From Streptomyces sp. Tu6071 (GTDB lineage Bacteria; Actinomycetota; Actinomycetes; Streptomycetales; Streptomycetaceae), in assembly GCF_000213055.1 (NCBI RefSeq), contig NZ_CM001165.1, positions 2,835,445 to 2,899,444 on the forward strand: a stretch of 64,000 bases of DNA, written 5' to 3'. Below, piece after piece: positions 1-64,000 of the stretch (position 1 is its first letter; every line of letters begins with the position of its first letter). Under the pieces are notes generated by a model. The model did no database searches. It saw nothing but the letters and a program-made list of their open reading frames with translations, and was not told where the DNA came from. The translations under genes were made by a program, and so were the position numbers.

Positions 1-3000
1 GCCGCTCGTGGACGGCGCGGTGCTCGCGCTCGGCGGCCCTGCGGGGCCGGGCGGCGAGCCCGACCCGACGGCGCCCCAGCTCCAGGTCGTCTCGGGCCCC
101 GACGCGGGCGGTGTGCACGTGCTGCACGGCGGCGAGGTGCGCATCGGCCGCTCCGCCGAGGCCGATGTGACGCTCGACGACCCCGACGTCTCGCGCGCGC
201 ACTGCGCCGTCGTCCTCGGGCCCGGGGGCCGCGCGGAGGTCGCCGACCTCGGCTCGACCAACGGCACGAGCATCGAGGGCCGCCCGGTCGGCCGCACCCC
301 CCAGCCCCTCCCGCGCGGCGCCCTGCTGCGCGTCGGCGAGTCCGTCCTGCGCGTCGTGGCGGGCGGCACCCAGCCGCCGGTGGCGACGGTGCCGGACGGC
401 GAGGGGCACGTACGGGTACGGGCCGGGGCGGACGAAGGCGCGCGGGCGGTGGCCGGGGAGTGGCGGGAGGCCGAGGGGGGTCCGGAGGCCGGGGAGCGTC
501 CGGAGGCCGGGGCGCCCCGTACCCGTACGCCCGAAGTACCTCGTCCCGCCGGGGGACCCCGTACCGCGTCCCCCCACGGCGCGGACGCGACGCACGCCGC
601 CCAGGGCCTGCGCGGGCTGCACGAGGCGCGGGACGCCCAGGACGCCGGCGAGGCGCGCCCGCACCCCTTCGACGGCGCCCCCGAGAGGGACGCCCCCGCG
701 CCGCAGGACCCGGGCGAGACCCGGACCGCGCGGCGCAAGGGCGGGCTCGGCCGCTGGGGACGGCGGCGCGGCGCCCGTACGGACGAGGCGGCGGCCCCGA
801 CGGCGGGGCAGGCCACGACGGCCGGGCCCCCGGCGCCGGAGGCCCCCCTCCCGCCCGCGCCCGTCCCCCTCCCCGCCCGCTCCCCCGACGCCTGGCCCGA
901 TCCCGCCCTCCTCCTGCTCACCGCGCTCGGCCCCGGCCCGCGCCTGTGGGAGCGCGGTCCCGGTCACCCCGAGGCGCTGGCCTGCCGCGTCGGCACGAGC
1001 GAGCACCCGCGTCCCGAGGGCGGCGCGCTGCCCGTCCCGCTCACCGTGAGCCTCGCCGAGAGCGGTTCGCTCGGTCTCGCGGGCCCCCGCGAGCGCCTCT
1101 CCGGGCTCGCGCGCGCGGTCCTCGCGCAGTACGCGGCGCTGCACTCCCCCGACACGCTCGAAATCGTCCTGGTCAGCACCGACCGCCACCAGCCGCTCGC
1201 CGAGCGCGTCGCGCGCTGGGGCTGGCTCGGCTGGCTGCCGCACGTGCGCCCGACGCGCGGCCAGGAGTGCCGCGCGCTGCTCGCGTACGACAACGAGCAG
1301 GCCGCCGCGCGCTTCGCCGAGGTCCGCGGGCGCACGCCCGGCCAGTACGAGGGCCTGCGCACGCTCGTCGTGCTCGACGGCGACCCCGGCACGCCCGCGC
1401 TGCGCGAGGCGGCGGCGTGGTGCGCGAGCGCGGAGGGGCGCGCGGCGGGGGTGCACCTCGTGTGCCTCGCGGAGACGGCGGCGGCCTCTCCGGCCTCGCC
1501 GGTCGCCGAGACCTTCGAGGCGGCGTGCGCGCAGGTCGCGGCGTTCCGCGACTGCGGGGCCGTGGCGCTCCTGAGCGGCGATGTCGCGACGGCCGTGCAC
1601 GTGCTGCGCGCGGCGCACGGGCGGCTCGCCGGGCACGGCACGACGGGCACCGTGGACGCGGTCTCGGCGGCGTGGGCGGAGCGTTTCGCGCGGGCGCTCG
1701 CGCCGCTGCGGACGGACGCGGCGCAGGGCGCGCCCCGTACGGCCGCGACGGCGTCCCCGCTGCCCCAGGCGGTGCGGCTGCTCGACGAGTTGGGGCTCGC
1801 GCGGGCCACGCCCGCGTCGCTGCTGGCGCGCTGGGCGAGCGCGGCGGAGGAGGCGCGCGAGGGGCGGGTGCTCGGCGTGCTCGGCGCGGGGCCCGAGGGC
1901 CCGGCGCACGTGGACCTCGGCGGGGCCCAGGGGCCGCACCTGATCATCGAGGGTCCGGCGGGCAGCGGCCGTACGGAGTTGCTGCGGGCGCTCGCGGCCT
2001 CGCTGGCGGCGGGCGAGCGGCCCGACCGGCTCGGGCTCGTCCTCGTGGACGGCGCGGGCGCCCAACCGGAGGGCGCGGGGCTCGGCGTGTGCGCGGAATT
2101 GCCGCACGTGACGACGGTGCTGCGGGCCCAGGACCCGGTGCGGATGCGCGAGTTCGCGCAGGCCCTGGCGGGCGAGCTGAAGCGGCGGGCCCGGCTGCTC
2201 GACGGCGGCGGGACGGCGCCGGGGGAACCCCTCGTCCCGGCGCAGGGCGGCGTGGGGGACACGCCTTCGGGGCGGGTCCGGGCGCGCGGCGCCGCGGGTC
2301 AGGGACCGGGGGCCGGGACAGGTTCGGGCACGGGTCCCGGGTCCGGCCCGGCGTCGGGACCGGCGGGCGGTGACGGGCCGGCGGGGGGCGTCGGCGGTAC
2401 GGGCGCGGGGCCGGGCGGTCCGCGTGCGGCGGCGGTGTCGGTGGCGGCGCGGACGAGTCGCGTACGGGAGCAGGAGGCGCGCGCCCGGGTCATGTTCGAC
2501 CAGGAGCAGCCGCCGTCCGGGCCCGCGTACGAGCGGGAGCGCTCGCGGTACGGGCAGGAGCGGGCCGCGCACGGCCCGTACGGCCGCCCGCGCGTCCCGT
2601 ACGACCAGGAGGCGGACCAGCGTCCGGCGCCGCACCCGGCGGACGCGACGGCCGCGAACTCCGCCGACCACCCGGGCAACTCGGTGCCCCCGCAGTCGCG
2701 CGGCGCGGAGAGCGGCGACATCGAGGCGCCGCCGAGCCGCACGCTCCGCCTGCGCCCCCGTACGTCCTCCGGCGCGCGGAACCCGCTCCCGCGCCTCGTG
2801 GTCCTCGTGGACGACGTGGACGCGCTGCTCGACCCGCCGCTCGGCGCGACGGGCCGTCCGGCGGCCGGTTCGGTGGTCCGGGCGCTGGAGGCGGTGGTCA
2901 GGGACGGGGCGCGTCTCGGCGTGCACCTGATCGCGGCGGGCGCGCGCACGGAGAAGGCGGCGGCCTCGTACGTGGCGCGCGCGGCGGGCGTACGGGTCGT

Positions 3001-3298
3001 GCTCGACGCGCCGTCCCCGGCCCCGGAGGACCCGGCCCCGGGCCGCGGTCGCCTCCTGACCCAGGACGGGGCGGCGCTCCCCTTCCAGGCGGGCCGCGTG
3101 ACGGGCCGCATCCCGCGTACGGCCACTCTGCGCCCCACGGTCACCGCGCTGGAGTGGCCGAAGATGGGCGACGCCCCCGAACGCGCCCGTCCCGTCCGCG
3201 AGCTGGGCAACGGCCCGACCGACCTCGCCCTCCTGGCCAGCGCGCTGGACCGCGCGGCGAGGGCGGCGGAGGCGAAACCGCAGGAGCCGCTGCTGTGA
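1..3298 (+). CDS. FHA domain / FtsK-SpoIIIE-type ATPase, 5' end outside window
   Basis: The frame is already open at base 2 (P-L-V-D-G-A-V), so the true start lies upstream and the GTG at 8 is probably internal. Counting from that GTG, an FHA phosphothreonine-binding domain lies at about residues 25-110 (RIGRS, VSRAHC, DLGSTNGT). A long Pro/Ala/Arg-rich linker follows, then an FtsK-like P-loop domain with Walker A GPAGSGRTE near 648 and a Walker-B-like LVVLVDDVDALLD near 928. About 170 low-complexity residues (Gly/Ser/Pro, then Arg/Tyr/Glu-rich) separate the two Walker motifs. FHA-FtsK proteins of actinomycetes are usually linked to membrane or type VII-like export; the substrate is unknown here. 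The stop overlaps the next start as GTGA, so the two are translationally coupled. Confidence 0.8.
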   Translation, partial: PLVDGAVLALGGPAGPGGEPDPTAPQLQVVSGPDAGGVHVLHGGEVRIGRSAEADVTLDDPDVSRAHCAVVLGPGGRAEVADLGSTNGTSIEGRPVGRTPQPLPRGALLRVGESVLRVVAGGTQPPVATVPDGEGHVRVRAGADEGARAVAGEWREAEGGPEAGERPEAGAPRTRTPEVPRPAGGPRTASPHGADATHAAQGLRGLHEARDAQDAGEARPHPFDGAPERDAPAPQDPGETRTARRKGGLGRWGRRRGARTDEAAAPTAGQATTAGPPAPEAPLPPAPVPLPARSPDAWPDPALLLLTALGPGPRLWERGPGHPEALACRVGTSEHPRPEGGALPVPLTVSLAESGSLGLAGPRERLSGLARAVLAQYAALHSPDTLEIVLVSTDRHQPLAERVARWGWLGWLPHVRPTRGQECRALLAYDNEQAAARFAEVRGRTPGQYEGLRTLVVLDGDPGTPALREAAAWCASAEGRAAGVHLVCLAETAAASPASPVAETFEAACAQVAAFRDCGAVALLSGDVATAVHVLRAAHGRLAGHGTTGTVDAVSAAWAERFARALAPLRTDAAQGAPRTAATASPLPQAVRLLDELGLARATPASLLARWASAAEEAREGRVLGVLGAGPEGPAHVDLGGAQGPHLIIEGPAGSGRTELLRALAASLAAGERPDRLGLVLVDGAGAQPEGAGLGVCAELPHVTTVLRAQDPVRMREFAQALAGELKRRARLLDGGGTAPGEPLVPAQGGVGDTPSGRVRARGAAGQGPGAGTGSGTGPGSGPASGPAGGDGPAGGVGGTGAGPGGPRAAAVSVAARTSRVREQEARARVMFDQEQPPSGPAYERERSRYGQERAAHGPYGRPRVPYDQEADQRPAPHPADATAANSADHPGNSVPPQSRGAESGDIEAPPSRTLRLRPRTSSGARNPLPRLVVLVDDVDALLDPPLGATGRPAAGSVVRALEAVVRDGARLGVHLIAAGARTEKAAASYVARAAGVRVVLDAPSPAPEDPAPGRGRLLTQDGAALPFQAGRVTGRIPRTATLRPTVTALEWPKMGDAPERARPVRELGNGPTDLALLASALDRAARAAEAKPQEPLL

Positions 3299-3774
3299 CC
3301 GTCCGCGTCACCCCCGTCCCCGCCGGGGACCCGCGTCTGCGCCCGCTCCTCACGGCGTACCACCTGCGCACGGAGGAGGAGAAGGGCGTTCCGGTCCCGG
3401 GCCCGGCGGACCTTCCCGCCGCGTATCTGGCCGAAATCGAGGACCCCGCGCGGTCCTTCGCGGGGGCGACGGTCCTCCTCGCGACGGACGACGGCGCCCC
3501 GGCGGGCTGCGTGGTCGTACGGGCCCCGGCGTCCGCCCCGGCCGAACTGAAACGCCTGTGGACCTCGCCCGCCCACCGGGGCAGGGGCATCGGCGCGGCC
3601 CTCATGGCGACAGCGACGGCCCTCGCCGGCGAGGCGGGCGCCCCCGCCCTGCGCCTGTCGGTCTGGTCCTGGCGCGAGGACGCCTTGCGCCTGTACGCAC
3701 GCGTGGGTTTCCACAAGGTGCCGTCATGGGAGTCGCGTCCGGAACTGGTGTGTCTGGAGCGGGCGTTGGGCTGA
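3295..3774 (+). CDS. GNAT family N-acetyltransferase
   Basis: This 159-residue protein starts at a GTG that overlaps the TGA of the FHA/FtsK gene (GTGA), so it is probably translated by re-initiation. The acetyl-CoA-binding motif A of the GNAT fold is clear in LWTSPAHRGRGIGAALM (about residues 86-102; the R-G-x-G-I-G pyrophosphate loop). The C-terminal LRLYARVGFHKV is the usual motif B (Y-x-x-x-G-F). GNAT enzymes transfer an acetyl group from acetyl-CoA to an amine; the acceptor cannot be told from sequence. A longer in-frame reading upstream exists but lies wholly inside the previous gene and has a non-protein-like composition. Confidence 0.88.
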   Translation: MTVRVTPVPAGDPRLRPLLTAYHLRTEEEKGVPVPGPADLPAAYLAEIEDPARSFAGATVLLATDDGAPAGCVVVRAPASAPAELKRLWTSPAHRGRGIGAALMATATALAGEAGAPALRLSVWSWREDALRLYARVGFHKVPSWESRPELVCLERALG

Positions 3775-3811
3775 CGCGCTTCCCGGGGGAGGACGGCCGC
3801 GCGCCGACGAG

Positions 3812-3848
3812 GGCGGGCCCCGGCCGCTCCGCCCGGCCGGGGCCCGCC
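3812..3848. terminator. Bidirectional terminator between convergent genes
   Basis: A perfect 15-bp G+C stem (3812-3826 with 3834-3848) closes a 7-nt loop between the convergent GNAT and GH97 genes. There is no U tract, which is usual for such hairpins in high-GC actinomycetes. It can serve either strand. Confidence 0.7.
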
Positions 3849-3861
3849 TGGTACCGGTACG

Positions 3862-6609
3862 TCAGTCGGCGCAGGTCAGTTGGGCGAGCCCCCAGTCCGC
3901 GTGGTCGTAGTTCTTGCCGTCGCCGCCGTCGTCGGCCGTGAGGGTCAGGGTGTGGACCCCGGTGACGTCGGCGGTCAGGGACACGGCGGCCTCTCCGCCG
4001 CGGAGCACCCCTGTCGTGGCGAGTGGGCGCTCGTCGTCGCCCAGCACCGTGAAGGTGACGCTGCCCCGGCCGCTGGTCTCGTCGTCGATCCCGACATGCG
4101 CCTCGAAGCGGGTGCAGCGGCCTTGGAGGTCGATCCGCACCTGGCCGGGCGCGTTCATGCCGAGTCCCTTGGCGTACACCGTTCCGCCGATCGTCAGGGG
4201 CTTGCCGTCCTGCCCGCCCGCCTCGCCGTTGGACTGGTCGCGCTCGACCGGCCCGTAGCCGTTGCTCTCGGCGAGGAAGGGCTGGTCGCTCGCGTAGAGC
4301 GTGCCGTGCAGGGGGACGGAGACCCGTACGACCTCCTCCACGTGCACCGGCGGGGCGTTCCCCCCGGCCGGGTGGGCGTAGGTGGCCACGACGGGCACCT
4401 CCACCGTGCCGCCCGGCTGGTCCCGGGCGACGGTCACGGTCCAGTGGCCCGTCAGCTCCTTGCCCGCCGGGAGCGAGGCGGCCCGCACGTCGGGGCCGGT
4501 GACGGTCCAGCCGGCCGGGAGCCGCCCCCGGTCCACGGTCAGCCGCACGTCGCGCAGCGCGGCGCCCTCGGGGAGCGTGAAGGTGGCGCCGAACGACGCC
4601 TTCCCGCCTGCCTCGGCCGTCACGCTCGTGGGGTCGGTGGCGAGGGTCGTGGCGGGCGCGGTGGTCACCGGCCGCGCGCAGTCGGTGCGGCCCCTGGTGG
4701 CGGGGCAGGCGAGAGCGGTGAAGCCGCCGTCGGTGACGGCGGGGACGGCGAGCGTGTCCTTCGCGGTCACCGTCCTGACCGTGCGCCGCAGTTGGCCGTC
4801 GTGGTCGGCGATCGTCTCCAGGCGCCACGTGCCCTTGCCGAGGAAGCCGAGCGGGGCCTTCATCGTGGCGCCCGCGCCCGCGAGGATGCCGCCGACGAAC
4901 CAGCGGTCGCCGCTGCGGCGGGCGAGGACGGCCTGCCGCTCGCCGCCGCTCGTCCGGCCCGGCCCGCCGGAGACGAGGCGCGTCTCGTCCCAGGCGGTGG
5001 GGAGTTGTTCGAGGTAGCGCTCGGCCACCGGCTGGGCCGCGAAGCCCTCGGGGTTGTCGCCGAGGCTCGTCCAGCCGGACTCGTACACGACGGGCAGGGC
5101 CAGCTCGTGCGCCAGGGAGTTCTGCCGGTTCGGGCGGGAGAACCACGTCGGGGTGTAGTCCATCGAGCCGACGATGTTGCGGGTGAAGGCGAGGAAGACG
5201 TCCCGGGCCGGGTTCTGGCCGTTCTCCTCCCCGCGCACCCCTTCCACGCTCATGACCTGCGGCCAGGTGCGTTGCAGTCCGCGCGGGATCGTCGCGCCGT
5301 GGAAGTCGATCATGAGGTGCCGCTCGGCGGTGTCGCGCAGGATCGCGTCGTACCACTGGAAGGTCGACTGGGAGTCGGAGTACATGTAGTCGACCTTGAC
5401 GCCGACGACGCCCCACGCCTTGATCTTCGCGAACCAGGCGTCGCGCTGCGCCTGCGTCCTGAGGTCGGCCCAGTCGAACCAGAGGATGACGTCGACGCCG
5501 CGGGCCCGCGCGTAGCGGACCAGTTCCGGGACCCAGCTCGCCTTCCACCCGGCGTCCACGAGCGTGTACTCCAGGCCGTGTGCGGCGGCGTAGTCGACGA
5601 AGTCGCGCTGCCGGTCGAGGTCGCCGGGGCTGGAGGTGTCGCTCAGCCAGGACCAGTCGTCCGTGCCCGGACGTATCCACGAGGTGTCCGCGACGCGCGA
5701 GGGCGGGGCGAGGTCGTCGACGAGGGTCGAGCCGACGAGGGTGTCGAGGCCGCCGACGATCGCGGTGCGCCAGGGCGTCGCGAGGGGGCCGGGCGAGGTG
5801 ACGGGCGCGTCGTCCGCGAGGGCGACGGAGTAGGCGGAGCCGCCGTCCTCGTGGTCGAGGTGGCTGCCGGAGTACCGGCCGTCGACGTCGGCCTCCGTCA
5901 GGAGGACGTACGTGCCGCCCGTCTCGAAGAGCGCGGGGTAGCCGAAGGAGCAGGTGTCGCCCGCGCACTCCTTGGGCTCGGCCTCGTTGGCGGCACCCGC
6001 CGTGGTCTCCGTGCGCTCGTTCTCGTAGCTCGTCGCGTACGGCTGGACCCATGCCTTCGCGTCCTTCGGGACCTCGAAGGCGGACGCCTCCCCCGTCACG
6101 GTGACGGGCCCGTGCTCGTCGAGCACGTACCGGTACGCGACGCCGTCGTCCGAGACCCGCATCACGACGCCGAGGCGGGCGCCGTCCGCGCCGCGGAAGG
6201 CGAACGTCGTCTCCCGCGCCGTCGCCGAGCGGCGCAGTTCCTTGCCCGTGGTCATGCGGTACGTGTCGTGGACGGTGCGGTCCTCGCGGTCGACCAGCCG
6301 CAGCCCGGTCGTCAGGTCGTGCCGGTCGGTACGGAGGCCGAGCCGGCCCGGCGCGAGCACGGGCGCGCCGTCGCGGGTGACGGCGAGGCGCAGTTCACCG
6401 GCGGGGTCGAGGGCGAGGCGGGCGGTGAGGGCGGAGTGGGCGGGGTCGCGCACGGTCCAGGTGGTGGCGGGGGTCGCCGCGGTGGTGGGGGGCGTGGGGG
6501 CCGCGGTGGAGGGGGCGGTGGTGGCCGCGAGCAGTCCGCCGCTCGCGAGGGCGGACAGCGTCACACCGATCACGGCGCGCCGAAACCTCTCGTACCTTTT
6601 TCGTCGCAT
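3862..6609 (-). CDS. Secreted GH97 family glycosidase with C-terminal NPCBM domain
   Basis: A 915-residue secreted enzyme. The start at 6609 gives MRRKRYERFRR followed by a hydrophobic stretch and an Ala/Pro-rich cleavage zone, a typical signal peptide; an upstream in-frame start would place non-signal residues in front. The N-terminal beta domain (about 60-300) and TIM-barrel (about 300-600) carry GH97 features such as DYTPTWFSRPNRQNSLAHEL. The GVKVDYMYSD segment near residue 405 places an Asp where the retaining, alpha-galactosidase-type GH97 subgroup has its nucleophile, so retaining chemistry is inferred. The last ~145 residues (YASDQPF...YAKGLGMNAPG...HADWGLAQLTC) are an NPCBM-type galactose-binding-like module. 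It probably releases alpha-linked sugars outside the cell, which fits the sugar importer nearby. Confidence 0.85.
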   Translation of the reverse strand: MRRKRYERFRRAVIGVTLSALASGGLLAATTAPSTAAPTPPTTAATPATTWTVRDPAHSALTARLALDPAGELRLAVTRDGAPVLAPGRLGLRTDRHDLTTGLRLVDREDRTVHDTYRMTTGKELRRSATARETTFAFRGADGARLGVVMRVSDDGVAYRYVLDEHGPVTVTGEASAFEVPKDAKAWVQPYATSYENERTETTAGAANEAEPKECAGDTCSFGYPALFETGGTYVLLTEADVDGRYSGSHLDHEDGGSAYSVALADDAPVTSPGPLATPWRTAIVGGLDTLVGSTLVDDLAPPSRVADTSWIRPGTDDWSWLSDTSSPGDLDRQRDFVDYAAAHGLEYTLVDAGWKASWVPELVRYARARGVDVILWFDWADLRTQAQRDAWFAKIKAWGVVGVKVDYMYSDSQSTFQWYDAILRDTAERHLMIDFHGATIPRGLQRTWPQVMSVEGVRGEENGQNPARDVFLAFTRNIVGSMDYTPTWFSRPNRQNSLAHELALPVVYESGWTSLGDNPEGFAAQPVAERYLEQLPTAWDETRLVSGGPGRTSGGERQAVLARRSGDRWFVGGILAGAGATMKAPLGFLGKGTWRLETIADHDGQLRRTVRTVTAKDTLAVPAVTDGGFTALACPATRGRTDCARPVTTAPATTLATDPTSVTAEAGGKASFGATFTLPEGAALRDVRLTVDRGRLPAGWTVTGPDVRAASLPAGKELTGHWTVTVARDQPGGTVEVPVVATYAHPAGGNAPPVHVEEVVRVSVPLHGTLYASDQPFLAESNGYGPVERDQSNGEAGGQDGKPLTIGGTVYAKGLGMNAPGQVRIDLQGRCTRFEAHVGIDDETSGRGSVTFTVLGDDERPLATTGVLRGGEAAVSLTADVTGVHTLTLTADDGGDGKNYDHADWGLAQLTCAD

Positions 6610-6679
6610 GTGTGTCCCATTTTCCTGTGTCGTCGACCAGGTGAACAACAACGCACTTTTTCCAAAGGATTTCGCACAC

Positions 6680-6708
6680 ATGCCATCGGAACTGAACACG
6701 CACGTCAA
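6680..6708 (-). promoter_or_regulatory. Candidate promoter of the GH97 gene
   Basis: Read on the minus strand, TTGACG (6708-6703) is separated by 17 bp from TGGCAT (6685-6680). The predicted transcript start is near 6673, giving a leader of about 65 nt. The leader contains an A+T-rich stretch (about 6640-6675) with TCC-TTT-GGA symmetry that stands out in this genome and could bind a sugar-responsive repressor. The promoter is inferred from spacing only. Confidence 0.4.
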
Positions 6709-6765
6709 GGAGTTGGCACGGACGGCTTCCACGACGGACGTCTTCACCGGACACGGGCGCGGAGA

Positions 6766-7816
6766 TCAGAGGAGCGGCGGGCGCCCCAGCCGCGTCATGC
6801 GCCACACCGTGCGCCACCGCATCGGCCGCCGCGGGCCGCACGGCGTGCGCACGCCCTCCGCGAAGCCGCCCCACCAGGCGCGCAGGGCGGAGGGCGAGGG
6901 AGTGCGGAGGAGGGTGAGGAGAGCCCAGGCGCCGAGGTAGACGGGGACGAGCGGGGCGGGGAGGCGGCGGTGGGCGAGCCAGACGCGGTTGCGGGCGGTG
7001 TGTCGGTAGTGGCCGGGGTGGCGGGCCGGGGACGTGCGGGGGTGCTGGAGGACGAGGCCGGGCTCGTAGCGGATCGTCCAGCCGTCGTCGAGGGCGCGCC
7101 AGGCGAGGTCGGATTCCTCGTGGCCGAAAAAGAATTCGGCGGGCCACAGCCCGATCCGCCGCAACATCGGCATCGACAACGCGCGCCCGCCCCCGAGGAA
7201 CGCGGTCACCTCACCACCCCGCATCGGGTCCCCCGCCCGCAACCGCGGCACTTGGGCCCTGTCGTCACATTCCCGTCTGCCGCGCGACGCCATGCACGCA
7301 CTCTCGCCGCACCGCCCCCAGACCCAAGTACGTCCAGTACGAGGGCCTGGGGGCGGCGCGCCGAGAGCACGCACCTGACGCCGCACGGCCGCCCTCCGGG
7401 CGACGACGGGAATGTGACGACAGGGCCCAGCGCCTCTCCGTGTGCCCGTGCTCGTCCGCGACCCGGAAACCGACGATCCCGAGCCCGGGGTCCTCGGCGA
7501 AGAGCCGCCGGACCTGCCGGAACACGTCGTCGGCGACAAGCAGTCCGTCGTCGTCCAGTTCCACGACGACATCGACGTCACCGGAGTCGCGCAACAGCTC
7601 CAGCGCCACGTTCCGCCCGCCGGGACACCCGAGGTTCTCCGCGAGCGGCACCTTCGTGGCCTCGGTGACGACGTCGCCGAGCGGCGTCGCGTTCCCGACG
7701 AGCACGACCCGCGCGGCGGGCACATCCTGCCGCGCCACCGAGGCGAGCAGCGCGTCCAGCTCCCCCGGCCGCGTCCCCATCGTCACGACGACCACACCGA
7801 TACGAGGCAGGGGCAT
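6766..7816 (-). pseudogene. Family 2 glycosyltransferase, interrupted by a MITE-like insertion
   Basis: The N-terminal part starts at 7816 (ATG after GGGAGA) and reads a GT2 nucleotide-binding start (RIGVVVVTMGTRPGELDALL), ELDDDG and VADEHGHTERRW. The reading frame then enters a foreign 175-bp segment and stops at 7265. The C-terminal part, in another frame, resumes at VPRLRAGDPMRGGEVTAFLGGG, includes the typical FFFGHEESDLAWRALDDGW motif and membrane-proximal tail, and stops at 6766. Removing a net 169 bp (one copy of the GGGCCC junction kept) joins the halves in one frame as ERRW-AQ-VPRLRAGDP. Both halves keep normal codon bias, so disruption looks recent. The intact enzyme would have added a sugar to a cell-surface acceptor. 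Confidence 0.85.
7254..7428. mobile_element. MITE-like non-autonomous element with 24-bp terminal inverted repeats
   Basis: The 175-bp segment is bounded by perfect 24-bp inverted repeats (7254-7277 and 7405-7428) beginning GGGCCCTGTCGTCACATTC. Inside, further arms pair (for example CCGCCCCCAG at 7312-7321 with CTGGGGGCGG at 7347-7356), so nearly the whole element can fold into one imperfect hairpin around GTACGTCCAGTAC. It has no room for a transposase. Because GGGCCC is itself a palindrome, the target duplication cannot be delimited, but it is at most 6 bp. It must have been moved by a transposase encoded elsewhere. Confidence 0.8.
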
Positions 7817-8397
7817 GGGACGTTCTCCCGGGGACGGACGCGACTGAAAACGGAGCATATCCCCGTTTTCGTCGGCTTCGGCGGCGAGGCCACGGACTTG
7901 CTCCGCGCGATCGAGTGCCCTCTCACGGGCCGGGAGTTCACCCGGCCCCGCGTGGGGCGGCGCCTGTACCGACGCCACCCGGTAGCGGGGCGCGAGCCGC
8001 GGATCGCCGCCATCGGCGAGTCCGGGGCGCCCGCGCGGCGGGCGGTGGTCGGGGCGTGGAGGACGATGCGGCACGCGGGGGCGTCCTCGCGGCGCCGCGG
8101 CGGTGGCGGGGTCGGGACCGGCGCCGGGCGCAGTGGCTCTCTCGCGGGCTCGTGGTCGCTCCGCGTGCGCCCCTGCTCGCCGGGGCGCGTCGCGCTGTCC
8201 GCCGAAGCGCCCGAGCGCCCTCTTCCGGGTCACAGCACGATCACGAACGGCCGTGTCCGTGCAGGTCGTCACCTCCCGCCCTCTTGTCCCCCCGACCGTG
8301 CGGGCGTAGATGTGCGGGGAGGGGGAAGGGGTTCCCCCCTCCCGGCAACCACCGGGAGGAGAGCCGTAGTTGGAGCGAGACGGAAGAGAACGGGGCG
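7817..8397. other. Intergenic region, no confident gene
   Basis: This 581-bp stretch separates the divergent broken glycosyltransferase and the sugar-binding lipoprotein. Open frames on both strands lack normal codon bias and any recognisable motif. An inverted repeat AAAACGG (7847-7853) / CCGTTTT (7863-7869) lies 31-53 bp upstream of the glycosyltransferase start and may be an operator. The last 100 bp hold hairpin-forming sequence described separately. Confidence 0.5.
8338..8359 (+). promoter_or_regulatory. Hairpin in the leader of the sugar ABC operon
   Basis: CCTCCCGG (8338-8345), a 6-nt loop and CCGGGAGG (8352-8359) form a perfect 8-bp stem about 40 nt before the lipoprotein start. The left arm could also pair with the G-rich run just upstream (about 8317-8326), so two mutually exclusive structures are possible. 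An attenuator or mRNA-stability role is inference only. Confidence 0.35.
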
Positions 8398-9825
8398 ATG
8401 ATGCACGCACCTCTTCGGGATGCACGGACGCGCGAGCCGAGAGGCTCTGGGAGGCGGCGGTCGCGCCGGCTCGCGCTCATGGCCGTCGCGGCGGGGACGG
8501 CCGTCGCGCTCACCGCCTGCGGGAGCGACGGCGACAGCGGCAAGGACAAGGACGGCGACGCGAAGAAGCCCTCCGCGTCCGCCGCGCAGTCCTCCTCCGG
8601 AGTCCGGTTGCCCAAACTCGACGGGCAGACCGTGAAGATCGCCGCCGTCTGGAGCGGGGCCGAGCGGGACGCCTTCGAGAAGGTGCTCGCCGACTTCGGC
8701 AAGCGCACCGGGGCGAAGACGGAGTACGTCGCCGCGCAGGACCCCGTCATCGGCTTCCTGGAGTCGAAGATCGCCGGTGGCGGTCAGCCGGACGTGGCCA
8801 TGCTGCCGCAGGTCGGCGCGATCCAGCAGGCCGTGGAGCGCAAGTGGGCGAAGCCCGTGGGCGCCGAGGCGCAGGCGGAGCTGAAGAAGAACTACGGGCA
8901 GGGCTGGCAGGAGCTCGGCGCCGTGGACGGCAAGCAGTACGGCGTCTACTTCAAGGCCGCGAACAAGTCCCTCGTCTGGTACAACACGGCCGTCTTCGAC
9001 AACGCGGGCGCCGAAGTACCCACCTCCTGGGCCGACTTCCTGAAGACCGCGCAGACCGTCGCCGACTCCGGCGTCACCCCCGTCTCGGTCGCGGGCGCGG
9101 ACGGCTGGACGCTCACGGACTGGTTCGAGAACATCTACCTCTCGCAGGCGGGCCCGGAGAAGTACGACAAGCTCGCGCGGCACGAGATCAAGTGGACCGA
9201 CCCCTCCGTGAAGCAGGCGCTCACGACGCTCGGGCAGCTCTTCGGCAAGCCCGATCTGCTCGCGGGCGGCGCGAAGGGCGCGCTCGCCACCGAGTTCCCC
9301 GCCTCGGTCACCCAGACCTTCACGGGCGGCGACCAGCCGAAGGCCGGGATGGTCTTCGAGGCGGACTTCGTCGGCATCAACATCGCCGAGACGGACGCGA
9401 AGATCGGCTCCGACGCCAAGGTCTTCCCCTTCCCGGCCGTGGGCTCCGGGAAGGCTCCCGCCGTGGTCGGCGGCGACGCGGCCGTCGCGCTCAAGGACTC
9501 CGAGGGCGCGCAGGCGCTGCTCACGTACCTCGCCTCACCCGAGGCCGCGGCGATCTGGGCGAAGACGGGCGGCTTCATCTCGCCGAACAAGGCGCTCGAC
9601 ACGTCCGCGTACCCCAACGACGTGCAGCGCGGCATCGCCGAGGCGCTGATCAAGGCCGGGGACGACATCCGCTACGACATGTCGGACCAGATGCCGCAGT
9701 CCTTCGGCGGTTCGCCCAACAAGGGCGAGTGGAAGGCGCTTCAGGACTTCCTCGCGAAGCCGAAGGACGTCGCCGCGATCCAGCAGCGGCTGGAGCGGGA
9801 CGCGGCCAAGGCGTACAAGGACTGA
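8398..9825 (+). CDS. Extracellular sugar-binding lipoprotein of an ABC importer
   Basis: A 475-residue CUT1-type solute-binding protein. After an Arg-rich start comes a hydrophobic stretch and lipobox L-T-A-C with the lipidated Cys near residue 41, then an acidic Lys/Asp/Ser linker. The mature part shows the family pattern (DVAMLPQVGAIQQA, YGVYFKAANKSLVWYNTAVFDNAG, VPTSWADFLKTAQ, WLTDWFENIYL-like region). Start choice lies between two adjacent ATG codons (8398, 8401), with GGAAGAG about 10 nt upstream. It would capture an oligosaccharide outside the membrane and hand it to the two permeases that follow. No ATPase gene is in the operon, so a shared MsiK-type ATPase is inferred. Confidence 0.9.
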   Translation: MMHAPLRDARTREPRGSGRRRSRRLALMAVAAGTAVALTACGSDGDSGKDKDGDAKKPSASAAQSSSGVRLPKLDGQTVKIAAVWSGAERDAFEKVLADFGKRTGAKTEYVAAQDPVIGFLESKIAGGGQPDVAMLPQVGAIQQAVERKWAKPVGAEAQAELKKNYGQGWQELGAVDGKQYGVYFKAANKSLVWYNTAVFDNAGAEVPTSWADFLKTAQTVADSGVTPVSVAGADGWTLTDWFENIYLSQAGPEKYDKLARHEIKWTDPSVKQALTTLGQLFGKPDLLAGGAKGALATEFPASVTQTFTGGDQPKAGMVFEADFVGINIAETDAKIGSDAKVFPFPAVGSGKAPAVVGGDAAVALKDSEGAQALLTYLASPEAAAIWAKTGGFISPNKALDTSAYPNDVQRGIAEALIKAGDDIRYDMSDQMPQSFGGSPNKGEWKALQDFLAKPKDVAAIQQRLERDAAKAYKD

Positions 9826-9829
9826 CGGG

Positions 9830-11254
9830 ATGGCCGCCGAAGCGGCGGGGGGTGCCGGTCGCGTACCGGTGCCCCCCGCGTCCCCCAGCGGGGGCGTGCC
9901 CGCGCCCCGTACGTCGCCCGAGTCCCCGAAGTCCTCGCGGGACATGGGCCCCGCCTCCGTCACCCGTACCCGCCGTTCCCTCGCGGTCCTCTTCCTGCTC
10001 CCCGCGCTCGTGCTGCTCGGCGCGCTCGTCCTCTACCCGATCGTGTGGAACGTCGTACGGAGTCTCTTCGACTCCTCCGGGGACGGCTTCGTCGGCCTCG
10101 GGAACTACCGCGAGATGTTCTCGGACCCGAACATCCGGACGGCGATCAAGAACAACGCGATCTGGCTCGTCGTGGCGCCGACCGTCGCGACGGCGCTCGG
10201 GCTCGTGCTCGCCGTCCTCACCGAACGCATCAAGTGGGGCACGGCGTTCAAGCTGCTCGTGTTCATGCCGATGGCGATCTCGATGCTCGCCTCGGGGATC
10301 ATCTTCCGGCTCGTGTACGAGCAGGACCCCGACCGGGGCGTCGCGAACGCGGTCGCCGTGACCGTGCACGACACGTTCGCGGAGTCCTCCGCCTTCCCCA
10401 AGGCGCACCCGCGCCCGCGCTCGGCGCTGGAGGCCGCCAAGGGCGGCGCGTTCCTGACCAGGGAGCCGGTACGGAGCGGAACGACCGTTCTCCTCCCCCT
10501 CGTCGGTGTCGCCCCCGACGTCATGCCCGACAGCGCGCGGCCCGCCGCCGCACCCGCCGCGCCCGGCAAGGACGGCGGGATCGCGGGCACGGTGTGGCAG
10601 GACTTCACGAAGGGCGGCGGCGGCACGCTCGACAAGGTCGACCCGAAGGAACTCGGCTACCCGGGGATGCGGATCGAGGCCGTGAAGGACGGCGAGGTCG
10701 TCGCCTCGGCGAAGGCAGGCGCCGACGGCCGCTTCACACTCCCCGCGAAGGCGGACGGCGCCCGGCTCCGCCTCCCCGCCGACAACTTCCGCGAGCCGTA
10801 CGGCGGCATCGACTGGCTCGGGCCCTCGCTCGTCACGTGGTCGGTCATCGGCGCGTACGTGTGGATGTGGGCCGGGTTCGCGATGGTCCTCATCGGCGCG
10901 GGACTCGCGGGCCTGCCGCGCGAACTCCTCGAAGCGGCACGGGTCGACGGGGCCGGGGAGTGGCAGGTCTTCCGCCGCGTCACGGTGCCGCTGCTCGCGC
11001 CCGTGCTCGGCGTCGTGCTCGTCACGCTCATGATCAACGTCCTGAAGATCTTCGACCTCGTCTACGTGATCCCGCCGGGCTCCGCGCGGGACGACGCGAA
11101 CGTCCTGGCCGTCGAGCTGTACAACACGGCCTTCGTGGACGGGGACGCGGGCGTCGCGAGCGCCATCTCGATCTTCCTGTTCATCCTGGTGGTGCCGGTG
11201 ATGCTGCTCAACATCCGCAGGCTGCGCAGGGAACGCAAGGAGGAACGCCGATGA
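9830..11254 (+). CDS. Sugar ABC transporter permease with inserted extracytoplasmic domain
   Basis: A 474-residue MalF-type permease. A membrane segment at about 48-70 and others around 110-160 are followed, at about residues 210-325, by a large hydrophilic insert. It holds a beta-sandwich-like segment (GGIAGTVWQDF...YPGMRIEAVKDGEVVASAKAGADGRFTLPA) resembling carboxypeptidase-regulatory/SdrD-B-type folds. The core then resumes with the EAA loop LLEAARVDGAGEWQVFRRVTVPLL near 365-385, which contacts the ATPase. Ordinary permeases of this family are about 300 residues; the excess is this insert. The start follows the lipoprotein stop by 4 nt, and an internal ATG at about 9943 is an alternative. 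The end overlaps the next gene (ATGA). Confidence 0.88.
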   Translation: MAAEAAGGAGRVPVPPASPSGGVPAPRTSPESPKSSRDMGPASVTRTRRSLAVLFLLPALVLLGALVLYPIVWNVVRSLFDSSGDGFVGLGNYREMFSDPNIRTAIKNNAIWLVVAPTVATALGLVLAVLTERIKWGTAFKLLVFMPMAISMLASGIIFRLVYEQDPDRGVANAVAVTVHDTFAESSAFPKAHPRPRSALEAAKGGAFLTREPVRSGTTVLLPLVGVAPDVMPDSARPAAAPAAPGKDGGIAGTVWQDFTKGGGGTLDKVDPKELGYPGMRIEAVKDGEVVASAKAGADGRFTLPAKADGARLRLPADNFREPYGGIDWLGPSLVTWSVIGAYVWMWAGFAMVLIGAGLAGLPRELLEAARVDGAGEWQVFRRVTVPLLAPVLGVVLVTLMINVLKIFDLVYVIPPGSARDDANVLAVELYNTAFVDGDAGVASAISIFLFILVVPVMLLNIRRLRRERKEERR

Positions 11255-12177
11255 CCGCCGCCGTACCCGGGACGGTCCCGGAGCCCGGGGCCACGAGCAC
11301 CGCCCCCCGCGAACGCCCCGGCAAGGGCGAGTCCTTCGCCGCCCGCGCCGCGCGCGTCGCGGCGGGCGGCGTGCTGCGGATCTTCCTCCTCGCCGTCGCC
11401 GTGTTCTGGCTCGTGCCGACGATCGGGCTCCTGATCTCCTCGCTCCGCTCGCCCTCCGACATCGCGGACGACGGCTGGTGGAAGGTCTTCACGAGCCCCG
11501 CCCAGCTCACGATCGAGAACTACGGCAATCTGCTCGACAACAGCGCGATCACGCACAGCCTGTGGTCGACGGTCCTCATCACCGTGCCGTCCACACTTCT
11601 CGTGGTCGTCATCGGCTCGCTCGCCGGATACGCCTTCGCCTGGATGGACTTCCCGGGCCGGGACGGCTGGTTCCTGCTCGTGGTGGGGCTGTTGGTCGTG
11701 CCCGTGCAGGTCGCGCTGCTGCCGGTGTCCGAACTCTTCGGCTGGATAGGGATCTTCGAGTCCACGATCGGCGTGATCCTCTTCCACGTCGCCTTCGGGC
11801 TGCCCTTCGCGGTCTTCCTGCTGCGGAACTTCTTCGCGGAGATCCCGCGCGAGCTCCTCGAAGCGGCACGGCTCGACGGCGCGGGCGAACTCCGCCTGTT
11901 CACCAGGGTCGTGATGCCGCTCGCGGGCCCGGCGATCGCCTCGCTCGGCATCTTCCAGTTCCTGTGGGTCTGGAACGACATGCTCATCGCGCTGATCTTC
12001 GCGGACTCCGGCAGCCCGCCGATCACCGTCGCGCTCCAGCAGCAGGTACGGCAGTTCGGCAACAACGTGGACATCCTCGCCCCGGGCGCCTTCCTGTCGA
12101 TGCTCATCCCGCTCGTCGTCTTCTTCGCCTTCCAGCGGCAGTTCGTGTCGGGGGTGATGGCGGGAGCGGTCAAGTAG
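11251..12177 (+). CDS. Sugar ABC transporter permease (MalG type)
   Basis: A 308-residue inner-membrane protein with six predicted helices. The EAA loop IPRELLEAARLDGAGELRLFTRVVMPLAGPAI near 200-230 is the docking site for the ATPase, and the C-terminal FFAFQRQFVSGVMAGAVK is typical of MalG-type permeases. The start overlaps the stop of the first permease (ATGA), and AAGGAGG lies 8-14 nt upstream. It forms the heterodimeric pore with the preceding gene product. Confidence 0.92.
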   Translation: MTAAVPGTVPEPGATSTAPRERPGKGESFAARAARVAAGGVLRIFLLAVAVFWLVPTIGLLISSLRSPSDIADDGWWKVFTSPAQLTIENYGNLLDNSAITHSLWSTVLITVPSTLLVVVIGSLAGYAFAWMDFPGRDGWFLLVVGLLVVPVQVALLPVSELFGWIGIFESTIGVILFHVAFGLPFAVFLLRNFFAEIPRELLEAARLDGAGELRLFTRVVMPLAGPAIASLGIFQFLWVWNDMLIALIFADSGSPPITVALQQQVRQFGNNVDILAPGAFLSMLIPLVVFFAFQRQFVSGVMAGAVK

Positions 12178-12183
12178 ACGGAC

Positions 12184-12240
12184 GGGGCCGCTGTTCCTCG
12201 TACGCGTCGGCCGGCGCGTACGAGGAACAGCGGCCCCTTC
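12184..12240 (+). terminator. Strong terminator of the sugar ABC operon
   Basis: A perfect 23-bp stem (12184-12206 with 12215-12237) with an 8-nt loop begins 7 bp after the last permease gene and is followed by a short TT. The exceptional arm length supports efficient termination. Confidence 0.8.
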
Positions 12241-12292
12241 CGCGTGCGCGGCTTCTTCGCGTGCGCGGCCCGTCGCGTGCGCGGCCCCCCGC

Positions 12293-12616
12293 CCGCTCGT
12301 CATCCGCTTCGACGGGCACGCGTACGGGAGCGCCCCGCCCGGCGTTCCCCTCGCGCTCGCGGAGCGCCTCGGGCCCGCCGTGCAACCCCCGTGCGGAGGC
12401 CCCGCCGAGAGCGAGGAGGTCCCCCACACGGCGTACCGCGTACGCGGCCCCGACCCGGCGGTGGGCCTCGCGGTCCGCCCCGAGGGCGACGGCGCCGCGT
12501 ACCTCGTCGCGGCCCGCCGCGCCGACGGGAAGCTCCCGGCCGAGGTGGAGCGGCCGGCGCGCACGCCGTCCGGAGCCTCCGCACCGCCCTCCCCCGCCCC
12601 CACCACGACGGGGTGA
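12293..12616 (+). pseudogene. Remnant of an unrecognised gene, no usable start
   Basis: The frame reads LVIRFDGHAYGSAPPGVPLALAERLGP and continues to a stop at 12616 with almost exclusively G/C third positions, as in real genes here. There is no ATG or GTG before the internal GTG at 12380, and upstream the frame runs back into the terminator hairpin. The best reading is a 5'-truncated gene of about 107 codons. No family was recognised. Chance coding bias is the alternative. Confidence 0.35.
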
Positions 12617-12618
12617 CC

Positions 12619-13515
12619 TCACTCCCCGGCGTCCAGGGGGCGCCAGGCCGGACCCGGGCCCCCGCGCCGGACCCGGCCGAACACGACGTCGGCGAAGTGG
12701 ACGCCGAAGCCGAGCGTGCCGGGCTCCGCCAGCTCGGCCACGAGGCGGCGGCGGTGCCCGGCGGCAGCGGCGGGGTCGTCGTCCCACACGCACGTCCACT
12801 CCGGGTGGTCCACCTGGATCGGCGCGTGCAGGGAGTCGCCGAAGGCGATCAGGCGGCGCCCGCCCCCGGTGATCACGTACTCGGTGTGCCCGGTCGTGTG
12901 CCCCGGGGCGAACCTGGCCCGTACGCCGGGGAAGACCTCCTCGCCGTCGGCCACCGTGCGGACCTGCGGGGCGAGCGCGGCGGCGGGCTCCTCCGCCGCG
13001 CCGTCCGGCGTCGGCGATCCGTACCGCGCCCACTCCGGCGCGGGCACCAGGTACGTGGCGCGGGTGAAGGCGGGGCGCGCGGCACCGGGGGCGACGTGGG
13101 CGGCCCAGCCGGTGTGGTCGGGGTGCAGGTGGGTGAGGGCCACCGCCTCGATGTGCTCCGGGGCGCGGCCCAGCGCGGCGAGGCTGTCGAGGAGCGCGCC
13201 CCCGCGCACGGGGCCGTTCGGTGTCGCCGGATCGCCGGGCATCGCGTACGGGCCGAGGCCCGCGTCGATCAGGAGCGCGCGGTCGCCCTGCTCGACGAGG
13301 AGGCCGCCGACACTGGCCACCAGGTAGCCGGAGGCGTCCAGGTACTCGGGGTGCTCCGCCCAGGTCCGCTCCGTGGTGTCCGGCAGCCAGGCCCTCGGCC
13401 GCCCGAGCAGCACCCCGTCCGGCACGTACGAGACCTTCGTCCCGCCCAGCAGCACCGAACCGCCCGTCGCGGGTCGTCGCAGCCGCTCGTCCCGGTGCGC
13501 CGATGAGTTCACCAT
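12619..13515 (-). CDS. MBL-fold metallo-hydrolase
   Basis: A 298-residue protein with the metallo-beta-lactamase metal motif HLHPDHTGW near residue 129, a later metal-binding His in APGHTTGHTEYV and Asp in FGDSLHAPIQ. These bind two metal ions, usually zinc. The fold fits lactonase-like or other hydrolases (N-acyl-homoserine-lactonase-like architecture), but the substrate is not evident. The start at 13515 has a GAGGGGG-type ribosome site. It is divergent from a marR gene across a short A+T-rich operator region, so it is probably the main target of that regulator. Confidence 0.88.
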   Translation of the reverse strand: MVNSSAHRDERLRRPATGGSVLLGGTKVSYVPDGVLLGRPRAWLPDTTERTWAEHPEYLDASGYLVASVGGLLVEQGDRALLIDAGLGPYAMPGDPATPNGPVRGGALLDSLAALGRAPEHIEAVALTHLHPDHTGWAAHVAPGAARPAFTRATYLVPAPEWARYGSPTPDGAAEEPAAALAPQVRTVADGEEVFPGVRARFAPGHTTGHTEYVITGGGRRLIAFGDSLHAPIQVDHPEWTCVWDDDPAAAAGHRRRLVAELAEPGTLGFGVHFADVVFGRVRRGGPGPAWRPLDAGE

Positions 13516-13598
13516 GCGTTCCGCCCCCTCGTGCCTCGTCCTCTTCGCGTGGAGTCCTCGCCGGAGGCTTCCCCGGCGATGACCGCCCCAGCATAAGC

Positions 13599-13654
13599 AT
13601 CAAGTTAGAAATATTCTTGCTTGAATTATGTCGACTTGATGGAGTCGCTAGGCT
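13599..13654 (+). promoter_or_regulatory. MarR operator region and leaderless marR promoter
   Basis: The A+T-rich stretch between the divergent genes contains ATCAAGT (13599-13605) mirrored by ACTTGAT (13634-13640), and inside it CAAG...CTTG at 13601-13619. These nested inverted repeats suit a MarR dimer. A -10 element TAGGCT at 13649-13654 begins 12 nt before the marR ATG, predicting a leaderless transcript. A minus-strand TATGCT (13595-13590) may serve the metallo-hydrolase gene. Confidence 0.5.
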
Positions 13655-13660
13655 GGAGCC

Positions 13661-14125
13661 ATGACGACACGCCAGGAAGCGACGACCTCCCCGGAGGCGA
13701 CGACACCCCCGGAGGCGCGGGCCGTCGCCGAGCGCGAGCTGTGCGGCCTGGTGAACGGACTGGCCCACCGGATCGCCGATCACGTGCGCCGACAGGCGGT
13801 CCCGCTGGGACTCACCGCCGCCCAGGCGACCGCACTGCGGGAGATGACCGGGCCGATGACCATGCGCGAACTGGCCGAACGCATGACCTGCGAGCCCTCC
13901 AACGCGACGTTCGTCGTCGACAAGCTCGAAAAGCGGGGGTTGGTCGAACGCCGCCCCCACCCCACCGATCGCCGCGCCAAGCACCTCGTCCTCACCGCCG
14001 AGGGCACCGCGCTGCGGGACCGGCTCCTCGGCCTCCTCACCCGGGAATCACCCCTGGCCGCCCTGACACCCGAGCAACAGCGCGCCCTCCAGGCCTTGCT
14101 GGAACAGACGGTCGCCCCCGCGTGA
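13661..14125 (+). CDS. MarR family transcriptional regulator
   Basis: A 154-residue winged-helix dimer. The DNA-binding part reads LTAAQATALREM...TMRELAERMTCEPSNATFVVDKLEKRGLVERRPHPTDRRAKHLVLTAEG, where NATFVVDKLEKRGLV is the recognition helix and DRRAK the wing. The terminal helices supply the dimer interface. The ATG at 13661 lies 12 nt after the start of TAGGCT and has no ribosome site, consistent with leaderless expression. It probably represses itself and the divergent metallo-hydrolase gene until a small ligand binds. Confidence 0.92.
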   Translation: MTTRQEATTSPEATTPPEARAVAERELCGLVNGLAHRIADHVRRQAVPLGLTAAQATALREMTGPMTMRELAERMTCEPSNATFVVDKLEKRGLVERRPHPTDRRAKHLVLTAEGTALRDRLLGLLTRESPLAALTPEQQRALQALLEQTVAPA

Positions 14126-14206
14126 GGCGAGGGCCCTGCTCCTCCCCTATGACGCCGTACTTCATATTGACCAATTAATACGCTTTTAGGTGCTTTGCAC
14201 CCCCTC

Positions 14207-14255
14207 CTCGTGGGACGGATCTCCTGACCTGCCCGTACGGGCGCCGTCCCACGAG
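14207..14255 (+). promoter_or_regulatory. Nested hairpin in the leader of the membrane-protein/GT2 operon
   Basis: CTCGTGGGACGG (14207-14218) pairs with CCGTCCCACGAG (14244-14255), a perfect 12-bp stem. A 12-bp palindrome GCCCGTACGGGC (14231-14242) sits in the loop. The structure ends 16 nt before the GTG of the next gene, and its right arm abuts the ribosome site AGAGGAA. It could terminate marR transcription or modulate the downstream operon. Confidence 0.45.
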
Positions 14256-14271
14256 AGGAACCCCGTTCGCC

Positions 14272-16032
14272 GTGGACTCCACCGACGCGCGGGCCCCCCA
14301 GACCCCCGTCCCGCCCCCGTCGCCGCCCCGTCTCCACCGTCGCCGCAATCCGCCGGGCGCCACCGCGACCCGCGCGCTCGGCCGCTGGCGGCCGACACCC
14401 TTCTTCGTCTTCGGCGGTCTCTTCTGGATCGGTGTCAGCCTCCTCGCGCTCTCGGTGCAGGCGTGCTGCGACCTCGGGCAGCACGCGGCGGTCGTCGAGC
14501 GGCTGCGCGCGAGCCTGCTCCACCCGCACCACCCGGCGGCGGACCTGCCGGGCGCGGGCAGCCCGTACTACTCGCCGTACGCGCTCGCCGAGGGGGTGCT
14601 CGCGCGGCTCTTCGGGCTCAGCGGCTGGGAGACGGTGCGGCTCGCCGCGCCCGTGAACCTGCTCGTGGTGCTGCTCGGGCTCAACGCCTTCGTGAAGCGT
14701 TTCACCGCGAACCGCTGGGCCTCGACCGTCGCCCTCCTGCTCCTGGTGACGCTGTGGGGCACGGAACCGCTCGCGTGGAGCGGCTTCGCCGGACTCGTCT
14801 CGCTCCCGGTCGTGGCCGGCTACCCGAGTACGTTCGCGCTCGGCCTCGCCCTCCTGACCTGGGCGTACGCGGCACAACTGACCGATCCGGAGCGCGCGGA
14901 CCCGCCCTCGCGGTGGGCGCGCGGCGGGCTCGGGGCGCTGTGCGGGGTGCTGCTGCTCGTGCACCCGGTGAGCGGGGTCGCCGGGGTGCTCGGGGCGGCG
15001 GTGCTGGTGCTGGCGCGGGTACGGGGCGGGGGCGGGGCGCTTGCCGGGGAGGACGCGACGCCCGCAGGGGACGGAGTGCCCGCAGGAGACGGAGTGCGCG
15101 CGAGAGAGGGCGCGGCGCCCGCCCGGGACACCGGCCCCGTACGCAGCGCTGCCGACAGGCCCGTACATGGTCCCGTTCCCGCCCGCGCCACGCTCCGCGC
15201 CTGGGCCGCCTGGTGGCCCGTCCCCCTCGGCGCCCTCCTGACCGCGCTCGCCTGGTTCCCGTGGTTCGACGTCTTCGCGCTCGGCGCCGACTCCGCCGTG
15301 CTCGACCCCACGCACGCCGCGCTCTACACCGATGTCCTCGCGCGCTTCTGGCTCCTCGGCCTCGTCGCGCTCCCCGCCTTCGGGCTGCGCCTGCGCCGCG
15401 ACCCGCGCGACGCGCTCACCTGGATGTGCGCGGCGTGCGTCGCCGTCGCCGCGTACGGCTGGGTGTCGGGTCACTACACGTACGGGCGGGTCCTCGGCCT
15501 CGCCGTGCTGCCCGCGCAGGTCGCGGTGGCCGTGGAGGTGACGCGGGCCGGGCGGGCGCGGGCGCTCAAGGGGCTCGCGGTCGTGGCGGCGGCGGGCACG
15601 GGCTTCGTCTTCGCGCAGTCCGGCGCCGTACTGCCCGAACAATGGACGCCGCCGCAGACGCGGCGGCTGCCCGCGTGGCACTCCTACGCGTGGGCCGCCT
15701 CGTCGGTCCGCCCGGGGGAGCCGGTCCTGACCGACCAGCGCGAGGCGGTGCGGAGCCTGCCCGGCTTCGGGATCGACACGGTCGCGCCCGTGTGGTCGGA
15801 CCCCGCGCTGCCCGAGAAGGAACGGCGGGCGCGCTGGCGGGCGACGCACTCGTACCTGTCGGGGCGGGCGGGGACGGCGCGGCGCGCGGAGATCGCACGA
15901 CGGTACGACATCCGGTGGCTGCTGCTCTCGCGGTGGCAGCGGGTCCCGAAGGAGGCGAAAGTGCTGGACTTCAGCCGCGAGACGGGCGAAGTGCTCGCGA
16001 AACTCCCGGATCGGAAGGGGAGTTCGCGATGA
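14272..16032 (+). CDS. Polytopic membrane protein of the cell-envelope glycopolymer region
   Basis: A 586-residue integral membrane protein with about ten hydrophobic segments between residues 40 and 460 and a soluble C-terminal domain (about 470-586). A luminal-type signature (GSPYYSPYALAEGVLARLFG, FTANRWASTVALLLLVTLWGTEPL) recalls actinobacterial DUF6541/GT-C-like proteins, but the family was not identified with certainty. Residues 250-300 form a hydrophilic loop with repeats of A/P-A-G-D-G-V, likely a local expansion. The start is GTG at 14272 with AGAGGAA upstream. Its stop overlaps the start of the GT2 gene (ATGA), so the two are co-translated and may act together on a lipid-linked sugar. 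Confidence 0.75.
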   Translation: MDSTDARAPQTPVPPPSPPRLHRRRNPPGATATRALGRWRPTPFFVFGGLFWIGVSLLALSVQACCDLGQHAAVVERLRASLLHPHHPAADLPGAGSPYYSPYALAEGVLARLFGLSGWETVRLAAPVNLLVVLLGLNAFVKRFTANRWASTVALLLLVTLWGTEPLAWSGFAGLVSLPVVAGYPSTFALGLALLTWAYAAQLTDPERADPPSRWARGGLGALCGVLLLVHPVSGVAGVLGAAVLVLARVRGGGGALAGEDATPAGDGVPAGDGVRAREGAAPARDTGPVRSAADRPVHGPVPARATLRAWAAWWPVPLGALLTALAWFPWFDVFALGADSAVLDPTHAALYTDVLARFWLLGLVALPAFGLRLRRDPRDALTWMCAACVAVAAYGWVSGHYTYGRVLGLAVLPAQVAVAVEVTRAGRARALKGLAVVAAAGTGFVFAQSGAVLPEQWTPPQTRRLPAWHSYAWAASSVRPGEPVLTDQREAVRSLPGFGIDTVAPVWSDPALPEKERRARWRATHSYLSGRAGTARRAEIARRYDIRWLLLSRWQRVPKEAKVLDFSRETGEVLAKLPDRKGSSR

Positions 16033-17618
16033 CGGGCACTGATGGCGTCACCGTCGTCGTGATCGGCTACAACGACGCCGCGCACCTCACCGATGCCGTC
16101 AACTCGGCCTGCGAACAGGGCGAGTGCGTCCGTGAGGTGATCGCTGTCGACGACTGCTCGACGGACGACAGCCCACGCCTGCTCGACCGTCTCGCCGCGC
16201 GCGAGCCGCGCCTGCGCGTCGTGCGGCGCACCGCCAACAGCGGCGGCTGCGGGACCCCGCGCAACGAGGGCCTGGAGCGCGCGACGTCACCGTATGTCCT
16301 CTTCCTGGACAGCGACGACGTGCTCCCGCCCGGCGCGGTGCGCGCCCTCCTGCGGGCGGCGCGGGCGCACGACGCGGACGTGGCGGGCGGCCTGTGCGTA
16401 CGGCGCGAGCTGCCCGGCGGACGCGAACTCCCCTGGCAGCGGCGGCTGTACGAGAGGGAGCGCACGCTCGACGAGCCCTCGGCGCTCCCCCGGATCGCCG
16501 CCGACACGCTCTGCGTGAACAAGCTGTACCGCACGGACTTCCTGCGCGCCCACGCGATCCGCTTCCCGCCGGGGCGCTACCTCTACGAGGACTTCGTCTT
16601 CACGGCGCGGGTCCTCGCGGCCCGCCCGCGCATGGCACTCGTACCGGACCGGGTCTACGTCTGGCACGTACGGCGCGAGGGGCAGCGCCGCTCGCTCTCG
16701 CTCGACCGGGACGGCGTGGAGAACTGGCGCGCGCGGGTGCGGGCACACCGGCAGGCGGTGGCCGAGCTGTCCGGGCAGCCGCGCCTCGTACGGGCGGCGC
16801 GCGCCGGGTTCCTGGACCGTGGACTGCGCATGTACGTACGGGAGTTGCCGCGCCACGACCCCTCGTACCAGCGCGCGTGGTGGGACCTGACGCGCGCCTA
16901 CCTGACGGCCTTCTCGCCCGCGGACGTCGCCGCGGCGGTCGCCCCGGCGCGCACGGCGGCGGCGGTGGTGCGCGGCGCCCCTGCGCCGCGCGACCTGGGC
17001 CGCCTGCGCGACCTCGTCTCGAAGCCGTCGCGGCTCCTGCCCCCGTACGCGCGTGACGCGGCGGGTGCCCCGGTGTGGGCAGCGGACCTGCCCGGCGTCT
17101 CGCTCGCCCGCCTGGAGCACACCCCGATGGACCGCCTTCCGCTCGCGGTGGACGCGATCCTCAAGCCGTCCGCGCGCGGCAGCCGCCTGCGGCTGCGCCT
17201 GCACGAGCTGTACGGGCGCGTCGCGGAAGCGAGTCCGGTCGCGGTCCAGGCGGCGCTGGTCCACCGCGACACGGGCCGTATCGTGCAGCGCCGCAGCGCG
17301 AGCCTGGCCCCGGGGCCGACCCCCGGCACCTGGACGGCCTCGCTCCGCCTGCACCTGACGGAGCTGGAGGCGGGCACGTGGGACGTGTGGCTCATGCTCG
17401 CCTTCGCGGACGGCACGACGCGCACGACCCGGCCCCGCGCCCTCCCCTCCTCGGGCCGGCTCCGCCGCTCCGCCATTCCGAGCCGCCGCCACGGCCTCGT
17501 CCTGGTCCACCCCTACGCCACGCACTCCGCCGCGCTGGCGCTGCGGGTCGCGCCGGGGGCGCGGGGGATGGGGGACGTGGTGCGGCGGAAGGTGGGGAGG
17601 TGGGTGGGAGCGGGGTGA
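16029..17618 (+). CDS. Family 2 glycosyltransferase, teichoic-acid-type
   Basis: A 529-residue protein with a GT-A domain at about 1-230: VTVVVIGYNDAAHL, VDDCSTDDSP, NSGGCGTPRNEGL and the metal/nucleotide-sugar motif FLDSDDVLPPG. The segment LYEDFVFTARVL carries the catalytic acid region. The C-terminal half (about 330-529) is a beta-rich module like that of the paralogous enzyme at 23442-25169, as in polymer-decorating or polymerising GT2 enzymes. It probably adds a sugar to a wall polymer at the inner membrane face. It starts within the stop of the membrane-protein gene. Confidence 0.85.
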   Translation: MTGTDGVTVVVIGYNDAAHLTDAVNSACEQGECVREVIAVDDCSTDDSPRLLDRLAAREPRLRVVRRTANSGGCGTPRNEGLERATSPYVLFLDSDDVLPPGAVRALLRAARAHDADVAGGLCVRRELPGGRELPWQRRLYERERTLDEPSALPRIAADTLCVNKLYRTDFLRAHAIRFPPGRYLYEDFVFTARVLAARPRMALVPDRVYVWHVRREGQRRSLSLDRDGVENWRARVRAHRQAVAELSGQPRLVRAARAGFLDRGLRMYVRELPRHDPSYQRAWWDLTRAYLTAFSPADVAAAVAPARTAAAVVRGAPAPRDLGRLRDLVSKPSRLLPPYARDAAGAPVWAADLPGVSLARLEHTPMDRLPLAVDAILKPSARGSRLRLRLHELYGRVAEASPVAVQAALVHRDTGRIVQRRSASLAPGPTPGTWTASLRLHLTELEAGTWDVWLMLAFADGTTRTTRPRALPSSGRLRRSAIPSRRHGLVLVHPYATHSAALALRVAPGARGMGDVVRRKVGRWVGAG

Positions 17619-17761
17619 GGGGGCGCGGCGGGGGACTCGCGGGCGGTCGGGGGACGGGTCGGTGGTGTGTGCTGGGGCGGTGGGGCGTTTTCGCGGGAGG
17701 CGGCGCGGCGAGGCTGTCCGCGGCAGGGAGAGAGCCTTCCGACCAGCAAGAGGAGCGCCTT

Positions 17762-18139
17762 ATGCGCCGTACCCCTTCGTTCGCCGTCTCCGTCGTCGCC
17801 CTGAGCGTGGCGGCGCTCGGCGCGGTCCCCGCGGCTGCCGCCGCGCCCCGGCAGAGCCCGGCCGCCTACAGCTGCGGCCCCGGGTACTTCTGCGTCTACG
17901 ACGGCTGGAACGGGACCGGGACCCGGTGCCAGTGGTCCCAGTCGAAGCTGGCCAACACCGCCGACAACTGCTCGTTCATCCAGCGCGGCGCGAACGTCCG
18001 CTCCGTCTTCAACCGCACCGGCCACCGCGTCCAGTACTACACCCAGACCAACTACAAGAATCGCGTCGGCTCCACCCCGAAGAACGGCAAGGGCAACCTC
18101 CAGGGCAACTACCAGATCCGGTCCTTCAAGCCGCAGTAG
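17762..18139 (+). CDS. Secreted peptidase inhibitor I36-like small protein
   Basis: This 125-residue protein has a signal peptide (MRRTPSFAVSVVALSVAALG...AAAAAP) and a small Cys-containing domain. The sequence YSCGPGYFCVYDGWNGTGTRCQWS...NTADNCSFIQRGANVRSVFNRTGHRVQYYT matches the beta/gamma-crystallin-like I36 family, whose founder is a Streptomyces metalloprotease inhibitor. Four Cys residues can form two disulfides. The start ATG at 17762 follows AGGAG by 7 nt. It stands alone, and no protease gene is adjacent, so the inhibitor role is family-based inference. Confidence 0.82.
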   Translation: MRRTPSFAVSVVALSVAALGAVPAAAAAPRQSPAAYSCGPGYFCVYDGWNGTGTRCQWSQSKLANTADNCSFIQRGANVRSVFNRTGHRVQYYTQTNYKNRVGSTPKNGKGNLQGNYQIRSFKPQ

Positions 18140-18257
18140 CCGGGAGGCGTTCCCGCACCGGACGCGGTCGGCGGGGCCCGTCGGGCGGCAGCACGACGAC
18201 CTCGGGCGGGACGGTGCCCAGGTGGCGGCGCCACAGGTCCGGCGTCGTGGCGCTCAC
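18126..18257 (-). CDS. Small ORF coupled to tetR, possible truncated gene
   Basis: A GTG at 18257 overlaps the tetR stop (GTGA) and opens a 43-codon frame reading VSATTPDLWRRHLGTVPPEVVVLPP with almost all G/C third positions. The start resembles the first residues of actinobacterial leucine-rich-repeat proteins, but the reading ends quickly, so a truncated remnant is possible. Its end overlaps the 3' end of the convergent I36-like gene by 14 bp. It could equally be a chance frame. Confidence 0.35.
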   Translation of the reverse strand: MSATTPDLWRRHLGTVPPEVVVLPPDGPRRPRPVRERLPATAA

Positions 18258-18979
18258 GCCCCCCGCAGCCCCGCCGCGACCGTCTTCGCCAGGGCCGCCG
18301 GGTAGCCGCGGTGCGTCTTGGTGCGGACGACGAGGACGCGCCAGTACAGCGGGCCCGTGATCAGGTCGAGGGCGAGGTCGCGGTCCAGGGCCGCGCGGAC
18401 CTCGCCGCGCGCCGCCGCCGCGTCCAGGACGCCCTGGGCCACGCTCCGCTGCGCCTCGCGCAGGGCCTTCTCCAGGGCTTCCTGGAGGTCCGGGTTGCGG
18501 GCCGCCTCGGCGAAGAGGTCGGGGACGATCTGGGAGGCCGCCGGGTGGCGCAGGGCGCGCGAAGCGACCTCGTAGAGCAGGTGCAGGTCCGTTTCGAGCG
18601 AGCCCGTGTCGGGCGCGGGCAGCCCCTGGAGGGCTATCGCGGAGACCAGGTCGAGCACGAGGTGCAGCTTCGAGCGCCAGCGGCGGTAGACGGCCGTCTT
18701 GCCGACGCCCGCGCGGCGCGCCACGCCCTCGATCGACATGCGCCCGTAGCCGACGGCGGCCAGCTCGGCGAAGACGGCGGCACGGATCGCCTCGGTGACG
18801 TCCTCGCGCAGCACGGCGGCACCGGCCGGGGCCCGCCGCGCCTTGCCCGGGGAGGCCGCCGCGCCACCCGGCCCCCCAGCGCCGCCCGGCCCCCCGGCGC
18901 CACCCGTGCCCGTACCGCGGCCGGGCCCCGCCTCCGCCCCGCCCGTTTCCCCGTCGTCTTCCTTCGCGCCACTCGCCAT
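18254..18979 (-). CDS. TetR family regulator of the adjacent exporter
   Basis: A 241-residue regulator. After a ~60-residue Gly/Pro/Ala-rich N-terminal tail, the TetR helix-turn-helix reads VTEAIRAAVFAELAAVGYGRMSIEGVARRAGVGKTAVYRRWRSKLHLVLDLV (about 75-125). The rest is the ligand/dimer domain. The start at 18979 is preferred because a minus-strand TATGCT -10 (18992-18987) begins 13 nt upstream, giving a leaderless start; an in-frame ATG at 18991 would overlap that element. The divergent gene encodes a TagG-type permease, and two near-identical operators lie between. It probably represses both directions. Confidence 0.9.
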   Translation of the reverse strand: MASGAKEDDGETGGAEAGPGRGTGTGGAGGPGGAGGPGGAAASPGKARRAPAGAAVLREDVTEAIRAAVFAELAAVGYGRMSIEGVARRAGVGKTAVYRRWRSKLHLVLDLVSAIALQGLPAPDTGSLETDLHLLYEVASRALRHPAASQIVPDLFAEAARNPDLQEALEKALREAQRSVAQGVLDAAAARGEVRAALDRDLALDLITGPLYWRVLVVRTKTHRGYPAALAKTVAAGLRGA

Positions 18980-19000
18980 GCCGTTCAGCATAGGCGGGCC

Positions 19001-19073
19001 ACGACGAAACGGTTGCGTTGCGACGTCCTCCCGGCCTAGGCTGCGCAACGACGATACGGTTGCGTTCCGACGT
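19001..19073 (+). promoter_or_regulatory. Twin TetR operators and exporter promoter
   Basis: Two 26-bp direct repeats (19001-19026 and 19048-19073) differ at only two positions. Each contains AACG-GTTG-CGTT, an inverted repeat suited to a TetR dimer. Their start-to-start distance is 47 bp. A plus-strand promoter is embedded: -35 TTGCGT (19013-19018, in repeat 1), an 18-bp spacer and -10 TAGGCT (19037-19042), with initiation predicted at about 19049, in repeat 2. Binding would block both polymerase contact and start. The minus-strand tetR -10 ends just left of repeat 1. Confidence 0.65.
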
Positions 19074-19121
19074 GACGGCGTACCCACGACGTACCGACGT
19101 CCCCCAGTGAAGGCGGCGCGT

Positions 19122-20081
19122 GTGAGCCAGGTTCTCGATCCCCTCCCCCCATGGCAGGACCCCACGCCGGGCGCCGGGACAGCCCCCGCGGCCACCGGCG
19201 GTCCCGACACGCATCTCAGCGGCGCCCAGCTCGCCGCCCGGTACGGCCTCTCGGTCAGCGGCGCGCGGCCCCCGCTCGCGGAGTACGTGCGGCAGCTGTG
19301 GGGCAGGCGGCACTTCATCCTCGCCTTCTCGACGGCGAAGCTGACCGCGCAGTACAGCCAGGCGAAGCTCGGCCAGCTCTGGCAGGTCATGACCCCGCTC
19401 CTCAACGCGGGCGTCTACCTGCTGATCTTCGGGCTGCTGCTCGGCACCAGCCGGGGTGTGCCGGACTTCGTGCCGTTCCTCGTCACCGGCGTCTTCATCT
19501 TCACGTTCACGCAGTCCTGCGCCATGGCCGGGACCCGCGCGATCGCCGGGAACCTCGGCCTCGTGCGCGCGCTGCACTTCCCGCGCGCCTCGCTGCCGAT
19601 CTCGTTCACGCTCCAGCAGCTCCAGCAGCTCCTGTACTCGATGATCGCGCTCGTCGTGATCCTCTTCGCCTTCGGCGTGTGGCCGCAGCCGTCGTGGGTG
19701 CTCGTGGTGCCCGCGCTGCTGCTCCAGTTCGTCTTCAACACGGGGCTCGCGCTGATCCTGGCGCGCGTCGGCGCGAAGACCCCGGACGTCGCGCAGCTCA
19801 TGCCGTTCATCACGCGCACCTGGATGTACACCTCCGGCGTGATGTTCAGCCTTCCCCACATGCTCGCCAAGCACGACCTGCCGAGCTGGGTGCACACGGT
19901 CCTCCAGTGCAATCCCCCGGCCGTCTTCATCGATCTCATGCGCTTCGCGCTCATCGACAGCTTCCACTCCGACCAGCTCCCGCCCCACGTGTGGGCCATC
20001 GCCCTCGGCTGGGCGCTGCTGAGCGGCGTCGGCGGCTTCGTCTACTTCTGGAAGGCCGAGGAGAGGTACGGACGTGGCTGA
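19122..20081 (+). CDS. TagG-type polysaccharide/teichoic acid ABC exporter permease
   Basis: A 319-residue ABC-2 membrane protein. Residues 45-100 (LAEYVRQLWGRRHFILAFSTAKLTAQYSQAKLGQLWQVMTPLL) form the amphipathic cytoplasmic start typical of TagG/RfbA/Wzm proteins, and about six helices follow. The GTG at 19122 is chosen because GAAGG lies 9-13 nt before it; a GTG at 19107 has no ribosome site. It forms the channel for an undecaprenyl-linked polymer with the ATPase encoded next, whose start overlaps by 8 bp. Transcription is likely controlled by the divergent TetR. Confidence 0.9.
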   Translation: MSQVLDPLPPWQDPTPGAGTAPAATGGPDTHLSGAQLAARYGLSVSGARPPLAEYVRQLWGRRHFILAFSTAKLTAQYSQAKLGQLWQVMTPLLNAGVYLLIFGLLLGTSRGVPDFVPFLVTGVFIFTFTQSCAMAGTRAIAGNLGLVRALHFPRASLPISFTLQQLQQLLYSMIALVVILFAFGVWPQPSWVLVVPALLLQFVFNTGLALILARVGAKTPDVAQLMPFITRTWMYTSGVMFSLPHMLAKHDLPSWVHTVLQCNPPAVFIDLMRFALIDSFHSDQLPPHVWAIALGWALLSGVGGFVYFWKAEERYGRG

Positions 20082-20919
20082 GACCCGCACGACGGAGAAG
20101 ACCCCCGGGAGCCCCGCACCCGCCGGGAGCCCGGCCACCGCGGCCACCGCCCCCGCCGCCGGTGAGCGGCGCCCCACCGTCATCGCCGAGAACGTCGACA
20201 TCGTCTACCGCGTCAACGGCGCCAAGGGCGGGCGCGGCTCCGCGACCGCCGCGCTGAGCCGGCTCGTACGGCGCCAGGGGCCCGGCGGGCGGCAGGTGCA
20301 CGCCGTGCGGAACGTGTCGTTCACGGCGTGGCGCGGCGAGGCGATCGGGCTCATCGGGAGCAACGGCTCGGGGAAGTCGACGCTGCTCAAGGCCATCGCC
20401 GGGCTGCTGCCCGTCGAGTCGGGGCGGATCTACACGGACGGGCAGCCCTCGCTCCTCGGCGTCAACGCCGCGCTCATGAACGACCTCACCGGCGAGCGGA
20501 ACATCGAGCTCGGTGGCCTCGCGATGGGCATGAGCCGCGCGGAGGTGCGCGAGCGCGCCCCGCAGATCGTGGAGTTCTCGGGGATCAACGAGAAGGGCGA
20601 CTTCGCGAGCCTGCCGATGCGCACGTACTCCTCGGGGATGGCGGCGCGGCTGCGGTTCTCGATCGCGGCCGTCAAGGACCACGACGTACTCCTCGTCGAC
20701 GAGGCGCTCGCGACGGGCGACGCGAGCTTCCGCAAGCGCTCCGAGGCGCGGATCAGGCAGCTTCGCGAGCAGGCGGGGACGGTGTTCCTCGTGAGCCACA
20801 GCAACAAGTCGATCCGCGACACGTGCGAGCGGGCGCTGTGGCTGGAGCACGGGGAGCTGCGGATGGACGGGCCCACGGCGGAGGTCCTGCGGGAGTACGA
20901 GAAGTTCTCGGCCCGCTGA
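20074..20919 (+). CDS. TagH-type polysaccharide/teichoic acid ABC exporter ATPase
   Basis: A 281-residue ATPase. After a Pro/Ala-rich N-terminus comes the family start VIAENVDIVYRVNGAKGG, Walker A GSNGSGKST (about 93-101), the signature YSSGMAARLRF near 188-198, Walker B VLLVDEALATGD near 208-219 and the switch His in VFLVSHSNKSI. The segment GVNAALMNDLTGERNIELGGLAMGM is characteristic of polysaccharide/teichoic exporters. The GTG start lies in the end of the permease gene, ensuring balanced synthesis. It lacks the long C-terminal extension of Bacillus TagH. Confidence 0.92.
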   Translation: MAETRTTEKTPGSPAPAGSPATAATAPAAGERRPTVIAENVDIVYRVNGAKGGRGSATAALSRLVRRQGPGGRQVHAVRNVSFTAWRGEAIGLIGSNGSGKSTLLKAIAGLLPVESGRIYTDGQPSLLGVNAALMNDLTGERNIELGGLAMGMSRAEVRERAPQIVEFSGINEKGDFASLPMRTYSSGMAARLRFSIAAVKDHDVLLVDEALATGDASFRKRSEARIRQLREQAGTVFLVSHSNKSIRDTCERALWLEHGELRMDGPTAEVLREYEKFSAR

Positions 20920-21016
20920 CCCCGGCGGGGCCGGACCGGGCCCCCGTCACGCCCCACGCTCGCGTCCGGTGTCCCCCGTCGTCGCGCCACCCGAACAGCC
21001 CACACCGCAGGAAACC

Positions 21017-21060
21017 GCCCCTTTCCGGACGCACACTGACCAGTGCCGAGGGAAAGGGGC
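21017..21060 (+). promoter_or_regulatory. Hairpin that may hide the ribosome site of the TagF-like gene
   Basis: GCCCCTTTCC (21017-21026) is complementary to GGAAAGGGGC (21051-21060), and the right arm is the purine-rich ribosome site for the GTG at 21067. A second small stem CACTG-AC-CAGTG (about 21033-21044) sits in the loop. Folding would occlude translation initiation. It could also act as a terminator for the exporter genes. Confidence 0.45.
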
Positions 21061-21066
21061 CCCACC

Positions 21067-23445
21067 GTGCCGCCACGTGTCACCGTCATCGTCCACGGAC
21101 CCGACGTCCGGGGCTCCTTCGCCGAGTGCCTGGCCGGGGTGCTGCGCCAGCTCCCGCCGCCCGGGAACGACGGACACGGCGGGCACGCAGGACACGCCGG
21201 GCACGCCGGGCACGCCGGACACGGCAAGCGCGGCGGACACAGCGGGAGCAAGGGCCGCGGCGGGAACAAGAGCCACGGCGGGCACGGGCGCGAGGGCGGC
21301 CGGGAGCCCGAGGCCGAGGTCGTCGTGGTGCCGACCGACGCGGAGGCGCGCGAGGCGAGCGCGCGGGCGGTGGCGAAGGACGGGCGGCTCGTCGTCGTCG
21401 AGGTGCCCGACGGCACTCCGGAGGCGGAGGCGCGTGTCGCGGGGGCGCGGCGGGCCGGCGGCGAGTGGCTGCAGTTCGTCGCGGGCCGGGACCGGCTCCC
21501 GGCGGGGAGTCTGCACGCGCTGACGGGCGCGATCCAGCTCTGCTCGGTCCCGGCGGGCCGCCACCACGCCGACGTGATCCTCCTCAACCACACGCGCTCG
21601 ACGTGGTCGACCGACGGCGCCCCCTCCCCCGACGGCCCCCTCCTGGACAAGGCCGGGCACAGCCCCCTCCCGCTCGTGACGCTCCCCGGGCTGCTCCGCC
21701 TCGCGCCGCTGCTCGGCACGCGCCTCGTGCGGGCCTCGTTCTGGCGGGCGCACGAGGAGGTGCTGACGGCGGGAAACGCGCTGTACACGGCGTACGCGCT
21801 GCCGCTCCTCGCCGACCGCGTCGCGTGCAGTGACCAGCTCGCGCTCGACGCGCGCACGCAGCGCGCCGCGACGCTCCCGCCGCCGGTCGCGGACGGCCCC
21901 GAAGGGCGCGTCGAGCCGTACGTGGCCGCGTACCGCCTCCTGGAGCCGGGCCCCGCGACCGCGCCGCTGCGCCGCACGCTCTACGACCTCATGACCGAGG
22001 ACTGGCTGCACATCATCGCGCGCGAACAGCGTGGCCACGACCGGGGTTTCTTCCTCGCGGCGGCCGAGGCCGCGCGGGCCTGCAAGCCGGAGGGGCACCG
22101 GGCGCCCGAGGGCGTCGACGGGGTGCGGCAGAAGCTCCTCGAAGCGGGCTCGTACGAGCGGTACCTGCGGCTCGCCGAGTTCAACGACCGGCGCAGGCAC
22201 TGGCGTTCACTCGCGCGGAAGCAGAAGCGGGCGCTCGGCGCGAAGGTCCGCGCGCGCCGGGGCCGCGCGGCCCGCAAGGCGCCGCTCGACCCGGACCTCG
22301 CCGTCTTCACCGCGTACTGGAACAGGGGCGTGACCTGCAACCCGGGCGCGATCGCCACGAAGCTCGCCGAGATCGCCCCGCACATCAAGCCCGTGTGGGT
22401 CAGCGGCCGGGCACGCGTGCCGCTGCTCCCGCCGGGGACCGAGCACGTCGTGCCGGGCACGCCCCGCTACCAGGAGGCGATGGCCCGCGCCACGTACCTC
22501 GTCAACAACGTCAACTTCCCGACCGGTTGGGTGAAGCGGCCCGGCCAGCTCCACCTCCAGACCCACCACGGCACCCCGCTCAAGCGCATGGGCCTGGACC
22601 AGATGCCCTACCCGGCCGCCGCGCACGGGCTGGACTTCCGGCAGTTGCTGCGCCGCATCGACAAGTGGGACTACAGCCTCACCTCGAACCGGCACTCGAC
22701 GCTCATGTGGCGCCACGCCTACCCCTCCGGGTACACCGAGCTGGAGCACGGCTACCCGCGCAACGACGTGTACTACACGGCCGGTCCGGACCTGGTGCGG
22801 GCGGTGCGGACGCGGCTCGGCATCGCGCCCGGGGTACGGGCCGTGCTCTACGCGCCGACGCACCGCGACTACGAGAGCGAGTGGCACCCCCGGCTCGACC
22901 TCGCACGCCTCACCGAACGCCTGGGCCCCGACACGGTGTTGCTCGTGCGCGGACACTACTTCTACTCGTCGAGCCCGAGCGAGCTGGCCGGGCTGCGCGC
23001 GACCCGCCGGGTGCTCGACGTCTCCGCGTACGAGCCCGTGGAGGAACTGGCCCTCGCGGCCGACGCCCTCGTCACGGACTACTCGTCGATCATGTTCGAC
23101 TACGCGCACCTGGACCGCCCGATCGTGGTCTACGCCGACGACTGGGAGATCTACCAGGCCACGCGCGGCGTCTACTTCGACCTCATGGAGCGGCCCCCGG
23201 GCGCGGTCGCCCGCACCGAGGACGAGCTGACGGAGATCCTCGCGGGCGACGCGTGGCGCGACACCGCCGCGCGGACGGCGCGCGCCGCCTTCCGGGAGCG
23301 GTTCTGCGCCTTCGACGACGGGCGCGCCGCCGAACGCGTCGTCCGGCGCGTGTTCCTGGGCACCCCGGACGCCGAACTCCCGCCCGTGCTCCCGCTCGCG
23401 GAGCGCACCCCCGCCCCCACGCCCGAGGAGGCCGTGTCCGCATGA
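21067..23445 (+). CDS. CDP-glycerol glycerophosphotransferase family polymerase with GT-like N-terminus
   Basis: A 792-residue protein. The N-terminal ~200 residues (VTVIVHGPDVRGSFAECLAGVLRQL...GGEWLQFVAGRDRL) look like a degenerate GT2 domain, interrupted at about 36-80 by a His/Gly-rich tract. The C-terminal ~400 residues are TagB/TagF-like: NNVNFPTGWVKRPGQLHLQTHHGTPLKRMG, a YAPTHRDYESEWHPRL loop and DALVTDYSSIMFDYA; the conserved His and Asp/Ser residues build the CDP-polyol site. It would transfer polyol-phosphate units from a CDP donor to a lipid-linked teichoic-acid-like chain at the inner membrane face. The start is GTG 21067 after GGAAAGGGG. The stop overlaps the next gene (ATGA). Confidence 0.88.
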   Translation: MPPRVTVIVHGPDVRGSFAECLAGVLRQLPPPGNDGHGGHAGHAGHAGHAGHGKRGGHSGSKGRGGNKSHGGHGREGGREPEAEVVVVPTDAEAREASARAVAKDGRLVVVEVPDGTPEAEARVAGARRAGGEWLQFVAGRDRLPAGSLHALTGAIQLCSVPAGRHHADVILLNHTRSTWSTDGAPSPDGPLLDKAGHSPLPLVTLPGLLRLAPLLGTRLVRASFWRAHEEVLTAGNALYTAYALPLLADRVACSDQLALDARTQRAATLPPPVADGPEGRVEPYVAAYRLLEPGPATAPLRRTLYDLMTEDWLHIIAREQRGHDRGFFLAAAEAARACKPEGHRAPEGVDGVRQKLLEAGSYERYLRLAEFNDRRRHWRSLARKQKRALGAKVRARRGRAARKAPLDPDLAVFTAYWNRGVTCNPGAIATKLAEIAPHIKPVWVSGRARVPLLPPGTEHVVPGTPRYQEAMARATYLVNNVNFPTGWVKRPGQLHLQTHHGTPLKRMGLDQMPYPAAAHGLDFRQLLRRIDKWDYSLTSNRHSTLMWRHAYPSGYTELEHGYPRNDVYYTAGPDLVRAVRTRLGIAPGVRAVLYAPTHRDYESEWHPRLDLARLTERLGPDTVLLVRGHYFYSSSPSELAGLRATRRVLDVSAYEPVEELALAADALVTDYSSIMFDYAHLDRPIVVYADDWEIYQATRGVYFDLMERPPGAVARTEDELTEILAGDAWRDTAARTARAAFRERFCAFDDGRAAERVVRRVFLGTPDAELPPVLPLAERTPAPTPEEAVSA
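21172..21290 (+). repeat. In-frame 9-bp repeats encoding a His/Gly-rich tract
   Basis: Short units of the GG(G/A)CACGCC type are repeated within the TagF-like gene and translate as GHAGHAGHAGHAGHG followed by further G-H/G-K units. The array has the look of slippage expansion. His every third residue could bind metal, or the tract may be a neutral linker. Confidence 0.7.
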
Positions 23446-25169
23446 CCGCGACTCCGACGACCGACCAGAAGAACACCCCTTCCACGGCCGCGACGTCGGC
23501 GGCGACGCCCCCGCCCCCGGACGTCACCGTCGTCGTCATCGCCTACAACGACGCCGACCGCCTCCCGCGCGCCGTGCGCAGCGTCCTCGCGCAGACCCAT
23601 CGCGCCCTCGAAGTCGTCATCAGCGACGACCACTCCACCGACGCGACCCCCGAGGTCGCGCGCTCCCTCGCCGCCGCCGACCCGCGCGTGCGCCACCTGC
23701 GCCTGCCCGAGAACAGCGGGGGGTGCAGCGTCCCGCGCAACCGCGCGCTCGATGTCGCGACGGCCCCGTACGTGATGTTCCTCGACAGCGACGACGAGCT
23801 CCCGCCCGACGCCGTCGCGAAGCTCCTGGCCGCGCACCGGGCGCGGGAGGTCGACTTCGTGATGGGCGCGGTGCGCAGGGTCCGGGTCGACACGGGCAAG
23901 TCATCTTTGTGGATGCCCCATTTGGTGACCGAGCGGCGCACGGTCGAGGGCATCGACCAGGAGCCGGAACTCCTCTTCGAGCACCTGTCCACGTCGAAGA
24001 TGTACGCGCGCGCCTTCCTCGACCGGGCCGGGCTCCGCTTCCCCGAGGGCATCCACTACGAGGACCAGCTCTTCTCCGCGCAGGCGTACTGCCTCGCGCG
24101 CGCCTTCACGGTCATCCCCGAGCCGGTGTACGTGTGGTACATCGAGCCGTACGCGGCCACCGGGAGCGCGTCGATCTCCAACCAGCGCGACCGCCTGGAG
24201 AACGTCGCCGACCGCATCCACGTCCAGCGGCTCATCGACGCGTTCCTGGAGGAGAGCGGGCACGGCGCGATCCGCCCGGAGAAGGACTACAAGTTCCTCA
24301 AGCACGACTTCCGGATGTACGCGGGGGACCTGCCGCGCCGCGATCCGGAATGGCTCGCGGGCTTCGCCGAGTTGGTCACCCCCTACCTCGACACGCTCGC
24401 CCCCGAGGCGTACGCGCGGCTGGCGCGCACCGAGCGCGTCGTCCTGCGGCTCGTCCGGGACGGACGCCTCGAAGAGGCCCGGCGCGCCGCGCGCGGGCTC
24501 GGCCTGCCCGTCGGCCCCCGGCACGTGAGCCACGACGAGCGGGGGCACGTGTACTGGGGCGAGCCGCTGCCGCAGTCGCGGGAGGCGCGCACGGAGCTGG
24601 ACCTGAGCGAGGAGGGCGTCGAGGCGGGCCCGCTCTCGGCGGCGCTCTTCCGGCACGAGGTGCGCGACCTGGAGACGGGGCCCGGCACGGTCCTGCGGTG
24701 CACGGTGCGCACGTACGACCCGCTCCTGCGGCTCCCGGTCGGCCCGCAGGTCGCGCGGCTCGTGCTCGCGCCCGGGGGCAGGCGGTACGAGGTCGCGTTC
24801 CGCAGCGACCCCGTGCTCCCCGGGGTCTTCGAGGGCCGGGTGCGCTTCGACCCGGGGCAGGCGCCACTGCCCGTCCAGGGCTTCGACGGCGTGCGCCACC
24901 CCGTGGTCGAACTGCGGCAGGGGCGGGGCCGCCACACCGCGCCGCTCCTGGGCCCGCTCGTCTTCCCCCCGGTCTCCTCGCGCCCCCGCGCGTACGGCGG
25001 CACCGTCGAGCACGTCGTGACGGTCTCGCCCGAGGCGGCGGGGACGGCGCGGATCGAGGTCCGCTGGCGCCCCGCGGGCCCCACGGCGAAGCTCGGCCCC
25101 CTGGCGGGGCGGCTGAGCCGGTCGGTGGTGTCCCGGGCGGCGAAGGTGATCCGGGGGGCACTGCGCTGA
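23442..25169 (+). CDS. Family 2 glycosyltransferase, teichoic-acid-type (second copy)
   Basis: A 575-residue protein paralogous to the GT2 at 16029. The GT-A domain carries VTVVVIAYNDADRLPRAVRSVLAQ, ISDDHSTDATPE, NSGGCSVPRNRAL and FLDSDDELPPD; HYEDQLFSAQAYCLA holds the catalytic acid region. The C-terminal ~200 residues form a beta-rich module (VYWGEPLPQSREARTELDL...). The start overlaps the stop of the TagF-like gene, so polymerisation and glycosylation are probably coordinated. Codons near 23900-23925 (S-S-L-W-M-P-H-L) include TCA, TCT, TTG and CAT and break the G/C third-base rule seen elsewhere in the gene. Confidence 0.87.
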   Translation: MTATPTTDQKNTPSTAATSAATPPPPDVTVVVIAYNDADRLPRAVRSVLAQTHRALEVVISDDHSTDATPEVARSLAAADPRVRHLRLPENSGGCSVPRNRALDVATAPYVMFLDSDDELPPDAVAKLLAAHRAREVDFVMGAVRRVRVDTGKSSLWMPHLVTERRTVEGIDQEPELLFEHLSTSKMYARAFLDRAGLRFPEGIHYEDQLFSAQAYCLARAFTVIPEPVYVWYIEPYAATGSASISNQRDRLENVADRIHVQRLIDAFLEESGHGAIRPEKDYKFLKHDFRMYAGDLPRRDPEWLAGFAELVTPYLDTLAPEAYARLARTERVVLRLVRDGRLEEARRAARGLGLPVGPRHVSHDERGHVYWGEPLPQSREARTELDLSEEGVEAGPLSAALFRHEVRDLETGPGTVLRCTVRTYDPLLRLPVGPQVARLVLAPGGRRYEVAFRSDPVLPGVFEGRVRFDPGQAPLPVQGFDGVRHPVVELRQGRGRHTAPLLGPLVFPPVSSRPRAYGGTVEHVVTVSPEAAGTARIEVRWRPAGPTAKLGPLAGRLSRSVVSRAAKVIRGALR

Positions 25170-25179
25170 CACGCGGGAC

Positions 25180-25218
25180 GGCCGGGGGCGGGCTCTCCAC
25201 GAGAGCCCGCCCCCGGCC
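25180..25218. terminator. Bidirectional terminator after the glycopolymer operon
   Basis: A perfect 18-bp stem (25180-25197 with 25201-25218) with a 3-nt loop separates the GT2 operon from the convergent dehydrogenase gene. Its symmetry allows termination from both sides. Confidence 0.8.
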
Positions 25219-25236
25219 AGGTCCTACCGGGTCACC

Positions 25237-28200
25237 TCAGCCGTGCGCGCGCAGCAGCGTGCGCATCGTCCGCATGGCCACCGACAGGTTCGCCAGGTCG
25301 AAGCTGTCGCTGCTCTGGATCTCCTCGAGGGTCGCCCGCGCACGCGTCAGGATCGGCGCGTTCTTCCCGGCCCACACCTCGAAGCGCCGCTCCGGGCTGT
25401 CGCCGGGCTCGCCCGCCGCGAGGATGTCCTGCGTGAGGCCCGCGTGGGCCGCGTACAGGTCCTCGCGGATCGAGGCGCGCGCCATGGACTGCCAGCGGTC
25501 CGCGCGCGGCAGCTCGATGATGCGGTCCATGAGCTGCGTGACCCCGAGCCGGTCGGCGACGTCGTAGAAGACCTCGGCGACGGCGAACGGCTCGCTGCCC
25601 GTGCGCTCGGCGACGGCGACGATGTCGAGCGCGGGGAAGACCGAGGAGAAGCCCGCGACGCGCGCGGCCAGTTCCTCGGGCACGCCCTCGTCGGTCAGCT
25701 CCTTCAGGATCGACCCGTACCACTCGGCGTCCGCGCCGCGCAGCAGTTCGGGCAGGCGGGCCCAGACCGCGCGCACGTCGTCGCGGAACGCCTCGACGGT
25801 CCCGGCGAGCTGGAGCGGCTGCGGCCGGTTGTTGAGCAGCCAGCGCGTGCCGCGCTCGACGAGGCGGCGGCAGTGCAGCCGGATGCGGGTGAGGACGGCG
25901 GCGGGCACCTCGTTGTCGAGCCGCTCGACCGCGTCCCACACGGCGCCGAGGCCGAAGATCTCGCGCGCGACGAGCTGCGCCCGCACGATCTCCTCCAGCG
26001 AGGCGCCGGTCTCCTCGCGCAGGCGGTGCAGGAGGGAGATGCCGCCGGAGTTCACGGTGTCGTTGACGAGGACGGTCGTGATGATCTCGCGGTGCAGCGC
26101 GTGCGCGCCGATCTGCTCCGCGTACTCCTCGCGGACCTCCTCGGGGAAGTACGCGAAGAGGAGCTGGCGCAGGTGGGGGTCGTCGGGCAGCGAGGTGCCG
26201 ATGAGTTCCTGCGCGGCGGTGATCTTCGTGTACGCGAGGAGCACGGCCAGCTCCGGCTGGGCGAGCCCGCGGCCGGAGTTGAGCAGCTCGCGCACCTGCC
26301 GGTCGCCGGGCAGGAACTCCAGCGCCCGGTCCAGGTGGCCGTCCTTGACGAGACGACGCATGAGGCGCTGGTGGGCGTGGAGCAGGCTCGGCGCCTCGGC
26401 CTCGGCGTTGGCGAGCGCGACGTTCTGCGCGTAGTTGTTGCGCAGCACGAGCCGGCCGACCTCGTCGGTCATGCTCGCGAGGAGTTCGTTGCGCTGCTTG
26501 ACGGTCATGTCGCCGCTCTGGACGACGGCGTTGAGCAGGATCTTGATGTTCACCTCGTGGTCGGAGGTGTCCACACCGGCGCTGTTGTCGATCGCGTCGG
26601 TGTTGATCCTGCCGCCACCGCCGCCGTTGCCGAGGCGCGCGAACTCGATGCGGCCGAGCTGCGTGAGCCCGAGGTTGCCGCCCTCGCCGACGACCTGCGC
26701 GCGCACGTCGGCGCCGTTGACGCGGATCGCGTCGTTCGCCTTGTCGCCGACCTCCGCGTCCGTCTCGGTGCTCGCCTTGACGTACGTGCCGATGCCGCCG
26801 TTCCACAGCAGGTCCACGGGGGCCCGGAGGATGGCCCGCATCAGCTCGGCGGGGGTGAGCTTCGAGACGCCGTCGTCAATGCCGAGGGCGCGCCGGATGT
26901 GCGCGTTGACGGGGATCGACTTGGCGGTACGGGGGAAGACGCCGCCGCCCGTGGAGAGCAGCTGCGTGTCGTAGTCGGCCCAGGAGGAGCGGGGCAGCTC
27001 GAAGAGGCGGCGGCGCTCGGCGTAGGAGGTCGCGGCGTCGGGCTCGGGGTCGATGAAGATGTGCCGGTGGTCGAAGGCGGCGACGAGGCGGATGTGCTCG
27101 GAGAGCAGCATCCCGTTGCCGAAGACGTCGCCGGACATGTCGCCGACGCCGACGACGCGGAAGTCCTCGGTCTGGGTGTCGTGGCCCAGCTCGCGGAAGT
27201 GCCGCTTGACGGACTCCCAGGCGCCGCGCGCCGTGATGCCCATGCCCTTGTGGTCGTACCCGGCCGAGCCGCCGGACGCGAAGGCGTCGCCCAGCCAGAA
27301 GCCGTAGGACTCGGCGACGCCGTTGGCGATGTCCGAGAAGGTCGCGGTGCCCTTGTCGGCCGCGACGACGAGGTACGTGTCGTCACCGTCGTGCCGCACG
27401 ACGCGCTCCGGTGGGACGACCTTGCCGCCGACGAGGTTGTCGGTGATGTCGAGCAGCGCCGAGATGAAGGTCTTGTACGCGGCGACGCCCTCGGCCATCC
27501 ACGCGTCGCGGTCCTGGGCCGGGTCGGGCAGCTGCTTGGCGACGAAGCCGCCCTTGGCGCCCACGGGCACGATGACGGTGTTCTTGACCATCTGCGCCTT
27601 GACGAGCCCGAGGATCTCCGTACGGAAGTCCTCGCGCCGGTCCGACCAGCGAAGGCCGCCGCGCGCGACCTTCCCGAAGCGCAGGTGGACGCCCTCGACG
27701 CGCGGCGAGTACACCCAGATCTCGTACGCGGGACGCGGGGCGGGCAGGTCGGGGATGGCCTGCGGGTCGAACTTCATCGACACGTAGGCGTGCGGCTCCC
27801 CGTCCGTCCCCTTGCGCTGGAAGTAGTTCGTCCTGAGCGTCGCCTTGATGACGGTGAGGAAGCTGCGCAGGATGCGGTCCTCGTCGAGCGAGGCGACCGA
27901 GTCGAGCGCGCCGTCCAGCTCTTCGAGGAGCCCGTCCGTCAGCTCGGTCCCCGCGCTCAGGCGCTCGGGCGACAGGCGCGCCTCGAAGAGCGAGACGAGC
28001 AGGCGGGTCGTGTGGATGTTGGTGCGGAGGGTGTCCTCCATGTAGTCCTGGCTGAACGTCGCGCCCGCCTGCCGCAGGTACTTCGCGTACGCGCGCAGCA
28101 CCATCGCCTGCCGCCAGGTGAGCCCGGCGCCGAGGACGAGGGCGTTGAAGCCGTCGTTCTCCGCCTTGCCGCTCCACACCGCGCCGAACGCCTGCTGGAA

Positions 28201-30210
28201 GCGCTCGCGCGCGTCCTCGCCGATCGGGTCGCTGCTGCCGTCGGGCATCCGCAGGCCGAAGTCGTAGATCCAGGCAGTCGTACGGTCCGCGCAGCGCAGC
28301 TCGTACGGGCGCTCGTCGACCACCTCGACGCCGAGGCGGGTCAGCACGGGGAGCACCGAGGAGAGCGAGATCTCGCCGCCGAGCCGGTAGATCTTGAAGC
28401 GCTTCTGGCGCGGGGCGGCGCCGAGCGGCTCGTAGAGCGAGAGGGCGGAGTCCTCCGTGCCCTCGCCGCCGCGCAGCCCCTCCAGGTGGGCGAGGTCGGC
28501 GACGGCCGCGCGCGGCGAGTGGTCGGCCTTGTAGCCCTCGGGGAAGGCGTCCCCGTACGTACGGAGCAGTGCGGCGGCGCGTTCCTCGCCGAACTCCTCG
28601 CGCAGCGCCTCGCCGAAGCCGTCGTGCCACGAGCGCGTCGCGTCGATGAGCCGCTGCTCGATGCGCGCGGCCTCGCCGTCGCTGAGGTCGGGGACCTCGG
28701 TGCCGGGCGCGACGCGGACGACGAAGTGCAGCCTGGAGAGGACGGATTCGGTGTTCCAGGCGGTGAAGTCGACGGTCTCGCCGCCCAGTTCCTCCTTGAG
28801 GATGTCGATGATCCGCAGCCGGACCTCGGTCGTGTAGAGGTCGCGGGGCAGGTAGACGAGCGCGGAGTAGTAGCGCCCGTAGACGTCCTTGCGCAGGTAG
28901 AGCCGCAGGCGGCGGCGCTCCTGGAGGTAGAGCACGGAGGTGACGACGGGGAGGAGTTCCTCCGGGGTCGTCTGGAACAGCTCGTCGCGCGGGTACGTCT
29001 CCAGGATCTGCAGCAGGTCGCGGCCGTCGTGGCTGTTCGGGGTGACCCCGGCGGCACGCAGGACCTCGTCGACCTTGCGGCGGACGACGGGGACGCGCTT
29101 GACGGACTCGGTGTAGGCGGCCGAGGAGAAGAGACCGAGGAAGCGGCGCTCGCCGACGACCTCGCCGTTCTCGTCGAACTTCTTGACGCCCACGTAGTCG
29201 AGGTAGCTGCGGCGGTGGACCGTCGCGCGGCTGTTCGCCTTGGTGAGGACGAGGAGCGTGTGCTCGCGGGCCTTGGCGCGCGCGTCGGCGGGCAGGCGGC
29301 CGAAGCTCGGGCTGACCGGGTGTTCCTCGGTCGTGTCGTGGTGCGGGTCGGCGCGCAGGATGCCGAGGCCGGTGCCGGGCACGGGGGCGAGGGCGTCGTC
29401 GGCGACGAGGTCGTACTCGCGGTAGCCGAGGAAGGTGAAGTGGTCGGCGGAGAGCCAGCGGAGCAGTTCGCGGGCCTCCTGGACCTCCTGGTCCCTGAGC
29501 CCGGCGGACGCGGGGCCCTTGGGGAACTCGTCGGGGAGGTGATCGGCGACGCGGAGCGCGGAGTCGCGCATCTTGTCCCAGTCCTCGACGGCCTCGCGGA
29601 CGTCGGAGAGGACACGGAGCAGGTCGGTGGTGATCTGTTCGAGGTCGTCGCGGTCGCTCTCGCGGTCGATCTCGACGTGGATCCACGACTCGGTGAGCCG
29701 GTCGTGCGCGGCGTCGGCGGGCGGCTCGGGGAAGACCTCGATGAGCTTGCCCGTCAGGTCGCGGCGGACCGCGAGCTGGGGGTGCACGACGGCGTGGATG
29801 CCGCGGCCCTGCCGGGACAGCTCGTTGGTCACGGAGTCCACGAGGAAGGGCATGTCGTCGGTGACGACCTCGACCACCGAGTGCGGGGACGACCAGCCGT
29901 TCTCGTCGACGGTCGGGGTGTGCACCCGCACCTTCGCCGTGCCCTGCGGGCGTTCGGCCGCGAGCTTGAGGTGGGCCATCGCCGCGCCGTAGAGGTCGTC
30001 GGGCTCACGGCCCTCGACGTCCTCGGGGGCGGTGTGCCGGTAGTAGCGCTGGAGGTAGGGGAGAACACGGGCGCTCTCGAAACCGGGGGTTCCCGGCGAG
30101 ATGCCGGCCGGAACGGAGATCGGCGGGTGGCCGCCCGTCGTCGGGTTCTCAGCGAGTCGGGCCGCCCGTTCGAGCAGCTCGTCCTTGGCATCGTCCAGCT
30201 TGGTCCGCAT
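25237..30210 (-). CDS. gdhB: NAD-specific glutamate dehydrogenase, large (about 180 kDa) class
   Basis: At 1657 residues it fits the giant NAD-GDH class first described in Streptomyces clavuligerus. It oxidatively deaminates L-glutamate to 2-oxoglutarate and ammonia with NAD. The N-terminal ~700 residues contain regulatory ACT-like segments (VVEVVTDDMPFLVDSVTNELSRQGRGIHAV). The catalytic core holds KVARGGLRWSDRREDFRTEILGLVKAQMVKNTVIVPVGAKGGFV with the catalytic Lys, and VVGVGDMSGDVFGNGML, the NAD-binding start. The C-terminal helical region follows. The start MRTKLDDAKDELLERAA at 30210 is preceded by AGAGGAT. A full-length antisense frame over this gene is a codon-bias artefact. Confidence 0.93.
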   Translation of the reverse strand: MRTKLDDAKDELLERAARLAENPTTGGHPPISVPAGISPGTPGFESARVLPYLQRYYRHTAPEDVEGREPDDLYGAAMAHLKLAAERPQGTAKVRVHTPTVDENGWSSPHSVVEVVTDDMPFLVDSVTNELSRQGRGIHAVVHPQLAVRRDLTGKLIEVFPEPPADAAHDRLTESWIHVEIDRESDRDDLEQITTDLLRVLSDVREAVEDWDKMRDSALRVADHLPDEFPKGPASAGLRDQEVQEARELLRWLSADHFTFLGYREYDLVADDALAPVPGTGLGILRADPHHDTTEEHPVSPSFGRLPADARAKAREHTLLVLTKANSRATVHRRSYLDYVGVKKFDENGEVVGERRFLGLFSSAAYTESVKRVPVVRRKVDEVLRAAGVTPNSHDGRDLLQILETYPRDELFQTTPEELLPVVTSVLYLQERRRLRLYLRKDVYGRYYSALVYLPRDLYTTEVRLRIIDILKEELGGETVDFTAWNTESVLSRLHFVVRVAPGTEVPDLSDGEAARIEQRLIDATRSWHDGFGEALREEFGEERAAALLRTYGDAFPEGYKADHSPRAAVADLAHLEGLRGGEGTEDSALSLYEPLGAAPRQKRFKIYRLGGEISLSSVLPVLTRLGVEVVDERPYELRCADRTTAWIYDFGLRMPDGSSDPIGEDARERFQQAFGAVWSGKAENDGFNALVLGAGLTWRQAMVLRAYAKYLRQAGATFSQDYMEDTLRTNIHTTRLLVSLFEARLSPERLSAGTELTDGLLEELDGALDSVASLDEDRILRSFLTVIKATLRTNYFQRKGTDGEPHAYVSMKFDPQAIPDLPAPRPAYEIWVYSPRVEGVHLRFGKVARGGLRWSDRREDFRTEILGLVKAQMVKNTVIVPVGAKGGFVAKQLPDPAQDRDAWMAEGVAAYKTFISALLDITDNLVGGKVVPPERVVRHDGDDTYLVVAADKGTATFSDIANGVAESYGFWLGDAFASGGSAGYDHKGMGITARGAWESVKRHFRELGHDTQTEDFRVVGVGDMSGDVFGNGMLLSEHIRLVAAFDHRHIFIDPEPDAATSYAERRRLFELPRSSWADYDTQLLSTGGGVFPRTAKSIPVNAHIRRALGIDDGVSKLTPAELMRAILRAPVDLLWNGGIGTYVKASTETDAEVGDKANDAIRVNGADVRAQVVGEGGNLGLTQLGRIEFARLGNGGGGGRINTDAIDNSAGVDTSDHEVNIKILLNAVVQSGDMTVKQRNELLASMTDEVGRLVLRNNYAQNVALANAEAEAPSLLHAHQRLMRRLVKDGHLDRALEFLPGDRQVRELLNSGRGLAQPELAVLLAYTKITAAQELIGTSLPDDPHLRQLLFAYFPEEVREEYAEQIGAHALHREIITTVLVNDTVNSGGISLLHRLREETGASLEEIVRAQLVAREIFGLGAVWDAVERLDNEVPAAVLTRIRLHCRRLVERGTRWLLNNRPQPLQLAGTVEAFRDDVRAVWARLPELLRGADAEWYGSILKELTDEGVPEELAARVAGFSSVFPALDIVAVAERTGSEPFAVAEVFYDVADRLGVTQLMDRIIELPRADRWQSMARASIREDLYAAHAGLTQDILAAGEPGDSPERRFEVWAGKNAPILTRARATLEEIQSSDSFDLANLSVAMRTMRTLLRAHG

Positions 30211-30439
30211 GATCCTCTGGCTCCTGTCGCGCGCCGTTGCGTGACGTAGAAGGAAGGTGGCGGCGGCACGTTCCTGCGGTGCCGCCTCTGCCGGTATCCG
30301 TGCCCTCGGCGGCCGGGGCGGCCACCTCCGGCTGCGCGCCGTACCCGCGCGGTCGTTCAGCGGCGCCCGGGGCACGGAGTGCGTGCGCCGGGCGAAGGGC
30401 GGGGGCCTCGATGCCCGCACGGCCTATCGCGCTGATCAC
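30149..30439 (-). CDS. Possible leaderless leader ORF overlapping the gdhB start
   Basis: A GTG at 30439 lies 12 nt after the first base of a minus-strand TAGCCT and opens a 96-codon frame (VISAIGRAGIEAPALRPAHALRAPGAAERPRG...). It crosses the gdhB ribosome site and ends 61 nt inside gdhB in another frame. The first ~50 codons are rich in G/C at the third base, and the later ones are less so. If translated, it would govern access to the gdhB start. No homology was recognised, and a non-coding leader is the alternative. Confidence 0.3.
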   Translation of the reverse strand: MISAIGRAGIEAPALRPAHALRAPGAAERPRGYGAQPEVAAPAAEGTDTGRGGTAGTCRRHLPSTSRNGARQEPEDHADQAGRCQGRAARTGGPTR

Positions 30440-30971
30440 GGACCCAGGCTAACGCTCCCCGCCGGGGCCGCGTCATGAGCCGTATGTGTACAAATCACAG
30501 CGGTGGACTTTGACGGAACGCACAGCGCGCCGCATCTCCCTTGTCACGTAAGGCCACTGCCCTCCCGTATGCCTCAGCAGGGCCCCGACCAGGGCGTCCC
30601 ACGAATTTGCGCGCTTCTTACCGCCCCGACACACAAGCCCGCCGAGTGTGACGCGAAAGACACGCGCTCCTCGCGCGCCGAGGGGCCGGCTGCCCCACCG
30701 ACGAGGACAGCCGGCCACGCGCGCCCACCGGAGGAGACCCCGGAAGCGGAGCACGGAACGGGGGAACCGGATCGCCCCGCCCCCACCCCCGGACCCTCCC
30801 GGTCCGTCCGGCGACGCCCCACGATTCTTCCCGCGCGGAAAGACAGACCGGACCGGTACGGGAGGAAATAGGTAGGGCGGAGGGGGTTTTAGGTATACGT
30901 ACGCGCGGCGTCCGCCCCGCCCGGTTCGCCCGGAGGGGACACGGCCCTCCCACTCGCCGGGTCCGTCCCCC
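30211..30971. other. Long intergenic region between gdhB and the LuxR-type regulator
   Basis: About 760 bp. It holds the gdhB leader (30211-30439) and its candidate promoter. Beyond 30477 several frames of 80-120 codons exist on both strands, but their third-base G/C content is low and no motif is visible, so none is called. A+T-richer islands occur at 30480-30520 and at 30865-30905 (TTTTAGGTATACGTACG), the latter just past the 3' end of the regulator gene. Confidence 0.5.
30446..30476 (-). promoter_or_regulatory. Candidate gdhB promoter
   Basis: On the minus strand ATGACG (30476-30471), a 19-bp spacer and TAGCCT (30451-30446) form a plausible housekeeping promoter, with initiation predicted near 30439. 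That gives a gdhB leader of about 230 nt. Confidence 0.4.
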
Positions 30972-33431
30972 TCACGCCCCCGCCAGCGCCGCCCCCACCT
31001 CGCCCCGTGAGCCCACTCCCAGCTTCGCCAGGATGTGTTCCACGTGGGCGTCCGCCGTGCGCTTCGAGATCACCAGGCGCTCCGCGATCTCGCGGTTCGA
31101 CAGGCCCTCGGCCACCAGGCCAGCCACCTCCCGTTCCCGTCGCGTCAGCGCGTCCGCGCCGCGTGGCGAGCGGCGGCGCCCGGCGCCCGGGAGGTCCGCG
31201 TCCGCGCGGAGCGCGTCGAGCACCTCGCCCGCGGTGAGCCGCCCGCCCGCCTCGTACCCGCTCCGGTACGCCTCCTCGTCCAGCTCCGCGCGGAGCGCGG
31301 CCCGGCTCGCCTCGTGCCACGCCTGGAGCGGCGGCAGTACGGAGACGGGGTCGCCGCCCACCTTCCGCGCCCCCTCGCTCCACCCGAGCAGCCACGCCGC
31401 CCGCACCCACCGCCCCCGCCGCACGGCGACCCAGGTCAGCCCCATCCCCGCTATCCCCGAGAGCTGCGCCTCCCCGATCTCCGCGCACGCGTCGAGCGCC
31501 GCGAGCCAGTCCGCCTCCGCCGCCCCGACCCCGGCCCCCGGTGCCACCCGCTCCCCCTCGGCGTCGCCCTGCTCGGCGAGCCAGTGCGCGGCTCCCCGTA
31601 CGACCAGCGCGGCGGCCCGCAACTGGCACTCGCCGGGTGCGTGCGCGGCGAGGTGCCCGAGGATGTGGTCGCACATCGCGCGGGCCCGCTCCGTCTCGCC
31701 GAGCACGGCCCACACGATCGCCTCCTCGTGGTAGATCATCGCGATCCCGAGGCCGTCCCCGCGCGCGTCGAACTCGCCGCGCAGCCGCGCCATCGTCTCC
31801 AGCGTCCCCTCCGCGTCCCCGCTCAGCAGCCGCGTCCCCGCGAGGTGCCCCTCCGCGTACCGGGCGACGTCCTCGTACCCGTACCGGCGCGCCTCGGCGA
31901 GACACCGCGTCAGCCGCTCGGCCGCGAGCGGGAGGTCGCCGGTCCACAGGCCGAAGGAGCCCGAGCCGAGCAGCGCCCAGGCGCGCGCCTCCCTGCCCAC
32001 CGGCCCCGGCGGGTCCTCGGGGACGAGCGCGAGGCCCTTGTCGAGCCAGTAGTGCCCCTCGGAGATCGCGGCGCGTGCCCGCCAGTACGGCCACAGGTGC
32101 GCGGCGAGCAGCAGCCCGGCGCTCGCGCGCTCCGGGCTGTCGCTCGTGAGGGAGAGGCCGAGGGCGGCGCGCAGGTGCGGGATCTCCTCGTGCACCGCGC
32201 GGTGCAGCGCCGGCTGCTCGGAGCTGAGGAGCCGCGTGTGCAGCCGGGCGGCGAGGGCCGCGTAGTACGTGAGGAAACGGTCCCGCACCGCCTCGGCCCC
32301 GGGCGTCTCGGCGAGCCGCCCGGCCCCGTACTCGCGCAGCGTGTCGAGCATCCGGTACCGGCCGCCGCCCGCCCCGGGGCGCTGTACGACGGACTTGTCG
32401 ACGAGCCCGATGAGGTGCCGGAACACGTCCCGCGCGGGCAGCTCGCCGCCCGTGTCCCCGCACACCGCCTCGGCCGCCTCCGGCGTGAAGGGCCCGTCGA
32501 AGACCGAGAGCCGCGCCCACAGCAGCCGCTCCGCCGGGGTGCACAGCTCGTACGACCAGTCGACGGCGGTACGGAGCGTCTGGTGCCGGGTCAGCGCGGT
32601 GCGGCGCCCGCCGGTGAGGACGTGGAAGCGGTCGTCCACGCGGTCGAGGAGCTGGTCGAGCGGGGCGGCGCGCAGGCGCACGGCGGCGAGTTCGAGCGCG
32701 AGCGGGATGCCGTCGAGGCGCCGCACGAGCGCCCGCACCCGCGCGGCGTCTGCCCCGCGCGCGGCGAACCCGGGCGCGGCGTCGGCGGCGCGCTGGGCGA
32801 AGAGCGCCACGGCGTCGTCCTCGTCGAGCGGCGCGAGCGCGCGGCAGTGCTCGCCGGGGACGTCGAGGGGCTGGCGGCTCGTCGCGAGCACGCTCACGCC
32901 GGGCGCCTCGCGGAGCACGAGGTCGGCGAGCGCCGCGCAGGCGTCGAGCAGGTGTTCGCAGGTGTCGAGGACGACGAGCGCCTGACGCTCGCGCAGGTGT
33001 GCGACGACGGCGTCGAGCGCGGGCCGCCCCGAGGGCCCGTACGGGGCCGAGGCGGGCCCCTCCTGCGCACTGGACTCCGGCAGCCCGAGCACGGCGGCGA
33101 GCGTCGCGGGCAGCAGTTCGGGATCGCGCAGGGCCGACAGCTCGGCGAGCCACACCCCGTCGGGATACCGCTCCCGCGCCGCGGCGGCGACGCGCAGGGC
33201 GGTCCGGCTCTTCCCCACGCCACCGGGCCCGATGACGGTCAACAGCCGTACCCCGCCGAGCACATCGCCCAGCTCGGCGACCTCGCGCTCCCGCCCCACG
33301 AACCGGGTCACCTCGACCGGCAACCCACCCCGCCGCCCCTGCCCGAACCCACCGCGCACGCCCCGCCCCCGTCCCCTGAAGCCCGAACTGCCACCGGCAG
33401 ACACCGCCTGATCGCGTCCCAGCGTACGCAT
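30972..33431 (-). CDS. AfsR/SARP-like NB-ARC ATPase with C-terminal LuxR helix-turn-helix
   Basis: An 819-residue signal-transduction regulator. The N-terminal ATPase has Walker A TVIGPGGVGKSRTALRVA near 66-83, Walker-B-like ALVVLDTCEHLLDAC near 150-164 and VSVLATSRQPLDVPGE, as in LAL/NB-ARC (STAND) proteins. A winged-helix and TPR-like helical region (about 330-720) should sense partner or ligand. The last ~65 residues are a LuxR helix-turn-helix: LTRREREVAGLVAEGLSNREIAERLVISKRTADAHVEHILAKLGV. ATP-dependent oligomerisation to activate transcription is known for the family; target genes are unknown. The start ATG at 33431 is at the edge of a repeat-rich spacer. Confidence 0.88.
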   Translation of the reverse strand: MRTLGRDQAVSAGGSSGFRGRGRGVRGGFGQGRRGGLPVEVTRFVGREREVAELGDVLGGVRLLTVIGPGGVGKSRTALRVAAAARERYPDGVWLAELSALRDPELLPATLAAVLGLPESSAQEGPASAPYGPSGRPALDAVVAHLRERQALVVLDTCEHLLDACAALADLVLREAPGVSVLATSRQPLDVPGEHCRALAPLDEDDAVALFAQRAADAAPGFAARGADAARVRALVRRLDGIPLALELAAVRLRAAPLDQLLDRVDDRFHVLTGGRRTALTRHQTLRTAVDWSYELCTPAERLLWARLSVFDGPFTPEAAEAVCGDTGGELPARDVFRHLIGLVDKSVVQRPGAGGGRYRMLDTLREYGAGRLAETPGAEAVRDRFLTYYAALAARLHTRLLSSEQPALHRAVHEEIPHLRAALGLSLTSDSPERASAGLLLAAHLWPYWRARAAISEGHYWLDKGLALVPEDPPGPVGREARAWALLGSGSFGLWTGDLPLAAERLTRCLAEARRYGYEDVARYAEGHLAGTRLLSGDAEGTLETMARLRGEFDARGDGLGIAMIYHEEAIVWAVLGETERARAMCDHILGHLAAHAPGECQLRAAALVVRGAAHWLAEQGDAEGERVAPGAGVGAAEADWLAALDACAEIGEAQLSGIAGMGLTWVAVRRGRWVRAAWLLGWSEGARKVGGDPVSVLPPLQAWHEASRAALRAELDEEAYRSGYEAGGRLTAGEVLDALRADADLPGAGRRRSPRGADALTRREREVAGLVAEGLSNREIAERLVISKRTADAHVEHILAKLGVGSRGEVGAALAGA

Positions 33432-33493
33432 GGGGGTGCGGAGGGTGAGGGGGATGAGCGGAGGCGGGGCGGAGACGGGGGCGGAGACGGGGT

Positions 33494-33636
33494 GGCCGGG
33501 GGTACGCGGATGCGGGAGCCCGGGGCCGGGGGTACGCGGATGCGGGAGCCCTGGCCGAGGGCCGGAGGTGGCCGGGACTCGGGGATGCGGAAGCCCGTGC
33601 GTGGGGGTGGCCGGGGCTCGGCGATGCGCGCGCCCC
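33494..33636. repeat. Degenerate tandem repeats between HAD gene and LuxR-type gene
   Basis: Two perfect 28-bp copies with a 30-bp period (33494-33521, 33524-33551), core GGGGGTACGCGGATGCGGG, are followed by two diverged copies (about 33570-33595 and 33609-33636). The array fills most of the 33432-33645 spacer upstream of the LuxR-type gene. No gene is seen in this spacer. The repeats may be slippage products or multiple protein-binding sites. Confidence 0.6.
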
Positions 33637-33645
33637 GGGCCGGGC

Positions 33646-34323
33646 TCAGACTCCCGCCGCCGCCATCCCGACCGCCTCCGCGAGCGAGTCGGCGACCGGG
33701 AAGCCCGTGCGGGCGAGGCTCGCGCGGCTGTGGGAGCCGCCGGTGTAGAGGACGGCGCGGGCTCCGGCGGCGCGGGCCGCGTGGCCGTCGTCCGCCGCGT
33801 CGCCGATGACGACCGTACGGGCCGGGGCGACGTCGTCGGCGAGCGCCGCCAGGTGCCGTACGAGGTGCTCGGCCTTGCTCCCGCCGGAGGGCCCGGTCCG
33901 CCCCTGGACCCGTACGAAGCGGTCCGCGATGCCGAAGCCCTCGACGAGCGGGACGAGGTCCTCGTGCCCGTACATGCTCAGGAGCGACTGGCTGCGGCCG
34001 GAGTCGCGCCACCCGTCGAGCACGTCCACGGCCCCCGCCGTGAGCCCGCACCGCACGCTCTCGCGCGCGTAGTGGCGCTGGAACGTACCGTCCATCAGCT
34101 CCCACTCCGCGGGCGTGGGCGCCCGCCCCATCAGCGCCTCGTAGAACTCCGTGACGGGCACCTGGTACAGCTCGCGGTACCGCTCCAGCGTGAGCGAGCG
34201 CAGGCCCGGCAGGGCGAGTTCGGCGAAGGCCGCGTTGGTGGCGCCGAGCACGGCGTCCATGTCGTGGAACAGCGTGCCGTTCCAGTCCCACACGAGGTGC
34301 TGGGCGGGTATCGCGCCGCCCAC
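33646..34323 (-). CDS. HAD family hydrolase
   Basis: A 225-residue haloacid-dehalogenase-fold phosphatase. Motif I is HLVWDWNGTLFHD (nucleophile Asp near 13, DWNGT instead of the common DxDGT), motif II LLSMYGHE, the motif III Lys lies in GGSKAEHLVRHL, and motif IV is TVVIGDAADDGHAA. A helical cap lies between motifs I and II. The substrate is probably a small phosphorylated metabolite; GphH/PGP-like proteins share this layout. The GTG start follows directly after the TGA of the upstream DUF6912 gene, so the pair is one operon. Confidence 0.9.
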   Translation of the reverse strand: MGGAIPAQHLVWDWNGTLFHDMDAVLGATNAAFAELALPGLRSLTLERYRELYQVPVTEFYEALMGRAPTPAEWELMDGTFQRHYARESVRCGLTAGAVDVLDGWRDSGRSQSLLSMYGHEDLVPLVEGFGIADRFVRVQGRTGPSGGSKAEHLVRHLAALADDVAPARTVVIGDAADDGHAARAAGARAVLYTGGSHSRASLARTGFPVADSLAEAVGMAAAGV

Positions 34324-34848
34324 TCAGCGCTCCTCGGCGGTCGGGGCGATGAGGTACGGGATCTCCTGCGTCGCGAACCACAGCAGCTCGTGGTCCTCCG
34401 CCCCGTCCACGACGAACCGTGCGTCCGCGTCGCCCTGGTCGGCCGCGCCGAGCGCCTCCGCCGCCGCGGTCACGTCCTTGACGGCCTCCTCGCCGTCCGC
34501 GTGCACGGCGGCGGCCTTCGCGAGCCGGAGGGGGCCCGCGAGCCGCACCTCGCCGACGGAGTCCGGGTCCATCCCGTGGTCGGGGTCGGTACGGGCCGCG
34601 CTGTCCGCCACGTCGATCGCGAGCACGACCCGGCGGCGGGCCTCGGCGGGGTCGACGGCGAGGAGCCGCAGCGAGGCGGCGGCGGCGCGGCTGAGCGCCG
34701 CGTACTCCAGCTCCTCGATGTCGTCGGACACGTACCACTCGCGCAGAGCGGGCGTCACGGCGTACGCCGTGAAAGAAGCCACCCCCAGCTCGCCCCCCTC
34801 ATGGGCCCGCGCGAGCGCACTGAGAGTGAGCGGGACGTACACACGCAT
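34324..34848 (-). CDS. DUF6912-like conserved actinobacterial protein
   Basis: A 174-residue soluble protein starting MRVYVPLTLSALARAHEGGELG, with acidic, Ala-rich helices (DDIEELEYAALSRAAAASLRLL) and the C-terminal FVVDGAEDHELLWFATQEIPYLI. This matches a conserved actinobacterial family of unknown function that sits next to a HAD phosphatase gene, here in the same order. AAAGGA precedes the start. No catalytic motif is evident. Confidence 0.75.
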   Translation of the reverse strand: MRVYVPLTLSALARAHEGGELGVASFTAYAVTPALREWYVSDDIEELEYAALSRAAAASLRLLAVDPAEARRRVVLAIDVADSAARTDPDHGMDPDSVGEVRLAGPLRLAKAAAVHADGEEAVKDVTAAAEALGAADQGDADARFVVDGAEDHELLWFATQEIPYLIAPTAEER

Positions 34849-35027
34849 GGCAACCGCATCCTTTCGCCGGTGCGGCAAGGATACGTGGGGCGCGTGGGGC
34901 TCACCCGGATCGGTGAACCTGCGGCCGAGGTCATCACACACGGACGGTGACGAGTCGCATCGCCGGATTCCCGAACTCTCCACCTACCAACCAGTAACAA
35001 CCGCGTTTTCCCGGAGAGAGGTGCCCG

Positions 35028-35459
35028 ATGCCCACGACCGAGAGTGACGAATCCCCGCGCGTCCCCGCCCAGCGCCGCCGTCGGCGCGGAGCCACCCGCG
35101 GCCCCTCGGGCCCGGCGGGCCGCGCCCCGGCCGGCCGCCGCCGCGGGCCGGTCCGTCCCGGACCGCCGCAGGACGAGTGGGCCCGCCGCCTCCTGGCCGC
35201 CCTCACCGGCCACCGCACCCCGCAGGACCTCTGGGGCCTCGCCACCGGCACGGCCCTCCACCACCTGACCACCGCGGCCCCGCCCTACCGCACCGCGACC
35301 CCGGTCCTGCGCACCACCCGGGCCACCCAGGTCGGCCCGGGAATCCTGGAGGCGAGCGCGACCCTGGAGGCGGACGGCCGCGTCCACGCGATCGCCTTCC
35401 GGCTGGAGGACCGGGGCGACGGCGTCTGGAGATGCACGGCGCTGGAACTGGCGCCGTAG
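35028..35459 (+). CDS. Rv3235 family protein
   Basis: A 143-residue basic protein. The first ~50 residues are an Arg/Pro-rich disordered tail. The conserved part (DEWARRLLAALTGHRTPQDLWGLATGTALHHL...LEASATLEADGRVHAIAFRLEDRGDGVWRCTALEL) matches the Rv3235 family commonly found beside secA in actinobacteria. The arrangement next to secA supports the call. Function is unknown. The start has GAGAGAGG upstream. Confidence 0.82.
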   Translation: MPTTESDESPRVPAQRRRRRGATRGPSGPAGRAPAGRRRGPVRPGPPQDEWARRLLAALTGHRTPQDLWGLATGTALHHLTTAAPPYRTATPVLRTTRATQVGPGILEASATLEADGRVHAIAFRLEDRGDGVWRCTALELAP

Positions 35460-35479
35460 CGCCTACGCGCCGCCTGACG

Positions 35480-35524
35480 CGCCGACAGGCCCCGGACCGC
35501 TGGACGGTCCGGGGCCTGTCGGCG
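35480..35524 (+). terminator. Terminator after the Rv3235-like gene
   Basis: A perfect 20-bp stem (35480-35499 with 35505-35524) around a 5-nt loop begins 20 bp after the stop. Confidence 0.85.
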
Positions 35525-36002
35525 TGGGGGGTACGGGGTGGGGACGGCCGTCTTTGAGGAGCTGGGCCATCCGTGGGGCCGTCCCCACCGGGGGGGCGGG
35601 GAGCGCAGCGCCCGAAGGAGGGCCTCCTCGGGCCACCCGGGACCACCCCCGCCCAGGCGGGGGCCCCCTCTCGCAGCCCCCCGCCCACGCCCCCACAACA
35701 CCGAGCCCCACCCCCCTGCCCGCCGGTCCCGCCCGTCAACTCTCGCCCCGGAAGGAGCCGATCCCGATGTCCCCCATCGAGTGAACATCCAGCCCCGTGT
35801 TCACCCCCGCACGGCCCGCCTCCCCCGCACGGCCCGGCTCCCCCGCCCTGCCACCAGAAGATCCCCCGGAAAAGGCCATCGGCCCCACCGCCCGAAGGCA
35901 ATGGAGCCGACACCCACAGCTCACCACAGCTCACGCTCGCAAGGCGAACCCCACACGTCACCGGTCCCGGCCAACTCCCGCCGGGCCCACGGCCAGTAGG
36001 GG
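35525..36002. other. Intergenic region between Rv3235-like gene and secA
   Basis: No gene is supported in this 478-bp stretch. Open frames on both strands are Pro/Arg-rich and lack bias. A 5-codon ATG-TGA frame at 35767 has a good AAGGAG site but is too short to judge. Short tandem units (CCCCCGCACGGCCCG type) lie near 35803-35845. Confidence 0.5.
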
Positions 36003-38798
<2,796 letters not shown>

Positions 38799-39098
38799 GA
38801 GGGTTGGTCTCCTTGCCGGTCGGGGCCTGGCACGGTCAAGTCTTCGGGCAACGGCCATCGTATGCGAGGACCCGCCCGCGCCGGGAGGTCTGCCAAGACA
38901 GTCAACGCGTGAGGCCCTCGGAAGGTGCCGGGGCGTCCTCCGCCACCTTCGGTGAGGTGAGCGGTACGCACCGCAGCGCAGTATCCCTGCCCGGCCTGTG
39001 CGAGGGAACACCGGGGAGACGGTACGCGGCGCCGGCGCCCCCGCGCGGCGGTCCCGGGGCGGCCTTCGCGCCGGTGCCCCGGTGTCGGTCCCCCGTCC

Positions 39099-39104
39099 TA
39101 GGCT
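39099..39104 (+). promoter_or_regulatory. Leaderless -10 element of the YcaQ-like gene
   Basis: TAGGCT starts 13 nt before the ATG at 39112, and no ribosome site is present. Initiation is predicted at or next to the A of the start codon. Confidence 0.5.
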
Positions 39105-39111
39105 GCACGGC

Positions 39112-40338
39112 ATGACGACGCAGCCGCTCCCCCTCTCCGCCGACGAGGCCCGCCGCATCGCGCTGCGCGCCCAGGGCCTCCTCGGCGCCCCCGACCGGCG
39201 CGCGGGCGCGCGAGGTGTGCTGCGGCACCTCGGCGCGGTGCAGCTCGACACGATCTCGGTGCTCGCCCGCTCGCACGAGCTGGTCCCGTACGCGCGCCTC
39301 GGCGCGATCGGCCGCCAGGCCGTCGAGTCCGCGTACTGGGCGCCGCCCGAGGCCCCCGCGCACGCCTTCGAGTACTGGTCGCACGCGGCCTGCGTGCTGC
39401 CCGTCGAGGAGTGGCCGCACTTCGCCTTCCGCCGCCGCGCCTACCGCGACCGCCCGCTGTGGGGGCACGAGGTGCCGCCCGGCGCGTACGAGAAGGTCCT
39501 CGCACAGCTCCGCGACGAGGGCCCGCTCACGGCGACGGAGCTGGGCGGCGCGAAGAACGGCGGCGAGTGGTGGGACTGGTCGGGCTCCAAGGTCGCGGTC
39601 GAGCGCGCGCTCACGTACGGGGACGTCGTCTGCGTGCGGCGTACGGGCTGGCGCCGGGTCTACGACCTGCCGGAGCGGGCGATCCCCGCCGAGCTGCTCC
39701 ACGACGACCTGGACGACCTGGAGTGCGTGCGCCGCCTGATCCGCCTCGCGGCCCGCTCGCTCGGCGTCGGCACCCGCTCCGACCTCGCCGACTACCACCG
39801 CCTGAAGACCGAGCAGTTCGACGCGGTGATCGAGGACTGCGGCCTGGTGCGCGTACGGGTCGAGGGCTGGGGGAAGCCCGCGTGGGCCGACCCGGAGGCC
39901 CTGGAGTCGAGCCCGCGCGGGCGCCACCGCACGACGCTCCTGTCCCCCTTCGACTCGCTGATCTGGGAACGCGCCCGCGCGGAGCGCCTGTTCGGCTTCT
40001 CGCACCGCCTGGAGGCGTACGTGCCGAAGCCGAAGCGCGTCCACGGCTACTTCGCCATGCCGGTCCTCTCCGGCGGCCGGCTGATCGCCCGCGTCGACCC
40101 GGCCCGCGAGGGCACGACCCTCGTCGCCCGCCAGGTCACCCTGGGCGGCGACGTCCCGGGCACGGCGACCCCGCGCAAGGCCGTCGAGGGCACGGCGAAG
40201 GCCCTGGCGGAGGCGGCCACGTGGGTCGGCTGCACCCGCGTCCGCGTGGACCGCGTGGACCCGCCGGAGCTGCGGGAGCCGCTGGAGCGGGAGGCGACGC
40301 GGGCGCTCACGGCACGGCTGGAGGGGGCGGAGGTCTGA
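39112..40338 (+). CDS. YcaQ/AlkX-like winged-helix DNA glycosylase family protein
   Basis: A 408-residue protein of the HTH_42/YcaQ family, whose studied members unhook DNA interstrand crosslinks and other bulky alkyl lesions. The family catalytic Q-x-D motif is visible as [17 protein letters not shown] near residues 42-57. Winged-helix segments ([39 protein letters not shown]) and the conserved [21 protein letters not shown] follow. It stands alone downstream of the divergent secA. Repair of self-made or competitor genotoxins is inferred from characterised relatives only. Confidence 0.87.
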
Positions 40339-40499
40339 GCGGCAGCGGCACGGGCACGGCGCGGACGGGCAGGCGGAGCTGGACGGGGCGGGTGAACCGG
40401 ACAGCCCTGGCGGGGCGGATGGGCCGAGCCGTGCAGGCCGTGTGAGCCGAGCAGGCGGAACCGGGCAGGCCGGGCACGCGGAGCCGGTCGGCCGGGCCC

Positions 40500-40514
40500 G
40501 GCGCCTGAGGCGCC
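40500..40514. terminator. Weak hairpin between convergent YcaQ-like and SDR genes
   Basis: GGCGCC-TGA-GGCGCC is a 6-bp stem close to the SDR stop. The rest of the 184-bp spacer is G-rich low-complexity sequence. Confidence 0.35.
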
Positions 40515-40522
40515 CCGTCCCG

Positions 40523-41242
40523 TCACCACGGCACCACTCCCCCGTCGTCGAAGAAGCCCCCGCGCGGCCCGTCGTCCGGGAGCGTCGCGAGGCGGAGGGC
40601 GATCGCGGCGCCCTCCCGCGGGGTGCGGTCCGGCTCGTGGCCGGTGAAATCAGTGGCCACCCAGCCGGGGCAGCAGGCGTTGACGAGAACCGGGGTATCG
40701 GCGAGGCGGCGCGCGTACTGCGTCGTGAGGGCGTTGAGCATCGTCTTCGAGGGCGCGTACGCGGCCAGGACGGGGCCGGTGCGCAGGCTCAGCGAGCCCA
40801 TGGTGCTCGACACGTTGACGATGCGCGGCGACGGCGCGCGCCGGAGCAGCGGGAGCAGCGCGTTGGTCACCCTGACCACGCCGAAGACGTTCGTGTCGAG
40901 GACCGTGCGGACCACGTCGAGGTCGAGTGTCGTCGGGTCCTGCGCGCCGTCCTCGGTACTGCCGCTGATCCCCGCGTTGTTGACGAGGACGTCGAGCCGC
41001 CCGGCCTCCTCCGCCACGGTCCGCGCGGCGGCGGCGACGCTCTCCTCGGAGGTGACGTCGAGCGCGACCGCGAAGGCGCGCGCTCCCTCGGCCCGCAGCG
41101 ACTCCGCCGCCGCCGCTCCCCGCGCCTCGTCCCGCGCCCCCACGGCGACCGTGAAGCCGAGGTCCGCGAGGCCCCGCGCGATCGCCAGGCCGATTCCCTT
41201 GTTCGCGCCGGTGACCAGCGCGGTCTTCGTCGATTCGCTCAT
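40523..41242 (-). CDS. Short-chain dehydrogenase/reductase
   Basis: A 239-residue classical SDR. The cofactor motif TGANKGIG lies near residues 11-18, VLVNNAG near 85, the catalytic Ser in IVNVSSTMGSL, and the Tyr-Lys pair in AAYAPSKTMLNAL. GARDEARG after the second strand (Arg in place of an acidic residue) favours NADPH. The family resembles carbonyl-reductase-like SDRs (TALVTGANKGIGLAIARGL). The start is ATG 41242; an ATG at 41251 is possible. It is divergent from a LysR gene across a perfect palindrome and is likely its target. Confidence 0.9.
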   Translation of the reverse strand: MSESTKTALVTGANKGIGLAIARGLADLGFTVAVGARDEARGAAAAESLRAEGARAFAVALDVTSEESVAAAARTVAEEAGRLDVLVNNAGISGSTEDGAQDPTTLDLDVVRTVLDTNVFGVVRVTNALLPLLRRAPSPRIVNVSSTMGSLSLRTGPVLAAYAPSKTMLNALTTQYARRLADTPVLVNACCPGWVATDFTGHEPDRTPREGAAIALRLATLPDDGPRGGFFDDGGVVPW

Positions 41243-41296
41243 GCACCCCATGCTCGACGGGCCGCGCGAGCGCGTCCAATACCGCTTCGGCCAGCC

Positions 41297-41331
41297 GTGA
41301 TACCCGCCCGGTATCACCGTCCGCCTAGGCT
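41297..41331 (+). promoter_or_regulatory. LysR operator and leaderless lysR promoter
   Basis: GTGATACC (41297-41304) and GGTATCAC (41310-41317) are perfect arms around 5 bp and include an A/T-TACC-N5-GGTA-T/A core typical of LysR sites. The palindrome covers the expected -35 of lysR. The -10 TAGGCT (41326-41331) begins 12 nt before the lysR ATG. Confidence 0.6.
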
Positions 41332-41337
41332 GTCCGC

Positions 41338-42213
41338 ATGGACGACGCCGCCGGGGACGTGGAGGTCCGCGAGCTGAGGTACTTCCTCGCCGTGGCCGGG
41401 GAACTGCACTTCGGGCGAGCCGCCGAGCGGCTCGGCATCACGCAGCCCCCGCTCTCCCGCGCGATCCGGCAGCTCGAACACCGCCTCGGCGTCCGCCTGC
41501 TCGACCGGGACCGCCACGGCGTGACCCTCACGGCGGCGGGCGAGGTGCTGCGTACGGAGGCGGGGGCGGCGCTCGACGCGGTCGCGGCGGCGGCGCGCCG
41601 TACCCGCAGGGCGGGGGCCGCGGAGCAGGGCCTCGTGCTCGCGACGAAGGCGGGGGCCTCGCACGACGTGCTGCGCGCGCTGCTGGACGCGGCGGAGCGT
41701 GAGCCGGATGTCCCCCCGGTCGAGGTCCAGCTGTGCGAGGTCGGCGAACAGGCCCGGCTGCTCCGTACCGGCCGTGCGGACGCCGCGCTCATGCACCGCC
41801 CGGTCGACGACCTCACCGGCTTCGACACGGAGGACCTGCACACCGAGGGCCAGGTCGCGATCCTCCCGGCGACGCACCCCCTCGCGGCCCGCCCCCACCT
41901 CACGCTCGCGGAGGTCAGTGACGTCCCCGGCCTCCCGATGGCCCGCTGGCCGCGGCTCGACGGGACGTACCCGGACGGCCCGGGACCGGAGGTCCGCACC
42001 CAGTCCCAGCTCGCCCAGCTCGTCGCCCTCGGCATGACCTTGCTCGTCATCCCCGCGTCGAGCCGCGCCTGGCAGTGGCCCGAGCACGTCGCCGTCCCGG
42101 TCCTCGACGCCCCGCCCATCACCACGGTGATCGCCTGGCCCGCCCCCAGCCGCTCCCGCCCCCTGGCCGCCCTGGTCCGCACGGCGACGCGGCTGCGCAC
42201 CGCGCCGGAGTAG
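41338..42213 (+). CDS. LysR family transcriptional regulator
   Basis: A 291-residue regulator. The winged helix-turn-helix is [62 protein letters not shown] (about 9-72). A linker helix and a periplasmic-binding-like effector domain (about 95-291) follow. The ATG lacks a ribosome site and lies 12 nt from a -10 element. It probably controls the divergent SDR gene and itself through the palindrome between them. Confidence 0.93.
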
Positions 42214-42289
42214 GGCGGCCCGGCGGAACAACCTCCGCTCCGGAACGACCGGACGACCCGCGCCACCGGGTCTCCCGAGGACACCGGCC

Positions 42290-42943
42290 CTACCGGGGGT
42301 CGCTCCCCCGCTCCTCCTCCGTTGACCGGTCCCCGCCCAGGTAGCGGGTGATCATGGCGACCAGCTCCGCCTCCAGCCTCTCGACCTGCGGGGGGTTCGG
42401 GGCCGCCATGAGCATGTGGGTGTTCAACTCCACCGCCCCGATGACGAGTTCCGCCGCCATGTCGAGATCCCGCACGCGGACGTCCGGGTGGCGGGCGAAG
42501 ACCTCGCGCACCTGGGCCACCCGGGCCGCGCCGTGCCGCTCGATCGCTTCGCTCAGGGCGGGGGAGACGGGCGCCTCCTCGATCATGATCCGCAGGAGCT
42601 GCGGGCCGTCGCGATGGTGGTCGATCGCGTCGCGGACGAGGGACCGGACCACGTCCTCCAGGCTGCCGGAGGTCGTGTCCGGCTCCTCGGCCCCCGCCCA
42701 CGCGCCGCGGTCGATGTGCCGGACCAGCAGCTCGGCGAGGATCGCGTCCTTGTTCGGGAAGTACTGGTACAGCGAGCCGATGGACATGCGGGCGTGCTCG
42801 GCGATCCGGTTGGTGGTGCCGGCGGCGTACCCGTACTCGGCGAAAACGTGAGCAGCCGCGCCGAGGATGCGCTCGCGCGTCAGCTCGGCGCGCACCTGCC
42901 GGGGCTTGCGACGTGGGGTGAGGCGGCGGTCGGGGGGAGCCAT
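42290..42943 (-). CDS. TetR family regulator
   Basis: A 217-residue regulator. The DNA-binding domain reads VRAELTRERILGAAAHVFAEYGYAAGTTNRIAEHARMSIGSLYQYFPNKDAILAELL (about 17-75), and the remainder is the helical ligand domain. It is divergent from the siderophore-interacting-like protein and the PPOX-reductase fusion, and a 16-bp inverted repeat lies between. Repression of that pair is inferred. Confidence 0.92.
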   Translation of the reverse strand: MAPPDRRLTPRRKPRQVRAELTRERILGAAAHVFAEYGYAAGTTNRIAEHARMSIGSLYQYFPNKDAILAELLVRHIDRGAWAGAEEPDTTSGSLEDVVRSLVRDAIDHHRDGPQLLRIMIEEAPVSPALSEAIERHGAARVAQVREVFARHPDVRVRDLDMAAELVIGAVELNTHMLMAAPNPPQVERLEAELVAMITRYLGGDRSTEEERGSDPR

Positions 42944-42984
42944 CCCTTGCCCTTTCTGACCGGGGAAAAGCGAGTAGCGAATAG

Positions 42985-43008
42985 CTGAGCTTTTGCTCAG
43001 AATACTGT
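42985..43008 (+). promoter_or_regulatory. TetR operator and promoter of the SIP/PPOX pair
   Basis: CTGAGC-TTTT-GCTCAG (42985-43000) is a perfect 6-bp inverted repeat. It lies just upstream of a -10-like TACTGT (43003-43008), in the -35/-10 spacer of the plus-strand genes. Binding there would block the polymerase. Confidence 0.55.
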
Positions 43009-43053
43009 CATGAGCTGCGGAAACAAGAGGAACCTCGTCCCGGGAGCGCCGCT

Positions 43054-43848
43054 GTGATCCCCCGGGTGAGCCTCCCCGAGGAGCGCAGGATGATCACCCT
43101 GGAGGTACGAGGGTGCCAACCGGTCTCGCCCGGCTTCGCCCGCGTCACCCTGGGCGGTCCCGGCGTACGGCACCTCGTGCCGGCGGGGGCCGACCAGGCC
43201 GTCCGGCTCTTCTTCCCCCGGGAGGGACAGAGCGAGCTGAGGATGCCGACCGCGTCGAGCGAGCGGTGGATGGCGCAGGTCCTGCTGATGCCGAAGGCGT
43301 CCCGTCCGTGGGTGCGCAACCTGACCATCCGGAGCCTGCGGCCCGAGGAGGACGAACTCGACATCGAGTTCGCCCTCCACGGCGGCTCGCCCATGACCTC
43401 GTGGGTGCGCCGGGTCCGGCCGGGCGATCTCGCCGGGATCTTCGACCTCGGCACGATGTACCGGCCGCCCGCGCACGCCCGGGGGCGGCTCCTGGTGGGC
43501 GACGAGAGCGCGCTCCCGGCCGTCCTGTCGATCCTGGAGAGCGACCCGGGCCTTTCACCCGCCGAGGTCTTCGTGGAGGTGGCCGCCGCACACGACATCC
43601 GGTCCGTGTCCACGCCACCCGGGGTGCGCGTCCACTGGCTCAGCCGCGACGGCGAGAGCCCCGGTGCCCGCGTCCTGGAGGCGGTCCGCGCCGCCGCACT
43701 GCCCGAGGGGCCCCTCTACGCGTGGGTGGCGGGCGAGTCCCGGCTCGCCACGGGCGTCCGGCGGCACCTGGTGGGCGAGCGCGGCATACCCAAGCGGGAC
43801 GTCACCTTCTGCGGCTACTGGCGACTGGGCCGGTCGACCCCCGGCTGA
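43054..43848 (+). CDS. Siderophore-interacting-protein (SIP) family flavoprotein, atypical flavin motif
   Basis: A 264-residue SIP-family protein. Known members bind FAD and reduce ferric siderophores with NAD(P)H. Recognisable parts are LDIEFALHGGSPMTSWVRRVRPGD, the NAD-binding start LLVGDESALPAVLSIL, LYAWVAGESRLATGVRRHLV and the C-terminal FCGYWRLG. The usual flavin-stacking R-x-Y-T/S-x-R is replaced by RNLTIR, with Leu in place of the aromatic residue, so cofactor binding may be altered. The start is GTG 43054 (GGGAG upstream); ATG 43090 with GAGGAG is a strong alternative. It lies 10 bp before the PPOX-reductase gene. Confidence 0.8.
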   Translation: MIPRVSLPEERRMITLEVRGCQPVSPGFARVTLGGPGVRHLVPAGADQAVRLFFPREGQSELRMPTASSERWMAQVLLMPKASRPWVRNLTIRSLRPEEDELDIEFALHGGSPMTSWVRRVRPGDLAGIFDLGTMYRPPAHARGRLLVGDESALPAVLSILESDPGLSPAEVFVEVAAAHDIRSVSTPPGVRVHWLSRDGESPGARVLEAVRAAALPEGPLYAWVAGESRLATGVRRHLVGERGIPKRDVTFCGYWRLGRSTPG

Positions 43849-43858
43849 GAGAGGTCTC

Positions 43859-46024
43859 ATGCGACAGCACAGCTCCGAGCCGGACGCGAGGCACCGGCTC
43901 ACCTCCGTGACGGAGGTCGAGGCGGTCCTCGGCCGCCCGGCCGCGCTGATCACGAAGAAGCAGATCAGCGCCCTGGACGCGGGATGCCGCACCGTCCTCG
44001 CCCGCAGCCCCGTGGCGGCCCTCGGCTTCCGCGACGCGGACGGCACCGCCCGCACCACGTTCGTCGGGGGCACCCCCGGCTTCGCCCGCGTCCACTCCGC
44101 GCGGCGGTTCTCCCTCCCCGTCCCCGGGGCGGCCGTCGCACCCGGCCCCGTCTCGCTGTTCTTCCTGCTGCCCGGCGTCGGCGAGGTGCTGCGCGTCAAC
44201 GGCACGGCGTCGACGCTCAGGAACGGGGAGACGGCCGTGGACGTCGCCGAGGCGTACGTGCACTGCGCGCAGGCCGTCATCCGCTCCGGCCTGTGGGAGC
44301 CGCCCCGCGCGCCCTCCCCCGCCGTGGGGCGGGTCCCCGGCGAGGGGCCCCTGGCCGGTCCGGGCGTCGGCGACTTCCTCGCCGCCTCGCCCTTCCTGGC
44401 CGTCTCCACCTGGGACAGGAAGGGCGGCAGCGACACCAGCCCGCGCGGCGACCGGCACACGGTGGCGCGCGTCCTGGACGGACACACCCTGGTGCTGGCC
44501 GACCGCAAGGGCAACAAACGCGCGGACACCCTGCACAACCTGCTGCGCGACGACCGGCTCGCACTCGCCGCCCTCGTCCCCGGCCGCACCGGCGTCCTGC
44601 ACCTCAGCGGGCGCGCGGCGATCACCGACGACGCGGAGCTGCTGGAGACCCTGGCGCTGCGCGGCCTGCCCCCGCACCTCGCCCTCCTCGTCGACGTGGA
44701 CGAGGCGGAGGTGCGCGGCAACGACGCCGTCTCGCGTGCCCGCCTGTGGAGCCCCGACGCCCGCCTGAGCGGCGCCGCGGCACCCGACATGATGGCCCTG
44801 GGCAGCGCCCACCTGGCCGCCAACGCGGCCGAGTCCGGGCGCTCGGCACGACTGCTCGAACTCGTCACCGCCCTCCCCGGCCTGAGCAGGCTCATGCGGA
44901 AGGTGATGGACCGGGCGTACGTGTCCGGGCTGCGCAAGGAGGGCTACGACGAGGCCCGCGCCCCCGCCGTCGCCCGCCGCGGCGAACCGGGGGACGGCGG
45001 CACGGCGGAGAGCCCGCCGCGGCCCGTCCGCGTCCGCGAGATCCGGCAGGAGACCCCCACCGTCCGCACCCTGGTGCTGGAGGACGCCGCCGACGAGCCC
45101 CGCCCGTTCGACTTCCGCCCCGGGCAGTTCTTCACCGTGGTCACGGACCTCGCGGGCCACCCCGTACGGCGCGCCTACTCGGCCTCCTCGGCGCCGGGCG
45201 CCACCCGGCTGGAGCTCACCGTCAAGCACGTCGAGGGCGGGCGGTTCTCCACGCACGCCCACCGCGAGCTGCGCCCCGGCGACCACCTCGCGCTGCGCGG
45301 CCCCTCCGGTGCCTTCCACGCCCCGGAGCGGGCCCCCGCACACCTGGTGCTCCTCGCGGCGGGCAGCGGCATCACGCCCATGATGAGCATGATCCGCGCC
45401 CGGCTGTCCGATCCCGCGTCGCCCGGCAGGATCGATCTGCTCTACAGCAGCCGCAGCCTCGAAGAGGTCGTCTTCGAGGCCGACTTGACCCGCTTGGAGA
45501 AGGAGCACCCGGACCGGCTGGCCGTCACCCACGTCCTCACAGGCCGCGAGGGACGGCTCGACGCCGGGCGCCTCCACCACTGGCTGACCGGCCTGCCGCT
45601 GACGGACACCGCCCACCACTTCGCCTGCGGCCCGGAAGCCCTCATGGACACCGCGCGGGAGGTGCTGCGCCAACTCGGCGTGCCGGACGAGCGGGTGCAC
45701 CGGGAGCGCTTCAGCGGCAGCGTCACCACCGCGCCCACGGCGGCACCCCAGGAGTTGAGGGTCGAGAGGGACGGGAACGTCGTCGGGACCGCCGTGGTCG
45801 AACCCGGCCAGACCCTGCTCGACGCCGGTCTCGCGGCGGGGCTGCCCCTGCCGTACTCGTGCACGGTTGGCTCGTGCGGCGAGTGCGTGGTGCGCGTGCG
45901 CGGCGGCGAGGTCGCGCAGCCCGACCACACCTGCCTCACGCCGGAGCAGCGGGCGGCGGGCCAGGTACTGGCGTGCGTCAGTTGCCCGCTGTCCGGGGTG
46001 ACCCTCGACCTCACCGGTACTTGA
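43859..46024 (+). CDS. PPOX-like / FAD-NAD reductase / [2Fe-2S] ferredoxin fusion
   Basis: A 721-residue multidomain redox protein. About 1-350 is a pyridoxamine-phosphate-oxidase-like split-barrel (SPFLAVSTWDRKGGSDTSPRGD...LVLADRKGNKRADTLHNLL). About 395-500 is the FAD domain (FDFRPGQFFTVV, RRAYSASSAPG), and 500-630 the NAD(P) domain (VLLAAGSGITPMMSMIRARL, FACGPEALMDTAREVL). The C-terminal ~85 residues are a plant-type [2Fe-2S] ferredoxin (C-TVGS-C-GE-C...C). Electrons would pass from NAD(P)H through FAD to the cluster and perhaps to a flavin or heme on the barrel. It follows the SIP-like gene in one operon, with GAGAGAGG before the ATG. Confidence 0.87.
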   Translation: MRQHSSEPDARHRLTSVTEVEAVLGRPAALITKKQISALDAGCRTVLARSPVAALGFRDADGTARTTFVGGTPGFARVHSARRFSLPVPGAAVAPGPVSLFFLLPGVGEVLRVNGTASTLRNGETAVDVAEAYVHCAQAVIRSGLWEPPRAPSPAVGRVPGEGPLAGPGVGDFLAASPFLAVSTWDRKGGSDTSPRGDRHTVARVLDGHTLVLADRKGNKRADTLHNLLRDDRLALAALVPGRTGVLHLSGRAAITDDAELLETLALRGLPPHLALLVDVDEAEVRGNDAVSRARLWSPDARLSGAAAPDMMALGSAHLAANAAESGRSARLLELVTALPGLSRLMRKVMDRAYVSGLRKEGYDEARAPAVARRGEPGDGGTAESPPRPVRVREIRQETPTVRTLVLEDAADEPRPFDFRPGQFFTVVTDLAGHPVRRAYSASSAPGATRLELTVKHVEGGRFSTHAHRELRPGDHLALRGPSGAFHAPERAPAHLVLLAAGSGITPMMSMIRARLSDPASPGRIDLLYSSRSLEEVVFEADLTRLEKEHPDRLAVTHVLTGREGRLDAGRLHHWLTGLPLTDTAHHFACGPEALMDTAREVLRQLGVPDERVHRERFSGSVTTAPTAAPQELRVERDGNVVGTAVVEPGQTLLDAGLAAGLPLPYSCTVGSCGECVVRVRGGEVAQPDHTCLTPEQRAAGQVLACVSCPLSGVTLDLTGT

Positions 46025-46108
46025 TCCCCCGAGGCGGGCTGAGGGAAGGCCGTCGACGGACGGGGCGCACGCGGCGGAGGAGACCTCCATCGGCGAACGC
46101 GGGCGCCC

Positions 46109-46861
46109 TCAGCGGATTTCGAGGATCTTCTCCCGCATCGCGTACACCACCGCTTCCATCCGCGAGTGCAGTTGCAGCTTCTCCAGGATGTTCCGCACGT
46201 GGTTCTTCACCGTGTTCTCGCTGATGAAGAGTTCCTTGGCGATGTCCTTGTTGTTCATCCCGGTCGCGACGAGCTTGAGGACTTCCATCTCGCGGTCGGT
46301 GAGCCGGGGGGCGGGGACGAGACGGCGCTCGTCGGTGCGCTGGATCATCGACTTGAACTCGCTGAGCAGCTTCGACGCCATCGAGGGGCTGATCTGCGAC
46401 TGCCCGTCCGCGACGGCGCGGATCGCGGTGGCGACCTCGTCCGTGGAGATCTCCTTGAGGAGGTAGCCCGTCGCCCCGGCCTTGATGGCGTCGTAGAGGT
46501 CCGCTTCCTCGTCGCTGATCGTCAGCATGATGATCTTCGCGCTGGGGGCGACCTCCTTGATCGCCGTGCACGCCTCGATACCGCCGCGCTTGGGCATCCG
46601 GACGTCCATGAGCACGATGTCGGGCAGCAGGTCGGTCGCCTTCTCCACGGCCTCGGAGCCGTCCCCGGCCTCGCCGACGACCTCGATGTCCTCCTCCGTG
46701 GCGAGCACGATCTCCAGACCGCGCCGGAAGAGCGCGTGGTCGTCGACGACCAGGACCCGGATCGGTTCGGCGCGGGGCCTCGGTTCGTCCTCGTCGGGCC
46801 GGAAGCCGCCGGAGGCACCCCCGGCTTCCGCGTCCCGCCTCGGCCCGAAGCTGTCCGCCAT
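46109..46861 (-). CDS. NarL/FixJ-type response regulator
   Basis: A 250-residue two-component regulator. After a ~40-residue acidic tail, the receiver reads [21 protein letters not shown], with phospho-accepting Asp in [14 protein letters not shown], conserved Thr in [10 protein letters not shown] and Lys in GYLLKEIS. The LuxR-type helix-turn-helix is [45 protein letters not shown]. No sensor kinase is adjacent. The same gene next to hpf is conserved in Streptomyces. The start at [10 protein letters not shown] has GGGGGAAGAG upstream. Confidence 0.93.
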
Positions 46862-47088
46862 CGTCTCTTCCCCCTGAAGCCACGACTGAATGGGCCGACT
46901 CAACCGGGTGCGGCTGCGGGCCGGTTGGCCGGTCCGGCCAATGATTCCACGTCCCGCCCTCCCCGTGGGCCGCTCCGGACCCTGGCTTGAAGCCCTGGGG
47001 GCGCATCAGCGCACACCAGGGGCATCGACCAGAACCGGCGTACGGAACGTAGCCCTCGCGCCCGCCCGCGCCCCCGCGCGCTCCACGC

Positions 47089-47178
47089 CCGCCCGTGCCC
47101 GCACACGCGGGAGTCCCGGCAGCGCGCGGGCGCTCACCACGCACCCCGCCGCCCGTGCCCGCACACGCGGGAGTCCCG
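47089..47178. repeat. Two perfect 30-bp direct repeats with 30-bp spacer
   Basis: The repeats at 47089-47118 and 47149-47178 are identical, giving a 60-bp period. Each contains CCCGC-ACAC-GCGGG, a short hairpin, then GTCCCG, which recalls type I-E CRISPR repeats of actinomycetes (usual period about 61 bp). The second copy merges into the hpf terminator. No further copy is seen 60 bp to either side and no cas gene is in the window. The rest of the 46862-47266 spacer holds no gene. Confidence 0.6.
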
Positions 47179-47204
47179 CGACCGGTCAACGGTCGCGGGA
47201 CTCC
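47170..47204 (-). terminator. Terminator of hpf
   Basis: A perfect 15-bp stem (47170-47184 with 47190-47204) around GTCAA, 62 bp beyond the hpf stop on the minus strand. Confidence 0.75.
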
Positions 47205-47266
47205 GGCCCGCCGAAGGACGCCCGCCCGCCGGGGGGTTCGCACCCCGAGGGCTCGCGCGCGGCGGC

Positions 47267-47983
47267 TCAGCTCTCCTGGCCGCCCAGCGCGCCACCCGCG
47301 CCGGCCGGCTCAGGGGCCTTGGCCACCATGGGGTCGCTCGACAGGTGGATGACGCCGTAGTCGTAGGCGTGCCGCCGGTAGACCACGCTCGGCTCCTTCG
47401 TCTCCGCGTCGACGAAGAGGTAGAAGTCGTGACCCACCAGTTCCATCTCGTAGAGCGCCTGGTCGAGCGACATCGGGGCCGCCAGGTGCGTCTTCTCGCG
47501 GACCACGAGCGGCCCGTCGCCCTGGACCTCCAGGGAGCCGACCTTCTTCGTCGGCACGCCGCCGTCGCTCTCGGGCTCCGGCTCGGCGAAGCTGCCGTCC
47601 TCGTTGAGCCCCGCGGTGCCCGGCACGCGCTCGGCGACCTCGGCCGCGGTCAGCCGCTCGCTGCCGCGCCGCGTACGGCGCTTGTCGTGCTCCTTGCGCA
47701 TCCGGGCGGCGAGCTTCGCGACCGCGAGGTCGAGGGCCGCGTACGGATCGGCGGCGCACGCCTCGGCGCGGATCACCGGACCGCGCGAGCGCAGCGTGAT
47801 CTCCACGCGGTCGCAGCGGTCGGCCTGCCGCGGATTGTGTTCCTTGGACACCTCGACGTCCAGGCTCATCACTTTGCCGTCGAGCTTCTGGATCTTCTCC
47901 ACATTCAGCTTTTCGGCCACATGCTTGCGGAACCGCTCGGGCACCTCGGTCTTGCGACCCTTGACGACGATGTCGATGTCCAC
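47267..47983 (-). CDS. hpf: Ribosome hibernation promoting factor, long form
   Basis: A 238-residue long HPF. The N-terminal domain (VDIDIVVKGRKTEVPERFRKHVAEKL...DRVEITLRSRGPVIRAEACAADPYAALDLAVAKLAARMRKEHDKRR) binds the 30S decoding region. The linker is acidic. The C-terminal domain (THLAAPMSLDQALYEMELVGHDFYLFVDAETKEPSVVYRRHAYDYGVIHL) dimerises two ribosomes into inactive 100S particles in stationary phase. The GTG at 47983 has GGAG upstream; the open frame extends further 5' without family similarity. Confidence 0.95.
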   Translation of the reverse strand: MDIDIVVKGRKTEVPERFRKHVAEKLNVEKIQKLDGKVMSLDVEVSKEHNPRQADRCDRVEITLRSRGPVIRAEACAADPYAALDLAVAKLAARMRKEHDKRRTRRGSERLTAAEVAERVPGTAGLNEDGSFAEPEPESDGGVPTKKVGSLEVQGDGPLVVREKTHLAAPMSLDQALYEMELVGHDFYLFVDAETKEPSVVYRRHAYDYGVIHLSSDPMVAKAPEPAGAGGALGGQES

Positions 47984-48217
47984 GCAGAACTCCGTTCCCG
48001 GATTCACTCCGCCCGTTGCGGAGAAACTCCCACTTGCACCAGGCCCCCGGAATTCCCGGAAGCCCCGGACACGGTGAACCTCCACCTCCTCCACCCCGGT
48101 GACTCGTTCCCACCAGGGCCACGCCTTCTTGACGAGGGGCGACATCTCGCACGGGAGAACCTTCGGCCGTACGGCCGGTGGCCTTCCCACCTCCGAACAT
48201 ATCTCGCCCGGTGGCCA

Positions 48218-48243
48218 AACGGCACCCGCTGCCGGGTGATACC
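48218..48243 (-). promoter_or_regulatory. Tentative stress-type promoter upstream of hpf
   Basis: On the minus strand GGTAT (48243-48239), 18 bp and GTT (48220-48218) approximates the SigR-type GGAAT-N18-GTT pattern. One mismatch and the short motif make this weak. The rest of 47984-48295 (between hpf and comF) is leader sequence without a gene. Confidence 0.25.
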
Positions 48244-48295
48244 TCCGTTCAGGCGAATTACGCCCCTCCCCGCCTGCGAAAACCTAAATTCTCGC

Positions 48296-49075
48296 TCACT
48301 TCCGGTTTATTTCGAAGGCGCGCGGAGAAACCGCGACGACGGCCGCCCGGACGGCCCCCGTGATCCTTTCTCCCGCCCCTCCGGGACGGATCGAACGATC
48401 TCCTCGCTGCACTCCTTCCACGTCTGCCGCGCGTAATGCGCGCGCGGCCTCGGCAATCGTCGAACCGGTCGTCATGAGGTCGTCGACCAGCACGACCGTC
48501 GTACGGCCGGGGACCTCGCGCAAGAGCCGAACGGCCCCGGCCCGCACGCGTACCGCCCCCGCGAGATTGGCCCGCCGCTCCCGCGCGCCGAGCCCCGCCT
48601 GGTCCCGTACCTCCCGGCCCAGGGCGAGCGCGGGGACGACGCGCGCCGCGCACCCCTCGGCCCGCAGCCGCCCCGCGGCGACCCGCGCGAGCCGCAGCAC
48701 GTGGTCGTGCCCCCTGGCCCGTACCGCCCGAGCCGCCGAGGGCACCGGCACGAGCACGACCGGGCCCGCGCCCCGGTCCGCACGCGTCACCCCGTGCCGC
48801 ACCGCCGCGGCGAGCGCGCCGCCGAGCGGCCCGGCGAGCCCCAGGGCGCCCCGCTCCTTGTACGCGAGCAACAACGTCCGCACCACTCCCTCGTAAGCGA
48901 CCGCCGCGCTCACCCCCGGCAAGCCGGGCGGCGACGGCTCGGGCCGCACCCTTCGCACCTCCGTCCCGTCCAGCACCTCCCGGCACCCACCGCACGCGAG
49001 CGCCCCGGCCGAGCCGCACCCGAAGCACTCCGCGGGCAGCATCAGCTCGGCCACCACGCTCCACCACCCGTCCAC
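48296..49075 (-). CDS. ComF family phosphoribosyltransferase-like protein
   Basis: A 259-residue ComF-like protein. The N-terminal zinc ribbon is CFGCGSAGALACGGC (C-x2-C-x8-C-x2-C). The phosphoribosyltransferase core has LVPVPSAARAVRARGHDHVLRLA and the PRPP loop TTVVLVDDLMTTGSTIAEAARAL. In competent bacteria ComF aids DNA uptake; in Streptomyces its role is unproven. The start GTG 49075 (VDGWWSVVAELMLPAECFGC) is chosen for family length; an upstream GTG at 49162 is possible. Confidence 0.85.
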   Translation of the reverse strand: MDGWWSVVAELMLPAECFGCGSAGALACGGCREVLDGTEVRRVRPEPSPPGLPGVSAAVAYEGVVRTLLLAYKERGALGLAGPLGGALAAAVRHGVTRADRGAGPVVLVPVPSAARAVRARGHDHVLRLARVAAGRLRAEGCAARVVPALALGREVRDQAGLGARERRANLAGAVRVRAGAVRLLREVPGRTTVVLVDDLMTTGSTIAEAARALRAADVEGVQRGDRSIRPGGAGERITGAVRAAVVAVSPRAFEINRK

Positions 49076-49340
49076 ACCCCCCACGATCCCCCGCCCGCAC
49101 CCCCCGAACCCCCACCACAGCAGATCTGTGGACAGACTCCCGAAACCCGTCACACGCCCCACCCGGAAGAGTGAGCGCCGTTACAGAAACCGCCGAGTTG
49201 TCCACAGGCGAAGCCGGATCATCAGCCCGCGCGCGTACGGTCCCCGCGCCAACGCCCGTGCGCAGCAGGCGGCATACGGTCCGCCTCTTCGGGCACGCAC
49301 CTTGCCCCCGGGGCACCTGACGGCGCGTCGGCGCCGCCCG

Positions 49341-49346
49341 TAGAGT
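49341..49346 (+). promoter_or_regulatory. Leaderless -10 element of the Ig-like membrane protein gene
   Basis: TAGAGT starts 12 nt before the GTG at 49353, which has no ribosome site. Confidence 0.45.
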
Positions 49347-49352
49347 CCGGGA

Positions 49353-50783
49353 GTGAGCCTGTGGACTTCCCTCGATCCCGCCTCCGCGACTGTGGACCCG
49401 GGTGGCAGTACGACCGTGCGCCTGCGCCTGCGCAACACCGGTGACGTGGTGGACGAGTACCGCTTCGAGGCGGTGGGCGCGCTCGCGCCCTGGACCGTCG
49501 TGGAACCGCCGTCGCTGCGGTTGTACCCGGGCACGACGGGGACGGTACGTCTGGACTTCGCCCCGCCGCGCACGCCCGACGCGGCGGCGGGACCCCACCC
49601 GTACGCGGTGCGGATCACGCCGACGGAGCACCCGGAGGCGGCGACGGTCCCCGAGGGGAACATCACGGTCACGCCGTTCGAGGAGGTGCGGGCCGAGCTG
49701 GTCCCGCCGACCGTGAAGGGCCGGTTCCGGGGCCGTCCGCGACTCGCCGTGGACAATCTCGGCAACGTCAAGCTGACCGCGTCGGTGAACGGCAGCGACA
49801 ACGGCGACCAGCTCTCGTACGACATCCGTCCGGGCAACGTACAGATCGAGCCGGGCCGTGCGGCCTTCATCGAGACGACGCTCAGGCCCCGGCAGACCAC
49901 GTGGTTCGGCTCGGCCGAGCGCCGCCCCTTCACGCTGGCGGTGCGGCGCTCGGGCGTGGCGCCGCTCGACGTGGAGGGCACGTACGTGCAGCGGGCCGTC
50001 GCGCCGCGCTGGCTGGCGGCCTGCCTCGGCGTCCTCGTCGCGCTGGCGATCACCTTCGTGATGCTGTGGATGGCCTACAAGCCCCAGGTCCTCACCGCCG
50101 CCACCGAGCAGCTCCAGCAGGCGGGCGTCAGCACCCTGCCGCCCTCCCCGTCGCCGACCCCGGAGGCGCCGAAGGCCCCGCCCGCCGCCTCCTCCGCTCC
50201 CCCCGCAGCCACCGAGCCGCGACAGGAGACCGGGACGGGCGGCGGTTCCGGCGAGAAGGAGTCGAAGGCGCCGGAGAAGGCACCCGAGAGGACCGCGGCG
50301 ACGGCCGTACGGGAACTGGCGGCGAAGGACCCGGGCGGACGGCACATCTGCTACCGGGTCCATGTGCGGGGCAAGGGCTGGACCGACCCGGTGTGCGACG
50401 GCGAGACAGCCGGTACGCCGGGTTCCGGGACACCGCTCACGGCCGCCGACCTCGCCGTCGCCGGGACCAACGGCACCACCGGCCGCGTCTTCGTCCACGA
50501 CCCGGCGTCGACCAACGGCGAGGGCACCTTCCCCGACCCCTTCGTGAACGCCGTGGACGGCGAGGACGACTACGTCGGCAGCACCGAGGAGGACGCCCCC
50601 GCCATGCTGGGCTTCGCCGTCAGCGTCGACCGCGGCAAGGGCGCCGTCTGCCAGTCCTCCTACGTCCACGACGACACCTGGCTCGGCCTCGCCTGCGACC
50701 AACCGGGCGCCGGCTTCGACTTCACCTACGCGGGCACCCACGACAACGACTCATGGATCGAGGCGGTCAGACTCACGGTGTGA
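49353..50783 (+). CDS. Single-pass membrane protein with Ig-like N-terminal domains
   Basis: A 476-residue protein. About 1-210 are two beta-sandwich (Ig/NEW3-like) segments (LDPASATVDPGGSTTVRLRLRNTGDVVDEYRFE; VKGRFRGRPRLAVDNLGNVKLTASV). One transmembrane helix lies near 217-240 (WLAACLGVLVALAITFVMLWMA). A Pro/Ala/Glu-rich spacer and a C-terminal domain (about 325-476; GRHICYRVHVRGKGWTDPVCDGETAG...) end the protein; this part resembles secreted hydrophilic sensor or lectin-like modules. With no signal peptide, topology is N-in/C-out. Function is unknown. Confidence 0.75.
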   Translation: MSLWTSLDPASATVDPGGSTTVRLRLRNTGDVVDEYRFEAVGALAPWTVVEPPSLRLYPGTTGTVRLDFAPPRTPDAAAGPHPYAVRITPTEHPEAATVPEGNITVTPFEEVRAELVPPTVKGRFRGRPRLAVDNLGNVKLTASVNGSDNGDQLSYDIRPGNVQIEPGRAAFIETTLRPRQTTWFGSAERRPFTLAVRRSGVAPLDVEGTYVQRAVAPRWLAACLGVLVALAITFVMLWMAYKPQVLTAATEQLQQAGVSTLPPSPSPTPEAPKAPPAASSAPPAATEPRQETGTGGGSGEKESKAPEKAPERTAATAVRELAAKDPGGRHICYRVHVRGKGWTDPVCDGETAGTPGSGTPLTAADLAVAGTNGTTGRVFVHDPASTNGEGTFPDPFVNAVDGEDDYVGSTEEDAPAMLGFAVSVDRGKGAVCQSSYVHDDTWLGLACDQPGAGFDFTYAGTHDNDSWIEAVRLTV

Positions 50784-50891
50784 ACGGAGGCCGTTCCCGA
50801 TGTGGACGGGGCGCCGCCAAGGGATGGGCGCGCGGCATCGCCCACGGTGCGGACGGCGACGCCGCGCGGCCCCCGGCACCCCCGCCCCCGC

Positions 50892-51719
50892 CTACACCCC
50901 CTCCCCCGCCGGGGTCTCCAGCCACCGCCTGGTCGTCCCGTCCACCGGCAGGAACGTTTCCAGGTGCAGTCCCGCCAGGGCGGCGTCCGTCGCGGTGGTC
51001 AGGGTCGCCGAGGTGCTGAAGAAGCGGAGCGGCGTGCCGTCCAGGGTGAGGTCGAGGCTCAGCACGGGTCCGGCCGGCGCGGCGGCGCCCCGGCTCGCGT
51101 CCCCGTCGCCGCTCCGTCCGCCCGGGACGGCCTCCAGGTATCCGGCGATCTCCGCCGCCAGCGCGTGGTGCCTCGCGTCGTGGGTGCGTTCGGCGCGGTG
51201 GTCGATCTGACGCAGCAGGTGCCCGCCCCACTCCGCCGGATCGGCGATCCGCCCGGCGAGCCCGTCCGGGTGCAGGGCGAGCCTCACCACGTTGACGGGC
51301 GGCTCCAGGAGCGCGGGCGCGCAGCCGGTGAGCAGGCGGTCGACGGCGGCGTTGGCGTCCACGATGTCCCAGTACTCGTCCAGGAGCAGCGCGGGGTACG
51401 GGCGGTGGGCGTCGAGGAGGGCGCGCAGGCCGTCCATGACGGCGGCGCTCGACGCGTCGGTCAGGTGGCGGTCCCGGTAGCGCGGCGCGTAACCCCCGGC
51501 CAGCAACAGGCGGTTGCGCTCGCGCAGGGGCAGGTCCAGGTTCTCGCTGAGGTGGACCAGCATCTCCGGCGTCGGGCGCGCCTTGCCCGTCTCCACCCGG
51601 CTCAGGTGCCGCGTCGAGACGCCGGAGCGGTCCGACAACTCCTGCTGGCTGTAACGGCGTCGCTCGCGCCAGGTGCGCAACAGCGCGCCCACCGGGCTGG
51701 CTTCGGCTCGGACGCTCAT
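50892..51719 (-). CDS. XRE/MmyB-type helix-turn-helix regulator
   Basis: A 275-residue regulator. The helix-turn-helix is LLRTWRERRRYSQQELSDRSGVSTRHLSRVETGKARPTPEMLVHLSENL (about 12-62). The C-terminal domain has the MmyB-LBD pattern (PALLLDEYWDIVDANAAVDRLL, PVNVVRLALHPDGLAGRIAD), a PAS-like fold that can bind a fatty-acid-like ligand. The ATG at 51719 lies 13 nt from a minus-strand TACACT -10. It is divergent from a DUF1330 gene, and a palindrome lies on its -35. Confidence 0.9.
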   Translation of the reverse strand: MSVRAEASPVGALLRTWRERRRYSQQELSDRSGVSTRHLSRVETGKARPTPEMLVHLSENLDLPLRERNRLLLAGGYAPRYRDRHLTDASSAAVMDGLRALLDAHRPYPALLLDEYWDIVDANAAVDRLLTGCAPALLEPPVNVVRLALHPDGLAGRIADPAEWGGHLLRQIDHRAERTHDARHHALAAEIAGYLEAVPGGRSGDGDASRGAAAPAGPVLSLDLTLDGTPLRFFSTSATLTTATDAALAGLHLETFLPVDGTTRRWLETPAGEGV

Positions 51720-51726
51720 GCCCGCG

Positions 51727-51765
51727 AGTGTACGGACCCCCGGGCCGTCTTGACCTGTGAGGTCA
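51727..51765 (-). promoter_or_regulatory. Promoter and palindromic operator of the XRE/DUF1330 pair
   Basis: TGACCT-GTG-AGGTCA (51751-51765) is a perfect 6-3-6 palindrome. Its half AGGTCA is the -35 of the XRE gene on the minus strand, separated by 18 bp from TACACT (51732-51727). Autorepression is inferred. Confidence 0.5.
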
Positions 51766-51847
51766 TGGCGGCGCCGGACGGGCGCGGCCAGGATCGGGGC
51801 ACAGGCCCGAGCGGGAGGGACCCGCCCGGAACACGAGGGAGACGACC

Positions 51848-52258
51848 ATGACGCACCACACCCGAACGCCCCGGCAGGACAGCGGAGTCGACGCGCCGCG
51901 CGCCTACATGATCGGCCACCTGCGGAACGTCGAGGTCTGCCCCGACATCGCCGAGTACATGGAGCGGATCGACTCCACGATGGCACCGTACGGCGGTCGC
52001 TTCCTGGTGCACGGCGGGCGCGCCACCGTCCACGAGGGCTCGTGGGACGGCGACCTCGTGATCCTGGAGTTCCCCGACCTCGTCAGGGCGCGGGAGTGGT
52101 ACGACTCGCCGGAGTACCGCGAGATCCTTCCGCTGCGCACCGCGCACGCCGACTCGTTGATCCTCTCGGTCGAAGGGGTGCGCGAGGACTACCAGGCCGG
52201 CGAGAAGGCCGCGCGGCTCTTCCCCGGCCGGGGCGCCGTCGCCGACCGTACGCGCTGA
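51848..52258 (+). CDS. DUF1330 family protein
   Basis: A 136-residue dimeric alpha/beta-barrel protein. The core APRAYMIGHLRNVEVCPDIAEYMERIDSTMAPYGGRFLVHGG...VILEFPDLVRAREWYDSPEYREILPLRTAHADSLILSVEGV is typical of DUF1330, a ferredoxin-like fold related to small monooxygenase-type proteins. Biochemical function is unsettled. GAGGGAG precedes the ATG. Regulation by the divergent XRE protein is likely. Confidence 0.9.
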   Translation: MTHHTRTPRQDSGVDAPRAYMIGHLRNVEVCPDIAEYMERIDSTMAPYGGRFLVHGGRATVHEGSWDGDLVILEFPDLVRAREWYDSPEYREILPLRTAHADSLILSVEGVREDYQAGEKAARLFPGRGAVADRTR

Positions 52259-52288
52259 TCCCGCCGCACCCCCGCCGCCTCGGCCCCG

Positions 52289-52687
52289 CTACCCGCGCTC
52301 GTCCTTCACCAGCGCCTCCACGTTGTTGCCCACCGGGTCGCTCACGAAGGCGCAGTACGCCCGGTACTCCTCCCAGTGCCGCGGCGCGTACCGGTCCGCG
52401 CCGCCGTGGGCGAGGGCCGCGCGGTGGAAGGCGTCGACCTGGGTGTGGGTCCTCGCGGCGAAGGCGAGGTGGAGGCCGCGGGTCTCGGCGGCCGGTTCCG
52501 TGACGTGCTGCAACGCGAGCGAGGGCGTGTCGTGGCCGTCGTGCCAGTACTCGGCCAGGCCGTCCGCGCGGTAGCCGGGGACGATGCCGAGCGGGGCGAG
52601 TGCCGCCGTCCAGAACTCTTCCGCCGCCGCGAAATCGGTGACGAACACGCCGAGATGGTGGACGAGGAGGGGGCCGTGAGCGCTCAT
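52289..52687 (-). CDS. VOC family (glyoxalase/bleomycin-resistance fold) protein
   Basis: A 132-residue protein with a single VOC module: LLVHHLGVFVTDFAAAEEFWTAALAPLGI at the start, LHLAFAARTHTQVDAFHRAALAHGG in the middle and YCAFVSDPVGNNVEALVK at the end. The family binds a metal through His/Glu and acts as glyoxalases, dioxygenases or drug-binding proteins; the exact role is unclear. The start at 52687 lies 12 nt from a TAGGCT (52699-52694), suggesting leaderless expression. Confidence 0.9.
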   Translation of the reverse strand: MSAHGPLLVHHLGVFVTDFAAAEEFWTAALAPLGIVPGYRADGLAEYWHDGHDTPSLALQHVTEPAAETRGLHLAFAARTHTQVDAFHRAALAHGGADRYAPRHWEEYRAYCAFVSDPVGNNVEALVKDERG

Positions 52688-52693
52688 GCAGCG

Positions 52694-52699
52694 AGCCTA
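52694..52699 (-). promoter_or_regulatory. Leaderless -10 element of the VOC gene
   Basis: TAGGCT on the minus strand begins 12 nt before the ATG at 52687. Confidence 0.45.
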
Positions 52700-52818
52700 C
52701 GGGCGCGGCGGCCCCGGACCCGGAAGGCGCGGCAGAGGCGGGGAGGCGCGGGGGCCCCGGGAGGGCGGCCAGGGGTCCAGGCGCTCGCCCGCACAGGGCG
52801 GCACGCCGCCTCCTCACC

Positions 52819-54718
52819 TCACCCCGGGTAGAAAGGCCCCGTCCCCTGCTTCGACACCGTCTCCCAGTTCATCCCCGCCGGGAGCCGCACGATGCCGTCC
52901 GAGGAGTGGGCGATGAGCGGCAGGCTCGGGTCGTCCGCCGCGGCGATGTCGGTGACGCCGTTGAGGCCGGGCAGGGTCGACTTCGGCGGGACGGAGCCGT
53001 CGCTCAGCACGTACTGGAGCTGCCGCACCCCGCCCTCCTCGCGGCCCGCGACGACGAGGCGGCTGCCACCCGCCCAGGACATCGCGGTGACCTCCTCCAA
53101 CTGCGGTGCGGCGGCGCGCAGTCCGCCGATCGAGATCTTCGTCGCCTCGCCCTCGCCGACGCGTTCGACGCGCCCTATCCGCAAGGTCGTCTGCTTGCCC
53201 TCGCGGACGAGCAGCGCGATCCGCACCCCGTCCGACGAGGCCCGCACCGCCTCGATCCGGTCCCCCTCGCCGAGCCCCGCGACCTTCACCTCGACGGGAT
53301 CGGCCGAGCCCTTGCGCACCCACATCAGGCGCGGGTTCCCCGGGTCCGTGTCGGCCACCCACAGGTCGCCGAAGCCGTCCCAACTGGGCGTCGAGAGACG
53401 GTCCTTCTCGTCGGCGGCCTTGCTCCGCACGCCCGTGAAGCGCAGTTCACCCGTCCCCGCGAGGGCCGAGACGAAGAGCCGGTCGCCGTTGAGGGAGACC
53501 CCGGCCGCGTACTTCTCGTCGCGCGAGACGGCGGCCGAGCGCAGCTCCTGGTCGCCCGTGCCGAGCGGGCCCGGCACCCCGCCGGGCACGCCGTCGTCGT
53601 CGGCGTCGTCGAAGTTCACGAGCCGGTGGTCCTTGTCCAGGTAGTACTGGCCGGGCTGCCCCGACTTGCCGCCGCCCTGCCGGACCACCGCGTCGGCCTC
53701 GTCCTCGTCGAGCGTGCACAACGAGCCCTTGCGCGCGCGCAGTTCGACCATCTTGACGCTGGTGGACGCCAAGTCACGCAGCGAGTACAGCAGTTGCGTC
53801 GCCATCTTCCGGCACTCGGCGGCACTCACGTCGCCGCGGTTCACGTCGAGCGGCACGGTGAGCCGGTTGTCGTCGTCGGGCACGAGCGCGGTCGTGCCGC
53901 GGCGCAGCGCGACCCCGTCGGGGAAGCTGCTCCGCGCGACGCCGCCGAGCCACCCCGAGGGGCCGTCGAGCACCGCCCTGACCGTCTGCGTGACCGAGTC
54001 CTCCCACGAGCGGATGTACACGGGGTCGGCGACGAGGGGCTGGCGGCCCGCCTCGCCGCGCGCGGCGAAGTAGTACTTGTTGACGGGCCAGTACAGCCGC
54101 TGGAAGTCGTTCTTGCCGAGCACGACGCCGGTCGGAGGACGGTCGATGCGCCACTCCTTCTTGTCCTTGCCCGTCCGCACGAGCCGCACGGTCTCCTGGT
54201 ACGTGGCATCACTCGGGTGGTACGAGAGCCGGTCGTCCACCGTCGCGACCTTCTTGCCGGTCAGGACGTACGTGTAACTCGTCGCCCGCTCCGCGTCGTC
54301 GGCCTCGTTCGGGGGCGTCCCGCGCGAGGGGTTCGCCAGGGCGCTGTCGGTGAGGACCGTCGTGCCGCTGCCCGGGTGCCAGTCCTCGGACGCCTTCTCG
54401 GTGAGGTACTTGCGCGCGACGGCGTAGTCCCTGTCCTCGCTCGTGAGCGCTTCGAGGAAGCCGTCGACGACCTCGATCGGTCGCGCCCCATCCCTCGGCG
54501 CGACGCCGAAGACCCGCACGCGCGGGTCGTTGCGCGTCGAGGAGTCCACCGGCTGCACGTCCCCGTGGTCCGGCATCGAGGCACACCCGGCGACGAGCGC
54601 CCCGACGGTGGCGAGCACGAGTCCGCCACCCCAGCGACGGCGGGGACCGGGCACGGCCGGGGCGGGCGGGGCGGAGTGGCCGGAGGGCGTGGGGACGGCA
54701 GCCGTCCGACGATCCCGT

Positions 54719-54729
<11 letters not shown>
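52819..54729 (-). CDS. lpqB: Lipoprotein LpqB of the MtrAB system
   Basis: A 636-residue lipoprotein with lipobox L-V-A-G-C (Cys near 49) after a Pro/Arg-rich start. A GerMN-like domain (about 200-320) and a beta-propeller-like C-terminus (about 350-636; SRDEKYAAGVSLNGDRLFVSAL) follow. In actinobacteria LpqB interacts with the sensor MtrB and modulates its signalling, affecting envelope homeostasis. The start lies within the end of mtrB (11-bp overlap), so it is translationally coupled. Confidence 0.94.
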
Positions 54730-56887
<2,158 letters not shown>

Positions 56888-56904
56888 GTCAGTCCCCGGC
56901 CATG

Positions 56905-57594
56905 TCAGTTCGGTCCGGCCTTGTAGCCGACGCCGCGCACCGTCACGACGATCTCGGGACGCTCGGGGTCGCGCTCGACCTTGGAGCGCAGCCGCTGGAC
57001 GTGCACGTTGACCAGCCGCGTGTCGGCGGCGTGGCGGTAGCCCCAGACCTGTTCGAGGAGCACCTCGCGGGTGAAGACCTGCCACGGCTTGCGCGCGAGC
57101 GCGACGAGCAGGTCGAACTCCAGCGGCGTCAGCGCGATCGACTGGCCCTCGCGCTTGACCGAGTGCCCCGCGACATCGATGACGAGGTCACCGATGGTGA
57201 GCTGCTCGGGCGCCGGCTCCTCCGACCTGCGGAGCCTGGCCCGGATACGGGCCACCAGCTCCTTGGGCTTGAACGGCTTGACGATGTAGTCGTCGGCGCC
57301 CGACTCCAGGCCGACCACGACGTCCACCGTGTCGCTCTTCGCCGTGAGCATGACCACCGGGACGCCGGACTCGGCGCGGATCAGCCGGCAGACCTCGATG
57401 CCGTCCCTGCCGGGCAGCATCAGGTCGAGCAGCACCAGATCGGGCTTGGTGTCGCGGAAGGCGGCCAGCGCCTTGTCGCCGTCCGCGACGAACGACGGCT
57501 CGAAACCTTCACCACGCAGCACGATGCCGAGCATCTCGGCCAGTGCGGTGTCGTCGTCGACGACAAGGACTCGTCCCTTCATGACTGACATCAT
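56905..57594 (-). CDS. mtrA: Response regulator MtrA (OmpR type)
   Basis: A 229-residue regulator. The receiver reads GRVLVVDDDTALAEMLGIVL, with acceptor Asp in DLVLLDLMLPGRDG, Thr in VVMLTAKSD and Lys in YIVKPFKPKEL. The winged helix is PLEFDLLVALARKPWQVFTREVLLEQVWGYRHAADTRLVNVHVQRLRSKVE. In Streptomyces MtrA regulates development, osmotic responses and antibiotic genes. The start MMSVMKGR at 57594 lies 4 nt after the mtnA stop; the ATG at 57582 (MKGRVLVV) is an alternative. Confidence 0.97.
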   Translation of the reverse strand: MMSVMKGRVLVVDDDTALAEMLGIVLRGEGFEPSFVADGDKALAAFRDTKPDLVLLDLMLPGRDGIEVCRLIRAESGVPVVMLTAKSDTVDVVVGLESGADDYIVKPFKPKELVARIRARLRRSEEPAPEQLTIGDLVIDVAGHSVKREGQSIALTPLEFDLLVALARKPWQVFTREVLLEQVWGYRHAADTRLVNVHVQRLRSKVERDPERPEIVVTVRGVGYKAGPN

Positions 57595-57598
57595 CCCA

Positions 57599-58732
57599 TT
57601 AGCTCATCGTTGCCTGACGTGAACTGGCACACAGAGCCGCCAGTCCCTCCGCCGTCACCGGGGTCACGACCCCGGCCTCCGTGACAATCGCGCTGATCAG
57701 TCCGGGCGGTGTGACATCGAACGCGGGGTTGTACGCCCGCGTCCCGAGCGGCGCCAGCGGCACCGCGAGACCCCCGCGCCCCCGCACCTCGGTCACCTCG
57801 TGCCCGGCCCGCTGCTCCACCTCGATCGCCGCCCCGTTCTCCGTGGCGAGATCCACCGTGGACAGCGGTGCGACGACGACGAACGGCACCCGGTGGTGGT
57901 GCGCGAGCACAGCGAGCGGATAACTGCCCACCTTGTTCGCCACCGCCCCGTCCGCCGCGATCCGGTCCGCCCCGATCAGCACGGCATCCACCTCACCGGC
58001 CGCGAAGAGCGAACCGGCTGCGTTGTCCGCGAGCAAGGTATACGCCATTTGGCGCCGCGCCGCCTCCCACGCGGTCAGCCTCGCCCCCTGCCACAGGGGC
58101 CGCGTCTCGTCCACCCACAGCCTGCGCAGCCGCCCCGCGCGGTGCGCGGCGAGCGCCACGGCGAAGGCCGTGCCCTCGCCCCCGGAGACGAGCGCCCCGG
58201 TGTTGCAGTGCGTGAGCAGCCGGTGGCCGCCGCCCGGGAGCAGCCCGTCGAGCAGCTCCGCGCCGTGCGCGGCCATCGCCGCCGAGGCCGCGGCGTCCTC
58301 CGCGTGCAGCGCCCGCGCCTCGGCGAGCGTCGCACCGGCCGCGGCGGCACGGTCCGCTCCCGCCGCCCGCGCGGCACGAAAGGCGCGCTGCGCCCGCCGT
58401 GCACCCCGCGCCAGGTTCACCGCCGTGGGCCGCGCCGAGGCGAGCGCGTCGGCCGCCTCGTCCACGTCGAAGCCGCGCGCGGCGGCGAGCGCGACGCCGT
58501 ACGCCCCGGCGATCCCCAGCAGCGGGGCCCCGCGCACGGCGAGCGAGCGGATGGCCTCGACGAGCGCGGGCGCGTCGGTGCACACGAGTTCGGCCTCCTC
58601 CTCCGGCAGCCGCCGCTGGTCGAGCAGCACCACGACGGGCCCCTCGGGCGGCTCGGACCAGCGCAGCACGGAGGGTGACTGCTCGGATCGCGGGGACGGT
58701 GGTGCCTGCGGTACGGGGGACTCTTCGGCCAT
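57599..58732 (-). CDS. mtnA: S-methyl-5-thioribose-1-phosphate isomerase
   Basis: A 377-residue enzyme of methionine salvage that converts methylthioribose-1-phosphate to methylthioribulose-1-phosphate. Substrate segments RGAPLLGIAGAYG and ARPTAVNLARGARR, the catalytic Cys in LLTHCNTGAL and catalytic Asp in VLIGADRIAADGAVANKVGSYPLAV are all present. A 20-residue Pro/Ser-rich tail precedes the core. It is the first gene of the mtnA-mtrA-mtrB-lpqB operon. GGGGGA precedes the ATG at 58732. Confidence 0.95.
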   Translation of the reverse strand: MAEESPVPQAPPSPRSEQSPSVLRWSEPPEGPVVVLLDQRRLPEEEAELVCTDAPALVEAIRSLAVRGAPLLGIAGAYGVALAAARGFDVDEAADALASARPTAVNLARGARRAQRAFRAARAAGADRAAAAGATLAEARALHAEDAAASAAMAAHGAELLDGLLPGGGHRLLTHCNTGALVSGGEGTAFAVALAAHRAGRLRRLWVDETRPLWQGARLTAWEAARRQMAYTLLADNAAGSLFAAGEVDAVLIGADRIAADGAVANKVGSYPLAVLAHHHRVPFVVVAPLSTVDLATENGAAIEVEQRAGHEVTEVRGRGGLAVPLAPLGTRAYNPAFDVTPPGLISAIVTEAGVVTPVTAEGLAALCASSRQATMS

Positions 58733-58889
58733 TCCCCCAGTCTGCCCTCCTCGACGGGCCCGGCAGAAGCCGCCGGAGACCACCCTTTCCGCCCGCTCGC
58801 CAGCCCCGTCGACTCACCTGTTCGCGTGACACGATGTGGCCACGCCACCGTCCCTGAGCGGACCCGGCACCACCCACGAAGGAGCGTCG

Positions 58890-60137
58890 ATGACGGACAC
58901 CCCTGACCCCGCCCTGCCCGAAAACCCCCCACCGGGCTCCCCGGCCCCCGCCCCACCCCCGCACGAGCGCTCGGCACCTCCACCGAGCCAGGACGGTACG
59001 GGCCAGGAGCGGCCGGAGAGCCCCGGCGCCGGGCCGGGCGCCCGGCCCGACGCGATACCGGGGCAGCGGGGCCGGGGCGGGGCGCACGGGGCGGGGCCCA
59101 GCAGGTGGGACCACGGGGGCGCGGAGGCGGGCGGACCGGGCTGGGGCGGCCCGGGGCCGGGCGGTCCCGGTGGGGGCGGTGGTCCCCGGTGGGGTGGCGG
59201 GCCTGGGTGGGGCGGGCCCGGGTGGGGCGGTCCGCCTCTCGCGCCGCGCCCCGGGATCATCCCCTTGCGCCCGCTCGACCTCGGGGACATCCTCGGCGGT
59301 GCCTTCCGCATGATGCGCTCGCACTGGCGGGCGGTGCTGGGCATCTCGCTCGGCACCGCGGTCCTCGTCACGGGCGTCACCCTCGCTGTGCGGGAAACGA
59401 CGTCCGACGCCACCGCGGGCACCTACGGCCTCAGCTCGCTCCCCGCCCAGCTCGTCTCGCTCCTCGGCTCGACGCTGGCGGTGGGGATGCTGACGTCGGT
59501 GGCGAGCCACGCGGTACTCGGCCGCCCCCTGAGTCTGAAGGGTGCCTGGCGCGAGGCGCGTCCGCGCTTCTGGAAGCTGCTCGGGCTGACGGTGCTGGTG
59601 GCCCTCGTCATGGCGGCGGCGGTCCTCGTATGCCTGGTCCCGGGTCTCCTCGTGAACACGGCGGGAGGCGGCGACGGCCTCACGATCCTCGGCGTCATCG
59701 CCGGGGTGGTCCTCGCGGTATGGCTGTACATCCGGCTGTCGTTCAGCACGGCCGCGCTCGTCCTGGAGCGTCAGGGCATCGTGGACGCGATGCGTCGCTC
59801 GGCGAAACTGGTCGACGGCGCCTGGTGGCGTACGTTCGGCATCCTGCTGCTGACCGGGGTCATCGCTTCGGTGGCCCAGTTCGTCATCGCGCTCCCTTTC
59901 GATGTCCTCGGCCTGCTGGTCGGTTTCACGGATTCGGAAGGGAGCAGTTCGACCGGCGGCCTCGCCTTCTCGCTCTTCGTGGGCGTCGGCATGATCGCCT
60001 CCACCACCTTCGCCTTCCCCCTCACCGCCGGCGTCACGGTGCTCCTCTACGTCGACCAACGCATCCGCCGCGAGTCCCTCGACCTCGACCTGACCGCCGC
60101 GAGCACACACCGTCCGGCGGCCCCCGGGCGCCTCTGA
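58890..60137 (+). CDS. Glycerophosphodiester-phosphodiesterase membrane-domain-like protein
   Basis: A 415-residue membrane protein. The first ~120 residues are Pro/Gly/Trp-rich and disordered (repeats of P-G-W-G-G). The remainder has six hydrophobic segments and the actinobacterial pattern IIPLRPLDLGDILGGAFRMMRSHWRAVLGIS...LERQGIVDAMRRSAKLVDGAWWRTFGILLL, as in GPDPase_memb/DUF7847-type proteins. Its function is unknown; there is no catalytic phosphodiesterase domain. ATG 58890 has GAAGGAG upstream. It is divergent from mtnA. Confidence 0.8.
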   Translation: MTDTPDPALPENPPPGSPAPAPPPHERSAPPPSQDGTGQERPESPGAGPGARPDAIPGQRGRGGAHGAGPSRWDHGGAEAGGPGWGGPGPGGPGGGGGPRWGGGPGWGGPGWGGPPLAPRPGIIPLRPLDLGDILGGAFRMMRSHWRAVLGISLGTAVLVTGVTLAVRETTSDATAGTYGLSSLPAQLVSLLGSTLAVGMLTSVASHAVLGRPLSLKGAWREARPRFWKLLGLTVLVALVMAAAVLVCLVPGLLVNTAGGGDGLTILGVIAGVVLAVWLYIRLSFSTAALVLERQGIVDAMRRSAKLVDGAWWRTFGILLLTGVIASVAQFVIALPFDVLGLLVGFTDSEGSSSTGGLAFSLFVGVGMIASTTFAFPLTAGVTVLLYVDQRIRRESLDLDLTAASTHRPAAPGRL

Positions 60138-60222
60138 AGGGCCTCAACTACCGTGACCGTCAAGGTCCCTGGGGTATGTGCGGAGCGGCGGGTCCTACGT
60201 AGCCCGGAGACCCCGTGCCCCG

Positions 60223-60249
60223 GTGTGACTTTCACACATGGCCCATAAT
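60223..60249 (+). promoter_or_regulatory. Palindrome and leaderless promoter of the glycosyltransferase gene
   Basis: GTGTGA-CTT-TCACAC (60223-60237) is a perfect palindrome over the expected -35. CATAAT (60244-60249) begins 13 nt before the ATG at 60257. Confidence 0.45.
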
Positions 60250-60256
60250 TGTTGTC

Positions 60257-61264
60257 ATGCGCCCAATTCTTCGCCGTCCCACTCCCCCCGCTGCAGCCGA
60301 GCCGGCCACGCTGGGGCTCGATCCCCGCAGGCCGGGCCTGGATGTTCACCGCCTCTACGAAGTCGGCGAGGCCCTGGAGAAGCACCGGGAGCTGAAGCAC
60401 GCCTCGTGGGTGTACCTCCAGGCCATCGCCCACGATCCCACCGCTCTCCCGGTGGACCGGCAGCTCGTGAACTCGGAACCGCAACGGTTCAAGCACCGGC
60501 GGATCATGGCCCGCTTCGTGAACGACCACCTGCCCGAGCTGAAGCGCCGGGTGCGGACGATGGGACCTGTGGAGACCGAAGGGGCACCGAAGCTCTTCGT
60601 CTTCTGGGAGCAGGGCTTCGACGACGCCCCGCCCGTCGTGCGTTCCTGCCGACGCAGGCTGGAGAAGATGCACGCAGGCGAGATCGTGGACCTCGATCTC
60701 AGCGGGCTGCGCAAGCTGGTGGACCTTCCGCACGAGGTCTACGCGCACGCCTCCAAGAACCGCGCGCACTTCGCGGACGTCGCCCGCTTCGCACTGCTCC
60801 ACCGTTACGGCGGGGCCTGGCTGGACGCGACCTGCCTGGTGACCGAGTCGGTGACCGACCGCCTGCCCGAGCTACTGAACTCGGGTTTCTTCGCGTTCCG
60901 CTACCACGACGCCCTCATATCGAACTGGTTCATTGCCTCCAAGCCCGGGAACTACATCACGGGCATGGTCTACCAGGGACTGTGCGAGTACTGGCGGCGC
61001 AGGGACATCGACGTCAACTACTACTTCAACCACCACCTCTTCGAGTCCCTCTACTACCTGGACCCCGAGTTCACCCAGGTCTGGGACCGCACCCCCGACA
61101 TCAGCTCGCACCCCCCGCACGCCCTGCAGCGTGCCATGCACGACCCGTTCACCGAAGAGCGCCTCCAGGAACTGCTCGACCAGTCCTTCATACACAAGCT
61201 GACCTACAAGCGTGACACGAAGCCGGGCAGCTTCCTGGAACACATCGAGCAGGAGACCTTCTGA
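60257..61264 (+). CDS. Capsular-polysaccharide-type glycosyltransferase (GT32-like)
   Basis: A 335-residue protein. The central part PKLFVFWEQGFDDAPPVVRSCRRRLEKMH...EIVDLDLSGLRKLVDLP and AHFADVARFALLHRYGGAWLDATCLVTESV match the Caps_synth/GT32 fold; the D-x-x near YGGAWLDAT takes the place of the usual metal-binding D-x-D. It has no signal or membrane helix, so it should act in the cytoplasm on an envelope polysaccharide. Codon bias is looser than its neighbours (for example CATATCG, TTCATTGCC). It lies directly upstream of the convergent rRNA operon. Confidence 0.78.
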   Translation: MRPILRRPTPPAAAEPATLGLDPRRPGLDVHRLYEVGEALEKHRELKHASWVYLQAIAHDPTALPVDRQLVNSEPQRFKHRRIMARFVNDHLPELKRRVRTMGPVETEGAPKLFVFWEQGFDDAPPVVRSCRRRLEKMHAGEIVDLDLSGLRKLVDLPHEVYAHASKNRAHFADVARFALLHRYGGAWLDATCLVTESVTDRLPELLNSGFFAFRYHDALISNWFIASKPGNYITGMVYQGLCEYWRRRDIDVNYYFNHHLFESLYYLDPEFTQVWDRTPDISSHPPHALQRAMHDPFTEERLQELLDQSFIHKLTYKRDTKPGSFLEHIEQETF

Positions 61265-61344
61265 GCAAGCGGCGTCATGGCGCGGCGGAGAGAATTCTCC
61301 CGCCGCGCCGTAACGCCTGCCAGGACCTGCCTGTAAACGCGGAA

Positions 61345-61376
61345 AAGCCCCGCACCAAGTGAATGGTGCGGGGCTT
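61345..61376 (-). terminator. rRNA operon terminator
   Basis: A 12-bp stem AAGCCCCGCACC / GGTGCGGGGCTT (61345-61356 with 61365-61376) and an 8-nt loop. On the minus strand it is followed by TTTT, directly after the 5S gene. Confidence 0.85.
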
Positions 61377-61389
61377 CCCCACAATAATT

Positions 61390-61508
61390 GTTCGGCGGCG
61401 TCCTACTCTCCCACAAGGTCCCCCTTGCAGTACCATCGGCGCTACGCAGCTTAGCTTCCGGGTTCGGAATGTAACCGGGCGTTTCCCACGCGCTATGACC
61501 ACCGAAAC
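61390..61508 (-). rRNA. rrf: 5S ribosomal RNA
   Basis: On the minus strand the sequence starts GTTTCGGTGGTCATAGCG, contains the conserved CCGAACCCGGAAGCTAAG and GATGGTACTGCA, and ends GACGCCGCCGAAC. Length and both ends, which pair as helix I, fit actinobacterial 5S. Confidence 0.96.
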
Positions 61509-61611
61509 ACTATAAAACCGTCAACCACCCCGCCACACCGCACAAAAGGCGGGGGCAGTGTGTGGTTGTTCGTGGTTTCAGAACCAACACAGTGGACGCG
61601 AGCAACTGAGG
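61509..61611 (-). other. 23S-5S spacer
   Basis: The ~100-bp spacer can fold into a processing stem: CAACCAC...GTGGTTG outer arms and CCCCGCC/GGCGGGG inner arms between about 61520 and 61568. This is the expected RNase III type structure that frees 5S. Confidence 0.6.

Positions 61612-64000
<2,389 letters not shown>

Follow-up and report, generated by a model that had tools for sequence, protein, structure and literature searches.

The interrupted gene and its insertion

The window analysed here is a 64,000-nucleotide stretch of the Streptomyces sp. Tu6071 genome. It contains a GT2-type glycosyltransferase gene divided into two parts by a 173-bp element with the features of a MITE, namely terminal inverted repeats, small size and absence of a transposase ORF. 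The locus comprises the following features (positions are those of the window):

7430..7816, minus strand: 5' portion (129 codons) of the split GT2-type glycosyltransferase gene (open frame and homologue comparison; profile match 23.2 bits)
6766..7251, minus strand: 3' part of the same GT2-type gene in another frame, 161 aa (open frame and homologue comparison)
7255..7427, no strand given: MITE proper, GG...CC, 173 bp (edges, marked by slashes, from comparison with copies flanked C-TA/GG...CC/TA-G)
7253..7277, plus strand: left terminal inverted repeat, including the dinucleotide TG (7253-7254; TA in most copies)
7405..7429, minus strand: right terminal inverted repeat, including the dinucleotide CA (7428-7429; TA in most copies)
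7278..7389, minus strand: conserved structured core, 112 nt, RNA-like on the minus strand (113.5 bits with model R1, in which the window copy is included)
7328..7340, minus strand: apical hairpin GTACTGGACGTAC with tip GGA; some other copies have GTAGCGGAGCTAC
7390..7402, minus strand: small side hairpin CGCCCGGAGGGCG, located between core and end repeat when the minus strand is folded

We confirmed the hairpin as a real feature of the window. Its inverted arms (7253-7277 and 7405-7429) are 25 nt long with 100% complementarity; the original prediction had correctly called the repeats perfect but had given their length as 24 bp. Folded as single-stranded DNA, positions 7245-7440 reach -77.8 kcal/mol (z -9.7), a value that none of 200 shuffles equalled.

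Both gene halves lie on the minus strand in different frames and the orthologs are uninterrupted, in agreement with the predicted insertion into a family 2 glycosyltransferase gene. Joined, the halves encode a protein that is matched in 56 of 61 genomes (weak matches counted), and the 68 near-full-length homologues among the matches listed, paralogs counted, are all without a stop. Its two nearest orthologs (G023, 79% identity; G021, 76%) are open throughout and lack the element; when aligned, the empty site reads ERR-W-VPRL in L061 and ERR-W-IPRL in L062, with one tryptophan codon between ERR and (V/I)PRL. This single codon implies a net insertion of 175 bp, that is, the 173-bp element plus 2 bp. 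Excision of a net 169 bp, originally thought to rejoin the halves exactly, does keep the frame but leaves two codons too many relative to the two nearest orthologs. Judged by its profile scores, the interrupted gene is a modest GT2 match: against the PF13641 (Glyco_tranf_2_3) cut-off of 27 bits, the 5' half in the window scored 23.2 (under) and the intact orthologs 28.1 and 33.8 (just over). Given this modest match, the suggestion that the element family reshapes envelope glycosylation was unsupported.

Copies, target site and candidate mover

Within its own genome, the element gave 12 BLAST matches with both strands counted, which we read as five two-ended elements, a one-ended element and lone ends. 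Identity to the window copy is 97% for the second copy and, across most of the length, 86% for a third; there are also relatives that are shorter or have a single end. The element had a match in 22 of 41 genomes searched (own included), several of which reach the core or a short stretch only, and when 121 genomes of the genus were searched for the end pattern with CTAG, 34 contained it. With its inverted ends, a second copy in its own genome and matches in others, the element is the multicopy hairpin MITE that had been predicted. Multiple copies with conserved ends were seen not only in these genomes but also in the draft genome G017 (99 end matches at two or fewer mismatches, mainly of two variants) and in a scan of named genomes, in which 80 of 91 stretches (L250-L340) were examined and which overlaps in part with the other genome set. 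Among the G017 copies examined, many were near-identical and many lay at contig ends, and two MITE variants have seemingly multiplied recently. Copies from named sources are almost all from Streptomyces. Among plasmids, 20 Streptomyces records and two Embleya records matched (22 in all); three of these were examined and showed no IS partner of the MITE. The element had no match in the phage sequences searched. Short forms of 62-82 bp also exist in which most of the core is missing, indicating that the core is unnecessary for mobility. The window element is a member of a MITE superfamily in Streptomyces and its kin, with IS5-like ends and a strand-favoured conserved hairpin core.

The 80 examined stretches yielded 60 two-ended elements, several of them from one genome. 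Most copies sit between two CTAGs. The left and right flanking dinucleotides were TA/TA in 39 elements, TA/TG in eight, CA/TG in four, CA/TA in four and TC/TC in one, with four single cases, and the two sides differed in 20 of the 60; the TC/TC element represents a direct duplication at a non-standard target. This distribution would fit insertion into CTAG with duplication of TA, although the TA/TA counts are limited evidence for duplication because CTAG is itself palindromic and the orthologs compared are those of the TG/CA window copy only. The window copy has TG on its left and CA on its right and hence no direct duplication, a pattern found in none of the 60 elements yet present in L093, L108, L109 and L128. 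If the tryptophan codon is taken as the old site, the right side of the window copy would be original and the left side would carry three changes; arm-to-arm copying plus one substitution would be the shortest account of TG/CA.

Read inward, CTAGG had changed to CCAGG on 20 sides of the 60 elements and in another way on two sides. The right repeat was mismatch-free in 50 of 60, the left being fixed by the search itself. The one-way change from CTAGG to CCAGG resembles a directional mutation or repair effect at CTAG. Copies often adjoin a TAG stop, but we rejected stop-codon targeting on the basis of 11 of 36 elements compared to 15 of 68 background CTAG sites (p = 0.35). Gene orientation was scored for 96 of 103 copies, partial matches and known duplicates having been excluded beforehand. 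Relative to the upstream gene there was no bias, with 42 copies in the same and 42 in the opposite orientation; the downstream gene had the same orientation in 30 cases and the opposite in 49 (p = 0.04, uncorrected), with 25 convergent and 10 divergent arrangements.

The best candidate mover we found, based on its ends, is an IS5-family element present in three identical copies in the same genome (two on C1, one on C2), each 898 bp including both CTAGs and with different outer flanks. It belongs to the IS5 family by NF033580 and DUF4096/DDE_Tnp_1 and encodes its transposase in two overlapping frames, and the identity of its three copies suggests recent activity. Its right end GGTTCTGTCGTCAAAT and left end GGCAGTGTCTTCAAAT agree with the MITE end GGCCCTGTCGTCACAT at 13 of 16 and 12 of 16 positions, respectively, a close similarity though not an identity. 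The ends had been expected to point to a transposase, as they do here, and to a full-length IS with the same ends; for the latter we found similar ends, and no IS with ends identical to the MITE occurred among the loci examined. The interiors of the MITE and of this IS are not similar beyond chance. We therefore rejected the MITE as a deletion derivative of the three-copy IS, the only one compared, as the ends alone match.

DUF4096 transposase genes were located in 12 chosen genomes, and 14 of the 77 loci examined among the matches listed had TAGG ends agreeing at 13 or more of 20 bases and lying 600-1500 bp apart. The own genome contains at least 12 DUF4096 matches. Its third MITE, L003, has a different end, which agrees at 14 of 16 positions with one end of the own-genome IS5 locus L177, whose second end was not found. 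Across the genus, end-pattern matches for which both ends were listed had MITE-sized spacings, with no full-length IS. Searches for DUF4096-type transposases returned L111 and L148 only from L001-L060 and L091-L172, and L250 and L276 only from L250-L329, both of these kilobases from the end match. At L148/L185, a MITE fragment lies beside another IS5. At L218 (G009), a related MITE abuts an IS5 end with a TAAGG junction common to both, as would result from insertion of the IS into the target site of the MITE; this IS5 has several apparently identical copies.

The structured core and its distribution

Folded as RNA, the whole element reaches -164.8 kcal/mol (z -18.4) on the minus strand compared with -130.7 kcal/mol (z -12.6) on the plus strand. 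The original prediction had treated the interior as a self-complementary non-coding segment, which is right as to the palindrome but overlooked a widespread, covarying hairpin. We aligned 25 cores from 39 representatives (alignment A1; 113 columns; less than 93% alike by matching-block ratio), leaving out 13 (nested hairpins or large gaps; L312 short and with N) and, by hand, L042 (degenerate arm). When the structure of the window copy was applied to these 25 cores, 96.3% of 1219 cells were paired and 19 of 49 pairs had changed on both sides. For all five measures, none of 500 shuffles was as high and slid controls were far lower, a comparison that gives no probability because even unstructured related sequences can outscore shuffles and because the window copy supplied the structure. 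With orientation set from the sequence, the non-Watson-Crick cells comprised 224 G.U, 13 A.C and 32 others. In nine of the 49 pairs G.U was the most frequent state, and A.C was so in no pair (p = 0.004 assuming independent pairs); variant states included 17 G.U types versus nine A.C types, a weaker excess (p = 0.17). A.C was absent from the four symmetrical positions that are unpaired in the structure. The polarity of the core is clear, but a single ancestor may account for much of it. Most invariant columns belong to the lower stem or the apical loop, with few in the variable upper stem. The 25 sequences and the strand folds reveal a conserved secondary structure, as in ERIC- or NEMIS-like elements. 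In many copies a second, smaller hairpin of ~30-45 bp (CTCCCCCA...GGGGGACCCCCA and variants) is nested in the core arms at a few recurring spots (L126, L138, L301, L328, L332, L337, L340 and others).

The core covariance model had matches in 29 of 61 genomes, including 25 of 37 from the genus (own included), four of 15 others from the order (two genera) and none of nine others from the class, and all of these are lower bounds because the search scored 62 candidates per genome under strict filters. One genome (G012) had 48 core matches, one being the opposite strand of another. We fetched 20 core members, many of them distant in sequence and in ends; for all 20 the model strand gave the more stable fold, with a margin of 2.6 to 36 kcal/mol, the strand having been assigned by the model itself. 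Rfam contained no family matching at threshold, and the sub-threshold matches were to microRNA models and one viral frameshift element only.

We then compared cores with their shells in 65 non-redundant elements out of 80 (84 were tried), using a matching-block ratio that gives slightly high identities; the 65-of-65 strand result of this comparison is partly circular, as the model assigned the strand. Cores were at least 90% alike in 195 pairs; in 11 of these, the terminal repeats resembled each other no more than shuffled repeats do (0.56 or less; 95% of the null at 0.57), for example L039 and L040 (core 0.96, shell 0.43). In the other 184 pairs the ends were more similar, and by their ends 56 of the 65 elements are linked into a single loose cluster. 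Replacement of the ends around a core is thus observed, though not as the rule.

Competing explanations and known systems

It is very probable that the window element is a non-autonomous DDE MITE moved in trans by an IS5 transposase, and that its interior is a strand-favoured, structurally conserved hairpin common to MITEs with different ends. This reading builds on what was observed: multiple copies with their ends and CTAG context, orthologs without interruption, an IS with similar ends, and covariation and strand polarity in the core. An IS5-family transposase (DUF4096 and DDE type) would recognize the ~20-bp ends in trans and move the element, which would usually enter CTAG and duplicate at least the central TA; in this Streptomyces, it would have landed in the GT2-type gene and split it. 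We infer that selection on a putative transcript maintains the core, as proposed for ERIC and NEMIS, rather than mutation of the palindrome.

Quasi-palindrome correction, that is, template switching between arms, is a mutational process that could keep the arms complementary without any selection on RNA or single-stranded DNA. It would yield two-sided changes like those in the core and inverted-symmetric end changes such as TG...CA in the window and those in L093, L108, L109 and L128. However, it should erase G.T wobbles, whereas G.U prevails in nine of 49 pairs and A.C in none, and invariant columns concentrate in the lower stem and apical loop; the wobble argument is weak among variant states (17 versus nine types, p = 0.17), and we regard this process as an unlikely explanation that retains some weight. 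Folded single DNA strands matter in IS200/IS605 ends and integron attC sites, and a constraint on such a strand instead of RNA would agree with the strand polarity, which fits both, and with the wobbles, since DNA also tolerates G.T better than A.C. We consider this improbable given that the element ends in inverted repeats of the DDE type, which lie mostly at CTAG as in IS5, and that G012 has no clear replication-arm bias (11 plus and 10 minus in the left half, nine plus and 17 minus in the right; 47 places, origin assumed central).

The transposase itself could be a different one, from another IS5 subgroup or since lost from the genome. The MITE end matches the IS end at 13 of 16 positions without being identical, and one end among the 12 or more DUF4096 matches in the genome resembles that of the sister MITE L003 (14 of 16), but the three-copy IS is the closest end match in the genome among the loci examined and its identical copies suggest recent activity, which makes another mover possible though doubtful. 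Long hairpins are expected in GC-rich genomes; nonetheless, an ordinary intergenic terminator-like palindrome or an assembly artefact is scarcely credible for an element with defined ends, multiple copies, uninterrupted orthologs and IS5 elements with similar ends.

IS5-family IS (DUF4096, NF033580) have the same type of ends (CTAG-GGnnnTGTC...) and CTAG flanks as the MITE, which differs from them in lacking a transposase ORF and any internal similarity to the IS compared. REP/BIME sequences with RAYT transposases are dispersed palindromes, as is the MITE, which is longer and has terminal inverted repeats of the DDE-element type. ERIC, NEMIS (Correia) and RUP, as described in three papers, are likewise small and palindromic, with TA ends and a predicted RNA stem-loop; NEMIS transcripts are cleaved by RNase III, ERIC has an orientation-dependent effect on mRNA stability, and RUP has ends in common with an IS and is linked to IS630-Spn1 (PMC2229807, PMC10969869, PMC2267715). 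The window MITE differs from these in being GC-rich, in its CTAG target and in having one core with several kinds of ends, and its ends are IS5-like (DUF4096) whereas RUP is tied to IS630-Spn1. The word 'Streptomyces' is absent from the main text of the three papers. From this likeness by description, we read the window family as one that may work like the ERIC, NEMIS and RUP stem-loop MITEs. A literature search over titles and starts of abstracts, with subscription journals mostly outside it, found no description of such a Streptomyces family among the matches listed, which is weak evidence of novelty.

A more tentative idea, which we hold to be possible rather than likely, is that the core functions in its own right as a mobile module of non-coding RNA or folded DNA, conserved throughout the genus and two neighbouring genera and passed between MITE shells served by different IS5-type transposases, with the RNA outliving any one transposon family. 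If the core is a real RNA, it would be a candidate found in 25 of 37 sampled genomes of the genus and unmatched in Rfam at threshold, and it would exemplify a conserved RNA carried on transposon ends of several kinds. Otherwise, these elements would still mark IS5 activity and offer a natural system for separating RNA selection from arm-to-arm copying in palindromes.

Elsewhere in the window (9830-11254), an ABC-transporter permease frame seems, by eye, to have ~140 extra residues between membrane segments.
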